A DNA stretch of 64,000 nucleotides from NCBI GenBank assembly GCA_021323535.1, contig JAJONO010000010.1, positions 1 to 64,000 of the forward strand, written 5' to 3'. Below the pieces are notes generated by a model. That model saw only the letters and a list, made by a program, of their open reading frames with translations, was not told where the DNA came from and did not search any database. Origin of the DNA: Bacteroidota bacterium. Lineage in GTDB: Bacteria > Bacteroidota > Bacteroidia > B-17B0 > Aurantibacillaceae. Positions 1 through 64,000 of this stretch are shown here, in pieces. The translations under genes were made by a program, and so were the position numbers. Positions within the stretch are counted from its first letter, which is position 1; each line of letters opens with the position of its first letter.

Positions 1-95
1 ACTTTATGTCCTTTTTTTGCAAGCGCAATTCCAAGTTCGGTGGCCACCACACCACTACCTCCGTAGGTAGGAAAACAAACCATTCCAATGTTCAT
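1..95 (-). CDS. bshA: BshA, N-acetyl-alpha-D-glucosaminyl L-malate synthase (N-terminal fragment)
   Basis: Only the first 31 codons lie in the window; the gene continues beyond position 1. The reading starts at the ATG complementary to 93-95. It gives MNIGMVCFPTYGGSGVVATE followed by LGIALAKKGHK, which is the conserved N-terminus of the GT4-family enzyme BshA, with its Gly-rich YGGSGVVATELG loop. BshA joins UDP-GlcNAc and L-malate in the first step of bacillithiol synthesis in the cytoplasm, a pathway known in many Bacteroidota. Identity rests on this N-terminal signature alone, since the rest of the gene is out of view. A generic GT4 glycosyltransferase is possible but less likely, because the motif is closely BshA-like. 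Confidence 0.75.
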   Translation of the reverse strand, partial: MNIGMVCFPTYGGSGVVATELGIALAKKGHK

Positions 96-204
96 AAGAG
101 ACGTATTTAGTACTTAAAGTTACGAATTATTATGCGGATGGGGTCTTATTGGCAAAGACTAATGTTAATCCTTCGCGCCCCTTTATAATTACAAAGAGTA
201 TTCA

Positions 205-232
205 ATAAAAAAAGCTCCTTATCGGAGCTTTT
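205..232 (-). terminator. Rho-independent terminator after the 236-2044 gene
   Basis: Read on the minus strand, AAGCTCC, a 5-base loop and GGAGCTT form a stem (212-218 with 224-230), extended by A-T pairs and followed by a run of T. It lies 4 bases beyond the stop codon of the minus-strand gene ending at 236. Confidence 0.8.
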
Positions 233-235
233 AAA

Positions 236-2044
236 TCAATCTTTAATGATCTTTATGTAACTGGTGTTTTTGTTCACCGTAATCTTCACATAATATATAC
301 CGCTTTCGTAGCCGTTTAATTGTAATCTTGTTTTTCCTTCAGGCAGTTCTGCAATCGTCAGCGTTTGTCCAAGTGTGTTGATGATCTCCAAAGAGGCCGG
401 CGTGTCGGATTCCATTATTATTACATCTTTCGCTGGATTCGGATAAACCTGAACACTGATCTCATTTCCTGTATTTCCACGAAGTCCAACACAGGCACTA
501 ACACTTTGAGTCACCATGGCCGTATTCCCGCATCCATTGGCATCTTGTCCGTTTACTGAATAGGTGGTTGTAACTGTTGGCGACACACTGATCTGAGTAG
601 TTGTCTGCATGGTGTTCCAGGTATAGGTCTGGGCTCCGGAGGCCGTGAGTGTAACCTGTACGCCGGCGCAGCTCAGTGAGGTATTGGTATTTGCCTGAAT
701 GTTGGGAAGAGCATTTACTGTTAAAGTAACCACTGTACTATTGGTGCAGGCACCGGAGCCGGTTTCAACTGTATAACTCACATTTGCTAAAGGAGTATCT
801 GTAAATGAAGAGCCTGTTGCGCCGCCATTCCAGGTATAAGTCGGGCTACTGCCGGTTGCAGTTAACGTTACCGATTCTCCTACGCATATCGCGCTGGAAC
901 TGATAGTGGCGCTCAGGCTTGGCACTGTAATATTGTTTTGGACATTTACTGTTGAAGTAAGACAATTACCGGAAGCGTCTGTAATAAGGCATGAATAGTT
1001 ACCCGCCGAGTTGAGACTGCTGGTAACAGAACCTGTTCCTCCGGCTGGTGACCAGCTATAGGTATATGCGCCAAAACCTGAGCCCGGACTTACAGAGGCG
1101 AAACCGTTAGCCCCGCAAGCCGCATTGGTAACACTTGTTGCGGCTGTAATTGTTGCGGCAGGTGCAATAGCAAAAGTGCTGGTGTTCATGCAGCCGTCAG
1201 CATCAGTATAATAACATGAATAGTTAGTTGCAATAAGGCTATTAGCAGTTGAAGTATTTGAGATAGAAGAACCGAAATATAATTCAACTCTTCCAATAGC
1301 TCCGGTAGAAGCGCTTGAAACCGCTCCGATTGGAGTTGTAGCAATATTCACTTGAGTAATAAAACGGGCCATGGTAGTTGATACTCCTCCGATTGTTGTG
1401 AGGAAAGTGCCACTTGGCGTTGCATATGATGAACTGCAATTCGTCGTTGCTGTACTTCCTCTTACGCCCAGCACACCAATAATATCGCCTGTATTTAACG
1501 GAATACCGCAATCTATAATGTTTGTACCTGGTATGTCGAGGTATTTGCCAAGAACCGTATAAGTTGTGGTGCTTCCTGTAAATTCAGGAGGCGTTGCGGC
1601 AAGTTTGATAATATATACGAACTGGTTGGCGGTTCCCACATCGGTTGGTACGCGCACTCCTGTAAGCACGGTGTTGGTTGGACACACAAACCATAATCCT
1701 CTTGTTTGCGCGGCCGAATAAATACTTCCGAATCCCGGCAGCGCACAACTGCCCTGGTTCACGCTTTGATTGATATTATTAAAATAGGTATAAAAGTAAC
1801 CTGGGTTACCATTGCTTGCCGACATTGTCGCGCCAGCCACTCCGTTCGCACCGTTACAAAAGGTAAGGTTGGTAATCGTGGAAGTAATGGCCAGACTCGG
1901 GCAGGGAACGTAAGGCATTACAGCTGATACTGAAACTTCATTTTGTTGATTGGAAATGTCTCCATCGGAAGTCTGAGAAAAGCCGCTCACCTGAAAAAAG
2001 AAAGCGGTGGCTGATATTATCAGAAAACGTAAATAATGTTTCAT
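236..2044 (-). CDS. Secreted T9SS type A sorting-domain protein with Ig-like repeats
   Basis: A 602-aa exported protein. Residues 1-24 form a signal peptide ending at GFSQ. The body is rich in Ser, Thr, Asn and Gly and has Ig-like/SprB-like segments of about 80 aa, recognisable from repeated TYTWNGG and TYTWNTM patches and paired cysteines. The last 75 residues are a type A T9SS sorting domain: VYPNPAKD, then NTLGQ, then GIYYVKI and a lysine-rich end. Proteins of this kind cross the inner membrane by Sec and the outer membrane by the T9SS, and are released or anchored by sortase PorU. The particular substrate or adhesion target cannot be read from the sequence. A TATATTTG box lies upstream and a strong terminator follows, so it is probably a single-gene unit. 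Confidence 0.85.
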   Translation of the reverse strand: MKHYLRFLIISATAFFFQVSGFSQTSDGDISNQQNEVSVSAVMPYVPCPSLAITSTITNLTFCNGANGVAGATMSASNGNPGYFYTYFNNINQSVNQGSCALPGFGSIYSAAQTRGLWFVCPTNTVLTGVRVPTDVGTANQFVYIIKLAATPPEFTGSTTTYTVLGKYLDIPGTNIIDCGIPLNTGDIIGVLGVRGSTATTNCSSSYATPSGTFLTTIGGVSTTMARFITQVNIATTPIGAVSSASTGAIGRVELYFGSSISNTSTANSLIATNYSCYYTDADGCMNTSTFAIAPAATITAATSVTNAACGANGFASVSPGSGFGAYTYSWSPAGGTGSVTSSLNSAGNYSCLITDASGNCLTSTVNVQNNITVPSLSATISSSAICVGESVTLTATGSSPTYTWNGGATGSSFTDTPLANVSYTVETGSGACTNSTVVTLTVNALPNIQANTNTSLSCAGVQVTLTASGAQTYTWNTMQTTTQISVSPTVTTTYSVNGQDANGCGNTAMVTQSVSACVGLRGNTGNEISVQVYPNPAKDVIIMESDTPASLEIINTLGQTLTIAELPEGKTRLQLNGYESGIYYVKITVNKNTSYIKIIKD

Positions 2045-2061
2045 TGGATTTAGTTATATCT

Positions 2062-2069
2062 CAAATATA
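2062..2069 (-). promoter_or_regulatory. Bacteroidota -7 box for the 236-2044 gene
   Basis: On the minus strand this reads TATATTTG, a perfect match to the TAnnTTTG -7 consensus, 17 bases before the ATG at 2044. No clear TTTG -33 element was seen at the usual spacing. Confidence 0.5.
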
Positions 2070-2091
2070 AGAAAAACCAGTCAAAATGGTA

Positions 2092-3114
2092 TCAGGTTTT
2101 TCTTCTCGCCGCCACCATCATCTCTTCTCCAATATTAAGAGCAGAGAGTGTGTTGTAAATGATGTTGTGAATAAAGACAAACAACTTCAACTGCCACATT
2201 GAGAGTGTGTTGTAAATGATGTTGTGAATAAAGACAAACAACTTCAACTGCCACATTGGTTTTTTGGTGAGCTTATTGAAATATTGCTGACGTTCCGAAG
2301 CCTGGATGGTTTTGTTTGCTTCTGAGACAGTTTGTTTTTTCGATCCTTTCATTTTTTTAATGAATGGAAGGAGCGTGTACATAATGAATAATTTTATCTC
2401 GAACGACGATTTTATTTTGACTACTTCGTAACCATGATTGGCAAGGATTTTTGTGATGGTTTCTTTTCCGAAATAATTCACATGATCCAATCCCATCATT
2501 TTCCAGTTGTCTTTATGCTTCTTTGCAAAATAACTGTCGATTTGCGGCACCTGCAGAAAAAGATAACTTCCGGGCTTATTAAGTTTACTACATTTTTCAA
2601 GGAACTCGTCTGCTTTATCAATGTGTTCAAGAACGTCCCACATCGTGATCACATCAAACTTTTTGGATTCATCCATTTTAAAAAAATCGATATGATCCAC
2701 GGGAAGTTTTAAATCATTCACACAGTATTGATAAGGCTGTTCGGCTATTTCAATGCCATACACATCATAACCCAGCTCTTTTCCTGCGAGCATGAAATGC
2801 CCCCAGCCAGCGCCCAGATCAAAGAGTTTACCACTCTTTACAAATTTTTGTATGAAACGAAAACGCAGTTTATGACGCTGAACTTTTACCCAGTTATTTC
2901 CCTGGCGGACAGCCGCAGTAACATCGGCATTTTTGTATTGCGTATATTCTATCCGCTTACGGTAATAAGGCGGAATAAAATGCAGCGAACATTTATTGCA
3001 TGTCACAACAGCGTAATTTTCTTTCTGATATTTGAGCTGAAACTGATTAGGATCGGTATTACTGCAAACGCAGCATTTGATATCTTCAGCTAATAATGAG
3101 GGCAGTGCCTGCAT
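2092..3114 (-). CDS. Class I SAM-dependent methyltransferase with N-terminal zinc ribbon
   Basis: A 340-aa protein. Residues 14-42 carry two CxxC pairs (C14/C17 and C39/C42), a small zinc-ribbon-like module. The SAM-binding fold follows, with the glycine-rich motif FDLGAGWGHFM at about 97-107, the acidic end of strand 2 (YGIEIAE) and the post-motif TMWDVLEHI, typical of Methyltransf_23 enzymes. Such zinc-finger methyltransferases often act on sugars or lipids of the envelope, but the substrate is not visible here. The gene starts 3 bases after the stop of the Ala/Lys-rich gene upstream, so the two are probably cotranscribed. A perfect 19-residue repeat sits near the C-terminus (MWQLKLFVFIHNIIYNTLS twice), caused by a 57-bp tandem duplication. 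Confidence 0.75.
   Translation of the reverse strand: MQALPSLLAEDIKCCVCSNTDPNQFQLKYQKENYAVVTCNKCSLHFIPPYYRKRIEYTQYKNADVTAAVRQGNNWVKVQRHKLRFRFIQKFVKSGKLFDLGAGWGHFMLAGKELGYDVYGIEIAEQPYQYCVNDLKLPVDHIDFFKMDESKKFDVITMWDVLEHIDKADEFLEKCSKLNKPGSYLFLQVPQIDSYFAKKHKDNWKMMGLDHVNYFGKETITKILANHGYEVVKIKSSFEIKLFIMYTLLPFIKKMKGSKKQTVSEANKTIQASERQQYFNKLTKKPMWQLKLFVFIHNIIYNTLSMWQLKLFVFIHNIIYNTLSALNIGEEMMVAARRKT
2144..2257. repeat. Perfect 57-bp tandem duplication inside the methyltransferase gene
   Basis: Positions 2144-2200 and 2201-2257 are identical. The period of 57 bp is 19 codons, so the frame is kept and a stretch starting MWQLKLFVF is repeated in the protein. The absence of any divergence suggests a very recent duplication or an assembly artefact. 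Confidence 0.9.
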
Positions 3115-3117
3115 AAA

Positions 3118-5631
3118 TTAAGGCTTGGTTTCTATTTCGAAAGTACTTTCGGTGATAGGGCTCGAATCCCTGAAGAAGGAAACACCACCCCAGTTAAACA
3201 TTTTTTTCTGGTACACCCAGGCCATGTTATCTTTTACAACAACACGTTGCAGAATAACAACTCCGGCGCCTGTTATAGTTTCTTCGGTAATACCCGGACC
3301 ATATTTCGACAAGAGCTGTTTCATTTTATCATCTACGCTCTGACTGTTATCGGAATTTAAAAGTTTTTCGCATTCAATCAGTTTATCTTTTGCATAAGCG
3401 TCGCCGCCTTTATAAGTAAGAGCGGTTTCGTAATTTTTCTTTGCGTCGCGGTAACGCTTTAAAGCAAAGAAGTTGTCTGCGGTTTTAATAAACTCTTTAT
3501 ATTTTGCATCGCCGGCGCCCGCCATTGCAGCCTTCTGAAGGTCATCAATTTCTTTAAGACGGTTTTTAGGATATGCCTCTGAAGGCTTTAAGTTACTTGC
3601 TTCTGTATAAAAATTCTTTGCTCCGTTAAGATCTTTTTTGTTGAAGGCATCGTCGGCTCGTGTAATCGCCACCTTGTATTTACCATCAGCATCCGCCAGT
3701 TTCCTGGCATCTTCCTCCGCTTTCTTCTTTGCTTCAGCGTCGGCTTTTGCTTTAGCAGCGGCTTCTTCTGCGGCTTTTTTCTTTGCATCCGCTTCCGATA
3801 GTTTTTTCGCTTCCGCGTCGGCTTTTGCCTTGGCAGCGGCTTCTGCATCTGCTTTCGCTTTTGCAGCAGCTTCTTCTGCGGCTTTCTTTTTCGCTTCAGC
3901 CTCTGATAGTTTTTTAGCCTCAGCATCCGCTTTTGCCTTGGCATCAGCTTCTGCCTTGGCCTTCGCAGCAGCTTCCGCATCTGCTTTCGCTTTTGCTGCG
4001 GCTTCTTCGGCGGCTTTCTTTTTTGCTTCGGCCTCTGACAGTTTTTTAGCCTCAGCATCCGCTTTGGCTTTGGCATCCGCTTCTGCCTTGGCTTTTGCAG
4101 CAGCATCGGCATCGGCCTTAGCTTTTGCATCTGCTTCAGCTTTCGCCTTCGCAGCGGCTTCTGCGTCTGATTTGGCTTTGGCAGCTGCTTCTTCAGCAGC
4201 TTTCTTTTTTGCTTCGGCGTCGGCTTTTGCTTTGGCCTCCGCATCGGCTTTGGCTTTTGCGTCAGCTTCGGCTTTTGCTTTGGCGGCGGCTTCTGCATCT
4301 GCTTTAGCTTTTGCAGCAGCTTCAGCATCGGCTTTTGCCTTTGCAGCAGCGTCTTCGGCAGCTTTCTTTTTCGCTTCGGCATCGGCCTTGGCTTTTGCAT
4401 CAGCATCGGCTTTTGCTTTTGCGTCGGCTTCAGCTTTGGCTTTTGCCGCAGCTTCGGCATCGGCCTTGGCTTTTGCTGCAGCTTCGTCAGCAGCTTTCTT
4501 TTTTGCTTCGGCATCCGCTTTTGCTTTCGCCTCTGCATCTGCCTTTGCTTTTGCTTCCGCTTCGGCCTTGGCTTTAGCAGCAGCTTCTTCTTCAGCTTTT
4601 TTCTTTGCGGCTGCTTCCGCGTCCGCCTTAGCCTTTGCTTCAGCATCGGCTTTTGCTTTAGCAGCGGCATCCGCAGCAGCTTTCGCTTTGGCTTCGGCTT
4701 CGGCTTTTGCTTTAGCTTCCGCCTCTGCTTTGGCTTTTGCCTCCGCTTCAGCCTTTGCCTTTGCAGCAGCTTCTTCCTCTGCTTTTTTCTTCGCAGCAGC
4801 CTCTGCTTCAGCCTTGGCTCTTGCCTCAGCTTCGGCCTTTGCCTTCGCTTCTGCTTCAGCTTTTGCCTTGGCATCTGCCTCCGCTTTTGCTTTGGCGGCG
4901 GCTTCGGCGGCGGCTTTCGCTTTGGCTTCAGCATCTGCTTTTGCTTTCGCGTCGGCTTCCGCAATCAATTTGTTAATGTTGGTTATCTGGTCTTTAGGAT
5001 AATTTTCGTTTGGCTTTATTTTTAAAGCGTCGTTATAAGCGGCAATGGCCGACTGCCATTCCTTTTTTCCGAATGACTTATCTCCGTTTTTAATAGCCGC
5101 CTGGTAATTGGCTTCTTTATTTTTTTCTTTATTCTTAGCTTCTTTTTCCGCTTCCTTGATAGCAGTTAAGCCAGCAATCATCTGGTTCAGATAATTTTTA
5201 TCGTACTCGAAATTATCGATGTTAGGGTTGTAATTGTACTTATTGATTGGCTGATTGAGTAAAGAATAATCAACTCCTTCGATCCTTTTGTTGAGACCCA
5301 TTTCGGCGCGTATAGCAGCAAATTTGTTGGCTTGTTTTTCCGGCGGAACCCCGAGTGTACTCACCGCAAAACGCTTAGAAACATAACCGTCTTTTGAAAC
5401 TGTAACAATGTAATCGGCGCCTAAGGGAAGACTGAATGTATAATCACCCGAACCATCCGTCATGGCGCTAACTACCACCTTACCTCCTTGTGTTGCCTGA
5501 ATAGTTGCCCCTCCAACATTTCCGTTATCGTCCGAAATATTTCCTTCAAAGCGAAGCTGCACAGCCTCCTGCGAAAAAAATAAAGTAGAACAAAAAAGTA
5601 ACAGAATTGTGTAATAGTACTTAAAAATCAT
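3118..5631 (-). CDS. Exported Ala/Lys/Glu-rich coiled-coil protein with TPR-like flanks
   Basis: About 837 aa from the ATG at 5631, chosen over an ATG nine codons earlier because it places a signal peptide (MIFKYYYTILLLFCS..) at the very start. A carboxypeptidase-regulatory-like beta domain follows (FEGNISDDNGN, then GSGDYTFSLP). Next come a TPR-like unit, about 420 residues of KAKAEAEA/AAKKKAEEEA repeats, and two further TPR-like units. The three TPR-like units share a (A/N)YPKDQI-type ending. The long segment resembles domain II of TolA, which forms an extended helix spanning the periplasm; that is an analogy, not proof of homology. No sorting domain or OmpA domain is seen. It probably forms a long periplasmic or surface stalk. 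It is followed after 3 bases by the methyltransferase gene. Confidence 0.75.
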   Translation of the reverse strand: MIFKYYYTILLLFCSTLFFSQEAVQLRFEGNISDDNGNVGGATIQATQGGKVVVSAMTDGSGDYTFSLPLGADYIVTVSKDGYVSKRFAVSTLGVPPEKQANKFAAIRAEMGLNKRIEGVDYSLLNQPINKYNYNPNIDNFEYDKNYLNQMIAGLTAIKEAEKEAKNKEKNKEANYQAAIKNGDKSFGKKEWQSAIAAYNDALKIKPNENYPKDQITNINKLIAEADAKAKADAEAKAKAAAEAAAKAKAEADAKAKAEAEAKAKAEAEARAKAEAEAAAKKKAEEEAAAKAKAEAEAKAKAEAEAKAKAEAEAKAKAAADAAAKAKADAEAKAKADAEAAAKKKAEEEAAAKAKAEAEAKAKADAEAKAKADAEAKKKAADEAAAKAKADAEAAAKAKAEADAKAKADADAKAKADAEAKKKAAEDAAAKAKADAEAAAKAKADAEAAAKAKAEADAKAKADAEAKAKADAEAKKKAAEEAAAKAKSDAEAAAKAKAEADAKAKADADAAAKAKAEADAKAKADAEAKKLSEAEAKKKAAEEAAAKAKADAEAAAKAKAEADAKAKADAEAKKLSEAEAKKKAAEEAAAKAKADAEAAAKAKADAEAKKLSEADAKKKAAEEAAAKAKADAEAKKKAEEDARKLADADGKYKVAITRADDAFNKKDLNGAKNFYTEASNLKPSEAYPKNRLKEIDDLQKAAMAGAGDAKYKEFIKTADNFFALKRYRDAKKNYETALTYKGGDAYAKDKLIECEKLLNSDNSQSVDDKMKQLLSKYGPGITEETITGAGVVILQRVVVKDNMAWVYQKKMFNWGGVSFFRDSSPITESTFEIETKP
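3690..4958. repeat. Low-complexity repeat array encoding KAKADAEA-type helix
   Basis: Degenerate GC-richer repeats built on codons for Ala, Lys, Glu and Asp. Longer units ending in EAKKLSEA recur at the 3-prime side of the gene. The composition keeps several other frames open, on both strands, for more than 1.3 kb; those frames encode only Ser/Ala/Phe or Lys/Arg/Pro/Gln strings and are not genes. Confidence 0.85.
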
Positions 5632-5702
5632 AGTTTTGGAGTCGGCAAAAATTAGCAAATAAATTTACAAAAATTAGTCATACACGGAATTAAAACTTAT
5701 CC

Positions 5703-6842
5703 ATGCAGAAAATGCAAAATGTTAATTATAGTTACTGGGAACTCGACCAATACTTTAAAAGTTTCGACTTAATAGTTATTGGTAGTGGTATCGTTGGATT
5801 GAGCACCGCCATCTCGTTCCGTGAAAAGAATAAAAAGGCCCAAATACTTGTTCTTGAGAAAGGCGTTTTACCAAGCGGTGCCAGTACCAAAAATGCCGGA
5901 TTTGCCTGTTTCGGAAGTCCAACCGAACTCCTCGACGACCTTAAAAACATGAACGAAAAAAACGTTTGGGAAACAGTTCTAATGCGTTGGAAAGGACTTG
6001 AAATTTTAAGAAAAAGACTAGGCGATAAAAACCTGGATTTTAAGCCCTGGGGGGGATACGAGTTATTTGATTCAGAAAGAGAATATGAATTTTGTCTTGA
6101 GAACCTAGACATGCTCAACAGAAAAATAAGTGCGACACTTCATCTGAAAAACACGTACAGCGATTTCAAAAAAAACATCACTCAGTTTAAAGGAATAAAG
6201 GGTGTTATCCTGAACAGGCATGAAGGACAAATAAACACCGGTAATATGATGCAAAATCTTATTTCCCTGGCACAGGAAAAACATATACGCATCCTTAACG
6301 GAATTTCAATTTCAGCGATACATGATGAAAGTAAACAGGTTAAACTGCAAAGTGATGCGGGAACTTTTACCGCTAAAAAAGTGGTGGTTGCCACCAATGG
6401 TTTTGCAAAGCAACTGCTTGATGTAAAGGACGTGAAGCCCGCACGGGCACAGGTTCTTATAACCAAACCCATTAAAAATTTAAAACTTAAAGGTACTTTT
6501 CATTATCATAAAGGTTATTATTATTTCAGAAATATTAACGACCGTATTTTATTTGGCGGTGGCAGAAACCTTGAACCCGAAACAGAAACAACAACTGAAA
6601 TCGCACTCAATGAAAACATTCAAAAAAATCTGGATATTCTTTTAAAAGAAATGATTCTTCCGGGAGTTAAATATGAAGTTGAGCATCGCTGGAGTGGAAT
6701 TATGGGTGTTGGAAACGAGAAAAAACCAATCATTGAATTTGTGAGCAAAAATGTTCTTGCCGCTGTAAGAATGGGCGGAATGGGGGTGGCAATTGGCAGT
6801 CTTGTTGGTGAAATTGCAGCAAAGAAAATAAAACAGTCTTAA
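5703..6842 (+). CDS. FAD-dependent oxidoreductase of the D-amino acid/glycine oxidase family
   Basis: A 379-aa cytoplasmic flavoprotein. The dinucleotide-binding motif GSGIVG is at residues 27-32, followed by the acidic strand end VLEKG. The DAO-family SGASTKNAGFACFGSP segment, which contacts the flavin, comes next. The C-terminus ends with RMGGMGVAIGSLVGE, the second FAD-contacting loop of this family. Such enzymes oxidise amines or amino acids, or act in sugar-acid or thiazole metabolism. The substrate cannot be assigned, and no dedicated pathway gene is adjacent. It is divergent from the Ala/Lys-rich gene, with 71 bases between the two starts, and stands 28 bases before cdd. Confidence 0.8.
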   Translation: MQKMQNVNYSYWELDQYFKSFDLIVIGSGIVGLSTAISFREKNKKAQILVLEKGVLPSGASTKNAGFACFGSPTELLDDLKNMNEKNVWETVLMRWKGLEILRKRLGDKNLDFKPWGGYELFDSEREYEFCLENLDMLNRKISATLHLKNTYSDFKKNITQFKGIKGVILNRHEGQINTGNMMQNLISLAQEKHIRILNGISISAIHDESKQVKLQSDAGTFTAKKVVVATNGFAKQLLDVKDVKPARAQVLITKPIKNLKLKGTFHYHKGYYYFRNINDRILFGGGRNLEPETETTTEIALNENIQKNLDILLKEMILPGVKYEVEHRWSGIMGVGNEKKPIIEFVSKNVLAAVRMGGMGVAIGSLVGEIAAKKIKQS

Positions 6843-6858
6843 GTCTTACGTTTTTTGG

Positions 6859-6866
6859 TAACTTTA
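6859..6866 (+). promoter_or_regulatory. -7-like box directly before cdd
   Basis: TAACTTTA matches TAnnTTTG at all but the last base and ends exactly 4 bases before the cdd ATG at 6871. The same geometry is seen before several other genes in the window. Confidence 0.35.
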
Positions 6867-6870
6867 CCTT

Positions 6871-7356
6871 ATGCCAAAAAAGATCTCTGTCACAGCCGAA
6901 TTCGAAGTCTTTGAAACGAAAGAAGAATTAGATCCGGCAGATAAATTGCTTCTGGATTCTGCTGTAAAAATTATGGAGAATGCCTATGCTCCATATTCAG
7001 GTTTCCTGGTGGGCGCGGCGGTACTTCTCGAAAACGGACAGATTGTAACCGGAAACAACCAGGAGAACGCGGCATATCCATCCGGTTTGTGTGCCGAAAG
7101 AGTGGCCGTATTTCATGCTTCATCGCAATTTCCGGGAGTAAAGCCTGTTGCCATTGCCGTCTCGGCTAAATCATCGAGTCAGGTTCTTGACAGGCCCGTA
7201 ACACCCTGCGGAGCTTGCCGCCAGAGCGTTTCGGAATACGAAGTAAGATTTTCTTCTCCGATCAGAATTATTATGGCCGGTGAAAAAGGACCGGTTTACA
7301 TCAGCAAATCCGTATCGGATCTTTTACCCCTTACCTTTACGAGCAAACACCTTTAA
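6871..7356 (+). CDS. cdd: Cytidine deaminase
   Basis: A 161-aa enzyme of pyrimidine salvage that converts cytidine and deoxycytidine to uridine and deoxyuridine in the cytoplasm. The zinc site is complete: C74 with catalytic E76 in the CAE motif, and C113 and C116 in TPCGACRQ. The substrate-binding PYSGFLVGAA and ENAAYPSG segments are also present. The length is close to the homotetrameric bacterial form (about 130-160 aa), with an N-terminal extension of roughly 20 residues. The start is the first ATG after a TAACTTTA box. A strong hairpin lies just after the stop. Confidence 0.93.
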   Translation: MPKKISVTAEFEVFETKEELDPADKLLLDSAVKIMENAYAPYSGFLVGAAVLLENGQIVTGNNQENAAYPSGLCAERVAVFHASSQFPGVKPVAIAVSAKSSSQVLDRPVTPCGACRQSVSEYEVRFSSPIRIIMAGEKGPVYISKSVSDLLPLTFTSKHL

Positions 7357-7361
7357 AAGAA

Positions 7362-7393
7362 AAACCCTGAAGTAGCTTCGCACTTCAGGGTTT
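7362..7393. terminator. Bidirectional terminator between cdd and the next gene
   Basis: A perfect 12-bp stem, AAACCCTGAAGT (7362-7373) with ACTTCAGGGTTT (7382-7393), around an 8-base loop. It is flanked by A-rich sequence on the left and T-rich sequence on the right, so it can stop transcription from both convergent genes. Confidence 0.85.
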
Positions 7394-7415
7394 AAAATTT
7401 TTCTAAAGATATTTA

Positions 7416-9119
7416 TTACTGATTGATCAGTTTTAAAGTTTTTGTCAGGTTATTAGAGTTAGTAACTCTCACCAGGTAGTTACCAGCAGGCTGGTTTTCA
7501 AGATTGATAGAAACTTCTTCTCTGTCGCTAACTGAAGTTGTTACAACCTGACCAAGCATGTTGTAAACTTCAATTTTGTTTGAACCTTCAAGACCCTTGA
7601 TGGTAGCTTTTCCGCTCACTGCAGGATTAGGATAAACAACTAAATTGTTTTCAAAACCAACCACTTCGTTAACCCCTACAGGGCCACAAGCTCCTGCAAA
7701 TATTGCCTGAATTCCTAAGAACCCAAGATTTTGCTGAAGAACAGATACCGATGTAGCCGTTAAAGCTGCAGTAAAGTAAGTATTAGGAGGTAAAATGGTC
7801 ACCGTTGAAGAAGCTATCGGGAAATATCCAACCGCATTTGAAGGTTGAGCTATACCGAGGTAATAATCCACGTTCGGGTTTAATGTCTGAGGAGTGAATG
7901 TATAGTTACTTACATAAGTGCCAAGCATACCCGGAGCAATAACAAAAGTATTTGAGTTGGCGATACCAACCCCTGCTGCGTTAGCTAAAACTGCCCACGT
8001 ATTGTTACCAGTATTGCTTGTACCCGAAGAAATGGCCATACGCGCACCTGTAAGGGTTGTAGTTACCGGCACCTGGAATTTCGTATAAATAATACCTGAA
8101 CCCGTATTGAACCCTACAGCGGTAGCTGCAAAGTTTGTAACGTTAGGACCAGCTGCCCATTTATCACAATTCATTGAAGCTGTGGCTGTGGCCATATTGT
8201 TAGTGTTCACCTGATCAGAAGGAACTGACACTGTATATGTATTTAAACCACTCGTAACAACAGTATTGGTAGGAAAAGCCACAACAGTAGACTGGCCCGG
8301 TGAAAGAGCAGGAATTGTGAACGTTGATGTAGATGAATTTACACCTACGCAGGTATAATTAACAGGAATGCTGGTTAAAGTAGTGTTACTTGCATTTCTG
8401 ATCATTGCCTGAATACCATGCATGCTATAAGTATTAGCCGGAATTAATCCTGTTGGCAGAATGTAATCCACAACTACATCATTACTGTTCGGGTTAGGAA
8501 CACCAAATCTGAATTGAGGACGGAACGTAGCATTTCCAAGTGTTGCAGGAGGTGTTGTTGATGCCGAAGCGCCTGTTGCCCCCTGTGTAGTTGCCATTGA
8601 AACGCAATTGTATGTAGCTGAGTTGGTAGCAAAAGTAAGCCCTTCGTACTCATATGCCACATATAATCCACCACCGGTATAGTTAAAGTTGGCAGTAAAA
8701 GTCATATCAACGGTTGTAGCTGTTGCTACAGAAGGAATACTGTAAACTCCAGTGTATGCCATTGTCAGACCTGAACCTGAAGGGTTATAAGTGGTGCCCA
8801 TTGTATAACTTGTACTGCTTGTATTGGCAAGCCATACAGTAAAGTTTCCGGTTGCAGGAGTACCGCCAGCCGCCCCGGCACTAAGATTAAAACCAAAGGA
8901 ATTGATAGATGTTGCCCCTGAAATAGCAGTCATTTCTGAAGCAGGAACCAGATACTGTGCCCTCATAACAGTATGACCTGTTGTTCCGTTCGGTCCCCTG
9001 GCAGTCGAAAAACCATTAAGCGCGGTATTCGCTGGCGCCGCATGAATATTGTTAACCTGCGCCGTAGTAGCAGAGGCTAATCCTAAAGCGCAGAAAATTG
9101 ATAGTGTAATTTTTTTCAT
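7416..9119 (-). CDS. Secreted T9SS type A sorting-domain protein
   Basis: About 567 aa from the ATG at 9119, chosen because it gives a clean signal peptide (MKKITLSIFCALGLA..TAQ) and sits just downstream of a full promoter. The upstream in-frame ATG would add 38 residues with no signal-peptide character. The body is Thr/Ala/Asn-rich with beta-sandwich character and no recognised enzyme motif. The C-terminus is a type A sorting domain: VYPNPAVSGKA, EVYNMLGQVV and PAGNYLVRV, ending KTLKLINQ. It should be exported by Sec and the T9SS to the surface or medium. The function of the mature part is unknown. Confidence 0.85.
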   Translation of the reverse strand: MKKITLSIFCALGLASATTAQVNNIHAAPANTALNGFSTARGPNGTTGHTVMRAQYLVPASEMTAISGATSINSFGFNLSAGAAGGTPATGNFTVWLANTSSTSYTMGTTYNPSGSGLTMAYTGVYSIPSVATATTVDMTFTANFNYTGGGLYVAYEYEGLTFATNSATYNCVSMATTQGATGASASTTPPATLGNATFRPQFRFGVPNPNSNDVVVDYILPTGLIPANTYSMHGIQAMIRNASNTTLTSIPVNYTCVGVNSSTSTFTIPALSPGQSTVVAFPTNTVVTSGLNTYTVSVPSDQVNTNNMATATASMNCDKWAAGPNVTNFAATAVGFNTGSGIIYTKFQVPVTTTLTGARMAISSGTSNTGNNTWAVLANAAGVGIANSNTFVIAPGMLGTYVSNYTFTPQTLNPNVDYYLGIAQPSNAVGYFPIASSTVTILPPNTYFTAALTATSVSVLQQNLGFLGIQAIFAGACGPVGVNEVVGFENNLVVYPNPAVSGKATIKGLEGSNKIEVYNMLGQVVTTSVSDREEVSINLENQPAGNYLVRVTNSNNLTKTLKLINQ

Positions 9120-9145
9120 GAATCGATTTTTTAGATTGTTTCCAC

Positions 9146-9177
9146 CAAAAATATAAAAATTTCTCAGTTTTTTCAAA
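9146..9177 (-). promoter_or_regulatory. Full Bacteroidota promoter (-33 TTTG, 20-bp spacer, -7 TATTTTTG)
   Basis: On the minus strand TTTG (9174-9177) is followed after 20 bases by TATTTTTG (9146-9153), matching both elements of the Bacteroidota housekeeping promoter. The predicted start of transcription is about 20 bases before the ATG at 9119. Confidence 0.65.
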
Positions 9178-9269
9178 ATAATTAACATAACCTTTATCCA
9201 AACGGACTTATGAAATTTTCGTATAAATAGCATCTATATTATAAGTTTTATTATCTTTAAACTTTGATT

Positions 9270-12200
9270 ATGATTTTAAGGTTAAATGCCTTAATATGCG
9301 GTACCCCAAACAGCCTTTTGTATAGAAAAGCCCTCTTTTTTATCCTGTTCATAATGGCTTCTGCCATTTCATTTGCCCAAGGCGCAACTGAAGATGTTAA
9401 AAAACAAGCCAACAAGCTTTACGAAGAAGAAGATTACGCGGGCGCTTATAAGCTTTACTCGCAGCTTGTAGCCAATTTTTCAAAGGATCCTGAGTATAAT
9501 TTCAGATTAGGGGTGTGTATGATCTATGCTGAGCCTGATAAGAAGAAATGTCTCCCTTACCTAAAGTTCGCCAACAGTAAACCAGAAGCTCCTAAAGAAG
9601 CAAAGTTTTACCTCGGTAAAGCTAATCACATCAATTATTATTTTGATGAAGCCCTCAAACACTATAACGAATTTAAGAAGAACGCTTCCTCTTCGCAGAT
9701 AAAAAAATTACAGGTTGAACGCGAAATAAAAGCCTGCGTTTATGGTAAACGTCTCATGAGCAACATTTCCGACCTGGTTGTTCAGAGCAAAAAAAATCTG
9801 AATGAAGCCGATTATTTCAGAACTTATGATCTCAGTAATGTAGGCGGAAAACTTCTGGTCAAACCTGAGGAATTTAAAACCGGCGCCGATAAAAAGAAAA
9901 AAGATAAATCAATTGTTTATCAGCCTGCTACAGGCAATCGTGTTTATTACAGTAGTTACGGCGATGGCGACAATAAAGATATTTATTACAGAACCAAACT
10001 ACCGAACGGAACTTTTAGTCCGCCACAAAAAGTAAGCGGCATCAATTCCGAGTTCGATGAAGATTTTCCTTTCCTCCATCCTAACGGTAGCACACTTTAC
10101 TTTGCCAGTAAAGGACACAATGGTATGGGGGGCTATGATATTTTCAAATCCACTTATATTGAATCAAGCGATTCATGGAGCCAACCTGTTAACCTGGAAT
10201 TTCCTATTAACTCACCCGATGATGATTACCTGTATGTAACCGATTCCCTTGAGAAAACAGCTTATTTCAGTACAGGAAGACAAAGTCTGCCCGGAAAAAT
10301 TGATGTCCTAAAAATAAGCACCGAGCGTAAACCTATTGACGTGCTTGGCATTAAAGGAACAGTTGTAAAAGAAAACGCCGAACAAAGTTTGTTGAGCCGC
10401 ATTACTATTAAAAACATGAACACCGGTAATGTTGTTGGTGTTTATGAAGCGCAGGATAATGGCGACTACTTCATGGATCTGCCAAACGGAGCCAAATTAT
10501 TATTCACAGTTGAAACACCGGGATTAAAAACACAATCAGATAAAGTATTGTTGCCGTTGATATCAACATTAAAACCATTGCGACAAACCATTTCTTATGA
10601 TAACGGAATACTTAAAATCATTAACTATTTCGATGAAGCGCCAACCGATACCAGTTATATTCAATACCTTAAGATCATCGAGAAAAAAGCAAAACTGGAT
10701 GTTAATCAGGGACAAAACAACCTCGATCCAACTTTAGTTAATAATTCAGGAAATGATCCAGGGAAGAATGGTAATGGAAACGATGGAGGAAACACCGCCA
10801 CTGTAACCACTACACAAACTAATTCTGCCACCGGCGGCACAACCGCAAGCACAGCAAGCGCAACAAGTACCAAAAAAGGACTCGACAATAAGCAACTGGC
10901 CGAAATGGCAAAGAAAGATGCTGAAGAATCCTCAAAAACAGGGATACAGCTGAACAATGATTCGGAAGATGCGAAACAATTAGGTAATGCTAAAATAATT
11001 GAAGGCGAAAAGAAAATAGCAAAAGGAGATTCTATTCTGAAAAATGCTGAATCGATTACCGATGAAACGGAGAAAAAAACAGCGATAGATCAGGGAACCG
11101 CCATTAAACAGGAAGGACAAGACGACAAGAACCTGGGAACAAAAATACTTGATTACTCTGACGCCTTGAAAAAGGATGCCGAAATGAAATTTAAAGAGGC
11201 GCAACTTAATACCGATTATTCAGCGGAAGTCAGCAAGACCATTAATAATAAAAATGTAAGTAAGGAAACTATTGATAAGCTGGATGGCATCCAGAAACAA
11301 ATCGATGAGACATCGGGTTATAAGAGCAAGTCGGATGAGATCTTACAGAAGATGAAAACCGATCAGGAAGAAAAAGAAAAACAGGTTACAGCTATTGAAA
11401 AAACAAACGAAGGCGTTAAAACCAGTATTACTGAAATTAAAGAGGCTATTACTTCAACAGAAACAGATCTGAAGAATACAAAAAAGAAAAAAGACAAAGA
11501 GCCGATTGAACAAAAACTCAACGAACTCAAAACCGACTTAATTGAAAAAGAAAAACAAGTGGCCACGAATGAAGGCGAGATCAAAAAAATCAAAGATGAG
11601 CTCAACAACACCTCAAAAGGTGTTGATATTGCAAACAAGATCAAGACCGAAACCATTGCAACGCCAACCTATACCAGTCCTATCGCCACAACTTCAAACA
11701 CAAATACCGGCGGGGTAAACACTACTATTAATACTGCAAGCAAAACTCTTCCTGAAAAATACAACAACAAAATTGTTGTAAGCGATGATACAAATAAGGG
11801 AAGCATTGAAAAAAGCACAACAGAACTTAAAAATTATAATAAGGAAGTGGATGCTGCTATTACCAAAACAAAAACAGATATAGCTAAAACCACAAACGCC
11901 AGAAAAAAACAGGATCTTAATACTGAATTAAAACAACTGGAGAACATTAAAAAACAAAACAATCAACAGATCGCGAATAACAACAAAAAGATTGACGATA
12001 TCAATAAATCAGTTGCGGGAACAAACACCCAGAAGAGCGAGCCTATCAACCCAATTACTTCAAACAATAATTCCGACGCCCTTAAGCAATTGGATAATCT
12101 GAATAATAATCTGAATTCGAACGATAACGCCAACTTCGACTACAATGCTTATCAGAACACGCAGGCTCAGAAATTAAAAGTAGAAGCCGACTCTAAAATA

Positions 12201-15200
12201 AACGATGTAGCGGCGCAGCAAAAGAAACTTAAAGATCTTATCGCTTCGACCAAGAACTCCATTCAGAATACTCCAGTAAATAATACGGGTGGCGGTGGCC
12301 TTACTCCTTCACAGCTTACCAAAGAAGCTGAAGATCTTAATATAAAAGCATTTGATCTGAAAATGCAGGCCAATACAAAAACCGGCGCCGAAAAAGATGA
12401 ATTAATGAAACAAGCCAAGGCAGAAGAAAATAAAGCGAACGAGAAAAGCCTGCAGGCTGCAGAAATTACAAAAAACGATAATAAATCTGTTTTCGATACC
12501 AATAAAGAAAATCTTAAAAATTTAATTGCCGACAATAAAGCCAACGAAGCCGATATGAACGACGCGAAACGTTTATCGGAGGAAGCTGATCTTGCCTTTA
12601 AACAAGCGGCTGCGCTTAGAGATGAGGCAAACACGCTCCCGAACATTGGCGCCAAACTAGGAAGTTTGAGCAATGCAGAAGAAAAAGAAGCCGAAGCTTT
12701 ATCTAAACAAAAACAAGCCGTTGATCTTTTAAAAACTTCGAGTCCGGGTGTAACACTTAAAACAGCAACCACGTCATCAAACGCCCCGGTTGCTTCTACT
12801 AACGGAGGAAACAATCCTAATCTCGGGAACCAGCTTGCCGATGTAAACAAAGGAGTAACCGATCTGCTTGATGCCAAAATCAGCGCTTACGAAAAATTAT
12901 ACGAAGCAAACAATGTTGAACTAGAACAAATTGTAACGGGATTAAAAAACAACCAGGCAAGTATTGACAAAACGCCTGCATTAAAAAGTGAGTTTATTTC
13001 TGCAAATAATAAAGTAGCTGCGGCGCAAACATTAAAACAAAGTTCGGTTGCGGCGGGTGACAAAAACAAGAAACTCAATGATCTTGTTGAAGCCACTAAA
13101 AAACAAATTGACGCGCTTAACCAGCTGAACAAACTCAGTAAAAATGTTGATCAGGCCATTGCTAAAAACGGTAATGGAGGAAATACAAGCGACGGGGGAA
13201 CGACTGCTACAACGACTAAAACAACAAGTACTACCAGCGATGGAGGTAATACAACCGCAGCTACAAAAACAACTTCTACCGGCGACGGCGGAACCACAAC
13301 TCAAACTACCAGTACAACCAATGACGGTGGTAATACAACAGCTGCTACGAAAACAACTTCGACAAGTGATGGCGGAACTACAACTCAAACTACAAGTACT
13401 ACCAGTGATGGAGGTAATACAACAGCTGCTACGAAAACAACCTCGACAGGTGATGGTGGAACTACAACTCAAACTACCAGTACTACCAGTGATGGAGGTA
13501 ATACAACAGCTGCCACGAAAACAACTTCTACCGGCGACGGAGGAACTACAACTCAAACTACCAGTACTACCAGTGATGGAGGCAATACAACAGCTGCCAC
13601 GAAAACAACTTCGACAGGTGATGGTGGAACTACAACTCAGACGACAAGTACAACCAGCGACGGAGGTAATACAGCCACAACACAAACTACATCGTCAACC
13701 AGTGATGGCGGAGCTATAACAAGCACTACTGTGGATGTAAAAACACTTGCTCAAAAAGATACCAGCGCCGGTGAAGTGGTGACTTACCTCGAAAACAATA
13801 AAACAAAACTCCAGAATCCTGCCGCAAATAATTTGATCAACAAATCTCTTACCGATATTAAAACCACGGAAACAGAATTAAAAACTGTTGAAACTGAAAT
13901 TAAGAATGCTGGTAATAACACTGGAGGAGGAAACGGTGAAACCGCGGCCCAGTTAAAAACCAAGTCAGATAATTTACTTACCGAAGCCGAAGAGATCAGT
14001 GTGAAGGCCTTTGATATGAAAACATTGGCCAATACAAAAACGGGGGCAGAAAAAGACAGCCTGATGAATGAGGCTAAAAAATTAGAAGAGCAATCGCAAA
14101 CAAAAAAACTGGATGCTGTTAAATACACCGAACAAAGCAACAACATTACTTACAATACCAATAAAACAGCTATTACTGAACTGTTAACAAGGCTGAAGAA
14201 CGATGACCCTACTCTTGCGGGACAACTGGAAGACAAAAATACCGAAGTGGGAACCTTGCAAACCAAAACCAAACAATTAAGAGACGAAGGTAATACGCAA
14301 ACGAACAGTAATGCTAAGATCGGCGCAATGATGAACGCTGAAGAAAAAGAAGCGGAAATGATTCAGAAACAAACCGAGATACTGAACGAGCTTAAAAAGA
14401 AATATCCTGATTATGTGGTGAAAGAAGTTTCTTCGGGCGGAACAAACAGTGGAACTCCTGAAGCGCTGACACAAAAACAGACACAGCTTCGTGAAAAACA
14501 GTACACCAATCTTACCAATTTAACCAATGGCTTCAGTCTCGAATACGAAACGTCGAAAAACAATGTCCCTGGTAATCTTACCAACGACCAGAAAGCCGTT
14601 AAACAAAATGCCGATGACCTGAACGCAGAATCGAAGCGGTTATTAATACAATCAACAACAGAGAAAAACGAAAATGAGAAAATGAAACTGTTGACCCTTG
14701 CCGCAAAAACCGGAAACGCAGCAGTTGATCTTCTCAATAAACTTCCTAAAACAAATAACACTGTTGCCACCAACCCTAACGGTAACGGAAATCCAAATGG
14801 GAACGGGAATCCGAACGGCAACGGCAACCCTAATGTCAATGCTAATCCGAACGGAAATGGGAACCCTAATGGCAACGGTAACCCAAATGCTACAGGAAGA
14901 ACCATTAAAGTAGAAGGGTTAGAAGTTGTAACCGGAAACGCGTATAACGAAAACAGACCTATTCCTGTAGATGAAAAAATTCCTGACGGACTTTTCTTCA
15001 GGGTTCAGATCGGTGCCTTTAAAACAAGATTGCCTAATAATACATTCAGAGGGTTAAATCCGGTGAATGCCGAAACAACACCATCCGGGTGGATACGTTA
15101 TACTGCGGGTAACTTCAAAGAATTTGCCGTGGCTAATGGTGTTAAAAATGATTTAAGGAACCTTGGTTACAGTGATGCATTCGTGGTAGGATTCTACAAC

Positions 15201-16121
15201 GGAAAACGTATTACACTTGCCGAAGCTTATGAAATACTTGCAAAAGAAGGCAAGACCGCGGAAACAAACCCGAATGCGACAGTTGGTATCAATAACAAAA
15301 CAAACATTCCGAAAGCAAACACAGTTATACCTAATGCAACTACAGTGTCCGGCGATCCTGCAACCGTAACAAAAGAACATGAACAAATGAATGATCTTCT
15401 TTATACGGTACAGATTGGTGTGTACAACAAACAGGCAACAAAACGTCAGCTATTTGGCTTAACCCCTATCTATACTGAAAAACTTCCTAGTGGTCTTTAC
15501 CGCTACACAGCCGGTATTTATAACAACCAGGATAAACTAAAAACAGATAAGGACCGTGTTGTTGGATTAGGAATTCGCGACGCGTTTATCAGCGCTTATT
15601 TAAACGGAAAGAAAATTACATTTGCTGAAGGGAAAACAAAACAACAGGAAGGCACAACCAAAATGGAAACTGAAAATCCGATCGTGTTCCCTAACGGAAA
15701 TATAAATACTCCGGTAAACAACACACCTGTTAATAATACGCCAGTGAATAATACACCTGCAAACAACAATCCTGTTCAGCCATTCTCTAATGGTGTAACC
15801 TCTTACCCGGCTGCTACAGCCGAAAACGGTGTGAAGGCAAATGAAGAAGGAATTTCATTTAAAGTTCAGATCGGTGCATACAGCAAACAGGTTCCGAATG
15901 AAGTGGCAGCGAGATTCTCTTCGATACGTAACTGGCCGGTAGAAAATAAACAGATCAACGGCCTTTACATTTACAACATCGGAAATTTTGTGGAAGCTAA
16001 ATTCGCAAAAGGATTAAAAGATCAGGCTGTAAGCGTTGGTATTACCGATGCCTTCATAACAGTTTATAAAGACGGAAAAAAATTACCCGCTGCAGAACAG
16101 GCCCAGTACCTTAACAGGTAG
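9270..16121 (+). CDS. Giant exported TPR-PD40-coiled-coil protein with three C-terminal SPOR-like domains
   Basis: About 2,283 aa. The ATG at 9270 is preferred to the TTG two codons earlier. Order by residue: signal peptide 1-38 (ending SFAQG); TPR-like helices 40-170; WD40-like PD40 beta-propeller repeats 217-347, including FLHPNGSTLYFASKGHN; a carboxypeptidase-regulatory-like domain about 357-430; long coiled coils 477-1303; a Thr/Ser/Gly repeat array 1307-1487; a second coiled coil to 1827; an NPNGNG linker about 1834-1875; then three SPOR-like modules at about 1905-1990, 2042-2124 and 2192-2277, each opening with a VQIG(A/V) strand. SPOR domains are known to bind denuded peptidoglycan; attachment to the cell wall is inferred. 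A 150-aa coiled-coil block occurs twice. The front end is paralogous to the PD40 protein at 35638. The function is unknown. Confidence 0.8.
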   Translation: MILRLNALICGTPNSLLYRKALFFILFIMASAISFAQGATEDVKKQANKLYEEEDYAGAYKLYSQLVANFSKDPEYNFRLGVCMIYAEPDKKKCLPYLKFANSKPEAPKEAKFYLGKANHINYYFDEALKHYNEFKKNASSSQIKKLQVEREIKACVYGKRLMSNISDLVVQSKKNLNEADYFRTYDLSNVGGKLLVKPEEFKTGADKKKKDKSIVYQPATGNRVYYSSYGDGDNKDIYYRTKLPNGTFSPPQKVSGINSEFDEDFPFLHPNGSTLYFASKGHNGMGGYDIFKSTYIESSDSWSQPVNLEFPINSPDDDYLYVTDSLEKTAYFSTGRQSLPGKIDVLKISTERKPIDVLGIKGTVVKENAEQSLLSRITIKNMNTGNVVGVYEAQDNGDYFMDLPNGAKLLFTVETPGLKTQSDKVLLPLISTLKPLRQTISYDNGILKIINYFDEAPTDTSYIQYLKIIEKKAKLDVNQGQNNLDPTLVNNSGNDPGKNGNGNDGGNTATVTTTQTNSATGGTTASTASATSTKKGLDNKQLAEMAKKDAEESSKTGIQLNNDSEDAKQLGNAKIIEGEKKIAKGDSILKNAESITDETEKKTAIDQGTAIKQEGQDDKNLGTKILDYSDALKKDAEMKFKEAQLNTDYSAEVSKTINNKNVSKETIDKLDGIQKQIDETSGYKSKSDEILQKMKTDQEEKEKQVTAIEKTNEGVKTSITEIKEAITSTETDLKNTKKKKDKEPIEQKLNELKTDLIEKEKQVATNEGEIKKIKDELNNTSKGVDIANKIKTETIATPTYTSPIATTSNTNTGGVNTTINTASKTLPEKYNNKIVVSDDTNKGSIEKSTTELKNYNKEVDAAITKTKTDIAKTTNARKKQDLNTELKQLENIKKQNNQQIANNNKKIDDINKSVAGTNTQKSEPINPITSNNNSDALKQLDNLNNNLNSNDNANFDYNAYQNTQAQKLKVEADSKINDVAAQQKKLKDLIASTKNSIQNTPVNNTGGGGLTPSQLTKEAEDLNIKAFDLKMQANTKTGAEKDELMKQAKAEENKANEKSLQAAEITKNDNKSVFDTNKENLKNLIADNKANEADMNDAKRLSEEADLAFKQAAALRDEANTLPNIGAKLGSLSNAEEKEAEALSKQKQAVDLLKTSSPGVTLKTATTSSNAPVASTNGGNNPNLGNQLADVNKGVTDLLDAKISAYEKLYEANNVELEQIVTGLKNNQASIDKTPALKSEFISANNKVAAAQTLKQSSVAAGDKNKKLNDLVEATKKQIDALNQLNKLSKNVDQAIAKNGNGGNTSDGGTTATTTKTTSTTSDGGNTTAATKTTSTGDGGTTTQTTSTTNDGGNTTAATKTTSTSDGGTTTQTTSTTSDGGNTTAATKTTSTGDGGTTTQTTSTTSDGGNTTAATKTTSTGDGGTTTQTTSTTSDGGNTTAATKTTSTGDGGTTTQTTSTTSDGGNTATTQTTSSTSDGGAITSTTVDVKTLAQKDTSAGEVVTYLENNKTKLQNPAANNLINKSLTDIKTTETELKTVETEIKNAGNNTGGGNGETAAQLKTKSDNLLTEAEEISVKAFDMKTLANTKTGAEKDSLMNEAKKLEEQSQTKKLDAVKYTEQSNNITYNTNKTAITELLTRLKNDDPTLAGQLEDKNTEVGTLQTKTKQLRDEGNTQTNSNAKIGAMMNAEEKEAEMIQKQTEILNELKKKYPDYVVKEVSSGGTNSGTPEALTQKQTQLREKQYTNLTNLTNGFSLEYETSKNNVPGNLTNDQKAVKQNADDLNAESKRLLIQSTTEKNENEKMKLLTLAAKTGNAAVDLLNKLPKTNNTVATNPNGNGNPNGNGNPNGNGNPNVNANPNGNGNPNGNGNPNATGRTIKVEGLEVVTGNAYNENRPIPVDEKIPDGLFFRVQIGAFKTRLPNNTFRGLNPVNAETTPSGWIRYTAGNFKEFAVANGVKNDLRNLGYSDAFVVGFYNGKRITLAEAYEILAKEGKTAETNPNATVGINNKTNIPKANTVIPNATTVSGDPATVTKEHEQMNDLLYTVQIGVYNKQATKRQLFGLTPIYTEKLPSGLYRYTAGIYNNQDKLKTDKDRVVGLGIRDAFISAYLNGKKITFAEGKTKQQEGTTKMETENPIVFPNGNINTPVNNTPVNNTPVNNTPANNNPVQPFSNGVTSYPAATAENGVKANEEGISFKVQIGAYSKQVPNEVAARFSSIRNWPVENKQINGLYIYNIGNFVEAKFAKGLKDQAVSVGITDAFITVYKDGKKLPAAEQAQYLNR
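13188..13730 (+). repeat. 84-bp tandem repeats encoding a Thr/Ser/Gly-rich linker
   Basis: About six units of 28 codons, each of the form SDGGNTTAATKTTST plus GDGGTTTQTTSTT, with first and last units degenerate. The units differ mainly at third codon positions, so the array is old enough to have diverged at the DNA level while the protein was kept. It joins two coiled-coil regions of the giant protein. Confidence 0.9.
14772..14889 (+). repeat. NPNGNG codon repeat array
   Basis: Repeats of the NPNGNG type in the giant protein, about 39 codons long, forming an Asn/Gly/Pro linker just before the first SPOR-like domain. One unit has drifted to NPNVNA. Confidence 0.85.
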
Positions 16122-16177
16122 TTGAAAGATGAAAGTTGAAAAGCTTGTTCTCGACTACGCTCGAACTGACGCTCTAA

Positions 16178-16202
16178 TTCTTGGTTCCTGATTCCTGATT
16201 CT
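16178..16202. repeat. Short dispersed intergenic repeat (copy 1)
   Basis: The sequence around TTCTTGGTTCCTGATTCCTG lies between the giant gene and the transglycosylase gene. A close relative occurs at 31330-31354. Both copies are intergenic and in the same orientation. Confidence 0.4.
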
Positions 16203-17418
16203 AATAATGTATCGATAACGTCTGCCCAACAACCGCTTCCTGTTTTTCTTTTATGTTGTTCCACTTTCTGAGGTTATCGGCTTTCACCTCGTAAAACCCT
16301 GCGAGTTCATCAATCGTTTCTTTTTCTTTTACTATATGTAGAATTGTTTTTTTGAAAACCTGTGTGGTGTCGTTATCGGCCTCAATCGTTTTTTCAGGTG
16401 CCTCATCAGGATCCTGATTTAAACTTCCATCCTGCCCTGTTAAGTCGCGGATATACGATGAATAATCGGCTTTAAGATTTTTAGGCACGCGGATCTCATA
16501 GGTTTTTCCTTCTGTTTTCGGAAGAACGTCCTGAAGTAGCCATGGGTTAAAAAATCTTATGGTTGCTTTATTGCAGCCCACGTATTTTGCAAAGGCATTG
16601 AGGTTAGTGATGGCAGTATCTACTTTATAAGTTTTGAACGGGATGACCGGATAATAGGTCCATTTTTTCTTCTTAATTCCAAAATGCCCCGGACTTGAAA
16701 ACAAGGTTTTGTAGGCGAGGATCCTGTAAACAAAACTTCCGGTTTCCGAATTTAAATTCAATTCATAATAACTATCTGCATTCTGGCGGTCGAGGGCGTC
16801 CTGTATTCCTCCTATTCCACGATTATACGCGGCGGCGGCAAGTGTCCAGTTTTTAAAATTTGAATGCGCCATTTTAAATAATTTACATGCCGCGCGTGTG
16901 GCTTTTTCAACATGGTAACGCTCGTCTACATATTCATTTACTTCAAGATCGAAATTACGCGCCGAAACCGGTACCAGCTGCCAGAAACCGGCTGCTCCGG
17001 CAGGAGATACAATGTTTGAAAGGTGACTTTCTATAACTGCTACATATTTAAAATCGTCGGGCACTCCTTCCTTTTTTAAAATTGGTTCAATGTACGGAAA
17101 CCATTTTTGAGCCTTCACAAACAGAATTCCTGAATTTGCTTTCCAGTATGAATTACTGAAGAATTCTTTTTCGAGATTTTTTTTGATCTCGTAATTGTTA
17201 GCCGGAATTTTTTCGCCGCAGAAATCAAGGGTTGAAGGAATGTTCAATCCAAGTACATTAAAGTTATTGTCGGAGTATACAAGCGCGTTTTCAGCGGGAA
17301 AGAAAAACCAGATCCTGATTACAAAATAACCCACCAGGAAAGGGCATAAAAACAGAATGACCCTTTGGAGAAAATTGGATCTCACTAAAGTACGGATGGT
17401 TGTTTTAAGAGCGGCCAA
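16201..17418 (-). CDS. MltD-like membrane-bound lytic transglycosylase with LysM domain
   Basis: A 405-aa protein with an N-terminal membrane segment (residues 20-40). The SLT catalytic domain covers roughly 95-260: the catalytic Glu is E130 in YVAVIESHLS, followed by SPAGAAGFWQLVPVSA and AAAAYNRGIGG, the standard family motifs. A LysM peptidoglycan-binding domain ends the protein (about 355-405, HIVKEKETIDELAGFY). Such enzymes cleave glycan strands of peptidoglycan to form 1,6-anhydro ends. The gene overlaps the end of the WecA-like gene by 14 bases, so it is the last gene of the polysaccharide operon. That position suggests wall remodelling linked to surface polysaccharide assembly, which is inference. 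Confidence 0.88.
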   Translation of the reverse strand: MAALKTTIRTLVRSNFLQRVILFLCPFLVGYFVIRIWFFFPAENALVYSDNNFNVLGLNIPSTLDFCGEKIPANNYEIKKNLEKEFFSNSYWKANSGILFVKAQKWFPYIEPILKKEGVPDDFKYVAVIESHLSNIVSPAGAAGFWQLVPVSARNFDLEVNEYVDERYHVEKATRAACKLFKMAHSNFKNWTLAAAAYNRGIGGIQDALDRQNADSYYELNLNSETGSFVYRILAYKTLFSSPGHFGIKKKKWTYYPVIPFKTYKVDTAITNLNAFAKYVGCNKATIRFFNPWLLQDVLPKTEGKTYEIRVPKNLKADYSSYIRDLTGQDGSLNQDPDEAPEKTIEADNDTTQVFKKTILHIVKEKETIDELAGFYEVKADNLRKWNNIKEKQEAVVGQTLSIHY

Positions 17419-18469
17419 GTTTTTTTATAATGGTATTTAAATACAAAGTTACAAATACCAGAACAAAATAAAGAATGGAGCAATAAAGGAGCGGATATGA
17501 GAACCTGAATACCAGGTTGTAGGCCAGAAAGCAGCCAACCGAGCTTAGGAAAAAGAAAAGGATGGCAATACGTTTTTCGGTAATTCCTTTAAAGAACAGA
17601 TGATGCGTTGTATGATCTTTCCCCCCGATAAACGGAGAGCGCCCTGCTTTTAATCTATTGATCACCACAGTGGTAGTATCGGTGAGTGAAAGTAAAAACA
17701 CAAGAATTACCAGCACAATATTTATAAGTGGAAAGCCATTCAAAGTTGGTACCAGGTTATTGTTCCAGCAATTATCAATTCCTTCTACCGCCAGAAATAA
17801 CCCCAGGAACTGACTTCCTGTATCGCCCATAAACATTTTAGATGGGTGGAAATTATACACAAGAAACCCGCATAAGGCCCCCAACACCCCTAAATTAAGA
17901 ATGGTTGTGTATTCTGTTGTACGCTGCATGGATATGTTTACAGCCACCATAAATGTACATGCTGTAATGGATATAATGGTTGTAATGCCATCCATATTAT
18001 CGAGCATGTTAATAGAATTCATCATACCAACCACCCATAAAATGGTAATAAAATAATTAACGAATTCGTTTTGGAAAATGGTAATGCTATGTCCTGAAAA
18101 AATAACAACGAAGGCACATACGATTTGAGTTAGAAATTTAAGCAGAGGCTGCGTGTTAAAGGCGTCGTCGGCCAGACCCATCATAAAGGCAAGTGTTCCG
18201 GAAATTAGAATACCCACCAATTGAAGATTAAAGCTGAGGGTTTTTACAGAGAGAAGAATGGTGAAAATAAGCGAAAACAAAAAGATCACATAAAAGGAAA
18301 TACCTCCAAGAGCCGGTTTCGTGTTTGGGTTCCATCTTACCTGATAAGCTTCTTTACCCCTGATACCAAGGGTTTGAACAAACCTTAACAAGATGTAGTT
18401 AATAAGGAGGGAAAATACAAAACACGCGAAAAAAAAAGCTGTTAGTATGACGGGGTAGTTTAGACTCAT
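17405..18469 (-). CDS. WecA/MraY-like glycosyl-1-phosphate transferase (GT4 membrane family)
   Basis: A 354-aa polytopic membrane protein with about ten hydrophobic helices. Family motifs are present: LADDAFNTQP (the Asp-Asp pair), INMLDNMDGITT and FMGDTGSQFLG, and the cytoplasmic GGKDHTTHHLFFKG loop. Enzymes of this family move a sugar-1-phosphate from a UDP-sugar to undecaprenyl phosphate at the inner membrane and so start glycan synthesis. The operon context with a Wza-like exporter, chain-length kinase and RmlC favours a WecA-type initiating enzyme over MraY, but the sugar is not known. It begins 2 bases after the rmlC stop and overlaps the transglycosylase gene. Confidence 0.85.
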   Translation of the reverse strand: MSLNYPVILTAFFFACFVFSLLINYILLRFVQTLGIRGKEAYQVRWNPNTKPALGGISFYVIFLFSLIFTILLSVKTLSFNLQLVGILISGTLAFMMGLADDAFNTQPLLKFLTQIVCAFVVIFSGHSITIFQNEFVNYFITILWVVGMMNSINMLDNMDGITTIISITACTFMVAVNISMQRTTEYTTILNLGVLGALCGFLVYNFHPSKMFMGDTGSQFLGLFLAVEGIDNCWNNNLVPTLNGFPLINIVLVILVFLLSLTDTTTVVINRLKAGRSPFIGGKDHTTHHLFFKGITEKRIAILFFFLSSVGCFLAYNLVFRFSYPLLYCSILYFVLVFVTLYLNTIIKKLGRS

Positions 18470-18471
18470 AT

Positions 18472-19014
18472 TTAAAATTGACTTTCAAAGTCTTTCAAAA
18501 ATTTACCTTCAAGATCTTTTGTAGAAAGTAATGGGTCCTTCACGTTCCAGTTAATACCAATCTGCGGATCGTTCCACAATAAACAATCTTCTGATGCTTT
18601 GTTGTAAAGATTGGTGCATTTATATGAAAAAATGGTGCTGTCTTTTAATGTAAGAAATCCATGCGCAAAACCTTCTGGAATATACATCATGGTTTTATTT
18701 TGTTCAGTTAGTTCCAGTCCATACCACTTACCATAAGTAGGTGAAGCTTTTCTGATATCTACCGCAACGTCAAATACTGCACCGGTAATAACACGAACCA
18801 GTTTACCCTGAGCGTAAGGATTGTTTTGAAAATGTAGTCCGCGTAAAACACCGGTATGTGAAAGTGATTGATTATCCTGAACAAAATCCATTGTAAGACC
18901 TGCTTTATGAAATTGTTCTTTATTATAGCTTTCAAAAAAATAACCCCTTGGATCTTCAAATACTCTTGGCTTTATTACCACAAGTCCTTTTAAACCCGTT
19001 TCGATGATCTCCAT
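18472..19014 (-). CDS. rfbC: dTDP-4-dehydrorhamnose 3,5-epimerase
   Basis: A 180-aa cupin-fold enzyme of normal family length. It epimerises dTDP-4-keto-6-deoxyglucose at C3 and C5 in dTDP-L-rhamnose synthesis in the cytoplasm. Signature segments are visible: PRVFEDPRGYFFESYNKE near the start, FVQDNQSLSHTGVLRGLHFQ with the catalytic His, and IPEGFAHGFLTL. The other rhamnose genes (rmlA, rmlB, rmlD) are not in this window, so the pathway is split. It lies 3 bases after the tyrosine kinase gene and 2 bases before the WecA-like gene, inside the polysaccharide operon. Related epimerases make other deoxysugars, so the final sugar is inferred. Confidence 0.9.
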   Translation of the reverse strand: MEIIETGLKGLVVIKPRVFEDPRGYFFESYNKEQFHKAGLTMDFVQDNQSLSHTGVLRGLHFQNNPYAQGKLVRVITGAVFDVAVDIRKASPTYGKWYGLELTEQNKTMMYIPEGFAHGFLTLKDSTIFSYKCTNLYNKASEDCLLWNDPQIGINWNVKDPLLSTKDLEGKFLKDFESQF

Positions 19015-19017
19015 AAA

Positions 19018-21435
19018 TTAACTTTTCTTTTTTGATTTACGTTTGAAATTATCTTCTTCGCTGTAATACCCACTGCCGTAGCCATAGCCGTAGCCATAAC
19101 CATAGCCATAATTGTAGCTGTAAATTTTCTTGCTAAGATCAACATCATTAAGCACCACAGCAAGATCCTTGATATTACTTTCGTTTTTAAGCTTATCGAG
19201 GATCTGTGTAAACATTTTTTTCGAATAGCCCGCCCTGAATACATAAATAGGATAGTTGGCCCTTTGAATGGTGGCAATACCATCGGTTACAAGTCCGATA
19301 GGCGCATTATCAATTACCACATAATCAAATTTTGATTTAAGATAGGTGATCACTTCATCGAGTTTGTCGTTAAGAATCAATTCGGAAGGATTTGGTGGCG
19401 TAGGTCCGGCAGTAATGAACTTGAGATTCTCCATCGGACTGTCGTTAAAGCACTCCTCAACTGTTGTAGTATTGGTAAGAATTGTACTCATCCCAATGTT
19501 GTTGGTTACCCCAAATCCTCTGTGGATCTTAGGTTTTCTCATGTCAAGATCAATGATCACAACACGTTTTCCTGTAAAGGCCAGAATACCTGCAATGTTG
19601 ATGGCAACGAATGTTTTTCCTTCACCACTTATAGTAGATGTGATTGATATGATTTTTGATCCCGGAGTGTTATCAATAAAACTAAGATTAGTACGAATGG
19701 TTCTGAACGATTCGCTGATAAGCGCTTTTGGATTTTTATCTACAATTAATTGCGATACAGGAATATTGCTTGAATATTTTGGAACAATACCAAGAAGGGC
19801 AACGTTTCCTGAAGAGTATTTTGTAATATCGTTAAGCGTGTAGATCTTATCGTGGAACAGATAACGCATAAACACTAAACCTACTGAGAACAACAGCGAA
19901 ACAAGTAAAGCAACAAGAATGGCATTACGCGAACTTGGTGATACCTTTGCCCCTAACCCTTGTCCTTTTTCGAGAATAGAACTTTTAGAAACGTAACTGG
20001 CTTTTGAAATTGAGAACTCGGTTTTCTTTTCAAGCAACATGGTATAATATTTTTCGCTGATGGAATACAACCTGCTTAAACGTGAAAACTCTACTTCGTT
20101 ATCCGGATTTTTGTTTAACCTGTTTTTAAAATCGCTCGATTTTTCGAGAAGGTTTTTCACCTTGGTCTTATATTTTAAGCGAATGGCGTCGAGACTTTCA
20201 AGTAATAATTTTTTCTGGTTTTCGAGCTGGTAATTGATCTGCTTGATTTGTTCCGAACTTGGCGTTACATGATACAAAAGGTTTTCTTTTTCCAGTAATA
20301 ACTTTTGAATGGATTGAGTTACATCCCTGATTGAGTTTTCATAATCTGTTCCCGATATAAGAGATACAAGTTCATAGATATCGATTCCTTTATTCTTGCT
20401 GATGTTAGCCTGAATTTCTGCAACAATTTTTTCTTCCATTTCTACTTTGAGTAACTGATCCTCAACAGAAGTGTAACGGAGCATATCGGAATTAATGAGA
20501 AGATCCTTATCAGTAAAGTTATTCTCTTTTTTAAATTGCTGAAGATCGCTCTCGGTGGTTTTAAGGTCGTTATAAACCGAATTCAATTGTCCGTCAATAA
20601 AGGCGAGAATACTTCTCGAACTCTCGCTTTTTCTTTCCACATCATAAGTAAGATATTCTTCGGTAATGGCGTTTACAATATCAGTTGATTTTGCAGAGTT
20701 TACATCCTTTACTTTTAAAAGAATAGTTTTTGCGCTCTCATTCATTACCTTAAGTTCGAGTTTCGACTGAATGCTACCTGTTACCGCCTCCACGTCGGAC
20801 ATAATAAAATAGAAAGCTTTGTTATCTCTCAGCAACTCTTTAATGTAAGTAGTGGTCATTTGTGGATTGAGATACACATTGATATCAAAATCCTTTAATT
20901 TGAGCCAGTTGTTGACCTGAAATTTTTCATTTTTGCCTCCGATCTTCAATATTCCCCCATTTAACTGGCTGTTGAGTTCAACATAAATCTTCTGACCATA
21001 AACAATACCAGGTTTAGGGTTAATTTTTATAAGATAAGGGGATTGGCTATAGAGTTCATTATTTTTAAAAGTTCCTTCGCTGTAATAGTTTGCACTGATA
21101 TCGAGTTTTTCTACTACCCTTTTAAGAAACACTTTTGAACGAATTTGTTCAATGGCTGTGGCCAGGTCGTTGGTCTGCCCCTCGAAATTATCGATCTTAA
21201 GGATATTGTCGGCGTGATTGGCCTCATTGATCTGAAGGATAGCGTGCGATTCATAAATGGGTTGGCTATATCTCAGGTAAAGGAAGGCTACAGAAAATGC
21301 AAGTATGAATGTGAGTATGATCCAGATCTTACTTTTGTTAAAGAGATAAGCAATAATACCAATATCGAAATTGTTATTAAGCCTTTCGGTAATATCTTTT
21401 AGCTGATTATTGGACGCTACTTCGGGATTAAACAT
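19018..21435 (-). CDS. Polysaccharide co-polymerase with bacterial tyrosine kinase domain (Wzc-like)
   Basis: An 805-aa inner-membrane protein. It has a first membrane segment at about 34-54 (IWIILTFILAFSVAFLYL), a periplasmic Wzz-type coiled-coil domain, and a second membrane segment (ILVALLVSLLFSVGLVF). A cytoplasmic BY-kinase domain follows, with Walker A STISGEGKTF, Walker A-prime VVIIDLDMRKP and Walker B YVVIDNAP. The C-terminus carries a tyrosine cluster (YSYNYGYGYGYGYGYG), the expected autophosphorylation site. Family members control polymer chain length and export through phosphorylation cycling. It lies between the Wza-like exporter and rmlC with spacers of 2-3 bases, so it is surely cotranscribed. 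Confidence 0.92.
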   Translation of the reverse strand: MFNPEVASNNQLKDITERLNNNFDIGIIAYLFNKSKIWIILTFILAFSVAFLYLRYSQPIYESHAILQINEANHADNILKIDNFEGQTNDLATAIEQIRSKVFLKRVVEKLDISANYYSEGTFKNNELYSQSPYLIKINPKPGIVYGQKIYVELNSQLNGGILKIGGKNEKFQVNNWLKLKDFDINVYLNPQMTTTYIKELLRDNKAFYFIMSDVEAVTGSIQSKLELKVMNESAKTILLKVKDVNSAKSTDIVNAITEEYLTYDVERKSESSRSILAFIDGQLNSVYNDLKTTESDLQQFKKENNFTDKDLLINSDMLRYTSVEDQLLKVEMEEKIVAEIQANISKNKGIDIYELVSLISGTDYENSIRDVTQSIQKLLLEKENLLYHVTPSSEQIKQINYQLENQKKLLLESLDAIRLKYKTKVKNLLEKSSDFKNRLNKNPDNEVEFSRLSRLYSISEKYYTMLLEKKTEFSISKASYVSKSSILEKGQGLGAKVSPSSRNAILVALLVSLLFSVGLVFMRYLFHDKIYTLNDITKYSSGNVALLGIVPKYSSNIPVSQLIVDKNPKALISESFRTIRTNLSFIDNTPGSKIISITSTISGEGKTFVAINIAGILAFTGKRVVIIDLDMRKPKIHRGFGVTNNIGMSTILTNTTTVEECFNDSPMENLKFITAGPTPPNPSELILNDKLDEVITYLKSKFDYVVIDNAPIGLVTDGIATIQRANYPIYVFRAGYSKKMFTQILDKLKNESNIKDLAVVLNDVDLSKKIYSYNYGYGYGYGYGYGSGYYSEEDNFKRKSKKKS
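19075..19122. repeat. Hexanucleotide repeat encoding the Gly-Tyr tail of the tyrosine kinase
   Basis: Eight 6-bp units of the GCCATA/GCCGTA type (plus-strand reading) encode alternating Tyr-Gly, Tyr-Asn and Tyr-Ser on the minus strand. Gain or loss of a unit would change the number of tyrosines without shifting the frame. Confidence 0.8.
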
Positions 21436-21437
21436 GC

Positions 21438-22193
21438 TTATCTAAGCCTTGTAAATTGATAAAGCAACAAGAAACTTGTCAAAATGGTAACAATAGGTGC
21501 GATCTCATTCGTTAAAGTTTTCAGCGGTCTGTAACGTTGTTCAATATAAATGATATCCCCTGCCTGAACTTTACTGTTACCAAATGTTATTCCTTCTATT
21601 CTTGAGAGATCCATTAAGTAAACAAGAGGTTTTTGGTTAGGATCGGGATTACTTCTTATGAGTTTTGCCTTATAAGCCTTGCCCTCATCGGCAATACCAC
21701 CCACGCTTGCTATAGCTTCAAGAACAGTTGTATTATTATTGTTTAAAGGCACCACCTTGGCGTTACCCCCTACTCCTGGAAACACAATAACCCGTTTATT
21801 GCTTACTTTCAAAGTAACAAAAGGTTTTACATAATAATCAGAATATTTTTCCTCCATTAGTTTTTCGGCTTCAACCAGGCTAAGTCCCGAGATCTTAACA
21901 CGGCCAATCAAGGGCATTTTTACCTGCCCATCGCTTTCAACTATTGCATCAATATCACTTCTGAAAACGTTGTTCTGATTAGTAGCAAGGTTTATCAGCA
22001 TAAATCCATCATTAGTAAAGACTTTGTATGAAATAGCGTCATTTGGGGCAATTTTATAATCGATACGGCCAATAGAATCAATGAGTTGAGCATAATTATA
22101 ATCCTTCGGTGTTTTCAACATCAAACTTGGTTTAAATAACTTACAGGATGAGAGAAACGCGATGGCTGCGATGAAAATAAATAATTTACGCAT
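21438..22193 (-). CDS. Polysaccharide export lipoprotein, Wza-like
   Basis: About 251 aa from the ATG at 22193. This start is preferred to the ATG at 22202, which lies 1 base from the -7 box. The N-terminus is a lipoprotein signal with lipobox LSSC. The Poly_export domain follows (DYKIAPNDAISYKVF), then SLBB-like segments (GQVKMPLIGRVKISGLSLVEAE and VLEAIASVGGIADEG). A C-terminal hydrophobic helix (IVTILTSFLLLYQF) could form the outer-membrane alpha-barrel part, as in Wza. It is the first gene of the polysaccharide operon and would export the polymer across the outer membrane together with the following kinase. Confidence 0.9.
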   Translation of the reverse strand: MRKLFIFIAAIAFLSSCKLFKPSLMLKTPKDYNYAQLIDSIGRIDYKIAPNDAISYKVFTNDGFMLINLATNQNNVFRSDIDAIVESDGQVKMPLIGRVKISGLSLVEAEKLMEEKYSDYYVKPFVTLKVSNKRVIVFPGVGGNAKVVPLNNNNTTVLEAIASVGGIADEGKAYKAKLIRSNPDPNQKPLVYLMDLSRIEGITFGNSKVQAGDIIYIEQRYRPLKTLTNEIAPIVTILTSFLLLYQFTRLR

Positions 22194-22203
22194 AGTTATC
22201 ATA

Positions 22204-22234
22204 CAAATATATCATTTTTAGCGGTATTATGAAA
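22204..22234 (-). promoter_or_regulatory. Promoter of the polysaccharide operon
   Basis: On the minus strand TATATTTG (22204-22211) is a perfect -7 box. A TTTC that resembles the -33 TTTG lies 19 bases further upstream. It drives the operon of Wza-like exporter, kinase, rfbC, WecA-like and transglycosylase genes. Confidence 0.55.
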
Positions 22235-22240
22235 ATGCTG

Positions 22241-24229
22241 TTACTGGGTTGGATATTCGATCCGCACGTGGTAAATATTCATTAAGCGCTTCTTAAATAT
22301 CTTTTTTATGATTGTAATATCTTTAAAAGTAATGTCTGAATTGATGAATTGATTCTGTGAAATCTTATAATCGATGATCTGGTCAACCAAATCGTTTATG
22401 GCCAGTGCATCTTTTTTAGGTAAACTCCTCGAAGCAGCCTCTACCCCATCGGCCATCATTAACACTGCTGTTTCCTTACTGAAGGGGATTGGTCCCGGGT
22501 ACCGGAATTCATTTTCATCTACATTGGTAAGAACCTTATCTTTTTTATGAAGATTGAGAAAGTATCCAACATACGTAGTTCCATGATGGGTTCTAATAAA
22601 ATCAATAACCTGCTCGGGAAGACCGTGTTCCTTCGCCAGTTCAATTCCCCTGATGACATGGTTAATAATAGTTTTAGCGCTTTCTAATGGAAGCATCTCC
22701 ATGTGCGGGCTATACCCATTTACCTGGTTCTCGGTGAAAAAACGCGGGTTACTGAGTTTGCCCACGTCGTGGTACATAGCGCCTGTTCTTACCAGTAGGG
22801 TATTTCCCCCAATGTAATAAATAGCTTCCTCGGCAAGATTGGCTACTTGAAGGCTGTGTTGGAAGGTACCAGGCACTTCCTGCGAAAGCTGGCGAAGCAA
22901 GGGCTGATTTAGGTCGCACAGTTCAAGAAGTTTAAAATCGGAAATAAAGCCAAAGATTTTTTCTGTGAGATAGATCATTGGGTAAGCCAGTAACACCAGT
23001 AATGAACTCACTCCAAACGGAACATACGCTGTTACCTTCTTTACCAGCTGAGGGGTGCCAAATCCAACCTGGTAACAAAAAAACAACAGAATGTAAATGA
23101 TAAACACAACAAGGGCCGCATTGAGGATCTGCTGACGCTTCCTCATTTCGGCAACAGTAAACAAAGTACCTATTCCCGAAATAAGTTGAAGAAGTATAAA
23201 TTCCAGTTTATCTGCCATAAAAAAACTGCAGATAAGCACCCCAATGAGGTGAGTAAAAAGGGCAGTCCTGCTATCGAAAAAAACCCTTACCAGTATTGGT
23301 ACCAAAGTAAACGGAAGAGCCATGACCATAAGGCCGTATTTATGGAAAATAAACGCGGAGAACACACTCACAACCACTACAAAAAATAAAAAGAATACCT
23401 GTTTGTTTTGTCCGAAGATCTGCTTCCTGAAAAATATGAGGTAAAATAACAGGATCACCATTACAATGAACATCATTCCCCATCTTACTATAAAAGCTAA
23501 AAAATTATTCCCCGAATTAAGGTTTCTCGAATAAAAATAACGGTTAACAAGATAGCGCTTATCGTTGGTGAGAGGTTCGCCTTGTTTCACCAGTACTTCG
23601 CCTTGCTTGATAACACTGCGGTAAACCGACATCTGTTCAAACTTAGTACCTACGTACCATTTGGTTTTGTCTTTATCAAGAAAGTGAGTTATAGCGAGAT
23701 AATCCACAGGATTTACTTCTGTTACATTGCCTCCTTTTAATTCGATATAACTTAAAGCCGTATTAATGGTAAAGAAGTTGTAGTAAAGCGATTGCTCAGC
23801 GTATCCGTTACGGTAAAGCATGAGCGGACGCTTACTTTCATCATCACTTAACTGTTGAACAATTCCTCTTTCATATATACTATCAAAAATCGGAGCGAGA
23901 ATAGTAAACGCTTTGTTATTGGATACCCTCAGAGCTTCAAGGGCCCTTAATTTCAATTCTTTTTCGGTTTCATCAATACGCAGAAACAAGGGAGCCTCAT
24001 TTTCTATCTGTATTTTTTCTTTGTGTAATTCAGCATCCGTTTTTTTGATGTAAAAATCTTTTTCAACTATCAGATCTGCATAAGGCCAGATAGAGTCAAA
24101 GGCGCCAACATTGTGCCCTTTTACCTGTCTGCCAGGTAAGAGCAGCGCTACAATAAGCGAGCTAATGACAACCAGCAATAATTTAAGTATAAGATTATGC
24201 TTGGCCCTTATGTAAGAAATGAGATTCAC
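22241..24229 (-). CDS. 7TM-HD family membrane phosphodiesterase, PgpH-like
   Basis: A 662-aa protein starting at GTG. It has one N-terminal membrane helix, an extracellular domain of about 240 aa (7TMR-HDED type), about seven membrane helices, and a cytoplasmic HD domain at roughly 450-640. Metal-binding residues are visible: FQHSLQVANLAEEA, MYHDVGKL, then INHVIRGI and IRTHHGT. PgpH in Listeria degrades cyclic di-AMP; the same function here is inferred from architecture. It is on the same strand just upstream of the Wza promoter but is separated from it by 38 bases, so it has its own transcription start. A TACTTTTA box lies exactly 4 bases before its GTG. Confidence 0.88.
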   Translation of the reverse strand: MNLISYIRAKHNLILKLLLVVISSLIVALLLPGRQVKGHNVGAFDSIWPYADLIVEKDFYIKKTDAELHKEKIQIENEAPLFLRIDETEKELKLRALEALRVSNNKAFTILAPIFDSIYERGIVQQLSDDESKRPLMLYRNGYAEQSLYYNFFTINTALSYIELKGGNVTEVNPVDYLAITHFLDKDKTKWYVGTKFEQMSVYRSVIKQGEVLVKQGEPLTNDKRYLVNRYFYSRNLNSGNNFLAFIVRWGMMFIVMVILLFYLIFFRKQIFGQNKQVFFLFFVVVVSVFSAFIFHKYGLMVMALPFTLVPILVRVFFDSRTALFTHLIGVLICSFFMADKLEFILLQLISGIGTLFTVAEMRKRQQILNAALVVFIIYILLFFCYQVGFGTPQLVKKVTAYVPFGVSSLLVLLAYPMIYLTEKIFGFISDFKLLELCDLNQPLLRQLSQEVPGTFQHSLQVANLAEEAIYYIGGNTLLVRTGAMYHDVGKLSNPRFFTENQVNGYSPHMEMLPLESAKTIINHVIRGIELAKEHGLPEQVIDFIRTHHGTTYVGYFLNLHKKDKVLTNVDENEFRYPGPIPFSKETAVLMMADGVEAASRSLPKKDALAINDLVDQIIDYKISQNQFINSDITFKDITIIKKIFKKRLMNIYHVRIEYPTQ

Positions 24230-24233
24230 ATTT

Positions 24234-24241
24234 TAAAAGTA
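24234..24241 (-). promoter_or_regulatory. -7-like box directly before the 7TM-HD gene
   Basis: On the minus strand TACTTTTA (one mismatch to TAnnTTTG) ends 4 bases before the GTG start at 24229. The spacing equals that seen at cdd, cdsA and the GT2 gene. Confidence 0.4.
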
Positions 24242-24423
24242 AGGCTGAATTTTGCGTGGTTTTCAGTAAGGAAAAAGGGTTTTGAACAATGGGGTTTTGA
24301 TAGCGGGTTCTCGCGAAGGGCGCAAAAGTAGCAGAGCCTGCAGAGGTTTGACACCAATTTCAGGAATTAACGTAAATCAGAAACAAGAACAGTGTGGGTT
24401 CACGTGGAGAAACACCGAAGAAC

Positions 24424-25134
24424 TTATTTATAAATCCCAAACACTACAGGCACCTTATTCAATAAAGGTTTCTGCATTTTTTTCCATTCAGCGATTGTGG
24501 CACTTTTGAGAAATTGGTTTTTAGAAGTAATATCCATGCCAATAAAGAACCTGGTTTGTGGAGACAGCGTGGCCAGTAATGTTTCAAAAAGCTGTTCGTT
24601 GCGGTAAGGGGTTTCAATGAAGAACTGCGCCTGCGAAACCTTTATGGCCAATTGTTCCAGCTCTTTGATACGTTTCACTTTTTGAGGTTTTTCGATTGGA
24701 AGATAGCCCACAAACGCGAAATTTTGTCCGTTGAAACCACTGGCCATAATACTAAGAACGATAGAACTCGGTCCGGTTAAAGGAACAACTTCGATTCCCT
24801 TTTTGTGCGCCTCTTTTACCACATCGGCCCCGGGGTCGGCTATACCTGGACATCCAGCATCGCTCATCAACCCAACATTTTCACCAAGAAGCAAAGGTTG
24901 AAGTAAATCCGGCATCTGCCCTGGTTTAGAGTGTTCGTTAAGCAAAAGTATTTCAGCGTTAGCTATAACAGGATAGTTGCAGAGTTTAAGGAATCGGCGC
25001 GCTGTTTTAGCGTCTTCGGCAATGAAGAACTTCAGACTATTTACAATTCCGGAATTAAAAGCAGGAATATGCTCCAACCCACTCTCTTCGGAGACAGGAA
25101 CAGGCAACAGATACAATTTTCCGGGCTTATTCAC
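24424..25134 (-). CDS. Tetrapyrrole-methylase-fold SAM methyltransferase, RsmI-like
   Basis: A 236-aa protein starting at GTG. The SAM-binding motifs of the tetrapyrrole methylase family are clear: GENVGLMSDAGCPGIADPGA and VVPLTGPSSIVLSIMASG, with FVGYLP further on. RsmI methylates the ribose of C1402 in 16S rRNA; this protein is about 50 aa shorter than the usual 280-aa enzyme and lacks the usual N-terminal GTLYVVATPIGN form (here LYLLPVPVSEES). Short versions like this are common in Bacteroidota and may have a different substrate. It is divergent from the GT9 gene with about 67 bases between them. Confidence 0.75.
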   Translation of the reverse strand: MNKPGKLYLLPVPVSEESGLEHIPAFNSGIVNSLKFFIAEDAKTARRFLKLCNYPVIANAEILLLNEHSKPGQMPDLLQPLLLGENVGLMSDAGCPGIADPGADVVKEAHKKGIEVVPLTGPSSIVLSIMASGFNGQNFAFVGYLPIEKPQKVKRIKELEQLAIKVSQAQFFIETPYRNEQLFETLLATLSPQTRFFIGMDITSKNQFLKSATIAEWKKMQKPLLNKVPVVFGIYK

Positions 25135-25201
25135 GGTGTAATATTAATTAATTTTTTGCTGAAAGGCATTTTTTTGCTTACAAATACCGAGCTTTGAAGT
25201 T

Positions 25202-26170
25202 CTGATCCAATACACCAACATACTTGTTATTCAAACAGCGTTTATCGGCGACTCCATTCTTGCCTCCAGTCTCGTTGAAAAACTGCACGCTTATTTTCCG
25301 GAAGCTCAGATCAGCATTCTTGTCAGAAAAGGAAATGAATCGGTTTACGACAATCATCCTTTTTTAAAAGAAGTTCTGGTGTGGAACAAAAAAGAAAACA
25401 AAAATAAAAATCTGTTTAATATCTGGCGACAGATCCGTAAAAACAAATATGATTGCGTTGTAAATTGTCACCGTTTCGCCAGCTCGGGTTTTCTTACCGG
25501 CTTCTCGGGAGCAAGACACAAAGCGGGTTACAAACAAACACCGTTCGCTTATTTGTTTGATACAACAGTAAAACACATTATTGGAAACGGAAAACACGAA
25601 ACCGAAAGGTACAACCAACTGATTGAAGATTTTACAGACGATAAAGTCTTCAAACCGAAACTCTATCCGTCTATAAACGATTTTGCACAAATTGAGCAGT
25701 ATAAAATTGCGAAGTATGTTTGCATGGCTCCGGCCTCTGTATGGTTCACAAAACAGTTACTTCCCGAAAAATGGGCGGAACTTTGCGACAAGACTGATCC
25801 TTCAACAACTATCTATCTTTTAGGGGCGCCTGGCGATACAAGGCTTTGCGAAAAAATAAAATCGGCCAGTAAACATCCAAACATTCATATCCTGGCAGGA
25901 AAACTTTCTCTTTTACAATCCTGCGCTTTAATGAAGGATGCAATCATGAATTATGTGAACGATAGTGCGCCACTTCATCTTGCTTCTTCTGTAAATGCCA
26001 ATGTTACTGCTTTCTTTTGCTCAACCGTTCCAGCCTTTGGATTCGGACCATTAAGCGACAATTCAAAAGTAATTGAAGTAAAAGGACTCAATTGCAAGCC
26101 CTGCGGATTACATGGCTATAGGGCTTGTCCGCTCGGGCATTTTAATTGCGCAAAATTGATTGAAGTCTGA
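25202..26170 (+). CDS. Glycosyltransferase family 9 (heptosyltransferase-like), non-standard start
   Basis: About 322 aa. Coding similarity clearly begins with NILVIQTAFIGDSILASSLV at 25217, the normal N-terminus of GT9 enzymes. No ATG, GTG or TTG exists in this frame between the stop at 25160 and there. The first internal standard start (GTG at 25379) would remove about 60 essential residues. CTG at 25202 or ATC at 25205 is the likely start, or there is a sequence error. Later motifs are family-typical: MAPASVWFTKQLLPEKWAEL, GAPGD, VNDSAPLHLASSV and the Cys-rich LNCKPCGLHGYRACPLGHF. GT9 enzymes add heptose or other sugars to the LPS core at the inner face of the membrane. Confidence 0.8.
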   Translation: MIQYTNILVIQTAFIGDSILASSLVEKLHAYFPEAQISILVRKGNESVYDNHPFLKEVLVWNKKENKNKNLFNIWRQIRKNKYDCVVNCHRFASSGFLTGFSGARHKAGYKQTPFAYLFDTTVKHIIGNGKHETERYNQLIEDFTDDKVFKPKLYPSINDFAQIEQYKIAKYVCMAPASVWFTKQLLPEKWAELCDKTDPSTTIYLLGAPGDTRLCEKIKSASKHPNIHILAGKLSLLQSCALMKDAIMNYVNDSAPLHLASSVNANVTAFFCSTVPAFGFGPLSDNSKVIEVKGLNCKPCGLHGYRACPLGHFNCAKLIEV

Positions 26171-26190
26171 ATTTCTCTTTCATTAAATAG

Positions 26191-26227
26191 AAAATAGAGG
26201 GATCGCAAATTGCGATCCCTCTATTTT
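26191..26227. terminator. Bidirectional terminator between the GT9 gene and kmo
   Basis: A perfect 17-bp inverted repeat (26191-26207 with 26211-26227) with a 3-base loop, followed by a T-rich tract on the plus side. Its last two bases overlap the kmo stop codon, so it serves both convergent genes. Confidence 0.9.
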
Positions 26228-27575
26228 AATTTTTTAAATACGAAAGCATCTTTTCCTCTACTTCGCTGCTATCCCACTTCTTGTCAATATCAGGCATGGC
26301 CATGATCTTGTCCATGATTGCCTGTTGATGTTTTCCTTCTTTAAGCGCGTAACTGTAACGGATGTGCGGACTGTACGTCACCATACTATAAAGCGGGATC
26401 CATTTATCAGGATGTTTTTCTGAGAATTTTGCTTCGATCTTTTTCTGCAATAAAAATTTAGGGTCGCCGGTTTTATCACGCATTTCAATGAAGTTTCCAA
26501 CAGCTAAATCGGCAATTGCGTCTCCGTCTGGTTTACGCAGGTCCTGGTATTCAGGCATAATTTTATTCCAGTCTTCTTTGTGTTTATCAATAAGCTGGTT
26601 CAATACCACGCAATCTTCAAAACCACAGTTCATTCCTTGTCCGTAAAACGGAACAATAGCGTGCGCAGCATCTCCAATCAATGCAATTTTGTTATCAAAG
26701 GTCCACGGCCAGCATTTCACAGTTACCAGTGAAGAAGTAGGATTGTGAAAAAAATCTTCGAGGTAAGTTGGCATTAACGGGACAGCATCCGGGAATTCTT
26801 CCTCAAAAAATTTCTTAACGTCTTCTTTTGTTTTGAGTTTGCTGAACGATTTTTCGCCCTCAAATGGTAAGAATAAAGTACAGGTAAAATTTCCTTCAAG
26901 GTTTGGAAGCGCTATCATCATAAAACTTCCACGAGGCCAGATATGAAGCGCGTTTTTTTCCATACGGAAAGAATTATTTTCTCCTTCTGGAATATTCAAT
27001 TCTTTATAACCACATTCGATATAATGTTGATTGTATTCAAAACGATCGGTTGAAAGCTGCATGCTTAAACGCGACGCGGCAAAAGCACCATCAGATCCGA
27101 AGATCAGATCGGAAGTTACCGATTCAGTTTTATGGGTGTTGTTATCTTCAAAAGAAACTTCTCCTGTGTTGCGGTTCACATTGCTGCAACGTTTATCGAA
27201 ATGAATCTTCACGTTTGCCTGTTGTTCTGCCAGGTCCATCAAACGCATGTTTATCTCGGCTCTCGACACCGAATAAATAGCCTGCTGATCTTTTCCGTAG
27301 GGCTGATACGCGGTTGAACTGTCTTTGTGATGGATGAAGCGACCATACATCGGAATAGCTATCTTTTTGATCTCATCAGCGATGCCAACTCCTTCAAGGC
27401 CCTTCCAGCCTCGATCGCTGAGCGCAAGGTTGATCGAACGTCCTGCGCTCATGGTAATTTTGCGCATATCCGCGCGACGTTCGTAAATATTGATTTTATA
27501 TCCGCGTTTGGCCAGGTAAATGGAAAGTAACGATCCTACTAATCCGGCGCCTACAATGGTGACTTGTTTACTCAT
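26226..27575 (-). CDS. kmo: Kynurenine 3-monooxygenase
   Basis: A 449-aa FAD monooxygenase of standard length. It hydroxylates L-kynurenine to 3-hydroxykynurenine with NADPH and O2. Motifs: GxGxxG at G9-G14 (VGAGLVGS), RRADMRKITMSAGRSINLAL (the kmo-specific loop after strand 2), FGSDGAFAASR (DG motif), and GDAAHAIVPFYGQGMNCG (GD motif). A hydrophobic C-terminal anchor, as in eukaryotic enzymes, is not evident. The other kynurenine-pathway genes are not in the window, so the route (NAD synthesis or tryptophan breakdown) is not shown by context. It is preceded by a perfect TAACTTTG box and ended by a strong hairpin, so it is monocistronic. Confidence 0.95.
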   Translation of the reverse strand: MSKQVTIVGAGLVGSLLSIYLAKRGYKINIYERRADMRKITMSAGRSINLALSDRGWKGLEGVGIADEIKKIAIPMYGRFIHHKDSSTAYQPYGKDQQAIYSVSRAEINMRLMDLAEQQANVKIHFDKRCSNVNRNTGEVSFEDNNTHKTESVTSDLIFGSDGAFAASRLSMQLSTDRFEYNQHYIECGYKELNIPEGENNSFRMEKNALHIWPRGSFMMIALPNLEGNFTCTLFLPFEGEKSFSKLKTKEDVKKFFEEEFPDAVPLMPTYLEDFFHNPTSSLVTVKCWPWTFDNKIALIGDAAHAIVPFYGQGMNCGFEDCVVLNQLIDKHKEDWNKIMPEYQDLRKPDGDAIADLAVGNFIEMRDKTGDPKFLLQKKIEAKFSEKHPDKWIPLYSMVTYSPHIRYSYALKEGKHQQAIMDKIMAMPDIDKKWDSSEVEEKMLSYLKN

Positions 27576-27585
27576 AAATAAAGTT

Positions 27586-27593
27586 CAAAGTTA
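27586..27593 (-). promoter_or_regulatory. -7 box for kmo
   Basis: On the minus strand TAACTTTG, a perfect TAnnTTTG match, ends 10 bases before the kmo ATG at 27575. Confidence 0.5.
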
Positions 27594-27597
27594 TTTA

Positions 27598-28209
27598 TTA
27601 TTTTTTCTTTTTAATGATTGAAATTTTTGCTTTGTCCAACAATTTACTCACTGCTTTCTCTACCCGCGCCACTCGTGTTTCTTCTTTTTTAGCATCCTCA
27701 ATATAGCGAATGTATTCCCTACGGTGAGAATAAGGCAGGCTTTCGAAATAGGTTAAAACTCCCGCTTTTTTAAATCCTTTTTTAATATACGGCGGAACAA
27801 CAATTTCCTTGTTACTCGTACGAACGGCTTTAATCCCTCTCCTGTTAAGATCAATGGCCTCCATGATGTATTCGAGAATAATTTCATCATTTATATCTTT
27901 TTCACTAGTAAAGCGAAGTGTGCGTATGTTCAGGTTATCTGGATCGCCGACAAAGAGTTTTCTTTTGTCTTTCATTTGAGTGCCTTTAAAGAAAACAAGA
28001 TTGACGTGTTTTTTTGTAGGCATAAATCCGCACACCATTCCCTCGAGATTATAATTTGGCGCCCATTTCCAGTCCTCTATCATTTTAGTATCGCTACCAA
28101 GAGCCAGTGCACGCAGTCGGATACATATTTTCCGGCTCCAGTCAGGAAGCGAGTAAATAAGGTCATCGATTCGTTGTGTGGCGTCGGCTCTGTGTTTAGG
28201 TGCTGCCAT
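27598..28209 (-). CDS. YdeI/OmdA-family protein (DUF1801-like plus OmdA)
   Basis: About 203 aa from the ATG at 28209, chosen over an ATG 16 codons earlier because MAAPKHRADATQRIDDLI is a typical family start. The first half has the DUF1801 (YdhG/YjdI) fold features: IDDLIYSLPDW, KWAPNYNLEGMVCGFMP and VNLVFFKGTQMKD. The second half is the OmdA part, with VPPYIKKGFKKAG, FESLPYSHRREYIRYIEDAKK and a lysine-rich end. In other bacteria members of this family have been linked to stress and bacteriocin tolerance, but no biochemical role is established. It is divergent from tilS with only 16 bases between the start codons. Confidence 0.75.
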   Translation of the reverse strand: MAAPKHRADATQRIDDLIYSLPDWSRKICIRLRALALGSDTKMIEDWKWAPNYNLEGMVCGFMPTKKHVNLVFFKGTQMKDKRKLFVGDPDNLNIRTLRFTSEKDINDEIILEYIMEAIDLNRRGIKAVRTSNKEIVVPPYIKKGFKKAGVLTYFESLPYSHRREYIRYIEDAKKEETRVARVEKAVSKLLDKAKISIIKKKK

Positions 28210-28214
28210 TTTAT

Positions 28215-28222
28215 TACATTTG
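28215..28222 (+). promoter_or_regulatory. -7 box directly before tilS
   Basis: TACATTTG is a perfect TAnnTTTG match and ends 3 bases before the GTG at 28226, implying a leaderless or nearly leaderless tilS mRNA. Confidence 0.5.
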
Positions 28223-28225
28223 TAT

Positions 28226-29530
28226 GTGCAAAAGCAATTCCAGTCAAACATAATCAAAAATCAACTTTTTAACAAGAACAGTAAACTGCTTCTTGCCATC
28301 AGCGGAGGGGTTGATTCTGTTGTACTCGCGCATTTACTCAAAGAAGGAAATTACGAATTTAGTCTTGCTCACTGCAATTACAAACTAAGAGGGAAAGAGA
28401 GCGATGGCGATGAACAGTTTTGCAGGAAACTCGCTAAAGAACTTGGCGTGAGCATTTTTGTAAAAGTGTTTGATCTCAAAAAGAAGAAAGGAAAAATCAA
28501 TATTCAATCCGAAGCGCGCGAACTGAGGTACAGCTGGTTCAATGAACTGATTAACCAACACGAACTGGATTGTGTTTTAACTGCGCATCACGCCAACGAT
28601 CATGTAGAAACGGTTCTCATCAATCTTCTGCGCGGTACAGGTAGCAAGGGAATGAAAGGCATAAGGGCCAGGAACGGAAAACGGGTTCGTCCGCTTTTAG
28701 TATTCACAAAAAAAGAAATTGAAGCTTACGCCAGGAAAAATAAACTGGACCACAGGCTCGATAAAAGTAATCTTGAAGCAAAATACGAACGTAATTTTTT
28801 AAGACTAAAAGTTGTTCCTTTACTGAAGGAATTAAATCCTTCTCTGGAAAAAACATTCATTGAAAACAGTTTCAGAATGGGCCAGGAATATGGTATGGCG
28901 GGCGATTACCTTAAATCGCGTTATAAAGAACTTGTGACAGAAGGAAAAGATTTTGTGAATATCAGTAAGACAAAACTCAAGAAAGAAAAATACATTGAAA
29001 GTGTGCTGCATTTTTTGCTCGATGATTACGGCTTTAATGAAACACAGAATAAAAATATCATCGACAATATTATGAACGATGGTGAAAGCGGGAAACTGTT
29101 TCATTCGCCGACACATAAACTGACCATTGGAAGAAGTGAGTTGGTGATTGTTCCTAACAACGGAAAAAAATTGTCTGAAACAATTGTAAGGTCATTATCC
29201 GAGTTAAAAAAACATTTCAGTGTTTCTGAAGAAAAAAAATTCACACTTCCTTCGCAGAACGAATTATTTATTTATGGTGAACAACTCCGCTTTCCTTTAA
29301 CCATAAGGACTTATAGGGCGGGCGACAAGTTCAGGCCCTTTGGCATGAAAGGTTTTAAACTACTCAGCGATTTTTTAAAGAGTGAAAAACAAAATGCTTT
29401 TGAGAAAGAGAATTGCAGGATCCTTGTGAATGGAAATGGTGATATCATTTGGGTAATGGGACTTAGAAGCGATGAACGTTACCGTGTTGATCCGGATAAA
29501 AAAAATTATCTTAAACTTTCGATTGAATAA
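28226..29530 (+). CDS. tilS: tRNA(Ile)-lysidine synthase
   Basis: About 434 aa starting at GTG 28226, which gives VQKQFQSNIIKNQLFNKNSK before the ATP-binding P-loop. The frame is open further upstream, but those codons overlap the divergent gene. The PP-loop motif LLAISGGVDSVVLAHL is intact. LTAHHANDHVETVLINLLRG and GTGSKGMKGI follow, then the C-terminal TilS domains (FRPFGMKGFKLLSDFLKSEK). The enzyme attaches lysine to C34 of the AUA-reading tRNA-Ile and is essential in nearly all bacteria. The next gene begins inside its last codons, so they are probably cotranscribed. Confidence 0.93.
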   Translation: MQKQFQSNIIKNQLFNKNSKLLLAISGGVDSVVLAHLLKEGNYEFSLAHCNYKLRGKESDGDEQFCRKLAKELGVSIFVKVFDLKKKKGKINIQSEARELRYSWFNELINQHELDCVLTAHHANDHVETVLINLLRGTGSKGMKGIRARNGKRVRPLLVFTKKEIEAYARKNKLDHRLDKSNLEAKYERNFLRLKVVPLLKELNPSLEKTFIENSFRMGQEYGMAGDYLKSRYKELVTEGKDFVNISKTKLKKEKYIESVLHFLLDDYGFNETQNKNIIDNIMNDGESGKLFHSPTHKLTIGRSELVIVPNNGKKLSETIVRSLSELKKHFSVSEEKKFTLPSQNELFIYGEQLRFPLTIRTYRAGDKFRPFGMKGFKLLSDFLKSEKQNAFEKENCRILVNGNGDIIWVMGLRSDERYRVDPDKKNYLKLSIE

Positions 29531-30071
29531 ACAGGAAATCATATACGAAGAAAAACAATATATGGGTCACAATCGCTTAAGCATTGTGATACGATCCATG
29601 CTGGCCATTTTTTGTTTTCTTGCCTACTATTGGAGCCAGAACCCGAAGCCTGTACAGGTTTCGTTTCTTCGCATTGGCTCGTATCCTATAGGCGATCCCA
29701 ATGAATCGGGAACTGTTTTCTTTATTCTTGGATTGAGCATACTCGCTTTTTCGGCAGGACTAACTTATGTTTTACACATCAATACAAAAGTGATCAGCGG
29801 CGCTTTGATTTTAGATGGATTCTGGACAGCAAGAAAAGTAAAGATCGACCTTCATAATATTGTCAACCTAAGGAAAAGCCGGTACAAAAAGAACATATTC
29901 AGGAGGGCCGTTTATAACCTGCATAACAAGGGAATTATTAGGTTTTACACTAGTGGAGAAGACTTTATTGAGCTCACGGACAAAACCGGATTAATTTATC
30001 GCATTGGAAGTCAGAAGATTGAAGAGCTATTTAACACTTTACAAAATCAAATGAGGGTTTCCAATAGTTAA
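29523..30071 (+). CDS. Uncharacterised two-helix membrane protein
   Basis: About 182 aa if it starts at the TTG at 29523, which overlaps the tilS end by 8 bases and gives MNKQEIIYEEKQYMGHNRLS; the ATG at 29562 would give 169 aa. Two hydrophobic segments (SMLAIFCFLAYYW and TVFFILGLSILAFSAGLTYVL) are followed by a soluble C-terminal part of about 100 aa. That part has alternating strands (GALILDGFWTARKVKIDLHN, GIIRFYTSGEDFIELTD) and suggests a PH-like fold. I do not recognise the family. The overlap suggests translational coupling to tilS; a functional link is not shown. Confidence 0.65.
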   Translation: MNKQEIIYEEKQYMGHNRLSIVIRSMLAIFCFLAYYWSQNPKPVQVSFLRIGSYPIGDPNESGTVFFILGLSILAFSAGLTYVLHINTKVISGALILDGFWTARKVKIDLHNIVNLRKSRYKKNIFRRAVYNLHNKGIIRFYTSGEDFIELTDKTGLIYRIGSQKIEELFNTLQNQMRVSNS

Positions 30072-30128
30072 TACCTTTTTGCAACCTTTTTTGCAACCCT
30101 TCGTTTTATTAGTATAAACTAACAAAAC

Positions 30129-30419
30129 ATGGTGGCAACAAGTACTTTCGAATTAATTGAGAAAGAAAAGATCGAAAATCTGAAATTCCCCTCAAAAGAA
30201 GTGTTGAACGACAACGAAAAGATCAGGGAACGAAAGGGTGATCTTGACAGAGCGCTGGCACTCGGAAATCTTGAACACACAAAAATCAAGATTTTTTTTG
30301 AGGATGAACACTCAAGAAAAGTGGTTGAAACAACAGTTTGGGGGGTAACGGATAAAAGGGTTATTCTTAAACAGGGTGTTGTGATCCCTATTCACAGGGT
30401 ACATTCTATTAAGATCTAA
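30129..30419 (+). CDS. Small uncharacterised protein
   Basis: 96 aa, charged, with no signal peptide or membrane segment. The N-terminal half is helical and Lys/Glu-rich. The C-terminal half (IKIFFEDEHSRKVVETTVWG, then KRVILKQGVVIPIHRVHSIK) looks like a run of beta strands and is similar in style to bacterial PH-like domains. It lies 57 bases after the preceding membrane-protein gene on the same strand. Two copies of TTTTGCAACC lie in that spacer, and a possible promoter is present but weak. The stop codon overlaps the stop of the convergent cdsA in the sequence CTAA. The function is unknown. Confidence 0.6.
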   Translation: MVATSTFELIEKEKIENLKFPSKEVLNDNEKIRERKGDLDRALALGNLEHTKIKIFFEDEHSRKVVETTVWGVTDKRVILKQGVVIPIHRVHSIKI

Positions 30420-31300
30420 AGTTTAAAGAGAGCAAACACAAAAGGCGACACAAAAATCAGACTATCAAACCGGTCAAGTATACCTCCATGTCCGGGCATA
30501 ATGTTGCCGCTGTCTTTAATCCCTGCTTCTCGTTTTAATTTACTTTCAACCAGGTCGCCAATGGTTGCAAGAATTGGTATTGCGATTCCGAGAATGGGCC
30601 ACATTGTAGATCCAAGCCTGTAGACATAACTGTCGAATAAAAAACTTAATCCAAAAGTTACAAGTACACCAATAATTGTTCCTTCCCAGGTTTTTCCGGG
30701 AGAAACACGTTCGATCATTTTATTTTTTCCCATTAAACTTCCACCGAGATAGGCGAATGTATCATTGCTCCAGATCAGGAAAATGATTCCGAGAATTAAC
30801 CAGGGAGTAAAGAAATGATCTCCCATACATCCATCGTCATAAAAAACAGTTTGATTAAGAAGGGCAAAAGGAAGTACTGAATAAATACATCCTCCAATTG
30901 TATACAATCCATTCTGAATTGATTTTTCTTTTTTACTAAATAGAGAAACTGCAAGAATGATAAATGGTAGAATTACTACACATCCATTAAGCAATTTTTC
31001 AAGATCTCCAAAATTTCCTGAATACCCACAACATCCTTCGTCTTCATTATGATGAAAATAACCCTCCAAATAAACAAAACGCAGATACAGAATAATTCCG
31101 GCGACAAAGCCGATACCCTTATAAGGCGAAGCTCCAAGCTTTTCAGAAATCTTATAAAATTCATTGAGGCCAAGCATAGCTACTACAAAAAAGAAAATGC
31201 TGAAGGAGTAATAATTCCAGTATACGCAGCCAACAAGTAAGATCACAAACACTACGGCGCTCATGCTTCTTGTGGCGAGGGTCTTAAGGTTTAAAGCCAT
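30416..31300 (-). CDS. cdsA: Phosphatidate cytidylyltransferase
   Basis: A 294-aa inner-membrane enzyme with about seven to eight hydrophobic helices. It makes CDP-diacylglycerol from phosphatidate and CTP for phospholipid synthesis. The family signature is complete near the C-terminus: SKLKREAGIKDSGNIMPGHG followed by GILDRFDS. SPGKTWEGTIIG also fits. The insertion GCCGYSGNFGD, near the middle, lies in a loop. The stop codon shares bases with the stop of the convergent small gene at 30129. A TACTTTTA box lies exactly 4 bases before the ATG. Confidence 0.95.
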   Translation of the reverse strand: MALNLKTLATRSMSAVVFVILLVGCVYWNYYSFSIFFFVVAMLGLNEFYKISEKLGASPYKGIGFVAGIILYLRFVYLEGYFHHNEDEGCCGYSGNFGDLEKLLNGCVVILPFIILAVSLFSKKEKSIQNGLYTIGGCIYSVLPFALLNQTVFYDDGCMGDHFFTPWLILGIIFLIWSNDTFAYLGGSLMGKNKMIERVSPGKTWEGTIIGVLVTFGLSFLFDSYVYRLGSTMWPILGIAIPILATIGDLVESKLKREAGIKDSGNIMPGHGGILDRFDSLIFVSPFVFALFKL

Positions 31301-31304
31301 GGTG

Positions 31305-31312
31305 TAAAAGTA
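31305..31312 (-). promoter_or_regulatory. -7-like box directly before cdsA
   Basis: On the minus strand TACTTTTA ends 4 bases (CACC) before the ATG at 31300. The GT2 gene at 46675 has the nearly identical TACCTTTG plus CACC before its ATG. Confidence 0.4.
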
Positions 31313-31329
31313 CTATTTTTTTGACTTGG

Positions 31330-31354
31330 CTCTTGGTTCCTGAATCTTGATTCG
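31330..31354. repeat. Short dispersed intergenic repeat (copy 2)
   Basis: The sequence around CTCTTGGTTCCTGAATCTTG resembles 16178-16202. It lies in the spacer between cdsA and rnpB. Confidence 0.4.
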
Positions 31355-31460
31355 TGACAAAATAATAGGATTTACTCGCTGATAACATCTACTGAATAAG
31401 GTGTTATGAATTTATAATAATTCCTCACCAAAATCTTCAACCTTTTCACTGGAAAAATCG

Positions 31461-31468
31461 TACCTTTA
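31461..31468 (+). promoter_or_regulatory. Possible -7 box for rnpB
   Basis: TACCTTTA differs from TAnnTTTG in the last base and lies just before the inferred 5-prime end of RNase P RNA. No -33 TTTG was seen at the right distance. Confidence 0.3.
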
Positions 31469-31470
31469 TA

Positions 31471-31856
31471 GGGCAAGTTGTTCTATCGCCCCGAAGTAGA
31501 ATAAATTCACTTCGGGGAGGAAAGTCCGGGCAACACAGGGTAACCTGCCGCTTGATAAAAGCGGGTACTTTTCCAGGAATGGAATCGTAACAGAGAGTGC
31601 CACAGAAACCAGGTAGCCCTGCAGCATTGCGCTACAGGGTGATAGTGAAAACGTGAGGTAAGAGCTCACGGATCTTTACAGTAATGTAAGGATTGGGTAA
31701 ACCTCAGGTGTTGAAAGACCAAATAAGTTGCGGGTTAAGGCGACCCGTCTTCTTCCACGCAAGTGGGAACCGCAACGGGTAGGTCGCGTAGATAAATGAT
31801 AGATAGGGTCCCGGTTACGGGAAGAGAAACAAAACCCGGCTTACAGACTTGCTTTA
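31471..31856 (+). ncRNA. rnpB: RNase P RNA, bacterial class A
   Basis: The catalytic RNA that removes 5-prime leaders from pre-tRNA. Universally conserved blocks appear in order: GAGGAAAGTCCGGGC near 31520, ACAGAGAGTGCCACAGAAAC (P/J region), GGTAAGAGCTCACGG, GGGTAAACCTC, AAGACCAAATA, AGATAAATGATAGATAG and ACAAAACCCGGCTTACAGAC near the 3-prime end. GCAAGTT at 31473 can pair with GACTTGC at 31846, closing helix P1 and fixing both ends to within a few bases. Its length of about 386 nt is normal for class A. The next gene starts about 14 bases after the RNA with no terminator in between. Confidence 0.95.
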
Positions 31857-31870
31857 CTTAGACTGAACTC

Positions 31871-34800
31871 ATGATAAAACGTGTACTTTTTATTATTGGC
31901 CTCATTCTCTCGCTCTTCAACGGAAAAGCGCAGTGCCCTCAGGTGTTCGATTACCTGGGAAATCTCTCTGGGAACCCTTATTGGATCAGTTGTACCGGCG
32001 GCGCTTATAATCTCAATTTTCAATCACCCACCAGCTGGGGTACTTATACTCTGAACTGGGGCGATGGTTCTGCTTTACAAACCGGTGCTTCTTATACCGG
32101 TGGAACTATTCTTACTCACAACTATGCTTCTACGGTAGATACATTCGTAGTTACACTGATTATTCCGGCCTTAAACTGTACACTAACCGGAGTTGTTGTG
32201 ATGGAAAAGCCTGTGAATGCTTCCATACAAATTCCACTCGGCGGGGTAACACAAGCCTGCGCGCCAGCGTCTCTTGCCTTCATTAACTCAAGTACTGATG
32301 TAAGTCAAACCACACATTTTCAATGGAACTTCGGAGATGGTTCTCCACTTGCCAATTTCACCTATACGAATGTAGGGGCCACGGTCACGCACACCTACAA
32401 TAAGGGTACGGTCAATTGCCAGACCCAGGTAACCCTGCTTGCATGGAACTATTGCAGCCAGGGAAATACAACCATTGCTACTTATAATCCTATTCAGATT
32501 TATGATCTCGATAATGCGGCTATCACACCAAGTTCATTTATCAAATGCTGGCCCGATAATGTTTTTACTTTTACGAATACAACTCAAAGAAATTGTCTTG
32601 CACAGGGAAATACGTTTCAGAGACAGGAATGGTGGAACTTTGGTGATTATTGGGGGATGGGCAACGATTCCATTTTCGACTGGAAACCCTGGCCGCCTAC
32701 AACACCAATTACGATTGCATATCCCGCTGTTGGAACTTATTCCATAATGCTTCGCGACAGTAATCTTTGTGGTGTTGATACTGCTATCATTAACGTTACT
32801 ATTGTAAATCCTCCAACAGCAGGTGTAATTGCACCGGCAGGACCAAATTGTCAGAACGCGCCAATCACTTTTACAAATAGCAGTCCTGCAGGATATTCTT
32901 ACTTATGGAATTTTGGAACGGGGGGAGGATTTGTAAATCTTGGAACGGGACCGAAAACTTTTACCTATACAGCGCCCGGTGTTTATACAGTTCAGGTGGC
33001 AGCATTTATTCCTGGAGCAGGGGCCGCGTGTACGAGTACCGCAGCCGTTACAGTCACCATACTTCCCGCCCCTACCGCCAACTTTGTTCATAGTCCAACG
33101 GTTGGATGTGTCACGCTCAACAATGTGGTCTTTAATGAATCCTCCATTGACGCGGTTGCATGGAACTGGAACTTTGGCAATGGAAATAACAGTAATCTCC
33201 AGATTCCACCTACGCAAAATTATACAAACACCGGAGCTTTTACAATTTCGTTAACTGTTACGGGATCCAACACTTGCGTTCATACAAAAACTGCAAATGT
33301 GATTGTTCATCCTGATCCGGTTGCTGATTTTTCTCCGACAGTGGCCTGCGTTGGTAGTGTTACTAATTTCACCAATATGTCAACCGTTACAGGAACGACC
33401 GCTATTACAAGTTACACCTGGGATTTTGGTGACGGATCGGCAAATTCATTTTTACAGAATCCCAGCCACTCTTACACTGCCGCAGCATTATATACTGTAC
33501 AGTTGACAGTTGCAACAGCCTTTTGTTCTAATACCGTAGTTAAGAATTTTTTAGCGAATGTAAAACCAACTGCCAATTTTGCGTTTACACCTACGGTTAA
33601 TTGTCCGCCTTTTCCGGTTACTTTCTCAAACACAAGTTTGAACGGAACCAATTATCTCTGGAACTTCGGAACTACTCCAACAAGTACTTCCAATGCAGCG
33701 GGTCCAACATTTACATTCAACAATACAACCCAATCCAACCAGAATTTTACCGTGACATTGGTTGTACTAACTCCTGCAGGATGTGTGGACAGCGTCAAGC
33801 AATCGTTAATGGTATATCCCAAACCGGTTGCAACATTCACTGGAAATTTAAATCCGGGATGTTCTCCTCTACCCGTTACATTCAACAATACAACAATTGG
33901 AGCCACAACATACAGCTGGAGTTTTGGAGATGGTAATTCTTCTACTGTATTAAACCCAAGCCATACGTTTACCAATAATTCATTACTACTTCAAACAAGC
34001 ACCGTTCAACTTGTGGCAACAAACAGTGTTGGATGTACGGACACAACTCAAAATGTAGTAACCATCTTTCCTGAGCCATTCTTTACATTTACAATGATAC
34101 CGGCGAGTGGATGTACTCCGTTATCTATTAATTTTCCTCCCGTACTGGGGGCAGTGAGTTATACCTGGAATTTTGGCGACGGATCTCCAAATTCTTCGTC
34201 AAGTAATCCGTCTCATGTATTTACGAACACAACAAGTACAAATCAAACTTACACCGTTACATTAATGGCAAGCAATGCCTTTGGTTGTATGGACACAACG
34301 TATGGCATGCCAATAATTTTTCCAAAACCTGTTGCCAATTTCAGTCCCAATCCGAGTATTGGTTGTCCGCCTTTAGTCGTTAGCTTCAGCAATACAAGTA
34401 CAGGAAATAACAGTGTAGCCTGGGATTTTAATAATGGACAAGCGTCTATCTTCGTTAATCCAACCATTACATTTACAGCGCCACCGGGTGCCAGCGCCAC
34501 AACGTACAGTGTAAAACTTTTAGTAGGCACGGCGAACAACTGTTTTGATTCCATTGTAAAAACGGTTAGTTTATTTTCGAGACCAAAAGCAGAATTTCTT
34601 GTGGACACTCCAGCCTGCGCCCCTAAGCTTATGACCTTTACGAATACTTCGCAGGGGGCAACAAGCTATAGCTGGACATTAGGCGATGGTGGAACTTCAA
34701 GTATTGCTAATCCAATTCATACGTATCAGAATACAACGCCATTCAACCAAACGGTGATGGTAACCATGGTGGCTACAAATACGAATAACTGTAAGGATAC

Positions 34801-35635
34801 AACACGGGTTCCTATGGCTATTCACCCGAAACCGCAGTTTTTTATTTCGGCGCTGCCCGATAGTGGCTGTACGCCGTTAAAGGTTTTCTTTCCTCCCATT
34901 GTCGGAGTAAACCAATACCAATGGACCTATGGTGATGGTAATACCGCCGGCACAGCAAGTGTATCCAACACATTTGTGAATGTAACCACATCTACAAAAC
35001 TATTTACTGTAACACTTATTGCCAGAGATATTCATACCTGCGCCGATACACCTACAAGAATAATTAAAGTATTTCCGCGGCCGGTGGCTTTCTTCAAAGC
35101 AGATCCAACAAGTGTGTTTGTACCAAATCAGCCAACAGAGTTTTCGAATCTTTCAACGGGTGCGGTGAGTTACCAATGGAATTTTGGCGATGGTGGAAAC
35201 TCCACTGATTTTTCTCCTTCACATACATATGTAACTCCTGGTGAATACGATGTTATTCTTATCTCTACAAGCAATAAAGGCTGCAGGGATACATTTCAGC
35301 TTCCTGAAAAGATCATAGCGCTTGAAGAATCATTTGTACAGATTCCAAATGCTTTCACGCCAAATCCGGGTGGATCGCCAGGCTCGGTATATGATCCGAA
35401 AGATAAAAGCAACGACATTTTCCATCCCGTTATTCGCGGTACAAGCAAGTATCTTCTCAGTATTTATTCCCGTTGGGGCGAATTGTTATTTGAAACCAGG
35501 AACTCTGATGAAGGTTGGGATGGCTATTATAAAGGAAAATTATGCACGCAGGATGTTTACGTTTGGAAGGTTGTTGCTACTTTTATCGACGGAAAAATTT
35601 TTACTAAAACAGGCGATGTACTGCTGATGAGATAA
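31871..35635 (+). CDS. Multi-PKD surface protein with T9SS type B (gliding-associated) C-terminal domain
   Basis: A 1,254-aa exported protein. A signal peptide ends at GKAQ near residue 21. About twelve PKD-type beta-sandwich modules of 85-100 aa follow, each marked by a W-x-FGDG-like turn (NWGDGS, WNFGDGSP, WDFGDGSA, WSFGDGNS, WTLGDGGT, WNFGDGGN). The last 100 residues are the gliding-motility-associated C-terminal domain (type B sorting domain): IPNAFTPNPG, IYSRWGELLFET, GWDGYYKGKL and YVWKVVATFIDGK. In Flavobacterium, type B cargo such as the SprB adhesin needs a PorP/SprF partner; one is encoded two genes downstream. It is probably a surface adhesin or filament. The PD40 gene starts 2 bases after its stop. 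Confidence 0.9.
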   Translation: MIKRVLFIIGLILSLFNGKAQCPQVFDYLGNLSGNPYWISCTGGAYNLNFQSPTSWGTYTLNWGDGSALQTGASYTGGTILTHNYASTVDTFVVTLIIPALNCTLTGVVVMEKPVNASIQIPLGGVTQACAPASLAFINSSTDVSQTTHFQWNFGDGSPLANFTYTNVGATVTHTYNKGTVNCQTQVTLLAWNYCSQGNTTIATYNPIQIYDLDNAAITPSSFIKCWPDNVFTFTNTTQRNCLAQGNTFQRQEWWNFGDYWGMGNDSIFDWKPWPPTTPITIAYPAVGTYSIMLRDSNLCGVDTAIINVTIVNPPTAGVIAPAGPNCQNAPITFTNSSPAGYSYLWNFGTGGGFVNLGTGPKTFTYTAPGVYTVQVAAFIPGAGAACTSTAAVTVTILPAPTANFVHSPTVGCVTLNNVVFNESSIDAVAWNWNFGNGNNSNLQIPPTQNYTNTGAFTISLTVTGSNTCVHTKTANVIVHPDPVADFSPTVACVGSVTNFTNMSTVTGTTAITSYTWDFGDGSANSFLQNPSHSYTAAALYTVQLTVATAFCSNTVVKNFLANVKPTANFAFTPTVNCPPFPVTFSNTSLNGTNYLWNFGTTPTSTSNAAGPTFTFNNTTQSNQNFTVTLVVLTPAGCVDSVKQSLMVYPKPVATFTGNLNPGCSPLPVTFNNTTIGATTYSWSFGDGNSSTVLNPSHTFTNNSLLLQTSTVQLVATNSVGCTDTTQNVVTIFPEPFFTFTMIPASGCTPLSINFPPVLGAVSYTWNFGDGSPNSSSSNPSHVFTNTTSTNQTYTVTLMASNAFGCMDTTYGMPIIFPKPVANFSPNPSIGCPPLVVSFSNTSTGNNSVAWDFNNGQASIFVNPTITFTAPPGASATTYSVKLLVGTANNCFDSIVKTVSLFSRPKAEFLVDTPACAPKLMTFTNTSQGATSYSWTLGDGGTSSIANPIHTYQNTTPFNQTVMVTMVATNTNNCKDTTRVPMAIHPKPQFFISALPDSGCTPLKVFFPPIVGVNQYQWTYGDGNTAGTASVSNTFVNVTTSTKLFTVTLIARDIHTCADTPTRIIKVFPRPVAFFKADPTSVFVPNQPTEFSNLSTGAVSYQWNFGDGGNSTDFSPSHTYVTPGEYDVILISTSNKGCRDTFQLPEKIIALEESFVQIPNAFTPNPGGSPGSVYDPKDKSNDIFHPVIRGTSKYLLSIYSRWGELLFETRNSDEGWDGYYKGKLCTQDVYVWKVVATFIDGKIFTKTGDVLLMR

Positions 35636-35637
35636 TA

Positions 35638-37203
35638 ATGAATTTGAATAAAAATATTTTTTACATAGTTCTTTTAACGTTTTTAAAAATCTCTGTTTTT
35701 GGCCAGGGAAAAGAAATCAAAAACACTCTGAAAGAGGCACAGGTTTACTTTGACATTGAAGATTATTTTCATGCCTGGCCATTGTACCACAAAGTACTTA
35801 ACCTTGATTCAAAAAATGAAAAGGCCGGAGTGAATGGCGCTATTTGCATGTTCAGGCTCAATTATCCACTGGATAGTTTGTTATTTCTTGTTCCCAATCT
35901 GAGTTCTTCGTCGCTGGTGGATGCAAAATATTACCTGGCGAAAATTCAACATAAACAAAAACATTTCGACGAGGCCATTGATCTCCTTGAAAAATACAAT
36001 AAGGAAAAGCCGAGCAAAAGATTACACACTCCGGAAGAAACAATTTATCTGATGGACATGTGTAAGAACGCAAAATTGTTAACAGGCAGTCCACACCGTT
36101 CCATCATCAAAAATATTGGCGCCGAGATCAACTCTCCCGCTTCCGATTACGTTCCTGTTGTTGTTCCCGATGAATCTACTATTTATTTCACATCGCGACG
36201 TGAAGGAAGTTCCAACAACAGAAAAGATCTTGCGGGAAGCTATCATGAAGATATTTATGTGAGTTATAAAGAAAACGGAAAATGGAAAAAAGCTGAAAAT
36301 ATCGGGGCACCATTGAACACTGAAACAAACGACGCCTGTGTAGCTATTAGTCCCGACGGGCAAAGCATGATCATTTTCCGCACAGCGGCAGATATTGTTA
36401 CTGGTGATTTATACATTACAAAAATGGGCGCCGACGGAAAATGGGAAGAACCGGTGAAGATGGGAAAAGAAATTAACTCGCAATTTATTGAAACGAGTGC
36501 CTGCTTTAGTAACGACACCAGCGCCATTTACTTTAGCAGCAATAGACCCGGAGGTTACGGCGGAAAAGATATTTACAGAATAAAAAGATTACCGAACGGA
36601 AAATGGGCCATGCCTTATAATCTTGGGCCAAACGTAAATACGTTGTACGATGACGATTCTCCTTATCTGCATCCCGATGGTGTTACTTTATATTTCAGCA
36701 GCCGCGGACATAATACCATGGGAGGTTATGATGTTTTCAAAAGCATTCTTAATCCCGAAACCAATCAGTTTTCAAAAGCTGAAAATTTAGGATATCCAAT
36801 TAACAATGTGGGTGAGGATATTTTCTTTGTGATGAGCGTTGATGGTCAGCGCGGTTATTATTCTTCGATCAAAGATGAAACCTATGGCGACAATGATATT
36901 TACCAGGTAGATACCCGTTTTGGCGACAACGATTTAAAAGTAAAACATGGAATGGCCTTTAAAGAAAATGTACCGGCTAAGATTAAAATTACTTTGCTTG
37001 ACAATGAAGGCAACCAGGTAAACGGAACCTATTACTCGAATCCTAAAACCGGAAGATTTATTCTTGTTATGAATCCTGTAAAATCTTACAAAGCAATTGT
37101 AGAAGCCGAAGGATACAGCACATTGGTGGTTGATATTGAACCCTTGGCTTTTGAAAAAGTTGAAAAGGATCTTGAATTTAAACTGGAAAAGAAATCAAAT
37201 TGA
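35638..37203 (+). CDS. TPR-PD40 beta-propeller protein of a T9SS accessory type
   Basis: A 521-aa protein with a signal peptide ending at VFGQG. TPR-like helices lie at about 25-140, PD40/WD40-like propeller blades at about 160-430 (TIYFTSRREG, AIYFSSNRPGGYGGKDIYR, TLYFSSRGHNTMGGYDVFKS), and a C-terminal carboxypeptidase-regulatory-like strand domain. Proteins with this order usually end in an OmpA peptidoglycan-binding domain, as in PorE; this one does not. The blade LHPDGVTLYFSSRGHNTMGG is nearly the same as one in the giant protein at 9270, so they are paralogues. It lies between the type B adhesin and PorP/SprF genes, overlapping the latter by 4 bases. Confidence 0.85.
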   Translation: MNLNKNIFYIVLLTFLKISVFGQGKEIKNTLKEAQVYFDIEDYFHAWPLYHKVLNLDSKNEKAGVNGAICMFRLNYPLDSLLFLVPNLSSSSLVDAKYYLAKIQHKQKHFDEAIDLLEKYNKEKPSKRLHTPEETIYLMDMCKNAKLLTGSPHRSIIKNIGAEINSPASDYVPVVVPDESTIYFTSRREGSSNNRKDLAGSYHEDIYVSYKENGKWKKAENIGAPLNTETNDACVAISPDGQSMIIFRTAADIVTGDLYITKMGADGKWEEPVKMGKEINSQFIETSACFSNDTSAIYFSSNRPGGYGGKDIYRIKRLPNGKWAMPYNLGPNVNTLYDDDSPYLHPDGVTLYFSSRGHNTMGGYDVFKSILNPETNQFSKAENLGYPINNVGEDIFFVMSVDGQRGYYSSIKDETYGDNDIYQVDTRFGDNDLKVKHGMAFKENVPAKIKITLLDNEGNQVNGTYYSNPKTGRFILVMNPVKSYKAIVEAEGYSTLVVDIEPLAFEKVEKDLEFKLEKKSN

Positions 37204-38204
37204 GAAACCTACTCTACATACTTACCTTCGCTCTCCTTCTCCGCTCTCTTTCTGTTGTCGGTCAGGATCCGCATTTTACGCAATTCTATGCTACCCCACT
37301 CTTTTTAAATCCTGCCTTCACCGGTCTTACTTACGAACATCGTTTCAGCGCTAATTACCGCAATCAATGGCCGGGAATAAAAACAACCTATGTTACTTAC
37401 ATGGCTGCTTATGATTATAACATCAGTAACATGAACAGCGGCATTGGAGGATTTGTACTTCAGGATAAAGCAGGAACATCAAACCTTGTAACAACAACAA
37501 GTGGACTTAACTTTGCTTATCGCATTAAACTTGGAAAATTTTCGGAAGCACGTGGTGGTATAACAATGACTATGAACCAAAAAAAACTGGATAATACCAA
37601 ATTGATATTTAACGACCAGTTTATTACAGGGTCATCCACCTCACAGGACGCTCTGGGAATTGACAAGGCCAGTTATTTTGATATGGGTGTTGGTGGATTG
37701 TTCAATTCACAGAATTTCTGGTTTGGTATCAGTGCAAAGCACATCAATCAACCTAATACAAGTATGACAGGAAACATTGAACCGCTTCCTGTTTACGCGA
37801 GTGTTCATGGAGGATACAGGTATATTATTTCGGCAAGAGGATCAGGAAAAACACATCTCGAAGAATTTGTGAGCGCTTCGTTCCATTATCGCCACGAACA
37901 AAAATACGATCAGTTCGATATAGGCGCATATTATTTCAAGAACCTGATAAACGTAGGCCTGTGGTATCGTGGTTTACCATTTAAACGCTATGCCCCCGGT
38001 TATCCCAACAGGGAAAGTATCGCGGTTCTTGTAGGACTTGAAATTCCGGATAAGAATTTTCGAGTGGGTTACAGTTTCGATGTCACTGTTTCTCGATTAG
38101 GATTCAACAACACCATTGGCGCACACGAAGTATCCATCGTTTACGAAGTGGCTCAGAAGAGAAAAAGAAACAGACGGGTTGTGGTTTCTTGTCCGAAATT
38201 CTGA
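37200..38204 (+). CDS. PorP/SprF-family T9SS outer-membrane protein
   Basis: A 334-aa protein starting at TTG 37200, overlapping the previous stop codon. A signal peptide ends at VVGQD. The conserved family start follows (DPHFTQFYATPLFLNPAFTG, then YRNQWPGI). The rest is amphipathic beta-strand sequence consistent with a barrel, ending in SCPKF. In Flavobacterium johnsoniae SprF is needed for secretion and attachment of SprB, and PorP homologues pair with type B cargo. The tight operon with the PKD type B protein makes this the likely dedicated partner. A remnant of an unrelated ORF6N gene begins right after the stop. Confidence 0.93.
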   Translation: MRNLLYILTFALLLRSLSVVGQDPHFTQFYATPLFLNPAFTGLTYEHRFSANYRNQWPGIKTTYVTYMAAYDYNISNMNSGIGGFVLQDKAGTSNLVTTTSGLNFAYRIKLGKFSEARGGITMTMNQKKLDNTKLIFNDQFITGSSTSQDALGIDKASYFDMGVGGLFNSQNFWFGISAKHINQPNTSMTGNIEPLPVYASVHGGYRYIISARGSGKTHLEEFVSASFHYRHEQKYDQFDIGAYYFKNLINVGLWYRGLPFKRYAPGYPNRESIAVLVGLEIPDKNFRVGYSFDVTVSRLGFNNTIGAHEVSIVYEVAQKRKRNRRVVVSCPKF

Positions 38205-38205
38205 T

Positions 38206-38595
38206 TTGGATTTACTTTTTCTAAGGAGCCAAATTGGCACCTTAGACAATTCATTTACCAGCCTTCCATTTTCATTAAATAGCGAAGTGCTTTGTATGTT
38301 GTTACCCTTTGCTTTTACAGAACAAGGAGTTGCCATGTTATCGGGTGTTCTAACGAGTAAGCAAGCAATAATTGTGAATATTCAAATCATGGGGACATTT
38401 ACCGAAATGAGACAAATGCTTTTTGATAATACAGAATTACGTCTGTACATTGAGAAAATTAAAAAGAAAACCGAAAATAACACTAGAAACATTGAGGTTG
38501 TTTTCCGGTATTTAGATGAATTGATCGATAAAAAAGAGAGACCGAAAAAAAGGCCGATAGTAGGTTTTAAAACACGAAATAGAAAAATTAAATAG
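38206..38595 (+). pseudogene. 5-prime-truncated ORF6N-domain gene
   Basis: In this frame the sequence gives LRSQIGTLDN, PFAFTEQGVAMLSGVLTSKQ and VNIQIMGTFTEMRQML, followed by a Lys-rich coiled coil ending in RPIVGFKTRN. This is the C-terminal two-thirds of ORF6N (KilA-N-type) DNA-binding proteins found in Bacteroidota mobile DNA. The first 60-70 residues, including the RGxKVMLDxDLAELYGV part, are missing. Upstream in this frame lies only out-of-frame porP sequence, so no real start is available. It is a decayed insertion next to porP. The 3-prime end overlaps the GNAT gene by 8 bases. Confidence 0.8.
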
Positions 38596-39088
38596 GCTTA
38601 ATCAACCCAAAGATCTTCTCATCATAAACCTTTCCACGTTTCATAATGTGTTCTTTTAGAAATCCTTCTTCTTTAAAACCATTTTTGAAAAGGACTTTAT
38701 CTGAAGCTGAATTTCCTGAATAAACTCTTGCGATTATCTTCGTAATTCCTTCCACCGAAAAAGCTTTTTGTATTCCAAGTTTTACGGCTTCCGATGCATA
38801 ACCTTTATTCCAGTATTCCTCTCCTATCCAGTAACCCAATTCTAAAACGTGGGAAGAATTTAAAGGCTGGCGATGCAAACCCAATCCTCCAATAACTTTA
38901 TTGTTAAGAGTAATTGCGAAGAAAAAATCATTCGGAGTATTTTTTACAAATTCAAAAAACGAATCGCAATCTGACAGAGTATAAGGAAAAGGAACCCTGT
39001 CGGTCATATACCTCGAAACATTTTCGCTGTTCATCAGGCGCGTGATTTCAGGTTTATCCTGTACATCCAGGTTTCTGAGCGCTATCAT
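38588..39088 (-). CDS. GNAT-family N-acetyltransferase (RimJ/RimL type)
   Basis: A 166-aa single-domain acetyltransferase of usual length. The N-terminal LRNLDVQDKPEITRLMNSEN and the acetyl-CoA-binding region LGYWIGEEYWNKGYASEAVK are typical of the Acetyltransf_3 group that acetylates protein N-termini or small molecules. KIIARVYSGNSASDKVLFKN and GFKEEGFLKEHIMKRGK complete the fold. The substrate is unknown. The gene start overlaps the stop of the membrane glycosyltransferase gene by 4 bases, so it is at the end of the tgt-lpt-glycosyltransferase operon on the minus strand. Confidence 0.88.
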   Translation of the reverse strand: MIALRNLDVQDKPEITRLMNSENVSRYMTDRVPFPYTLSDCDSFFEFVKNTPNDFFFAITLNNKVIGGLGLHRQPLNSSHVLELGYWIGEEYWNKGYASEAVKLGIQKAFSVEGITKIIARVYSGNSASDKVLFKNGFKEEGFLKEHIMKRGKVYDEKIFGLIKPI

Positions 39089-40599
39089 TTTAATTTGTAA
39101 ATAAAAGCAGTTTGATTATCGTTCAAAGGATTGAGCCAGTATAAAATTTTATCGATGCTACTCGGCTGAATGGTTTCTTCGTAGGTAAGCGTTGGAAATC
39201 TTTTCTTCATGGAATCTACCCTTGCCTCGATGTTCTCGGCCTGCAAAAATACAACGTAATTCGGACGTTCAGAAACCTGCTGGGCATTAAAATATTTTAA
39301 GGCGCTATCGGGACCAAAAGTTTTATTAATGCCAATCACCGAGAACCATTTCCCGAAATAATACAATGGCGGCATCAGGTAATCAGTTTCCTTATTACTG
39401 TCTTCAATCATAAACGCTTTTGCATCTTCCTTGTTATGAAGGTAGGTCATTGACTCTACACGGTGGCGTTTACTATAAGAAACTGAAAGAACACAAATAA
39501 GAATGGTATTGAGAACAATCACAAATACTTTAGAGAATTTAAAAAGTTTAAGATTGATTTTTTCTTTTCGTTTTTCCCATATCATAAACATTCCAACCGT
39601 ACCGGAAATGGTCATTAAAGGTAGAACCGTCATAATAAAACGCTCCTGCTTATTCGGAAAATAGGTGTGAAATGCAAGATAAAATAAAACCGGCCAGAAG
39701 ATAAGCGGCATTTTTTTCCACGTAACAAAATAACCGGCAAACAATAAAAAACTTAGTGGTGGAATCAACAATCCGAAAATAAGATCAAAATACATGTGCC
39801 AGTTATCTGTTCCGTAAGCTCCGGCATTATCGAGATTATACTGAACATAGGATAAAAATTCAGCGAAAGGTTTTTTCCAGATACAATAATCCACCAGTCC
39901 CTGAGTTAATCCAACAATTGCGAAGAAGGAAACCGCTAATAAAACAATATTTTTAAAAGAAGTTCTCATTAGCAATAACGCAAGACCAATTCCTCCAGCA
40001 ACAAATACACTTTGAAAACGAACCGAAAAAGCTACACCCAACCACATGCCGGCCAGTAATGCATTCTTAGCATTTATTTTTTCCTTCGCTAAAAGAAAAA
40101 CAGACATTAGTATCGGCGGAACGCAAACAAACTCTACAAGATTCCTCACACTCATAAACGGCATGAACCAATACAACGTACAAAACAATCCAACATACCA
40201 GGCCACTTTTTTTGTACCGTATTGCTCTGCGATTTTATAAGAATACTTAATAATAAGCAATGACCACAAAGCATGAAGTAACCGAACGAAGAACATTTTT
40301 GTCTGAGGACCCGTAATTCCGATTAAACTGAAGAATTTAAAAATGTAATAATGAATTCCAATGTAAAACAGCGAATGCCCCTGCGGTACCCTTGTGGGAT
40401 CATTTTCAGAGGGTAACCAGTTGTTGTAATCAAAACCATCTACCCAACTTTGCGACGATTCAATAATAAGAAAATGATCATCGTGCCAGCCAAATCCTTT
40501 ACTGAAAATAACAGATACAAGGCGCACAAAAAAACCAATGATCAGTAACTGCTGAAGCGGAGTATATTTTTGTTTGAAGGTGAAAATAAGTTCTTTCAT
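39085..40599 (-). CDS. Polytopic membrane glycosyltransferase (mannosyltransferase-like, GT-C fold)
   Basis: About 504 aa from the ATG at 40599; a longer frame exists, but its first 69 residues come from the overlapping LptF/G gene. The protein has around ten membrane helices. The first loop holds GFGWHDDHFLIIESSQ, with the acidic pair expected of the GT-C catalytic site, and GHSLFYIGIHYYIFK. It resembles the Alg9/PIG-B type (GT22) or GT39 proteins that use lipid-linked sugars at the outer face of the inner membrane. The acceptor is unknown. The start codon overlaps the stop of the LptF/G gene (TAATG), which indicates translational coupling and a role in envelope assembly. Confidence 0.75.
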   Translation of the reverse strand: MKELIFTFKQKYTPLQQLLIIGFFVRLVSVIFSKGFGWHDDHFLIIESSQSWVDGFDYNNWLPSENDPTRVPQGHSLFYIGIHYYIFKFFSLIGITGPQTKMFFVRLLHALWSLLIIKYSYKIAEQYGTKKVAWYVGLFCTLYWFMPFMSVRNLVEFVCVPPILMSVFLLAKEKINAKNALLAGMWLGVAFSVRFQSVFVAGGIGLALLLMRTSFKNIVLLAVSFFAIVGLTQGLVDYCIWKKPFAEFLSYVQYNLDNAGAYGTDNWHMYFDLIFGLLIPPLSFLLFAGYFVTWKKMPLIFWPVLFYLAFHTYFPNKQERFIMTVLPLMTISGTVGMFMIWEKRKEKINLKLFKFSKVFVIVLNTILICVLSVSYSKRHRVESMTYLHNKEDAKAFMIEDSNKETDYLMPPLYYFGKWFSVIGINKTFGPDSALKYFNAQQVSERPNYVVFLQAENIEARVDSMKKRFPTLTYEETIQPSSIDKILYWLNPLNDNQTAFIYKLK

Positions 40600-41729
40600 T
40601 ATTTCTGAGCTATTCTGTAAAAGTATAAAGCTACAAAAGTAAAAATAATGTTTGGTGTCCACACAGCGAGCCATGTTGCACTGGCGGTTCCCGTGGTTGC
40701 CATAATAGTGAAAATATACATTAGCATAATGTAAATACAACTTAATAATAACCCAAGAGCGATTTGCAGGCCCACTCCTCCCCTCACCTTTCTTGAAGAA
40801 ACGCAAACCGCAATAATGGTAAGAATGAATGTGGCGAATGGAAAAGATGTACGTTTGTAATTCTCCACTTCAAAAAATTCGATCCGGCTCGATCCTTTAA
40901 GTCTTTCGCGGATAATATAATCCTTAAGTTCAAAATAATCCATGGCTTCGTATTTGCTTTCAAAGCGGTGCATGTCGTACGGACTAAAATTCATTTTCAT
41001 TTGCCTGGAGGCCGAAAATGTATTGATCTGTTTAAAGATCGGTTTTTGATTTTTAAGGGTATCCAGTTTATCCTGCTCAATAATTTTTCTTTCATACACA
41101 TTGTCCAGCAGCCATTGATTGCCGATGCTATCCCACTTCATAAAATCGGCGCTGAGAAAATAAGTCTGCTTATTGTTCACCACATCCTCAATAGTAACTT
41201 TAAAAGCAGTGTTGATCCTGTTGTCAAAACTCTCGAAATATAATATTCGGTTAGGACCAATCTTTTTATGAATATTTCTTTCTTCGCTGTTATAGCCATC
41301 GTTAATGTATTTGTCTTCAAAACCGATTTTGATCTTAAACACTTTTGGAAGAATAAGATGATTTAACACTAAAGAAGTAATCGCGATAATAGAAGCGCCA
41401 ACCACATAAGGCCTCATTAATCGCCTGAAACTTGTGCCGCTGCTGAGAATGGCCACAAACTCTGTCTGGTGCGCCATTTTTGAGGTGAAGAATACAACGG
41501 CAATAAATGTAAATAACGGACTGAACTGATTGCCGTAATAAGGAATGAACATGAGATAGTAATCGAACACGATTTCCTTCAGCGGAATATTCAGTTTATC
41601 ATCGGTAAATGTATTGATCTTATCTTTAATATCGAATACAATAAAGATGAGCAATATCAAAGTGATAGAAAAGAAAAACGTTTTCATGAATTTCCCAAGA
41701 ATATATCTATCTAACTTTTTTAAAAACAT
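40599..41729 (-). CDS. LptF/LptG-family LPS-export permease
   Basis: A 376-aa protein with the standard layout: three N-terminal helices (about 15-35, 58-78, 101-121), a periplasmic beta-jellyroll domain of about 150 aa, and three C-terminal helices. LDRYILGKFMKTFFFSITLI is the usual N-terminal signature. It forms part of the LptB2FG transporter that extracts LPS from the inner membrane. Whether it is LptF or LptG cannot be told from this sequence, and no second copy or lptB is in the window. It is located between tgt (3-base gap) and the membrane glycosyltransferase gene (1-base overlap). Confidence 0.9.
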   Translation of the reverse strand: MFLKKLDRYILGKFMKTFFFSITLILLIFIVFDIKDKINTFTDDKLNIPLKEIVFDYYLMFIPYYGNQFSPLFTFIAVVFFTSKMAHQTEFVAILSSGTSFRRLMRPYVVGASIIAITSLVLNHLILPKVFKIKIGFEDKYINDGYNSEERNIHKKIGPNRILYFESFDNRINTAFKVTIEDVVNNKQTYFLSADFMKWDSIGNQWLLDNVYERKIIEQDKLDTLKNQKPIFKQINTFSASRQMKMNFSPYDMHRFESKYEAMDYFELKDYIIRERLKGSSRIEFFEVENYKRTSFPFATFILTIIAVCVSSRKVRGGVGLQIALGLLLSCIYIMLMYIFTIMATTGTASATWLAVWTPNIIFTFVALYFYRIAQK

Positions 41730-41732
41730 CGT

Positions 41733-42863
41733 TTAAAGTCGTTGCGCCATTTGAACCACCATCTTATTTTTCCAGTCTATAAACGTCCCGTCTATAATTC
41801 TTTGCCTTGCTTCTTTCACCAGCCATAAATAAAATCCTAAATTATGAACCGTCGCGATCTGTGCCGCAAGAATTTCGTCGCAGGTTACTAAATGCCGCAG
41901 GTATGCTTTTGTATATTGAGAATCGGCAAATGTTGTTCCAAGTTCATCGAGTAGTGAAAAATCATTTTTCCATTTTTCATTTCTAATGTTAATGATCCCG
42001 TTTTGCGTAAATAATAATCCATGCCTGGCGTTTCGTGTTGGCATTACGCAATCAAACATGTCTATACCAAGAGCTATGCTTTCAAGAATATTTACAGGTG
42101 TCCCTACGCCCATCAGATAGCGTGGTTTTTCTTTGGGAAGAATGTTCGTTACCACCTCTGTCATGCCATACATTTCTTCCGCAGGCTCCCCAACGCTTAA
42201 TCCTCCGATAGCGTTTCCGAAACAATCTTTCGAAGCGATATATTCAGCCGATTGAATTCTCAGATCCTTGTAAACACTCCCCTGAACGATCGGAAACAAC
42301 TCCTGGTTATAACCATAGTGAGGTTCCGTTTCCCTGAAACGTTTCACGCAACGATCGAGCCAGCGGTGTGTAAGTCCCATTGAGTTTTTCGCGTAATTGT
42401 ATTCGCAGGGATATGGTGTACATTCATCAAAGGCCATGATAATATCGGCGCCAATGGTACGTTCAATATCCATCACACTTTCCGGAGAGAAAAAATGTTT
42501 GCTTCCATCGATATGACTCTTAAATGTGGCCCCCTCTTCAGTAAGTTTACGTTGATTGGCCAATGAAAAAATCTGGTATCCGCCGCTATCGGTAAGAATG
42601 GGTTTATCCCACCCGTTGAACTTATGCAGGCCTCCTGCATTCCTTAAAACATCAAGACCCGGACGTAGGTAAAGATGATAAGTATTGCCAAGAATAATTT
42701 CGGCTTTAATATCTTCCTTTAATTCGCGCTGGTGCACAGCCTTCACTGTTCCGGCGGTTCCAACAGGCATAAAAATAGGCGTTTCAATAGAACCATGATC
42801 CGTTTCGAGCAATCCCGCCCGCGCTTTAGATCGTGTATCGGTATTTAATAATGTAAATTTCAC
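41733..42863 (-). CDS. tgt: tRNA-guanine transglycosylase (queuosine synthesis)
   Basis: About 376 aa from the GTG at 42863 (VKFTLLNTDT), the same length as the E. coli enzyme (375 aa). The GTG three codons earlier overlaps the TAACTTTG promoter box and is unlikely. It exchanges G34 of GUN-anticodon tRNAs for preQ1. Active-site segments are intact: D92 in LTDSGGYQIF, GGLSVGEP, LMGVGTP, and IDMFDCVMPTRNARHG with the nucleophile Asp. The C-terminal CxCxxC zinc ligands are missing: the segment reads FADSQYTKAYLRHL where other phyla have CDCYTCRNYSRAYLHHL. Confidence 0.95.
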   Translation of the reverse strand: MKFTLLNTDTRSKARAGLLETDHGSIETPIFMPVGTAGTVKAVHQRELKEDIKAEIILGNTYHLYLRPGLDVLRNAGGLHKFNGWDKPILTDSGGYQIFSLANQRKLTEEGATFKSHIDGSKHFFSPESVMDIERTIGADIIMAFDECTPYPCEYNYAKNSMGLTHRWLDRCVKRFRETEPHYGYNQELFPIVQGSVYKDLRIQSAEYIASKDCFGNAIGGLSVGEPAEEMYGMTEVVTNILPKEKPRYLMGVGTPVNILESIALGIDMFDCVMPTRNARHGLLFTQNGIINIRNEKWKNDFSLLDELGTTFADSQYTKAYLRHLVTCDEILAAQIATVHNLGFYLWLVKEARQRIIDGTFIDWKNKMVVQMAQRL

Positions 42864-42871
42864 AAGGTTCA

Positions 42872-42879
42872 CAAAGTTA
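42872..42879 (-). promoter_or_regulatory. -7 box for tgt
   Basis: On the minus strand TAACTTTG is a perfect TAnnTTTG match, 8 bases before the GTG at 42863. It drives tgt, the LptF/G gene, the membrane glycosyltransferase and the GNAT gene. Confidence 0.5.
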
Positions 42880-42933
42880 ATATTATTTGTATTTAATTGA
42901 GGTTTGAGTATATTAGATTATTATTCCCCGTTC

Positions 42934-45060
42934 ATGAAATTCGCCAATCGCATACAGCGTTTTTTTTATCTCCTGTTTTTCATTTCAGTCATCTCAATAA
43001 AAGGCGGAACACCCTGCGATACTGCTAAAATCAATGATTTCCTGAGACATGGTGATAAATCGTATGACGATGGCGACATTAACCGTGGACATGATCTCTA
43101 CTTAAAGGCCCGTGAATTCGTAAACGCTAAAGAATGTGAAAACATAATGGCCAAAATTTACCTGGGTTTCGGCCGCTTTGAAATGGCCAAAGGAGAAAAA
43201 CAAAAAGCCGGTCTTCTCCTCGATAGCTCAATGACACTTGCCTTAAAATATAACAACGAACCCATTCTTTACGACGCCACTATCCGAAGAGGTGTGGTGT
43301 ATCTTGATAATGGTCAATTCGAAAAGGCATTGGAACTTTATTATAAATCTCTTAACTATTTTGAAAAAACAAAGGACCCTAAACGTATTGGTGACGCTTA
43401 CCAGAGAATTGGCGTTTGTTTTAAAAGACAGAACAGGTATGCAGATGCGGAGGAGTATTACAGAAAGGCCCTGAAGATTGCAACTGGTATTAAAAACTGG
43501 AACCAGATGACTTCGATTTACAGTAATATTTCCAGCTTAAAATATACACTCGGTGATGTAGACTCTGCCATTCACTATCTGAAAATTACACTGGAGGTTG
43601 GAAAAAACGCCCACGAAAAAAGACTTCTTCTCAAAGCAAAACTGAACATGGCCGCTTTTTACATTGAGAAAAAACGCACCGATGAATCCATGAAGATCTT
43701 TGCCGAGGTACTGGAAGAAGCCAAAAAAGAAAAGGACATTGAAACACAGGCTTTCGTTTATACCAATCTTGGCGAAGTGATGCAACGTGAGAAGGATCAC
43801 AAAAAAGCGGTGGAGTATTTTAAGAAAGCTATCAATGTGTCAAATGGTGAAGGACATGTTGAACTACAATTACATGTTCTGAACTCTATTGTAGGTTCCT
43901 ATTCCGTTCTTAAAGATTACGAGAACGCTTTTATTTACCTGAACCAGTTCAAAACCATAAACGATTCCATTCAATTACAGAAAAATTCGAAGAAGACAAT
44001 TGAGATGAAACTTCAAAACGAATATGAACGCAAAACAATGGCGGATAGTTTGAAATCGGTAGAAGACAGGAAAATGAACGAAATCAAATTGCGTGAAGAA
44101 GAAACAAAACGAAACTATTCATATGTTGGGATTATTGTTCTTATTATCGTTATTGGCATTGTATTGAACCGCTTCAGAATTACACAAAGACAAAAAGGCG
44201 TGATAGAACTTCAGAAAAAAGAAGTAGAGCGCCAGAAACATATTGTTGATGAGAAACAAAAAGAGATTGTGGATTCTATCAATTATGCCAAACGAATTCA
44301 AACAGCCATTATTCCTTCAAAAGCCACTTTGAAAAAGAATTTCGAAAACCATTTTCTCTTTTACAAACCAAAGGATATCGTGGCCGGAGATTTTTACTGG
44401 TGCGAAACAATAGGAAATACCAAACTGGTTGCCGTTGCCGATTGTACAGGACATGGCGTTCCCGGCGCTCTTGTAAGCGTGGTTTGTTCCAATGCATTGA
44501 ACCGTGCTGTAAAAGAGTTTAATCTGAGTTCCCCCGCTGCCATACTTGATAAAACGAGAGAAATCGTACTGGAATCTTTTTCTATGAGCGAAGAAACCAT
44601 TAACGACGGGATGGATATTTCATTGTTAAGTATTAAAATCAAAAGTCCATCGGCCGCCAAAGGCTTGCCGACGACGCAGCAAAATTCAAACGAAGTGCAC
44701 GTTGAGTGGTCGGGAGCTAACAATTCCTTATGGTATAGCCAGAATGGTGAATTCAAAGAAATAAAGGCTAATAAATTCCCAGTTGGAAGGTCTTATCACG
44801 AAGGCAATTTCACAAATCATACGCTCGAATTATCAAAGAACGATTACATCATACTTTTTTCTGACGGATTTGCCGATCAGTTTGGCGGCGACAAGGGCAA
44901 AAAATACAAATACAAGAACCTGATGGCGTTTATTCGGGAAAGCATTGGAAACGAAACTTCATTCTCTGACCTGTCAGATAAACTTGACCGGGAATTCGAA
45001 ACCTGGAAAGGAAAAAACGCGCAGATTGACGATGTTTGCGTTCTTGGAATAAAACTTTAA
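42934..45060 (+). CDS. TPR sensor with cytoplasmic SpoIIE/RsbU-type PP2C phosphatase
   Basis: About 708 aa from the ATG at 42934, which gives a signal-like hydrophobic N-terminus; a TTG ten codons earlier is also open. TPR repeats fill residues 35-350 (for example KRIGDAYQRIGVCFKRQNRY and TQAFVYTNLGEVMQREKDHK). A membrane helix lies at about 394-415 (YVGIIVLIIVIGIVL), a coiled coil at 420-465, and a SpoIIE domain at 469-708. Phosphatase motifs include DIVAGDFYW, VAVADCTGHGVPGALVS, NDGMDISLL and ILFSDGFADQFGG. The TPR part is probably periplasmic and senses a ligand or protein. The target may be a phosphorylated anti-sigma antagonist, as for RsbU, but no such partner is adjacent. Confidence 0.9.
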   Translation: MKFANRIQRFFYLLFFISVISIKGGTPCDTAKINDFLRHGDKSYDDGDINRGHDLYLKAREFVNAKECENIMAKIYLGFGRFEMAKGEKQKAGLLLDSSMTLALKYNNEPILYDATIRRGVVYLDNGQFEKALELYYKSLNYFEKTKDPKRIGDAYQRIGVCFKRQNRYADAEEYYRKALKIATGIKNWNQMTSIYSNISSLKYTLGDVDSAIHYLKITLEVGKNAHEKRLLLKAKLNMAAFYIEKKRTDESMKIFAEVLEEAKKEKDIETQAFVYTNLGEVMQREKDHKKAVEYFKKAINVSNGEGHVELQLHVLNSIVGSYSVLKDYENAFIYLNQFKTINDSIQLQKNSKKTIEMKLQNEYERKTMADSLKSVEDRKMNEIKLREEETKRNYSYVGIIVLIIVIGIVLNRFRITQRQKGVIELQKKEVERQKHIVDEKQKEIVDSINYAKRIQTAIIPSKATLKKNFENHFLFYKPKDIVAGDFYWCETIGNTKLVAVADCTGHGVPGALVSVVCSNALNRAVKEFNLSSPAAILDKTREIVLESFSMSEETINDGMDISLLSIKIKSPSAAKGLPTTQQNSNEVHVEWSGANNSLWYSQNGEFKEIKANKFPVGRSYHEGNFTNHTLELSKNDYIILFSDGFADQFGGDKGKKYKYKNLMAFIRESIGNETSFSDLSDKLDREFETWKGKNAQIDDVCVLGIKL

Positions 45061-45080
45061 TTGTTTCTCTTCACAATTTC

Positions 45081-45088
45081 TATATTTG
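45081..45088 (+). promoter_or_regulatory. -7 box directly before the 45093 gene
   Basis: TATATTTG is a perfect TAnnTTTG match ending 4 bases before the ATG at 45093, so the mRNA is probably leaderless. Confidence 0.5.
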
Positions 45089-45092
45089 CCAG

Positions 45093-45452
45093 ATGAATTC
45101 CTCCTTTATAAAAATTTTATTTTTCATTTCAGTATTTTCATTCGCAAAACTAAATGCCCAAACCAAGGTGAAAGTGGTAATGGGTGACAAAGACACTCTA
45201 TTCACCTTCGATAAGAACATACGCATAACGGCATCTAAAAAAACAAAATTGTTTCTTACCCGTCTCGATACCGCAGTAAATCTAAGATATGAAACCGGCA
45301 AAAAATTCTGCGAGCTCAACTGCCGTAAAGATCTTTTCGGTAAAGAATTAACGAGAATTATCGTGAATAGATCAGGTAAGGTCTGCATTTTTGTTGTAGA
45401 TACGGATGGAGGTTTTGGCGGAGGCACCGCGAAACTGGAGAAGAAGAAATAG
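45093..45452 (+). CDS. Small exported protein of unknown function
   Basis: 119 aa from the ATG at 45093, which gives a signal peptide (MNSSFIKILFFISVFSFAKL, cleaved near NAQ). The mature part of about 95 aa has two cysteines close together (KFCELNCRK) and another near the end (KVCIFVV), and ends GGFGGGTAKLEKKK. I do not recognise a family. It starts 32 bases after the phosphatase gene, with its own promoter box 4 bases before the ATG, and is followed after 7 bases by the DUF7710-like gene, so these two small genes are likely cotranscribed. Confidence 0.65.
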   Translation: MNSSFIKILFFISVFSFAKLNAQTKVKVVMGDKDTLFTFDKNIRITASKKTKLFLTRLDTAVNLRYETGKKFCELNCRKDLFGKELTRIIVNRSGKVCIFVVDTDGGFGGGTAKLEKKK

Positions 45453-45459
45453 TCCTGAA

Positions 45460-45738
45460 ATGGAAAAAGTTACAAAAGTATATGTGTTTTCAGGATCAAA
45501 CAGTACTTTCCCAGGCGGAGTATTTCTTGACTTTGACTCTGCAAATAACTGGATAAAAAAGCATCATCTTTCCGGAACATTAAATGTTTATCCGGTAAAT
45601 GTAGGATTGTATGATTGGGCTATTCAAAGAGGTTATTTTGAAATAAAAAAAGAAGATCATTCCAATCCGGCTTTCATTGAAAAATTCACCTCTGCTTCAC
45701 TTGAACATTATCATTTCGAAAACGGTAATGAAACCTAG
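45460..45738 (+). CDS. DUF7710-like small protein
   Basis: 92 aa from the ATG at 45460; an earlier ATG lies inside the preceding gene. The sequence matches the pattern I recall for the DUF7710 family: VYVFSGSNSTFPGGVFLDFD, then ANNWIKKHHLSGTLNVYPVN, VGLYDWAIQRGYF and ASLEHYHFENG. Members are small cytoplasmic proteins, some of which sit near secreted effectors, but no function is established. Here it follows a small secreted protein gene by 7 bases. An effector/immunity-like pairing is possible but speculative. Confidence 0.7.
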   Translation: MEKVTKVYVFSGSNSTFPGGVFLDFDSANNWIKKHHLSGTLNVYPVNVGLYDWAIQRGYFEIKKEDHSNPAFIEKFTSASLEHYHFENGNET

Positions 45739-45800
45739 AGCATTAATCATTGAAGAAACGCATGAAGTTGTGAAACGAATCAAAAAAAAAAAAAATCAAC

Positions 45801-45825
45801 TTGATGTTCCAATTTGGAACATCAA
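45801..45825. terminator. Terminator after the DUF7710-like gene
   Basis: A perfect 10-bp stem TTGATGTTCC (45801-45810) with GGAACATCAA (45816-45825), with AATATTTT on the plus side. A run of 14 A precedes it (45782-45795), which becomes a U-tract on the minus strand, so it can also end transcription from the hxpB side. Confidence 0.75.
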
Positions 45826-45940
45826 AATATTTTATCGATGAGATTCATGATGGGCTTCCTGGCCCTTCTGGGGTAAGGATATAATTAAACCCCTGAAGAC
45901 ATTCGAGTGTTATTAAACTATTTTAATCCCTGAAACAATT

Positions 45941-46603
45941 TTAAACTATTGTCTTGAGTTTTCCTAACACCTCAAACATCGTTTCGTAAAAATAATCCGC
46001 AGCGCCAAATCCCTTTAAATGGCGATGATCCTGGTCTGGGATAGCGAAGACCTTCATTTGTGCTGCTTTTGCGGCGATAATACCATTCAACGAATCTTCA
46101 ATCACAAGACATTCTTTAGGATCAACACCGAGTTTTGATGCGCAGACTAAAAATACCTCCGGATGGGGCTTGCCATAATCCATAAACTCGGCCGAAACCG
46201 CCACATCAAATCCGTTTTCTATTCCAAGTTTTTTTAGAACAGCATTCATTAAACGGTGAGATGATGAAGTTGCCAGACCTACTTTAAGACCCGATCTTTT
46301 TGCGTATTCAAAAACCTCCAGTGCACCTGGAATCGCTTTTCCTTCGGTTTCAATTAAATGAATAAGAATATCCAGTACTTCGTCTTCCAGCTTAGCCGGA
46401 GTGGTAGTGTTTACATTAAAATGTTTAAGCCAGATCTCAACCACCTCGCGAAAACGCATGCCGGTAGTTTTTCTGCAATCCTCATCCGTAAAAGGCATAC
46501 CCGCATTGGTAAATCCTATGATCATGGCTTTTCTCCATAATGGCTCACTATCAATGAGAACGCCATCCATGTCGAAAATAAGGGCTCTTGCGGGGTTGAA
46601 CAT
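45941..46603 (-). CDS. hxpB: HAD-superfamily sugar phosphatase, HxpB-like
   Basis: A 220-aa enzyme. The HAD motif I nucleophile pair is D10/D12 in IFDMDGVLIDSEP, motif II is VGLATSSS, and motifs III/IV are GKPHPEVFL and CLVIEDSLNG. A helical cap lies between motifs I and II. The overall pattern (SEPLWRKAM, AAKAAQMKVFAIP) is close to E. coli HxpB (YniC), which dephosphorylates 2-deoxyglucose-6-phosphate and hexitol phosphates. A beta-phosphoglucomutase-type enzyme is an alternative. It is divergent from the GT2 gene, with two facing promoter boxes in the 71-base spacer. Confidence 0.8.
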   Translation of the reverse strand: MFNPARALIFDMDGVLIDSEPLWRKAMIIGFTNAGMPFTDEDCRKTTGMRFREVVEIWLKHFNVNTTTPAKLEDEVLDILIHLIETEGKAIPGALEVFEYAKRSGLKVGLATSSSHRLMNAVLKKLGIENGFDVAVSAEFMDYGKPHPEVFLVCASKLGVDPKECLVIEDSLNGIIAAKAAQMKVFAIPDQDHRHLKGFGAADYFYETMFEVLGKLKTIV

Positions 46604-46627
46604 TGTTAATTACTATGTTTAAAAATG

Positions 46628-46635
46628 CAAATATA
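46628..46635 (-). promoter_or_regulatory. -7 box for the HAD phosphatase gene
   Basis: On the minus strand TATATTTG is a perfect match, 24 bases before the ATG at 46603. Confidence 0.5.
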
Positions 46636-46662
46636 GCGATAAATGCAGGTTCGTTAGCCCCG

Positions 46663-46670
46663 TACCTTTG
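46663..46670 (+). promoter_or_regulatory. -7 box directly before the GT2 gene
   Basis: TACCTTTG is a perfect TAnnTTTG match ending exactly 4 bases (CACC) before the ATG at 46675. It also decides the start: the longer frame beginning at 46603 would place this box inside the coding region. Confidence 0.55.
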
Positions 46671-46674
46671 CACC

Positions 46675-47811
46675 ATGCCACTACCGCAATTTCAACAGTT
46701 GGGTTTTCCAGAGATTTTATGCATTATTGCAGCACTTGGTTTCCTTTTGGTCCTGATCAGTTACTTTATGAATTATCTTCCTTTGTCGACCTACAAAGGA
46801 CAATCAACGCAAGGAAACACAGAGCCTGTCTCCATAGTTATCTGCGCCAAAAACGAAGATGAAAATCTTACAGAGTTTCTTCCTAAAGTGCTCACGCAGG
46901 ATTATCCCGAATTTGAAGTCATTGTGGTGAATGATTGTAGCTTCGACAATACAGAAAATGTTATTGATGAGTTCGCGAAAATATTCCCGAATCTTAAAAA
47001 AGCTAATATTAAGGAGGATGCGTATTATAAACACGGCAAAAAATTCGCGCTGCTTGTTGGCATCAAAGCCGCAAAGTATAACCGGATGCTTTTAACCGAC
47101 GCCGATTGTTATCCTTCATCGGATCAATGGCTCAAAGAAATGTCGGCTTCGTTTTCAACCGAAAAACAAATCGTTCTTGGTTACGGTGCTTATGAAAAAC
47201 AAAAAGGCTTTCTGAATAAACTGATCCGTTTCGACGCGTTCATGATTGCGGTTCAGTATTTATCCGCTGGAATAAGGAACAAGGCTTATATGGGCGTAGG
47301 AAGAAACCTTGCTTATAATAAAGACCTTTTCTTCAGTAATAAAGGATTTGCCTCTCATTATCACATCAACTCAGGCGACGATGATCTTTTTGTGAATGAG
47401 GCCTCCACCAGCACAAATACAAATGTGTGTGTAAGTCACAACTCTATTACGTATTCAAAACCTAAAAAAACATTCCGTGACTGGCGACTTCAGAAATCAA
47501 GACATTTAACCACGGCACCGCTTTATAAAGGGTCATCAAAGTCCAGACTCACTTTTACCTGGTTCAGCCAGTATTTCTTCTATTTATCGCTGATTGGACT
47601 GTGCTTGTCGATTAACACTATTCTATTAGCACCAATTGTGTTATTTTTGAAAATGGTAGCCCAACTGATTATATTAAACAAGTCGGCCAGGAAGCTAAAC
47701 GAGCCTGATCTGTTGTTCGGCAGTGTAATATACGAAGTTGTTCTCCTCCTGATCTACCCCATCTTTCACTTAAATAAACTTTTCTATAAACCAAACAAAT
47801 GGACGAATTAG
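46675..47811 (+). CDS. Family 2 glycosyltransferase with C-terminal membrane helices
   Basis: About 378 aa from the ATG at 46675, four bases after a perfect promoter box. A first membrane helix (ILCIIAALGFLLVLISYFM) precedes a GT-A domain: SIVICAKNEDENLTEFLPKV, VIVVNDCSFDNTENV, and the metal-binding LLTDADCYPSSDQW. The HINSGDDDLFVNE and KSRHLTTAPLYKG segments hold acidic and QxxRW-like positions. Two or more helices follow (SLIGLCLSINTILLAPIVLF). It probably adds a sugar to a membrane-bound acceptor at the cytoplasmic face; the product is unknown. It overlaps the sigma factor gene by 13 bases, so the three genes to rsmG form an operon. Confidence 0.85.
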   Translation: MPLPQFQQLGFPEILCIIAALGFLLVLISYFMNYLPLSTYKGQSTQGNTEPVSIVICAKNEDENLTEFLPKVLTQDYPEFEVIVVNDCSFDNTENVIDEFAKIFPNLKKANIKEDAYYKHGKKFALLVGIKAAKYNRMLLTDADCYPSSDQWLKEMSASFSTEKQIVLGYGAYEKQKGFLNKLIRFDAFMIAVQYLSAGIRNKAYMGVGRNLAYNKDLFFSNKGFASHYHINSGDDDLFVNEASTSTNTNVCVSHNSITYSKPKKTFRDWRLQKSRHLTTAPLYKGSSKSRLTFTWFSQYFFYLSLIGLCLSINTILLAPIVLFLKMVAQLIILNKSARKLNEPDLLFGSVIYEVVLLLIYPIFHLNKLFYKPNKWTN

Positions 47812-48419
47812 AAAATACAGAAAGATTGACCACCAAAGCGGTTTACGATTATAAACTCGTAAGGGCCGCGCTTGACAAAGGCGACCAGAAAGCATTCGCC
47901 GAACTCCTGCAACGTTACCGCGAAAGCGTTTACTACATGATGCTGAAAATGTGTAACAATAAGGATGATGCCGAGGATCTTACCATTGAAGCCTTTGGCC
48001 GTGCGTTTAAAAAACTCGATCAATATAGTCCCGATTACGCATTCAGTACTTGGTTATTTAAAATTGCAAGTAACAACGCCATTGATTTTATTCGCCGCAA
48101 AAAGCAAATGACTTCAGTTTCTCTCGACAATAAATTAGAAAGCTCTGAAAATAAAGATCACTCTTCCAATATAAAAGCAAATGTTCCTGATCCGGAAGAG
48201 CATTTTATCAAGAAACAAAAAGTGGAACTGGTTCGCGTTCTCGTAGATAATCTGAAACCAAAATACAAGGAAATGATCGAACTCTTTTATTTTCATGAAA
48301 TGAGCCACGAAGAAATTTCTAAAAAATTAAATCTTCCTATCGGAACCATCAAAGCTCAACTGTTCCGCGCTCGCGATCTCCTGTACAATGCCTTAAAAAA
48401 CCGTAAGGAAAAGTATTAA
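47799..48419 (+). CDS. ECF-type sigma factor
   Basis: A 206-aa sigma-70 family protein. Region 2 is about residues 22-100 (DQKAFAELLQRYRESVYYMM, DAEDLTIEAFGRAFKKLDQY, STWLFKIASNNAIDFIRRKK). An acidic linker follows, then region 4 at about 140-195 (KYKEMIELFYFHEMSHEEIS and LPIGTIKAQLFRARDLL). It directs RNA polymerase to a set of promoters; members of this SigW-like group in Bacteroidota are often without an anti-sigma factor, and none is encoded here. The gene starts inside the end of the GT2 gene and is followed after 4 bases by rsmG. Confidence 0.92.
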   Translation: MDELENTERLTTKAVYDYKLVRAALDKGDQKAFAELLQRYRESVYYMMLKMCNNKDDAEDLTIEAFGRAFKKLDQYSPDYAFSTWLFKIASNNAIDFIRRKKQMTSVSLDNKLESSENKDHSSNIKANVPDPEEHFIKKQKVELVRVLVDNLKPKYKEMIELFYFHEMSHEEISKKLNLPIGTIKAQLFRARDLLYNALKNRKEKY

Positions 48420-48423
48420 ACCG

Positions 48424-49050
48424 GTGATCGCCATTTTACACAAATACTTCAAGGATCTTAGCCCAACACAAATCTCGCAGTTCGAACAATTGCAGGATCT
48501 ATATGCCGACTGGAACAGCAAGATCAACGTTATTTCCAGGAAAGACATTGAATCACTTTACGAGAAACATGTATTACACTCGCTCGGTATTGCCAAAGTC
48601 ATGCAGTTTAAACCCGGCACAAAAGTGATGGATGTTGGCACCGGTGGAGGATTTCCTGGAATTCCGCTCGCGATTTTATTTCCTGAATCGGATTTTTTGC
48701 TGGTGGACAGTATTGGTAAAAAAATAAAAGTGGTGAATGAAGTCGCTACAGCTTTAAAACTCAAAAATGTAATTGGCCGGCAACAACGCGCCGAAGAAGT
48801 AAAAGAAAAATTTCACTTTGTGGTTAGTCGTGCTGTGACCGAGTTTCCTGTGTTTTACACCTGGGTAAAAGATAAATTCCTGAAAGAAAACTTCAACGAG
48901 CTCCCTAACGGCATTCTCTATTTAAAGGGCGGCGATTTAAAGGAAGAATTCGGACAATTTTATAACCGGGCTAAGTTCCATGACCTGAAAGATTTTTTTG
49001 AAGAAGAATTTTTTGAGACCAAGAAGGTGGTTTACTTTAAAAGTGTTTAG
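48424..49050 (+). CDS. rsmG: 16S rRNA (guanine527-N7)-methyltransferase
   Basis: A 208-aa enzyme starting at GTG. It methylates N7 of G527 in 16S rRNA using SAM. The family pattern is clear: DWNSKINVISRKDIESLYEK with HVLHSLGIAK, the SAM loop VMDVGTGGGFPGIPLAILFP, VDSIGKKIKVVNEVA and VSRAVTEFP. The length fits the usual 205-215 aa. It lies 4 bases after the sigma factor gene. Its end is convergent with the aspartate kinase gene. Confidence 0.93.
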   Translation: MIAILHKYFKDLSPTQISQFEQLQDLYADWNSKINVISRKDIESLYEKHVLHSLGIAKVMQFKPGTKVMDVGTGGGFPGIPLAILFPESDFLLVDSIGKKIKVVNEVATALKLKNVIGRQQRAEEVKEKFHFVVSRAVTEFPVFYTWVKDKFLKENFNELPNGILYLKGGDLKEEFGQFYNRAKFHDLKDFFEEEFFETKKVVYFKSV

Positions 49051-49116
49051 TTCTTAATGTTTAGTTTTTAATGTGGATCATCTGTTAAAAACCAATAACT
49101 CAACACTAAAAACCAA

Positions 49117-50379
49117 TTACTCCTCCTTCATCACCATCTGGTGCGTGTTTCTGCTTCTCTGCTCTATTAAGATGATTTTATTTTCACTAAGCTTTGAGAT
49201 AATTTCGTTGTCGTAGTTCCTTATGGTCATTAACTGTACGTCCTTATTATAAAGCACTTTGAATTGCTCCTGCAGATCATTGATCAATGGCTCGATCTTA
49301 TGCTCGTCATAATCGGTACAAACACTAAAACTGATTGCCGAGTTCTGGATCATGTTCGCATGAACGTTGTATTTGGAAAACAGGCTAAAGATGGCGCTTA
49401 AATTATCTTCGGCAATAAAACTAAAATCTTTTGGTTGTATTGAAAGCAGGATCTGGTTCACTTTGAAAATGTAACTGGTAACGTTGATGCGTTTCTCACT
49501 TTCTTTAATAACAGTTCCTTCCTCGGCCGGACTAACAAACGACCTTACAAATAACGGAATGTTCTTATTCTGCAGCGGCTTAATGGTTTTCGGGTGAATA
49601 ACAGAGGCGCCGTAATACGTGAGCTCAATGGCGTCGTGATAAGTTAACTCGTCAATTTTTTTGGTATTCTTAAAATATTTTGGATCGGCGTTTAGTACTC
49701 CAGGTACATCTTTCCAGATGATAACCCTCTCCGCGTTTGAAAAATAAGCGAGAAGAGCCGCTGTATAATCGCTTCCTTCTCTTCCTAAGGTAGTTGTAAA
49801 ATTTTCGGAAGTTCCGCCAATGAATCCTTGCGTAACAACAATATTCGTTTTCTTTAACTCTGGTAATAATTGTGTTTGAACCAATGTCTCGCTCAACGCA
49901 TAATCCACTTTTCCTTCTCTGAATGAATTATCTGTCTGAATAATTCCTCTCGCGTCCATCCATTTATTGGTAATGCCGTTCTCGTTTAAATAAGCCGAAA
50001 CGATCTTAGTGGCCAGAACTTCTCCTAACGAAACAAGCTGGTCGTAATGGTGATTATATGTAAACGAAGGTTCTTCTTCCAGTACCCACAACATTTCTAC
50101 AAATACATTTTCTATTTCATTGTTGATGTTTGCAGGATCCTTAAACAAGATCTTTGTAATTCCCAGGTGAAATTCTTTAAGGTCGTTGAATATCTCTTCC
50201 ACGCTTCCCTGCTTGTAGAAATAAGCGTTCACTAAAGCCTCCAGTTTATTGGTGGTTTTGTCCATCGCCGAAATAACAATAATGGTTGGTTCTTTGGCGT
50301 ATGTTTTTACAATGGATGCGACGTTCTTTACCGCATCGGCATTTTTTACTGAAGCTCCACCGAACTTAAATACCTGCAT
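49117..50379 (-). CDS. lysC: Aspartate kinase, monofunctional
   Basis: A 420-aa kinase that phosphorylates L-aspartate in the first step of the Lys/Met/Thr/diaminopimelate pathway. The KFGGASVKNADAVKNVASIV start is the ATP-binding motif. VVTQGFIGGTSENFTTTLGR and GSDYTAALLAYFSNAERV mark the kinase core, WKDVPGVLNADPKYF the substrate region, and two ACT-like segments end the protein (QPKDFSFIAEDNLSAIFSLF and the last 60 residues). There is no fused homoserine dehydrogenase. A perfect TACATTTG box lies upstream. Confidence 0.92.
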   Translation of the reverse strand: MQVFKFGGASVKNADAVKNVASIVKTYAKEPTIIVISAMDKTTNKLEALVNAYFYKQGSVEEIFNDLKEFHLGITKILFKDPANINNEIENVFVEMLWVLEEEPSFTYNHHYDQLVSLGEVLATKIVSAYLNENGITNKWMDARGIIQTDNSFREGKVDYALSETLVQTQLLPELKKTNIVVTQGFIGGTSENFTTTLGREGSDYTAALLAYFSNAERVIIWKDVPGVLNADPKYFKNTKKIDELTYHDAIELTYYGASVIHPKTIKPLQNKNIPLFVRSFVSPAEEGTVIKESEKRINVTSYIFKVNQILLSIQPKDFSFIAEDNLSAIFSLFSKYNVHANMIQNSAISFSVCTDYDEHKIEPLINDLQEQFKVLYNKDVQLMTIRNYDNEIISKLSENKIILIEQRSRNTHQMVMKEE

Positions 50380-50392
50380 AACTAGTTTTGAG

Positions 50393-50400
50393 CAAATGTA
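50393..50400 (-). promoter_or_regulatory. -7 box for aspartate kinase
   Basis: On the minus strand TACATTTG is a perfect TAnnTTTG match, 13 bases before the ATG at 50379. Confidence 0.5.
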
Positions 50401-50442
50401 ATATCTATTTTCTGAAGAGTCTATATTTTAAGTAGCAGAATT

Positions 50443-50497
50443 CTCAGATTCGCACAGATTATTTATCTGTGAAAATCAGCGGAAATCTGTGGCAAAA
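50443..50497. repeat. Dispersed intergenic CACAGAT/ATCTGTG element (copy 1)
   Basis: Contains the hairpin CACAGAT (50453-50459), 5-base loop, ATCTGTG (50465-50471), followed by GAAAATCAGCGGAAATCTGT and GGC. A related sequence is at 57966-58041. Elements with AATCTGTGGC endings are common between genes in Bacteroidota, to my knowledge. Confidence 0.5.
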
Positions 50498-50504
50498 CAA
50501 CATG

Positions 50505-50531
50505 AAAAAGCCCGGATAAAAATCCAGGCTT
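50505..50531 (-). terminator. Terminator after dnaB
   Basis: Read on the minus strand, AAGCCTGGAT pairs with ATCCGGGCTT across a 4-base loop (50508-50531, one mismatch), followed by a run of T. It is about 28 bases beyond the dnaB stop codon. Confidence 0.8.
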
Positions 50532-50559
50532 CTTCTGTAATAAATTATTTATGTTTTTT

Positions 50560-52146
50560 TTAGAATGGAGGCTCTTTAAAATCTTCTATATCGTTTCTCT
50601 TAATAATATCGTTGTTGTTATCATCTACTTTATCCCAATTCTTCGATGCAACAGTTTTCGTTCCTTTATCAATTAAGAAATCAGTGTTTTGTTCAAGTCC
50701 ACCCGAACTTGTATTACTTCCACTGTAAATGCTTTCTCCTTCGGTATAATCGAGATCCGCAAATTTCGCGAACTGCCCTATAAATCTCAATTTAACGGTT
50801 TCCAATGCCCCGTGCCTGTTCTTGGCAATGATCACCTCTGCTCGTCCTCGTGTAGGTTCGTTATTTTCATCCACTTCCAATCCGTAATATTCAGGACGGT
50901 AAATAAACATTACCATATCCGCATCCTGCTCAATAGCTCCCGATTCACGAAGATCACTCAACTGCGGACGTTTGCTTCCACCCGGTCTGTTCTCTACCTG
51001 GCGGCTTAACTGAGAAAGCGCAATGATCGGAATTTCAAGTTCCTTAGCAAGACTTTTTAATCCGCGTGAAATCTGACTGATCTCCTGTTCACGGTTTCCT
51101 TTTCCATCCGGACCACCGCTCATTAACTGAAGGTAGTCAATGATGATAAGCTCCACTTTTTGATTTTCTTTCAAACGACGGGCCTTGGCACGCAATTCGA
51201 AAATAGAAAGAGCCGGCGTGTCGTCAATAAATAAAGGTGCGACCGCGAGTTTTTTAATACGCTCATTCAGCTGAACAAATTCGTGGTTATCTAAATTTCC
51301 TTTTAAGATCTTATCCTGCGCTATTTCTGTTTCACTGGAGATCAAACGTTTTACCAGCTGCAAACTGCTCATCTCTAAACTGAAGATAGCAACCGGTTTA
51401 TTGAATTCAACAGCAGCGTTTTTTGCCATAGAAACAACGAATGCCGTTTTTCCCATACCAGGACGTGCGGCAAGAATAAGAAGATCGGATTTCTGCCACC
51501 CTCCTGTAATACGATCCATTGCCGTAAAGCCAGATGGAACACCAAGGAGACCATCGGTTTGATTAGCAGCAGTTTCAATTTCTTCGATAGCTTTTGCAAT
51601 GAGCGTACTCATTTTATCGTGCTGTTTTCGAACATTTGAATCGAGGATCTCGAAAATATTTTTCGTAGTCTCATCAAGTAATTCAAAAACATCGGTAGAA
51701 TCCTCGTAAGCAGTTTTAATAGTATCGGTGCTAATGCGGATCAACTCGCGCTGTAAATATTTTTGCGCTACAATGCGTGCGTGAAATTCGATATTAGCGG
51801 AAGATGCAATGCGATTTGTAAGAGCGGAAACATAATAAGCTCCTCCAACAATTTCAAGCTCACTGGTGCGTTTAAGCTCCTGTGTAACGGTTAAGATGTC
51901 TACCGGCTCTGAACGGTTAAATAAAGAAACCATTGCCGCAAAAACGCGGCCGTTCTGCTCTTTATAAAATGCTTCCGGACTTAATATATCAATTACGGTA
52001 CTGAGTGCTTCTTTTTCAAGCAACATAGCGCCAAGCACTGCTTCTTCCAATTCAACCGCCTGCGGAGGCAGTTTTCCTAGTTCGCTTGCAGTGTTGGAGG
52101 TACTGAAAGTTCTTTTTCGTGTTTTATTTTGGTTATCCTGGTTCAT
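50560..52146 (-). CDS. dnaB: Replicative DNA helicase
   Basis: A 528-aa hexameric helicase that unwinds DNA at the replication fork. The N-terminal domain begins LPPQAVELEEAVLGAMLLEK, which binds primase. The RecA-like domain has Walker A LAARPGMGKTAFVVSMAKN, the DnaB motif SLEMSSLQLVKRLIS, Walker B VELIIIDYLQLM, and LSQLSRQVENRPG plus DLRESGAIEQDADMVMFIYR. The C-terminal tail is acidic. There is no intein, which is a frequent insertion in this gene. A promoter (TTTA, 19-bp spacer, CACATTTG) and DnaA-box-like sites precede it, and a hairpin follows, so it is monocistronic. Confidence 0.96.
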   Translation of the reverse strand: MNQDNQNKTRKRTFSTSNTASELGKLPPQAVELEEAVLGAMLLEKEALSTVIDILSPEAFYKEQNGRVFAAMVSLFNRSEPVDILTVTQELKRTSELEIVGGAYYVSALTNRIASSANIEFHARIVAQKYLQRELIRISTDTIKTAYEDSTDVFELLDETTKNIFEILDSNVRKQHDKMSTLIAKAIEEIETAANQTDGLLGVPSGFTAMDRITGGWQKSDLLILAARPGMGKTAFVVSMAKNAAVEFNKPVAIFSLEMSSLQLVKRLISSETEIAQDKILKGNLDNHEFVQLNERIKKLAVAPLFIDDTPALSIFELRAKARRLKENQKVELIIIDYLQLMSGGPDGKGNREQEISQISRGLKSLAKELEIPIIALSQLSRQVENRPGGSKRPQLSDLRESGAIEQDADMVMFIYRPEYYGLEVDENNEPTRGRAEVIIAKNRHGALETVKLRFIGQFAKFADLDYTEGESIYSGSNTSSGGLEQNTDFLIDKGTKTVASKNWDKVDDNNNDIIKRNDIEDFKEPPF

Positions 52147-52168
52147 TACTGGGGATTAAAGGGGGAGG

Positions 52169-52199
52169 CAAATGTGCGATTAAATTGGCGTTTCTTAAA
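52169..52199 (-). promoter_or_regulatory. Promoter of dnaB
   Basis: On the minus strand TTTA (52196-52199), a 19-base spacer and CACATTTG (52169-52176) resemble the Bacteroidota promoter with one mismatch in each element. It is 22 bases before the ATG at 52146. Confidence 0.45.
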
Positions 52200-52220
52200 T
52201 TTACGAAATCGCTTACCTTG

Positions 52221-52238
52221 TTATCAACTTGTGTATAA
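52221..52238. promoter_or_regulatory. Pair of DnaA-box-like sites upstream of dnaB
   Basis: The 18-bp sequence TTATCAACTTGTGTATAA contains TTATACACA on the minus strand (52230-52238), a full match to the relaxed DnaA-box consensus TTAT(A/C)CACA, facing TTATCAACT (52221-52229, 7 of 9). The sites lie just upstream of the dnaB -33 element. Confidence 0.4.
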
Positions 52239-52426
52239 CTATTATCTGTATGTCTAAGCCCAACAAAATCAATAGCATCAAGGCATCGAACATGTTCATA
52301 AATCCAAAAATCACTTCTTAACAAAGAGCGTGTTAGAGAATTGTTCATTGTTTAACTCGATTCATTTTCAATTAATTAAACTTTTGGGCAAAATTTGTAT
52401 TTGATTTGTTATAAATAATATTTTCT

Positions 52427-53371
52427 ATGCGTGTTCTTCTTATCGATTCCAATCACCCTGTGCTTCACGAAACTTTACAACTGGCCGGATTTACCTGTGA
52501 CCCTTACTGGGACAAGTCTGCAGACGAACTTCAGAAACTTCTTCCGCAATATGATGCCTGTGTAATCAGAAGTAAATTCAAAATCACGAAAGAAATTATT
52601 GATCAATGTCCGAATCTTAAATGCATTGGTCGCGTTGGTGCAGGAATGGAAAACATTGATCATGTTTACGCTGCATCAAAAAAAATAATCTGCGTAAATG
52701 CTCCTGAAGGTAACCGCGACGCAGTTGGCGAGCATGCTTTAGGAATGTTACTTATGCTGATGAATAATCTGAAGAAGGCCGATGCTGAAGTACGCAACAA
52801 CATTTGGTTACGTGCCGAAAACAGAGGTTATGAAATTACAGGCAAAACAGTTGGCATTATCGGATACGGATTTATGGGCAGCAGCTTCGCGCAGAAATTA
52901 AAAGGTTTTGATTGTAACATTCTCGCCTACGATAAATATAAAACAGATATCTCAACTGATTTTGTAAAACAGGTTGAATTGCACGAGCTATTCAACGAGT
53001 GTGATATTGTAAGTCTGCACGTTCCGCTAACTCCTGAAACTGAATTCATGATCAATTCAGAATTCATTTCAAAATTCAAAAAACCTTTTTATATCATTAA
53101 TACTGCAAGAGGAAAATGTCTCAACACTTCTGATCTGGTAGATGCTATTAAAAGTGGAAAAGTAAGAGGCGCCTGCCTCGATGTTCTGGAATACGAATCG
53201 GTTTCATTCTCAAAAACAGATCTTTCAAAAACTCCGGAACCTATGCAGTTCCTAATTAAATCTGACAAGGTTATTCTTAGTCCGCACATTGCCGGGTGGA
53301 CACACGAGAGCAATTTCAAAATGAGTAAGATTGTAGCTGAGAAGATGGTTAAGGTTTTGAGTGGCATATAA
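52427..53371 (+). CDS. D-isomer-specific 2-hydroxyacid dehydrogenase (SerA-like)
   Basis: A 314-aa NAD-dependent dehydrogenase. The catalytic domain holds the Arg in CIGRVGAGMENIDH. The nucleotide-binding motif is VGIIGYGFMGSSFAQKL, slightly unusual in having GYGFMG where GxGxxG is expected (GYG-FMG still fits). Then come SLHVPLTPETEFMI, INTARGKCLN (Arg/Glu region) and the catalytic His in LSPHIAGWTHES. The closest type is D-3-phosphoglycerate dehydrogenase of serine synthesis, but it lacks the C-terminal ACT domain and no serC is adjacent. The substrate stays open. It is followed directly by the 201-bp inverted-repeat element. Confidence 0.85.
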   Translation: MRVLLIDSNHPVLHETLQLAGFTCDPYWDKSADELQKLLPQYDACVIRSKFKITKEIIDQCPNLKCIGRVGAGMENIDHVYAASKKIICVNAPEGNRDAVGEHALGMLLMLMNNLKKADAEVRNNIWLRAENRGYEITGKTVGIIGYGFMGSSFAQKLKGFDCNILAYDKYKTDISTDFVKQVELHELFNECDIVSLHVPLTPETEFMINSEFISKFKKPFYIINTARGKCLNTSDLVDAIKSGKVRGACLDVLEYESVSFSKTDLSKTPEPMQFLIKSDKVILSPHIAGWTHESNFKMSKIVAEKMVKVLSGI

Positions 53372-53373
53372 AT

Positions 53374-53574
53374 TCACATTCAACTACGTTGTGGTTGTTT
53401 TACGAAAACCTGCGGTTTTCTATTCACATTCATCCCTTCAGGATTGACGGTAAACTCTGGATTTTAATCCGCTTAAATGTCCGTAAATCATATTTGTTGG
53501 GAAGTCAAAAGGACTTCAATGTTGTAGCATAATGAAATTTATGCGTTACAACCACAACGTGGCTGAATGTAAAT
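53374..53574. repeat. 201-bp structured element with 27-bp imperfect terminal inverted repeats
   Basis: The ends 53374-53400 and 53548-53574 are inverted copies with 3 mismatches in 27 bases. Inside are three clear hairpins: GAAAACC/GGTTTTC (53404-53420), GAAGTC/GACTTC (53501-53517) and GCATAA/TTATGC (53527-53544). ATTCACATTCA occurs at 53374 and again at 53422. No coding sequence is seen. It fits a MITE- or REP-type non-autonomous element, or a structured RNA, placed 2 bases after the dehydrogenase stop. Confidence 0.65.
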
Positions 53575-53582
53575 CAGGGTAA

Positions 53583-54086
53583 TTAAAAATCGATCGTAAA
53601 CGTTGGGGTAGTGATAATGTTTGATTTATTACCAGCTTCATCCACTACAAAAAGTGTGTATTTAAACACCTTTACAGAATCGCCGCTTCGGAATGGCCCC
53701 CATGGAAGATACATATCTCCTCTTACAGATTTGTTGCGGTAACTGGGATGATCTTCATTGATCACATTAGGTTGAAGTACGGTTTGTGTAATACGCATGG
53801 TATCATTGGTGATAAGATCCATGATCGGAGTAAACTGTTGGGTAGCTGAATTGAGGTAATAGAAGGTTCCGATAACATTTGGCCCGTTTGCATTGGCGTC
53901 GCGAAAAAGATCACCATCACCATCTTCGTAACTGATCACCATCACAGCAGTATCGTTACCTGCAGTAGTTTTTTTGGCGCCAAAATCTTTGTACTCAATC
54001 GCAGGAACAGGATTTTTGTTTTTGGATTTAACACATGCAAAACCCAAAAGCGCGGTACAGAATATGATCAGAAAAAAACGCATCAA
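53583..54086 (-). CDS. Putative lipoprotein of unknown function
   Basis: A 167-aa protein with a lipoprotein signal: MMRFFLIIFCTALLGFACVK, where LGFAC is the lipobox. The mature part begins with a lysine/proline-rich linker and then a beta-rich domain containing ISYEDGDGDLFRDANANGPN, an Asp/Gly-rich loop that could bind calcium. It ends with a strand pattern like a fibronectin or cadherin-like fold (VFKYTLFVVDEAGNKS). Such small lipoproteins are frequent in Bacteroidota and are not characterised. It is divergent from the LuxE-like gene, with about 52 bases between the starts. Confidence 0.7.
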   Translation of the reverse strand: MMRFFLIIFCTALLGFACVKSKNKNPVPAIEYKDFGAKKTTAGNDTAVMVISYEDGDGDLFRDANANGPNVIGTFYYLNSATQQFTPIMDLITNDTMRITQTVLQPNVINEDHPSYRNKSVRGDMYLPWGPFRSGDSVKVFKYTLFVVDEAGNKSNIITTPTFTIDF

Positions 54087-54138
54087 TCAAAAATCAATAC
54101 ATAAATTTACAAAACTATTGTAAGATACACAAATCGGG

Positions 54139-55125
54139 GTGATCAACATCGACAGGATATTTAACATTAATTCAGAAAGCGAATTTACAGAACTTGCTCT
54201 TGAAATTTTTCGTTTCCAGTATCTCAACAATGCTGTTTACCACGAGTGGACCAACCTTTTAAAAGTGAACGTAAATGATGTAAAATTATTGTCGCAAATT
54301 CCGTTCCTGCCCATAGAATTTTTTAAGAAGAACAAAATTGTTTCCATACCAGATAACGAAAGCACGATCATTTTCACCAGTAGTTCCACCACATCTCAAA
54401 TACCATCGCAGCATTATGTAACTGACATTTCGGTTTACGAAAAGAGCTTCACTAAGGCGTTTGAATTATTTTACGGGCAGCCTGGGGAACTTTGTATCCT
54501 GGCGCTCTTACCAAATTATCTGCAACGCGGTGGCTCATCCCTCGTGTACATGTGCGATAAACTGATCAAGAACTCCCGGCACCCACTCGGAGGATTTTTC
54601 CTGGATAATCTGAATGAACTCATCTCAGTAATTGAAAAATTAAAAAAGGAGAGACAAAAAACCTTACTCATCGGCGTTTCTTATGCCCTCCTGGATCTGG
54701 CAGATACACACATCAAACTGAGCGATTCGTTTATTGTGATGGAAACCGGGGGAATGAAAGGAACGAGGAAGGAACTTCTGAAACAGGAACTTCACCTGCA
54801 ACTTTGTAAAGGCTTCGGAATTGATAAAATTCACAGCGAATATGGCATGACCGAACTCCTGAGTCAGGCTTACAGCATGGGTGACGGAAAATTTTCCTCC
54901 CCGCCATGGATGAAATTCCTGATTCGTGAAGTAACCGACCCTTTGAATATACGCTCCGACCGCAAAACCGGGGGCATAAATGTAATCGACCTGGCTAATC
55001 TTAATTCCTGTTCGTTCATTGCCACCAGCGATCTTGGCCAACTTGACGCTGAAAACAGGCTCGAATTAATGGGCAGGTACGATAATAGTGACGTAAGAGG
55101 CTGCAACCTCATGCTTGGAATCTGA
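54139..55125 (+). CDS. LuxE/PaaK-like acyl-protein synthetase
   Basis: A 328-aa protein starting at GTG. The fold of adenylate-forming acyltransferases of the LuxE family is indicated by IFTSSSTTSQIPSQHYV (nucleotide loop), CILALLPNYLQRGGSSLVYM, VMETGGMKGTRKEL and IHSEYGMTELLSQAY. LuxE activates fatty acids as acyl-AMP for the reductase in luminescent bacteria; homologues without lux genes are common in Bacteroidota, and their acyl acceptors are unknown. No lux reductase or luciferase is present in the window. The next gene, gldF, is 185 bases downstream with its own promoter box. Confidence 0.82.
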   Translation: MINIDRIFNINSESEFTELALEIFRFQYLNNAVYHEWTNLLKVNVNDVKLLSQIPFLPIEFFKKNKIVSIPDNESTIIFTSSSTTSQIPSQHYVTDISVYEKSFTKAFELFYGQPGELCILALLPNYLQRGGSSLVYMCDKLIKNSRHPLGGFFLDNLNELISVIEKLKKERQKTLLIGVSYALLDLADTHIKLSDSFIVMETGGMKGTRKELLKQELHLQLCKGFGIDKIHSEYGMTELLSQAYSMGDGKFSSPPWMKFLIREVTDPLNIRSDRKTGGINVIDLANLNSCSFIATSDLGQLDAENRLELMGRYDNSDVRGCNLMLGI

Positions 55126-55140
55126 TTATAGAAATGGAAG

Positions 55141-55192
55141 ATGGAAAATGGGAAATCCATACATTTTCCATTATACATCTTACATTTTCCAT
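55141..55192. repeat. Hairpin with two competing right arms, upstream of gldF
   Basis: ATGGAAAATG (55141-55150) can pair perfectly with CATTTTCCAT at 55162-55171 or with the second identical copy at 55183-55192. The sequence is between the LuxE-like gene and gldF. It may be a dispersed repeat or part of a terminator. Confidence 0.45.
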
Positions 55193-55289
55193 AAAGTCAT
55201 GTGAGCCAGTTCTTATAGTTTTTGAATCTTTAACGCCCGATTGTTACTATTTTTATTTCACGCTTTATAGCATTATTTGCAATTAAGCT

Positions 55290-55297
55290 TATTTTTG
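55290..55297 (+). promoter_or_regulatory. -7 box for gldF
   Basis: TATTTTTG is a perfect TAnnTTTG match ending 13 bases before the ATG at 55311. Confidence 0.5.
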
Positions 55298-55310
55298 CGG
55301 ACCAACCTTT

Positions 55311-56210
55311 ATGATGAGGATAATTATAACCATTGTTGTTATGTGTCTTGTATGGATACCTTACAAGATGTTGTCTAAAGACAGCGGCATTGTTATGGAT
55401 CTTGTTGTTGCCGCAGTTGGGTATGGCTTATCTCATCTCATTTACAAAGCGAGCGAAATCAAAAACGCTGCTTTCATTCTCTATTTTAAAGAAATAAGAA
55501 GTTTCTTAAGTTCGCTCATCGGTTATATTGCTATCGCGGTTTTTATTACTTTGATCGGTGTTTTCCTGTGGGTGATTCCTTCAGACAGTACCGGCGCCAA
55601 CATTCTCGATAACGGTTTCGCAAACATTGACCCTCTTTTCTCCATTGGTCCATGGGTTTATCTTTTCCTGATCCCAGCCATTACCATGAGAAGTTTTTCA
55701 GAAGAAAAAAAAACAGGGACCATTGAACTGCTCCTTACCAGGCCGCTTAGCGACAGACAGATTGTACTTTCGAAATATTTTGCTGGATTTACCCTTGTTA
55801 TAATTTCTCTTTTACCAACGCTCATTTATTATTACAGCGTAACTGTACTAAGCGCCCAGAAAGGAATTATAGATACCGGTGGAATGTGGGGTTCTTATGT
55901 TGGACTTCTTTTACTCGGCGCGGCTTTTGTAGCAATTGGAATTTTTGCTTCATCTATTGCCGAAAACCAGGTGATCGCGTTCATTATTGCCCTCCTACTC
56001 TGCTTTTTCTGTTTTATTGGATTTGACCTCATCGGCGACAGCGGCTTCTTTGGAAGATTTGACCCTTTTGTAAAAGGACTGGGAATAAACGAACACTACC
56101 TCAGCATGAGTCGTGGTGTTATTGATACACGTGACGCACTCTACTTTATAAGCGCAATTGCTCTTTTTAATCTCTTAACCAAATTAGTTTTACAAAGCAG
56201 AAAATGGTAG
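55311..56210 (+). CDS. gldF: Gliding-motility ABC transporter permease GldF
   Basis: A 299-aa ABC-2 type permease with about seven membrane helices. PWVYLFLIPAITMRSFSEEK and KTGTIELLLTRPLSDRQIVL form the conserved cytoplasmic segment. With GldA (ATPase) and GldG it makes a transporter needed for gliding in Flavobacterium johnsoniae; what it transports is not known. The protein overlaps gldG by 7 bases. gldA is not in the window. In species without gliding the same genes occur, so gliding itself is not proven. Confidence 0.9.
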   Translation: MMRIIITIVVMCLVWIPYKMLSKDSGIVMDLVVAAVGYGLSHLIYKASEIKNAAFILYFKEIRSFLSSLIGYIAIAVFITLIGVFLWVIPSDSTGANILDNGFANIDPLFSIGPWVYLFLIPAITMRSFSEEKKTGTIELLLTRPLSDRQIVLSKYFAGFTLVIISLLPTLIYYYSVTVLSAQKGIIDTGGMWGSYVGLLLLGAAFVAIGIFASSIAENQVIAFIIALLLCFFCFIGFDLIGDSGFFGRFDPFVKGLGINEHYLSMSRGVIDTRDALYFISAIALFNLLTKLVLQSRKW

Positions 56211-57916
56211 AGAAGAAAAAAAATAGCGGCGGAAATAAGGAAAAGGACCTTTCGATTCTCTTCTCAATGATCATGATCATTCTTTTGGTCAATTTCATTG
56301 GATCATTTTATTTTAAGCGTTTCGACCTTACTTCAGAGAAACGTTACACTCTTTCTGAATCCACAAAAAACCTTCTCGGAAATTTAAAGGACGAAGTTCT
56401 TTTTAAAGTTTACCTCAACGGGAACTTTAATCCTGAATTTACCAGACTTCAGAACGAAACCAAAGAAATGCTGGATCAGTTCCACTTCTACTCCAACGGT
56501 AATATTCAATACGAATTCATTAATCCGGGTGAAGGAAAGACACCTGCCGAAAAAGACGCCCTTGAAAAAAGCCTGAAAGAAAAAGGATTAATGCCTGAAC
56601 AAATTGTTGAGAAAAGATCGGACAAGAAGCTGGAAACTAAAGCCTGGCCCGGCGCCATCGTGTCTTACAGCACTAGCGAAGTGCCGTGGCAGATTTTTAA
56701 AAGACAATTGGGATTCAGTCTCGCTGAAAGCGTAAATAAAAGTATTGAAGACATGGAGTACACTTTGGTTTCTACCATTAAACGTTCGCTCCAGGGTAAG
56801 AAAAAAGAAATCACTTTTATTGAAGGACATTATGAACTGGATACTCTACACCAGTATGATTTCATGGCATCGTTGTCGGAATATTATAACGTGAACAGAA
56901 CGCAGATACGCGGACAATTAAGGGCGCTTGAGGGAAGTGACGCTATTGTGATCACTCAGCCAGACAGTTCATTCAGTCAGAAGGATCAATTTATTATTGA
57001 CCAGTATATCATGAACGGTGGAAAAGTATTGTGGCTCATTGATCCCGTTTCTATTAACAGGGATACATTCCAGATGAAAGGATACACTCTTGGTTTGAGC
57101 CGCGAGTTGGGCATTGAAGATATGCTGTACAAGTATGGTGTACGGTTAAACCAGGTGCTTGTTCAGGATTTTCAATGCGCGAAGGCTCCGATCAATGTCA
57201 GTTTCAATAAGAGCATGCCCGACTGGAAAGATTTTCCTTGGGTATATTCACCGCTGATAATGCCCGATAACAACCATCCTATCGTCAGAAATCTCGATCT
57301 TATTAAAATGGAATTTGCCAGCACACTGGATACTGTTACGGCGAAGGGAATTAAAAAAACGATCCTGCTAAGAACTTCCAAGAATTCAAGAACACAGCCA
57401 ACACCTGCCAGAATTTTTCTAGGCTCGGCCATGTATCCTATGCGAGAATCGCAGTTTAACACGCCATATTTGCCCGTTGCCTGTTTGCTCGAAGGTGAGT
57501 TCCATAGCTTTGCTGAGAATAAATATTTCCCGGATACACTCATCAAGGAAAAAAATCTCTTCAAATTTCTTTCTAAAGGAAAAAACACCAAAATGATTGT
57601 GGTTGCAGATGGCGATGTGGCAAGAAACATATGGATGAGAGATAAAGGAAAACCATTTCCATTGGGATGGGATTACTCAACAGGAATGGAATTTGCGAAC
57701 CGGAGTTTTCTTCTTAACTGCGTTAATTATCTTGTAGATGATGAAGGTTTACTTCAGCTACGCTCACGCGAAGTTAAACTGAGACAACTTGATAAAAAGA
57801 AAATTTCGCTTCACAGAAATAAATGGCAAATGATCAATGTAGTAATGCCATTGGTTCTCATAATAGCTCTTGGAATGCTCCAGTTCTGGATCAGGAAGAA
57901 AAAGTATTCATCTTAA
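56204..57916 (+). CDS. gldG: Gliding-motility ABC transporter component GldG
   Basis: A 570-aa protein with an N-terminal membrane helix (MIMIILLVNFIGSFYF) and a C-terminal helix (MINVVMPLVLIIALGMLQFW) framing a large extracytoplasmic domain of the ABC_transp_aux/GldG type: RYTLSESTKNLLGNLKDEVL near the start, ALEGSDAIVITQPDSSFSQK, and YIMNGGKVLWLIDPVSINRD. It works with GldF and GldA. The start codon lies within the gldF end (7-base overlap), so translation is coupled. A dispersed repeat lies after the stop. Confidence 0.92.
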   Translation: MVEKKKNSGGNKEKDLSILFSMIMIILLVNFIGSFYFKRFDLTSEKRYTLSESTKNLLGNLKDEVLFKVYLNGNFNPEFTRLQNETKEMLDQFHFYSNGNIQYEFINPGEGKTPAEKDALEKSLKEKGLMPEQIVEKRSDKKLETKAWPGAIVSYSTSEVPWQIFKRQLGFSLAESVNKSIEDMEYTLVSTIKRSLQGKKKEITFIEGHYELDTLHQYDFMASLSEYYNVNRTQIRGQLRALEGSDAIVITQPDSSFSQKDQFIIDQYIMNGGKVLWLIDPVSINRDTFQMKGYTLGLSRELGIEDMLYKYGVRLNQVLVQDFQCAKAPINVSFNKSMPDWKDFPWVYSPLIMPDNNHPIVRNLDLIKMEFASTLDTVTAKGIKKTILLRTSKNSRTQPTPARIFLGSAMYPMRESQFNTPYLPVACLLEGEFHSFAENKYFPDTLIKEKNLFKFLSKGKNTKMIVVADGDVARNIWMRDKGKPFPLGWDYSTGMEFANRSFLLNCVNYLVDDEGLLQLRSREVKLRQLDKKKISLHRNKWQMINVVMPLVLIIALGMLQFWIRKKKYSS

Positions 57917-57965
57917 ATTTCCATTTGCAAAACCCCGATTGGCAATGAATAATCAGAATTCAATC

Positions 57966-58041
57966 AGTCGCAGATTTCACTTATTTTCACAGATAACTAC
58001 AAACCCAGAATTCTGAAAATTTGTGTAATCTGTGGCTTAAA
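57966..58041. repeat. Dispersed intergenic CACAGAT/ATCTGTG element (copy 2)
   Basis: TTTTCACAGATAACTAC and TTGTGTAATCTGTGGC form an inverted CACAGAT/ATCTGTG pair (57989-57995 and 58028-58034). It is related to 50443-50497 and placed between the convergent gldG and regulator genes, where it could help end transcription. Confidence 0.5.
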
Positions 58042-58053
58042 ACAATAGAGGTT

Positions 58054-58728
58054 TTATTCGAAAAGACTGAAATTGGTCTCCAGCAATTGATTTTTTACTG
58101 CAAACATCACAACACCGGCAGTATTATTTACACCAAGTTTATTCATGATGTTTTTACGGTGCGTATTTACGGTGTGAGTACTGAGTTTTAACTTATCAGC
58201 AATAAGCTTGTTTGATAATCCCTCAGCAATTCCACGGATAATATCGATTTCGCGGTCGGTCACTGACATGCCGTCGCAACCAATGGATTTAATGAAAGAG
58301 TTATTGGTATTGATTTCAGGTGCTGCAGTAAGAAAAGAAACGATTTTTCCACATACAAACTTTTCGCCTTTAATCGTAGAGTTAATAGCTTCAAGAATTT
58401 CTGTTTTATCGCAATCCTTCAAAAGAAAACTGGTAATTCCTGCATTTAAAACTTTATTAAGTTCATTTTTTGCAATCATTTCGGTTATCACAAGAAAACG
58501 GGTTCTTGGAAATTTTCTAACGATTTCTTTTAAGTCAGAACCGCTGATTCCCAGTGTAGTATGATCTGTAATTAAAAGATTTGGTTTAGATAACTGCAGC
58601 TGGCTGATAAGGTCGTTTTTATCGCCGCAAACTGTTGGCACGAGTTCAAAACCTTTCAATTCTCCAACCAAAAGCTCGAGTCCTACACGTGAAAGAAAGT
58701 TTTTATCTGCGATTAATACTTTGACCAT
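58054..58728 (-). CDS. NarL/FixJ-type response regulator
   Basis: A 224-aa two-domain regulator. The receiver domain starts VKVLIADKN (acidic D8), with the phosphorylated Asp in LLITDHTTLG near residue 55 and the switch Lys in FLLKDC near 104. The C-terminal LuxR-type helix-turn-helix is VTDREIDIIRGIAEGLSNKL with LKLSTHTVNTHRKNIMNKLG. No sensor kinase is next to it, so it is an orphan in this window. A perfect TAATTTTG box lies 22 bases upstream of the ATG. The targets are unknown. Confidence 0.92.
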   Translation of the reverse strand: MVKVLIADKNFLSRVGLELLVGELKGFELVPTVCGDKNDLISQLQLSKPNLLITDHTTLGISGSDLKEIVRKFPRTRFLVITEMIAKNELNKVLNAGITSFLLKDCDKTEILEAINSTIKGEKFVCGKIVSFLTAAPEINTNNSFIKSIGCDGMSVTDREIDIIRGIAEGLSNKLIADKLKLSTHTVNTHRKNIMNKLGVNNTAGVVMFAVKNQLLETNFSLFE

Positions 58729-58750
58729 TTTTATTTAGAACAATTTTAAA

Positions 58751-58758
58751 CAAAATTA
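58751..58758 (-). promoter_or_regulatory. -7 box for the NarL-type regulator
   Basis: On the minus strand TAATTTTG is a perfect TAnnTTTG match, 22 bases before the ATG at 58728. Confidence 0.5.
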
Positions 58759-58773
58759 AGGAATAAATCTAAA

Positions 58774-59694
58774 TTAAATTTCAATTTTTTTCCCATCTAT
58801 TGCTAAATCGCAATTGTTAAAAATGGGTTTAGCCTCCGTAATAAAGTCATTAAGGTCGGTATAACGCACTGAAAAATGACCCAACAATAGTTTTTTTACA
58901 TTGGCCCGGGTGGCAATTTCGGCAGCCTGTTTGGCTGTGGTATGAAATGTTTTTTTGGCGCGGGCTATTTGATCATCAAGAAAAGTGCTTTCGTGATAAA
59001 GAAGGTCCACCTCCTTTACGTATTCACAAATCGTTGGATCAAAAATAGTATCGCTACAGTACGCAAAACTTCTTGTTTCCGGCGGATCCAGGGTAACATC
59101 GGCGTTTTTAATGAGCTCCCCGTTTTCATTAACAACATCAAGTCCTTTTTTAAGATTAAGTATGTCGGCCGTTGAAATATTGAGTTGCTCCAGCTTAAAC
59201 TTATTTATATTTCTTGGCAATGGCTTTTCTTTAAACAGGAAACCAGTACAATAAATACGGTGGCGAAGCGGAAAAGAATACACCTCTACTTTCTGATCTT
59301 CAAATATTAAATTAAAGCCATTATTATCGGTAAACTGCCATATAACTGGAAAATTAAGGGTTGTGTCGGACACAGAATTAATTGCATCCATGATTCCCTT
59401 AAGTTCTTTTGGACAATGAATCACAATTTCCCTTTTTCTTCCGAGGAGGTGCATGCTGCTTAGCAGGCCGGGCAGACCAAAAAAATGGTCACCGTGCAGA
59501 TGCGATATAAATATGTGGTCGATGGACTGGAACCTTGCCTTGTATTTTCTAAGCTGAATCTGGGTTGCTTCGCCACAGTCAATTAAAAAATAGCGCTCAG
59601 CTATGTTGAGGAGCTGAGCGCTTGGATTTCTTTCTGAAGTAGGGCTGGCGGAAGAAGAGCCTAGAATTAAAAGATCAAAGGTCTGACGGCTCAT
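58774..59694 (-). CDS. rnz: Ribonuclease Z
   Basis: A 306-aa metallo-beta-lactamase-fold enzyme, the length of short-form tRNase Z. It cuts the 3-prime trailer from pre-tRNAs. The zinc motif HLHGDH occupies H65, H67, D69 and H70. SHLHGDHFFGLPGLLSSMHL continues it, and later ligands are in FAYCSDTIFD, LYHESTFLDD, FHTTAKQAAEIA and LLGHFSVRY. The start ATG overlaps the stop of the upstream secreted-protein gene (TAATG), so its translation is coupled to that gene, an unusual partner for a tRNA enzyme. Confidence 0.95.
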   Translation of the reverse strand: MSRQTFDLLILGSSSASPTSERNPSAQLLNIAERYFLIDCGEATQIQLRKYKARFQSIDHIFISHLHGDHFFGLPGLLSSMHLLGRKREIVIHCPKELKGIMDAINSVSDTTLNFPVIWQFTDNNGFNLIFEDQKVEVYSFPLRHRIYCTGFLFKEKPLPRNINKFKLEQLNISTADILNLKKGLDVVNENGELIKNADVTLDPPETRSFAYCSDTIFDPTICEYVKEVDLLYHESTFLDDQIARAKKTFHTTAKQAAEIATRANVKKLLLGHFSVRYTDLNDFITEAKPIFNNCDLAIDGKKIEI

Positions 59695-60518
59695 TAACGC
59701 ATGTTGTTTACAATCATACGTTTTGTTTCCGAATGATTTTTATAGTTAATAGTATATAAGTAAATACCATTGCTCCAATGCGAAGCGTCTAACTCATAAG
59801 CATTTTCGCCATAGGCGGTTTTGAATCTTTCTTCAAGGATCTTGTCTCCAAGAATATTGAATACCGATATTTTTACGGGCGATTCGTCTTTCACGTTAAA
59901 CTTAATAGTTGTCTTTCCGTTTACCGGATTAGGAACATTAATAAGATTCATTGATTTAGAAGTAACCTCTTCTTTTACACCAGCCACTGGGTTAATGGTT
60001 ATTTTATAATATACAAGGGTGGTTGGCGCAACAAGAGCGCTTCCTCCATTCACATTCGGGCTTGAAGAACAGGACGAGAAAGCAGGTGTTAAATAAGGTT
60101 GTACTTTAAATTGAAGTGTATATGTACCAGCCACTGTTGGCGTACCTGAAATTACAGCGCAACCATTGGCATTACCCGGAAATTTATAAGTTCCCGAAGT
60201 ATTGGTTACAGTAGGACCCGCAATAAGTGTGAGCCCCGGAGGAAGATTAAAGTTAACGGCGGTTGTGGGAGTTGAAACCTCAACGCGGTTAAAACAAAAA
60301 GTAACGCTTCCTGAAGTTGTATCCTTAGGTACTTTTACTGTAAGATTTTGTCCGTAAGGCATGCCAACGGTACCAGAAACAAAGTTCATAGCGCTATCGG
60401 GCCAGATACCATATTTATTCATGACAATGAATGTGGGGTCAAGTGAACAGGTTGTTGGTGCCTGGGAGAAGGCAACAAACATAGTGAAGAAGCAAACGAG
60501 GGTAAAGATTTTTTTCAT
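59694..60518 (-). CDS. Secreted T9SS type A sorting-domain protein, small
   Basis: A 274-aa exported protein. The signal peptide is MKKIFTLVCFFTMFVAFSQ. A middle region of about 150 aa has beta-sandwich character with a putative Ig-like (He_PIG) segment (LPPGLTLIAGP, then GCAVISGTPTVAGTYTLQFK). The last 75 residues are a type A T9SS sorting domain: NVPNPVNGKTTIKF, ISVFNILGDKI, NGIYLYTINY and a lysine/arginine-containing end. The gene overlaps the rnz start by one base (TAATG). The ligand is unknown. Confidence 0.88.
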   Translation of the reverse strand: MKKIFTLVCFFTMFVAFSQAPTTCSLDPTFIVMNKYGIWPDSAMNFVSGTVGMPYGQNLTVKVPKDTTSGSVTFCFNRVEVSTPTTAVNFNLPPGLTLIAGPTVTNTSGTYKFPGNANGCAVISGTPTVAGTYTLQFKVQPYLTPAFSSCSSSPNVNGGSALVAPTTLVYYKITINPVAGVKEEVTSKSMNLINVPNPVNGKTTIKFNVKDESPVKISVFNILGDKILEERFKTAYGENAYELDASHWSNGIYLYTINYKNHSETKRMIVNNMR

Positions 60519-60593
60519 CTTATTTTTATTAATTACACAGCTAATATAATAAGAAGTGATGTAATTGCGAAGTTAGTTTTAACCAAATAAAAC

Positions 60594-60624
60594 TTGCACG
60601 AATTCAATGTTTTAAATACTTTTG
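60594..60624 (+). promoter_or_regulatory. Promoter of ndk
   Basis: TTG at 60594-60596 (preceded by C, so a 3-of-4 match to TTTG) is followed after 20 bases by TACTTTTG (60617-60624), a perfect TAnnTTTG match. The ATG is 18 bases further. Confidence 0.55.
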
Positions 60625-60642
60625 CCCCTCCAAATAACGAAT

Positions 60643-61062
60643 ATGACAGGAAACATAACATTTACAATGATAAAGCCTGACGCGGTTGAAGCCAATAATA
60701 TTGGCCCAATTCTTAGCGTGATTAACAAGGCAGGCTTTAGGATCTTAGCTATGAAATACATGAGACTAACCAAGGAACAGGCTGGGCAATTCTATGCCGT
60801 TCATAAGGAGCGTCCTTTTTATGGAGAACTTACCGAATACATGAGCAGCGGACCAATTGTGGCAGCGGTTCTTGTAAAAGATAACGCGGTGGCCGATTAC
60901 CGTAAACTTATCGGTGCTACAGACCCTACCAAGGCTGAAGAAGGAACAATCCGTAAAATGTTTGCAAAATCAATTGCTGCAAACGCTGTTCATGGTAGCG
61001 ACAGTAATGAAAACGCGGAAATTGAATCTAACTTCTTTTTCTCACAACTCGAACGTTTTTAA
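60643..61062 (+). CDS. ndk: Nucleoside diphosphate kinase
   Basis: A 139-aa enzyme that balances nucleoside triphosphate pools by moving phosphate from ATP to NDPs. The ATG at 60643 is preferred to one seven codons earlier because [16 protein letters not shown] is the family start and the promoter spacing fits. The active-site His is H117 in [33 protein letters not shown] is the conserved nucleotide-binding segment. The length is close to the usual 140-150 aa. A strong terminator lies just after the stop, so the gene is monocistronic. Confidence 0.96.
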
Positions 61063-61083
61063 AATAAAACCCAGATAATTGAG

Positions 61084-61116
61084 CCCCGTACTGGAAAATC
61101 CGATACGGGGTTTTTT
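61084..61116 (+). terminator. Terminator after ndk
   Basis: CCCCGTA (61084-61090) pairs with TACGGGG (61104-61110) across a 13-base loop that can itself pair GGA with TCC. It is followed by a run of six T. Confidence 0.85.
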
Positions 61117-61345
61117 ATTTAAAATATGACCAGAAATGCGTTAAAACTTACCACTTCTAAGAAAGAAAGGTCATTTTAAAAAAAACGAGGCTTAAAAAGC
61201 CCTGATAATGACTAAGTTTATAAAAATTTTAAGATTCTTAAAAATATACGGGGCTAAAAAAAAGAAATAAACAACCCTTTGATATTTAAAGAAAATTAAA
61301 CATTTTTGTTAAAAATATATAATACCCAAGTAAACCAAAAGTAAT

Positions 61346-64000
61346 ATGATAAAGTTTCTACAAAAAAAACTAGTTAAATCTCTGATTTTTGTTGGTTTAG
61401 CAGGTCTTACTGCAACCGCTGACGCTCAAACAACATTTACATGGTCACCTGCCGGTCCGATCTATACTGCCGGTCGTGCACGTAACATGATTATTGATAA
61501 ATCTGATGCAAGCGGAAACACCATGTATGTTGGAAGTACAACCAGCGGTTTGTTTAAAACCACTGATGGCGGGGTAAACTGGGCTCCATTGAACGATCAG
61601 GGAACGGTGAGAAACATCAGTTACCTTTCGCAGTCGGCTGATGGAACAATATATGTTGCAACAGGTGAAGGTTTTTTAAGACCTAGTCAGAAAGTAAAAG
61701 CTTTGCCTGGTACAGGGTTATATAAATTAGTGGGTAGCGTTATTACACCAGTTACTGGTTCTGACGCTACAATTACGGGTACAGTAATTAACAGGATCGC
61801 TTGCCATCCTTCCGATCCTCAGAAAATAGCTCTTGCTACAAACCTGGGAGTGTTGGTTTCAGTTAATGGCGGTTCAAGCTGGATCAACGCTGTTCCTTCT
61901 CCTACAACAGATTTAACAATTGGTCAGGACGTTGAATTTAACAGTAATGGTATTTTATATTTTTCTTTCGGGAACGAAACAGCTTCTCCAAGCCTTGTTT
62001 CAGGAACCGGTCTTATTAACTCAATGGTTTATAAAAGTGATGGTTCATTAACCACTTTTTCTAATATTACCCCAACTCACGCAGCGGTTCCTGCAGTAAA
62101 TTACGGAAGGATCGAATTAGCTGTTGCACCTTCAAATCCTAATGTTATTTATGCTTCATGCGCTAAAAAACAATTGCCTCCTCCAAACAGGAACTCTTCA
62201 ACTTTACAAGGTTTATTTGTTTCTTATGATGGTGGAAGCACATGGGGTAATATCTTAGTTGGTTCTTCACAATTAGATCCTTTATCAAATGGTGGAACTT
62301 TAGCATCGGGTGATTACGCTCACACAATTATGGTTAGCCCTTCAAGCTCAGACGTGCTTATGATGGGAAGCTATTATTTTTATGTATTTCAACGTACCGG
62401 CGGAACCAATAGTTCGCCTTCAGGAACATGGATCCAGGCTGGAAGTCCTTTCGCTTTAAATTCACAATATTATCTTCACGAAAACATTCACGACATCAAA
62501 ATCATTGGTACTAAATTCTATTTCGTAACTGATGCTGGTATCTACCGTTCAATTGATATTACCAGTGCAGGCCTGTTCCCTCCTTCATTCCAGCCATTCT
62601 ATAAAGGACTTGTAACGGGTCAGTTCAACTCGGTAAGTATCGACAGGTTCCCTGGAGCTACGGGATCGCCTACTGCTGCTGCCGGAACAACTCTTAGTCC
62701 ATTCCAAACGTATATTGGTGGTACAGGTGGTAATGGTATGACGTTCTTTAACGGTAACTATCCATTAGTAACACAGGAATTAAGCTACGAAACCGGTGAC
62801 ATCTTTAATACTGAATATTCTAAGATTCTTCCAAAAGCGGCTTATTTCTCTTCAAGTTCAGGAGCGGTTTACAGAACGGCAGACGTAACAACGGGCGTTT
62901 CTAACTTATCTGACTTTGTTCAAAACACAAAAAGCCAAACTGTACAAAGCTTATTAAACAGTACTTATACCATTTCAGGTACACCGTTTAAAATGTGGGA
63001 AAACTACGGAACATTGTTATCGCCTGATTCAATGTTGTTTTATAATGATACAGCTATTGCAAGAAGTACAATCACTACTTTAACTGCCACTACTCAATTC
63101 TCATTCAGTGTTGGTCGTCCACAAGCTTCAGCTCTTATTGATAGTATTACTATCAGAACAACCACTGTAGTAATTCCTGCAACACCTGCTCAAGTGGGTA
63201 TAATAAACTATTCGCAGGTTAACACAAATACATTATCTATTAAATTAGCTAATAACTATACTGCAAATGCAACGGGTACAACAATTGCGCAAATAGCAAG
63301 TGTTACCGGAAGTCCGAATGCGACCCCTCTGACTTCAAACCAGGTGATTCTTAACGCCACCACAAACCTCGACCAGATCTTCGTAACGCTGGCGTCCCCA
63401 CTTTTCACATCAAACCCAACTTCAAGCCCTGCAGCTTCAAATCCTGCGGATTATTTGCGGGTAATTGCAACTGTATATTATAAGTATAAGCCAGGCTCTA
63501 CAATTAAAATTGTAGATGCCAATATTTCTACAATGACCAATACTTATAGTATTATTACTCCAACTATTGTTGGTGCTTCATCAACAACAACTCCTATGAG
63601 CTGGAACACAAGCACGAATCAGGCTATTGGTAACCCGGTATTAAAAGTGGCCACAAAATACTCAGCGCGTCTTGCTATTCCTTACACAAGTGGTGCTGCT
63701 CTTGGCCCTCAACACTCTATCCGTGTATCAAATGCTCCGCTAGATTTAAATACGCCATTAAGCTTCGTTACTGTAAGTTCTACCGGCGGTACAGTTTACA
63801 CAACTGATGCAACAGGTGCTCCTACTCAAAATACAATTACCGTAACAGGTAAGCCTTATCTTATTGAGTGGGGAAAAAGCGGAACTAACCTTTATTATGC
63901 TACCGATGCCGGAGCTTCTACTCATAACCTTTATCGTGTGTCGCAGGTCTTCACAATTGTTGATTCTACATCAAAAGGCTATGGAGGTAAACAACACACC
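61346..64000 (+). CDS. Large secreted beta-propeller (BNR/VPS10-like) protein, N-terminal 885 residues
   Basis: The frame is open from the ATG at 61346 to the window end without a stop (885 codons), so the gene is cut by the window. A signal peptide (ending near TADAQ) is followed by BNR/sortilin-like propeller blades: GLFKTTDGGVNWAPL, LGVLVSVNGGSSWINAV, GLFVSYDGGSTWGNIL and TDAGIYRSID. After residue about 500 the sequence becomes Ser/Thr-rich with beta-sandwich character. Such proteins in Bacteroidota usually end with a T9SS sorting domain, which would lie beyond the window. It is preceded by about 230 bases of AT-rich spacer with no clear feature besides a weak promoter-like TTTG/CATTTTTG pair. 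It may be an adhesin or sugar-binding surface protein; this is inference. Confidence 0.85.
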   Translation, partial: MIKFLQKKLVKSLIFVGLAGLTATADAQTTFTWSPAGPIYTAGRARNMIIDKSDASGNTMYVGSTTSGLFKTTDGGVNWAPLNDQGTVRNISYLSQSADGTIYVATGEGFLRPSQKVKALPGTGLYKLVGSVITPVTGSDATITGTVINRIACHPSDPQKIALATNLGVLVSVNGGSSWINAVPSPTTDLTIGQDVEFNSNGILYFSFGNETASPSLVSGTGLINSMVYKSDGSLTTFSNITPTHAAVPAVNYGRIELAVAPSNPNVIYASCAKKQLPPPNRNSSTLQGLFVSYDGGSTWGNILVGSSQLDPLSNGGTLASGDYAHTIMVSPSSSDVLMMGSYYFYVFQRTGGTNSSPSGTWIQAGSPFALNSQYYLHENIHDIKIIGTKFYFVTDAGIYRSIDITSAGLFPPSFQPFYKGLVTGQFNSVSIDRFPGATGSPTAAAGTTLSPFQTYIGGTGGNGMTFFNGNYPLVTQELSYETGDIFNTEYSKILPKAAYFSSSSGAVYRTADVTTGVSNLSDFVQNTKSQTVQSLLNSTYTISGTPFKMWENYGTLLSPDSMLFYNDTAIARSTITTLTATTQFSFSVGRPQASALIDSITIRTTTVVIPATPAQVGIINYSQVNTNTLSIKLANNYTANATGTTIAQIASVTGSPNATPLTSNQVILNATTNLDQIFVTLASPLFTSNPTSSPAASNPADYLRVIATVYYKYKPGSTIKIVDANISTMTNTYSIITPTIVGASSTTTPMSWNTSTNQAIGNPVLKVATKYSARLAIPYTSGAALGPQHSIRVSNAPLDLNTPLSFVTVSSTGGTVYTTDATGAPTQNTITVTGKPYLIEWGKSGTNLYYATDAGASTHNLYRVSQVFTIVDSTSKGYGGKQHT

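Follow-up and report, generated by a model that had tools for sequence, protein, structure and literature searches.

A conserved family of giant Bacteroidota proteins predicted to join a TPR-PD40 front end to three unequal SPOR modules

According to the accessible parts of PMC5053529 and PMC7192894, PorE consists of a TPR domain, a WD40/PD40 region and a CRD, followed by a peptidoglycan-binding C-terminus. The available portion of PMC7192894 further describes crystallisation of the C-terminal OmpA domain of PorE with a peptidoglycan stem fragment and proposes that PorE anchors the T9SS to the wall through this domain, and the available portion of PMC12635249 mentions neither PorE nor peptidoglycan. 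Loss of CHU_0125 from Cytophaga hutchinsonii, in the excerpted account of PMC5891637, led to sixfold more vesicles and a weaker outer membrane and caused no division defect; the same excerpt states that C. hutchinsonii carries tolA and tolB. With respect to SPOR domains, the excerpt of PMC6895207 reports that bare glycan is enriched at the septum, that in RlpA the glycan is contacted by Q270 and R309, the counterparts of FtsN Q251 and R285, and that a basic patch is kept among SPOR domains through varying residues.

We compared with these systems a protein encoded in a window of 64,000 nucleotides, the whole stretch of DNA analysed, from a Bacteroidota bacterium (assembly GCA_021323535.1, contig JAJONO010000010.1). 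The protein, hereafter the giant, is encoded by a single open frame of 2,283 aa at 9270-16121 (+), and a TTG start lies 6 bases further 5′ of its start. The original prediction of one frame with a TPR-PD40 front and three SPOR-like modules was confirmed: a signal peptide is followed by a TPR domain, PD40 repeats, a regulatory-domain-like stretch, a spacer of about 1,400 aa and three homologous SPOR modules. Its features are as follows.

9270..9380, + strand, signal peptide, probably type I, aa 1-37, ending ...SFAQ (by eye)
9381..9773, + strand, TPR domain, aa 38-168 (AF2 model, fold match to 2vyi_B, PDB profile matches to TPRs)
9906..10322, + strand, three PD40 repeats counted by eye, aa 213-351, a shortened propeller-type region (Pfam, alignment to the relative L014)
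10335..10595, + strand, carboxypeptidase-regulatory-domain-like stretch, aa 356-442 (alignment to L014)
10731..14924, + strand, spacer of 1,398 aa, aa 488-1885, with helical-looking segments between Thr/Gly and Asn/Gly/Pro stretches (composition)
12291..12749, + strand, spacer unit copy 1, aa 1008-1160 (41% identity to copy 2)
13215..13673, + strand, 84-bp tandem array, 5.5 copies, encoding a Thr/Gly-rich 28-aa unit (repeat scan)
13938..14405, + strand, spacer unit copy 2, aa 1557-1712 (41% identity to copy 1)
14772..14889, + strand, 18-bp tandem array, 6.6 copies, Asn/Gly/Pro linker (repeat scan)
14988..15221, + strand, predicted SPOR module 1, Gln and Arg present (Pfam, PDB profile, residues)
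15393..15626, + strand, predicted SPOR module 2, Gln and Arg present (hhalign to module 1, residues)
15849..16094, + strand, predicted SPOR module 3, Gln present and Ile at the Arg position (fold match, profile, hhalign, residues)

No NCBIfam model matched the whole 2,283-aa protein over its cut-off, and Pfam detected no OmpA match in it at E ≤1. When 37 orthologs and the window protein were scanned for the lipobox pattern, none was found in the window protein and three matches came from orthologs, one before the hydrophobic stretch (L074), one in the TPR part (L089) and one inside the hydrophobic stretch, which is ambiguous (L056). The giant is probably secreted, non-lipidated and periplasmic.

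The TPR domain of the original prediction fell below the Pfam cut-off (TPR_16, 13 bits versus 32.7) but was clear in the predicted fold. In the AF2 model of the front end (pLDDT 85.1), VIA-align superposed 123 residues on the human SGT TPR domain 2vyi_B with a Z of 16.0 and an rmsd of 2.5. Within the TPR part, Cys83 (9516-9518) is invariant and Cys156 (9735-9737) nearly so in an alignment of 23 members including the window protein (A1); most orthologs retain both residues, at a distance of 73 to 75 residues, and the pair could perhaps form a disulfide. The predicted PD40 platform held in part. Pfam matched PD40 in one stretch, aa 258-292, at 28.0 bits (cut-off 20.9), and found it in 21 of the 23 A1 members, the window protein included; the PD40 part, however, is shortened. 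In the alignment to L014, a 741-aa relative from the same genome, it corresponds to approximately the last three of five repeats counted by eye; of the 506 L014 residues that the alignment spans, about 100 are unpaired in the giant's front end. A count of the repeats by motif was dropped because the motif was too strict. Foldseek on the front end listed 1cq1, 5min, 4a2m and 4a2l, which we take to be propellers, at TM-scores ≤0.20 and rmsd ≥15, and the list of a second fold search was filled by TPR chains. As for the third part of the front end, Pfam CarbopepD_reg_2 was matched in only 1 of the 23 A1 members.

Kinship with the OmpA-ending TPR-PD40 proteins, the family against which the giant had originally been set, was supported by profile matches. 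Among the 29 front ends of alignment A3, the NCBIfam model CHU_0125_OmpA (NF053607) matched all 29 (best E, 1.8e-34) and the PorE model (NF052230) matched 28 (best E, 1.6e-30), each at E ≤0.01. The window front end scored 74 bits against the former and 69.6 bits against the latter, below the curated cut-offs of 620 and 600, respectively; these matches came from the cut-out front end alone, and with the whole protein neither the PorE nor the CHU_0125 model matched at E ≤1. The profiles thus assign the giant's front end as a relative of the PorE/CHU_0125 front ends. With regard to the T9SS connection drawn originally, this likeness stands, but it is the sole pointer to the T9SS.

Between the front end and the modules, a coiled-coil and Thr/Gly and Asn/Gly linker of about 1,500 residues had been predicted. 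A long spacer with such stretches is present, but it measures about 1,400 aa and its helical-looking segments are broken by low complexity. The spacer is poorly conserved and variable in the A1 consensus. It contains a duplication, since a direct comparison of segments showed two copies 41% identical over 143 aa (E 2e-27), although self-BLAST of the spacer printed no pair. Comparison with 35 other proteins of the family, including four second copies, did not show the Thr/Gly array elsewhere: the window protein has 14 occurrences of [SGN]DGG, the 35 others none. A count of an O-glycosylation motif, which gave 7 matches in the whole giant, was dropped. The spacer may act as a long tether.

The three C-terminal modules open with VQIG(A/V) at aa 1912, 2047 and 2199. 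Searched with the whole giant, Pfam SPOR (PF05036) scored 22.5 bits (cut-off 21; best stretch aa 1939-1973), and this match, together with that to PD40, agrees with the domains originally proposed. The same model scored 25.7 bits on module 1 alone and matched 17 of 18 module-1 sequences (A4) and 18 of the 23 A1 members. The window's module 3 alone had no Pfam SPOR match at E 0.01, yet 13 of 18 module-3 sequences (A6) matched. Homology among the modules was evident from hhalign, which aligned modules 2 and 3 to module 1 at 99.9% and 99.7%, respectively. PDB profile searches returned CwlC (9.8e-5) and FtsN (0.014) for module 1, CwlC at E 0.15 only for module 2, and CwlC (9.4e-5) for module 3, for which a designed pentatricopeptide protein ranked higher by summed weak repeats.

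The predicted C-terminal model had a pLDDT of 81.9 and a pTM of 0.36; because of the latter, it does not predict how the modules are placed relative to one another. A fold search covering model residues 287-393, that is, module 3 only, superposed this module on CwlC 1x60 (Z 7.6, rmsd 2.3, 73 residues aligned) and on the glycan-bound RlpA SPOR domain 6i09 (Z 6.9, rmsd 2.8, 72 residues aligned). A Z below 8 may reflect a common arrangement, and 6ozd, an exported protein that bears no SPOR label, ties at Z 7.5; the match was nevertheless trusted, because CwlC, RlpA and DamX occur within the first five rows and the profiles agree. Foldseek gave no match for the C-terminal model at E ≤0.001, the best being CwlC at 6.5e-3. 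Modules 1 and 2 are without helix α1 in the predicted model. Taken together, Pfam, the profiles and module homology, with the predicted fold for module 3, support the original reading of the three repeats, which we assign as SPOR modules.

We then read the glycan-contact positions in 27 sequences (A2), the residue register being taken from the FtsN alignment of module 1 and from alignments between the modules. The Gln equivalent to RlpA Q270 was present in 27/27 sequences in modules 1 and 2 and in 26/27 in module 3. The Arg equivalent to RlpA R309 and FtsN R285 was likewise found in 27/27 in modules 1 and 2, in contrast to 1/27 in module 3, where Ile takes its place in 21/27. An equivalent of RlpA R311 was not kept in any of the three modules, the A2 residue being mostly Thr or Asn. 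Rows of A2 were chosen by a motif that allowed Q, E or K at the Gln position with V and G fixed, and left out L063, L068, L071, L073, L078, L084 and L087 as well as four second copies. Those outside A2 were judged by eye: in L071 and L084 modules 1 and 2 agree with the pattern, L063 is missing module 3 and the Arg of module 1, and no clear motif is visible in L073. Contig or locus ends truncate L068, L078 and L087. L063 is a shortened relative of 1,409 aa from a 2.3-Mb genome (G024) of the same genus as the window. The modules are therefore unequal by these counts, modules 1 and 2 having Gln and Arg and module 3 having Gln only, and binding of modules 1 and 2 to denuded peptidoglycan is plausible.

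The front-end profile matched 138 of 295 genomes of the class at E ≤1e-75, and the tail profile matched 218 of the 295 at E ≤1e-10, many of these matches being weak and far below those of the giants. When matches were joined by an open frame, front end and SPOR tail occurred in one frame in 103 of 137 genomes from 25 families, so that the architecture first read from a single protein recurs widely; these one-frame giants measure 1,488-2,606 aa (median 2,104). Such conservation refutes a chance fusion of unrelated frames or an assembly error, a reading that is hardly credible despite the low-complexity arrays in the spacer. In the other 34 genomes the front end had no tail in the same frame. 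Part of these are likely contig breaks, for example G023 and G035, in which the tail lies on another contig; others, in families f4 and f10, are shorter versions of 1,135-1,685 aa, with one exception of 701 aa. In a phylum sample of 148 genomes, which differs from the class sample, only 2 had the tail at E ≤1e-40, and all 148 are at least 90% complete, which indicates that much of the well-sequenced phylum lacks the protein. The giant thus represents a conserved family of part of the class.

Among the PD40 relatives in the window's own genome, the 19 best matches (L002-L020) were read; at least 8 further PD40 places exist there. Nine of the 19 end in OmpA over the cut-off, one in a weak OmpA (L018) and three in a SPOR-like module; five stop after the front end and one (L003) is not clear. 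The three SPOR-like enders, L008 (681 aa), L013 (680 aa) and L014 (741 aa), aligned to module 1 by hhalign at 96.3%, 92.5% and 96.8%, respectively, and by eye possess the Gln and the Arg; none exceeded the Pfam SPOR cut-off. These three short relatives make the PD40-SPOR design a class that recurs, with the giant as its extreme case. It had been suggested that no named protein has this design. We found no paper on it in the open-access literature searched, but the giant is not one of a kind, given the conserved family and the three short relatives. Both halves are of known kinds; what that literature did not yield is their joining, a protein of this size, the triple SPOR with its unequal modules, or the gene cluster described below.

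In many other families the giant lies in a same-strand cluster with a protein of about 1,500 aa, PlsY, ClpS, an M48 peptidase, NfeD and FloA. Cluster genes were named by Pfam on the L072 copies and further loci were labelled by BLAST; counts, made by eye, refer to labelled genes at 20 further loci from as many families. Directly 5′ of the giant, PlsY or the ~1,500-aa protein is found at 13 of 17 assessable loci; ClpS, M48, NfeD or FloA lies 3′ at 10 of 18 (at L137 after a small opposite frame), and a cluster gene occurs on at least one side at 15 of 19. Cluster genes are on neither side at L135, L136 and L139, and L134 has no upstream side visible and no downstream match. The order ClpS, M48 peptidase, NfeD, FloA 3′ of the giant was seen at L072:5699-8314, L089 and L121 (M48 missing in L121), and the ~1,500-aa protein 5′ of it at L121, L122, L124, L125, L129-L132, L138 and L140. 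Two scanned copies of the ~1,500-aa protein had no Pfam or NCBIfam match, and a signal peptide was recognised by eye; the copy in the window's genome lies elsewhere (G000:C76:44947-49056; 36% identity, E 1.2e-265). As named by Pfam, the cluster genes include neither division genes nor T9SS genes.

Within the window's genus the giant's neighbours vary. The convergent frame at 16201-17418 (−) is by eye lytic transglycosylase-like with a LysM end, its cluster being found, among the loci compared, only in the window and L054. At 7416-9233 (−) lies what appears by eye to be a secreted protein with a T9SS sorting tail, also seen at L054 and L056-L058; in several genomes of the genus such a gene corresponds to neighbour cluster 4, and perhaps also to cluster 1. 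A further frame at 3118-5658 (−), of 846 aa, in which by eye a long Ala/Lys/Glu repeat stretch separates a regulatory-domain-like front from TPR-like repeats, is possibly another periplasmic spacer protein.

What would such a protein do? We consider it somewhat better than an even call that the giant is a peptidoglycan-tethered envelope scaffold, working in the manner of PorE or CHU_0125 but gripping bare glycan rather than stem peptides. With OmpA replaced by SPOR, the recognised wall feature should shift from stem peptide to bare glycan, and recognition of bare glycan, which is septum-enriched, favours a wall-tethered scaffold acting at amidase sites. The TPR domain and shortened PD40 part would dock on an outer-membrane or periplasmic partner, whereas modules 1 and 2, judging from homology and their residues, would grip glycan strands stripped of stem peptides. 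Module 3, with the SPOR fold and the Gln and without the Arg, would probably be a weaker or different binder. The long, fast-evolving spacer could let the docked complex follow the wall where amidases have denuded the peptidoglycan, most likely at the division zone. Two observations lower our confidence in this scaffold reading slightly: no module keeps R311, and cells without CHU_0125 show normal division.

Alternatively, the giant could be an accessory or alternative T9SS part, a PorE-like anchor in which SPOR in place of OmpA ties the machine to denuded wall. We regard this as unlikely. The front end is PorE-like, and GldM was found in 280 of the 295 class genomes, so that nearly all carriers have GldM; such near-universality, however, means that co-occurrence says little. 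Moreover, the front end or tail of the giant was matched in six of the 15 genomes that have no GldM match (G094, G140, G229, G238, G289 and G312, five of them at most 81% complete), and the Pfam-named cluster genes, as far as labelled, are not T9SS genes. The window's genome also has at least nine separate OmpA-ending relatives that could include PorE, and the window protein, unlike PorE, has no lipobox.

An improbable explanation is that the SPOR modules are degenerate and bind protein rather than glycan, in which case the giant would serve as a periplasmic spacer or assembly platform for the cluster products. Loss of the Arg in module 3, absence of an R311 equivalent from all three modules and, in the model, the missing helix α1 of modules 1 and 2 agree with this view, as do the window's Pfam scores near the cut-off and the lack of a match for module 3 alone. 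The unkept R311 and the normal division of the CHU_0125 mutant raise it slightly. Yet Gln and Arg are retained without exception in the A2 rows of modules 1 and 2, in tails down to 30% identity to the window's, which argues against this explanation.

Returning to the peptidoglycan-tethered scaffold, the conserved neighbourhood suggests a wider role that we put forward tentatively and consider doubtful. The giant might belong, as the arm that grips the wall, to an unrecognised envelope module of Bacteroidota that also comprises the ~1,500-aa neighbour, PlsY, the M48 peptidase and NfeD/FloA. Such a module would connect membrane supply and upkeep of the outer membrane with denuded peptidoglycan in the division zone; elsewhere Tol-Pal is credited with this job. 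C. hutchinsonii has tolA and tolB, so across the phylum as a whole the giant would not have to stand in for Tol-Pal.

That a protein of about 2,100 aa recurs in one frame in 25 families of a single class, yet exceeds the cut-off of no NCBIfam model and appears in no paper found in our searches, marks a clear gap. Two questions can now be put to the test, namely whether Bacteroidota anchor their envelope machines on bare glycan instead of stem peptides and what role the conserved PlsY-giant-ClpS-M48-NfeD-FloA cluster plays. The unequal modules, two with Gln and Arg and one with Gln only, offer a ready-made mutational comparison.

In comparison with known systems, the giant resembles PorE (PG1058), the T9SS lipoprotein of Porphyromonas gingivalis, in domain order up to the wall-binding C-terminus. 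PorE is described as a lipoprotein of about 670 aa with five predicted propeller blades and an OmpA end, whereas the giant lacks a lipobox and combines three PD40 repeats with a 1,400-aa spacer and three predicted SPOR modules. CHU_0125 (NF053607) has a TPR-PD40 front end like that of the giant, but in the excerpted description it is a 656-aa protein with an OmpA end, without SPOR or the giant spacer. With FtsN, RlpA and CwlC, the giant shares the predicted SPOR fold (module 3) and the glycan-binding Gln and Arg (modules 1 and 2); it differs in having three modules, two of them without a predicted α1, and in its front end, since these three proteins are not known to have a TPR-PD40 front end. 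The short paralogs L008, L013 and L014 have a like front end and a SPOR-like end; they differ in carrying a single module, where the giant has three, and in having no long spacer.
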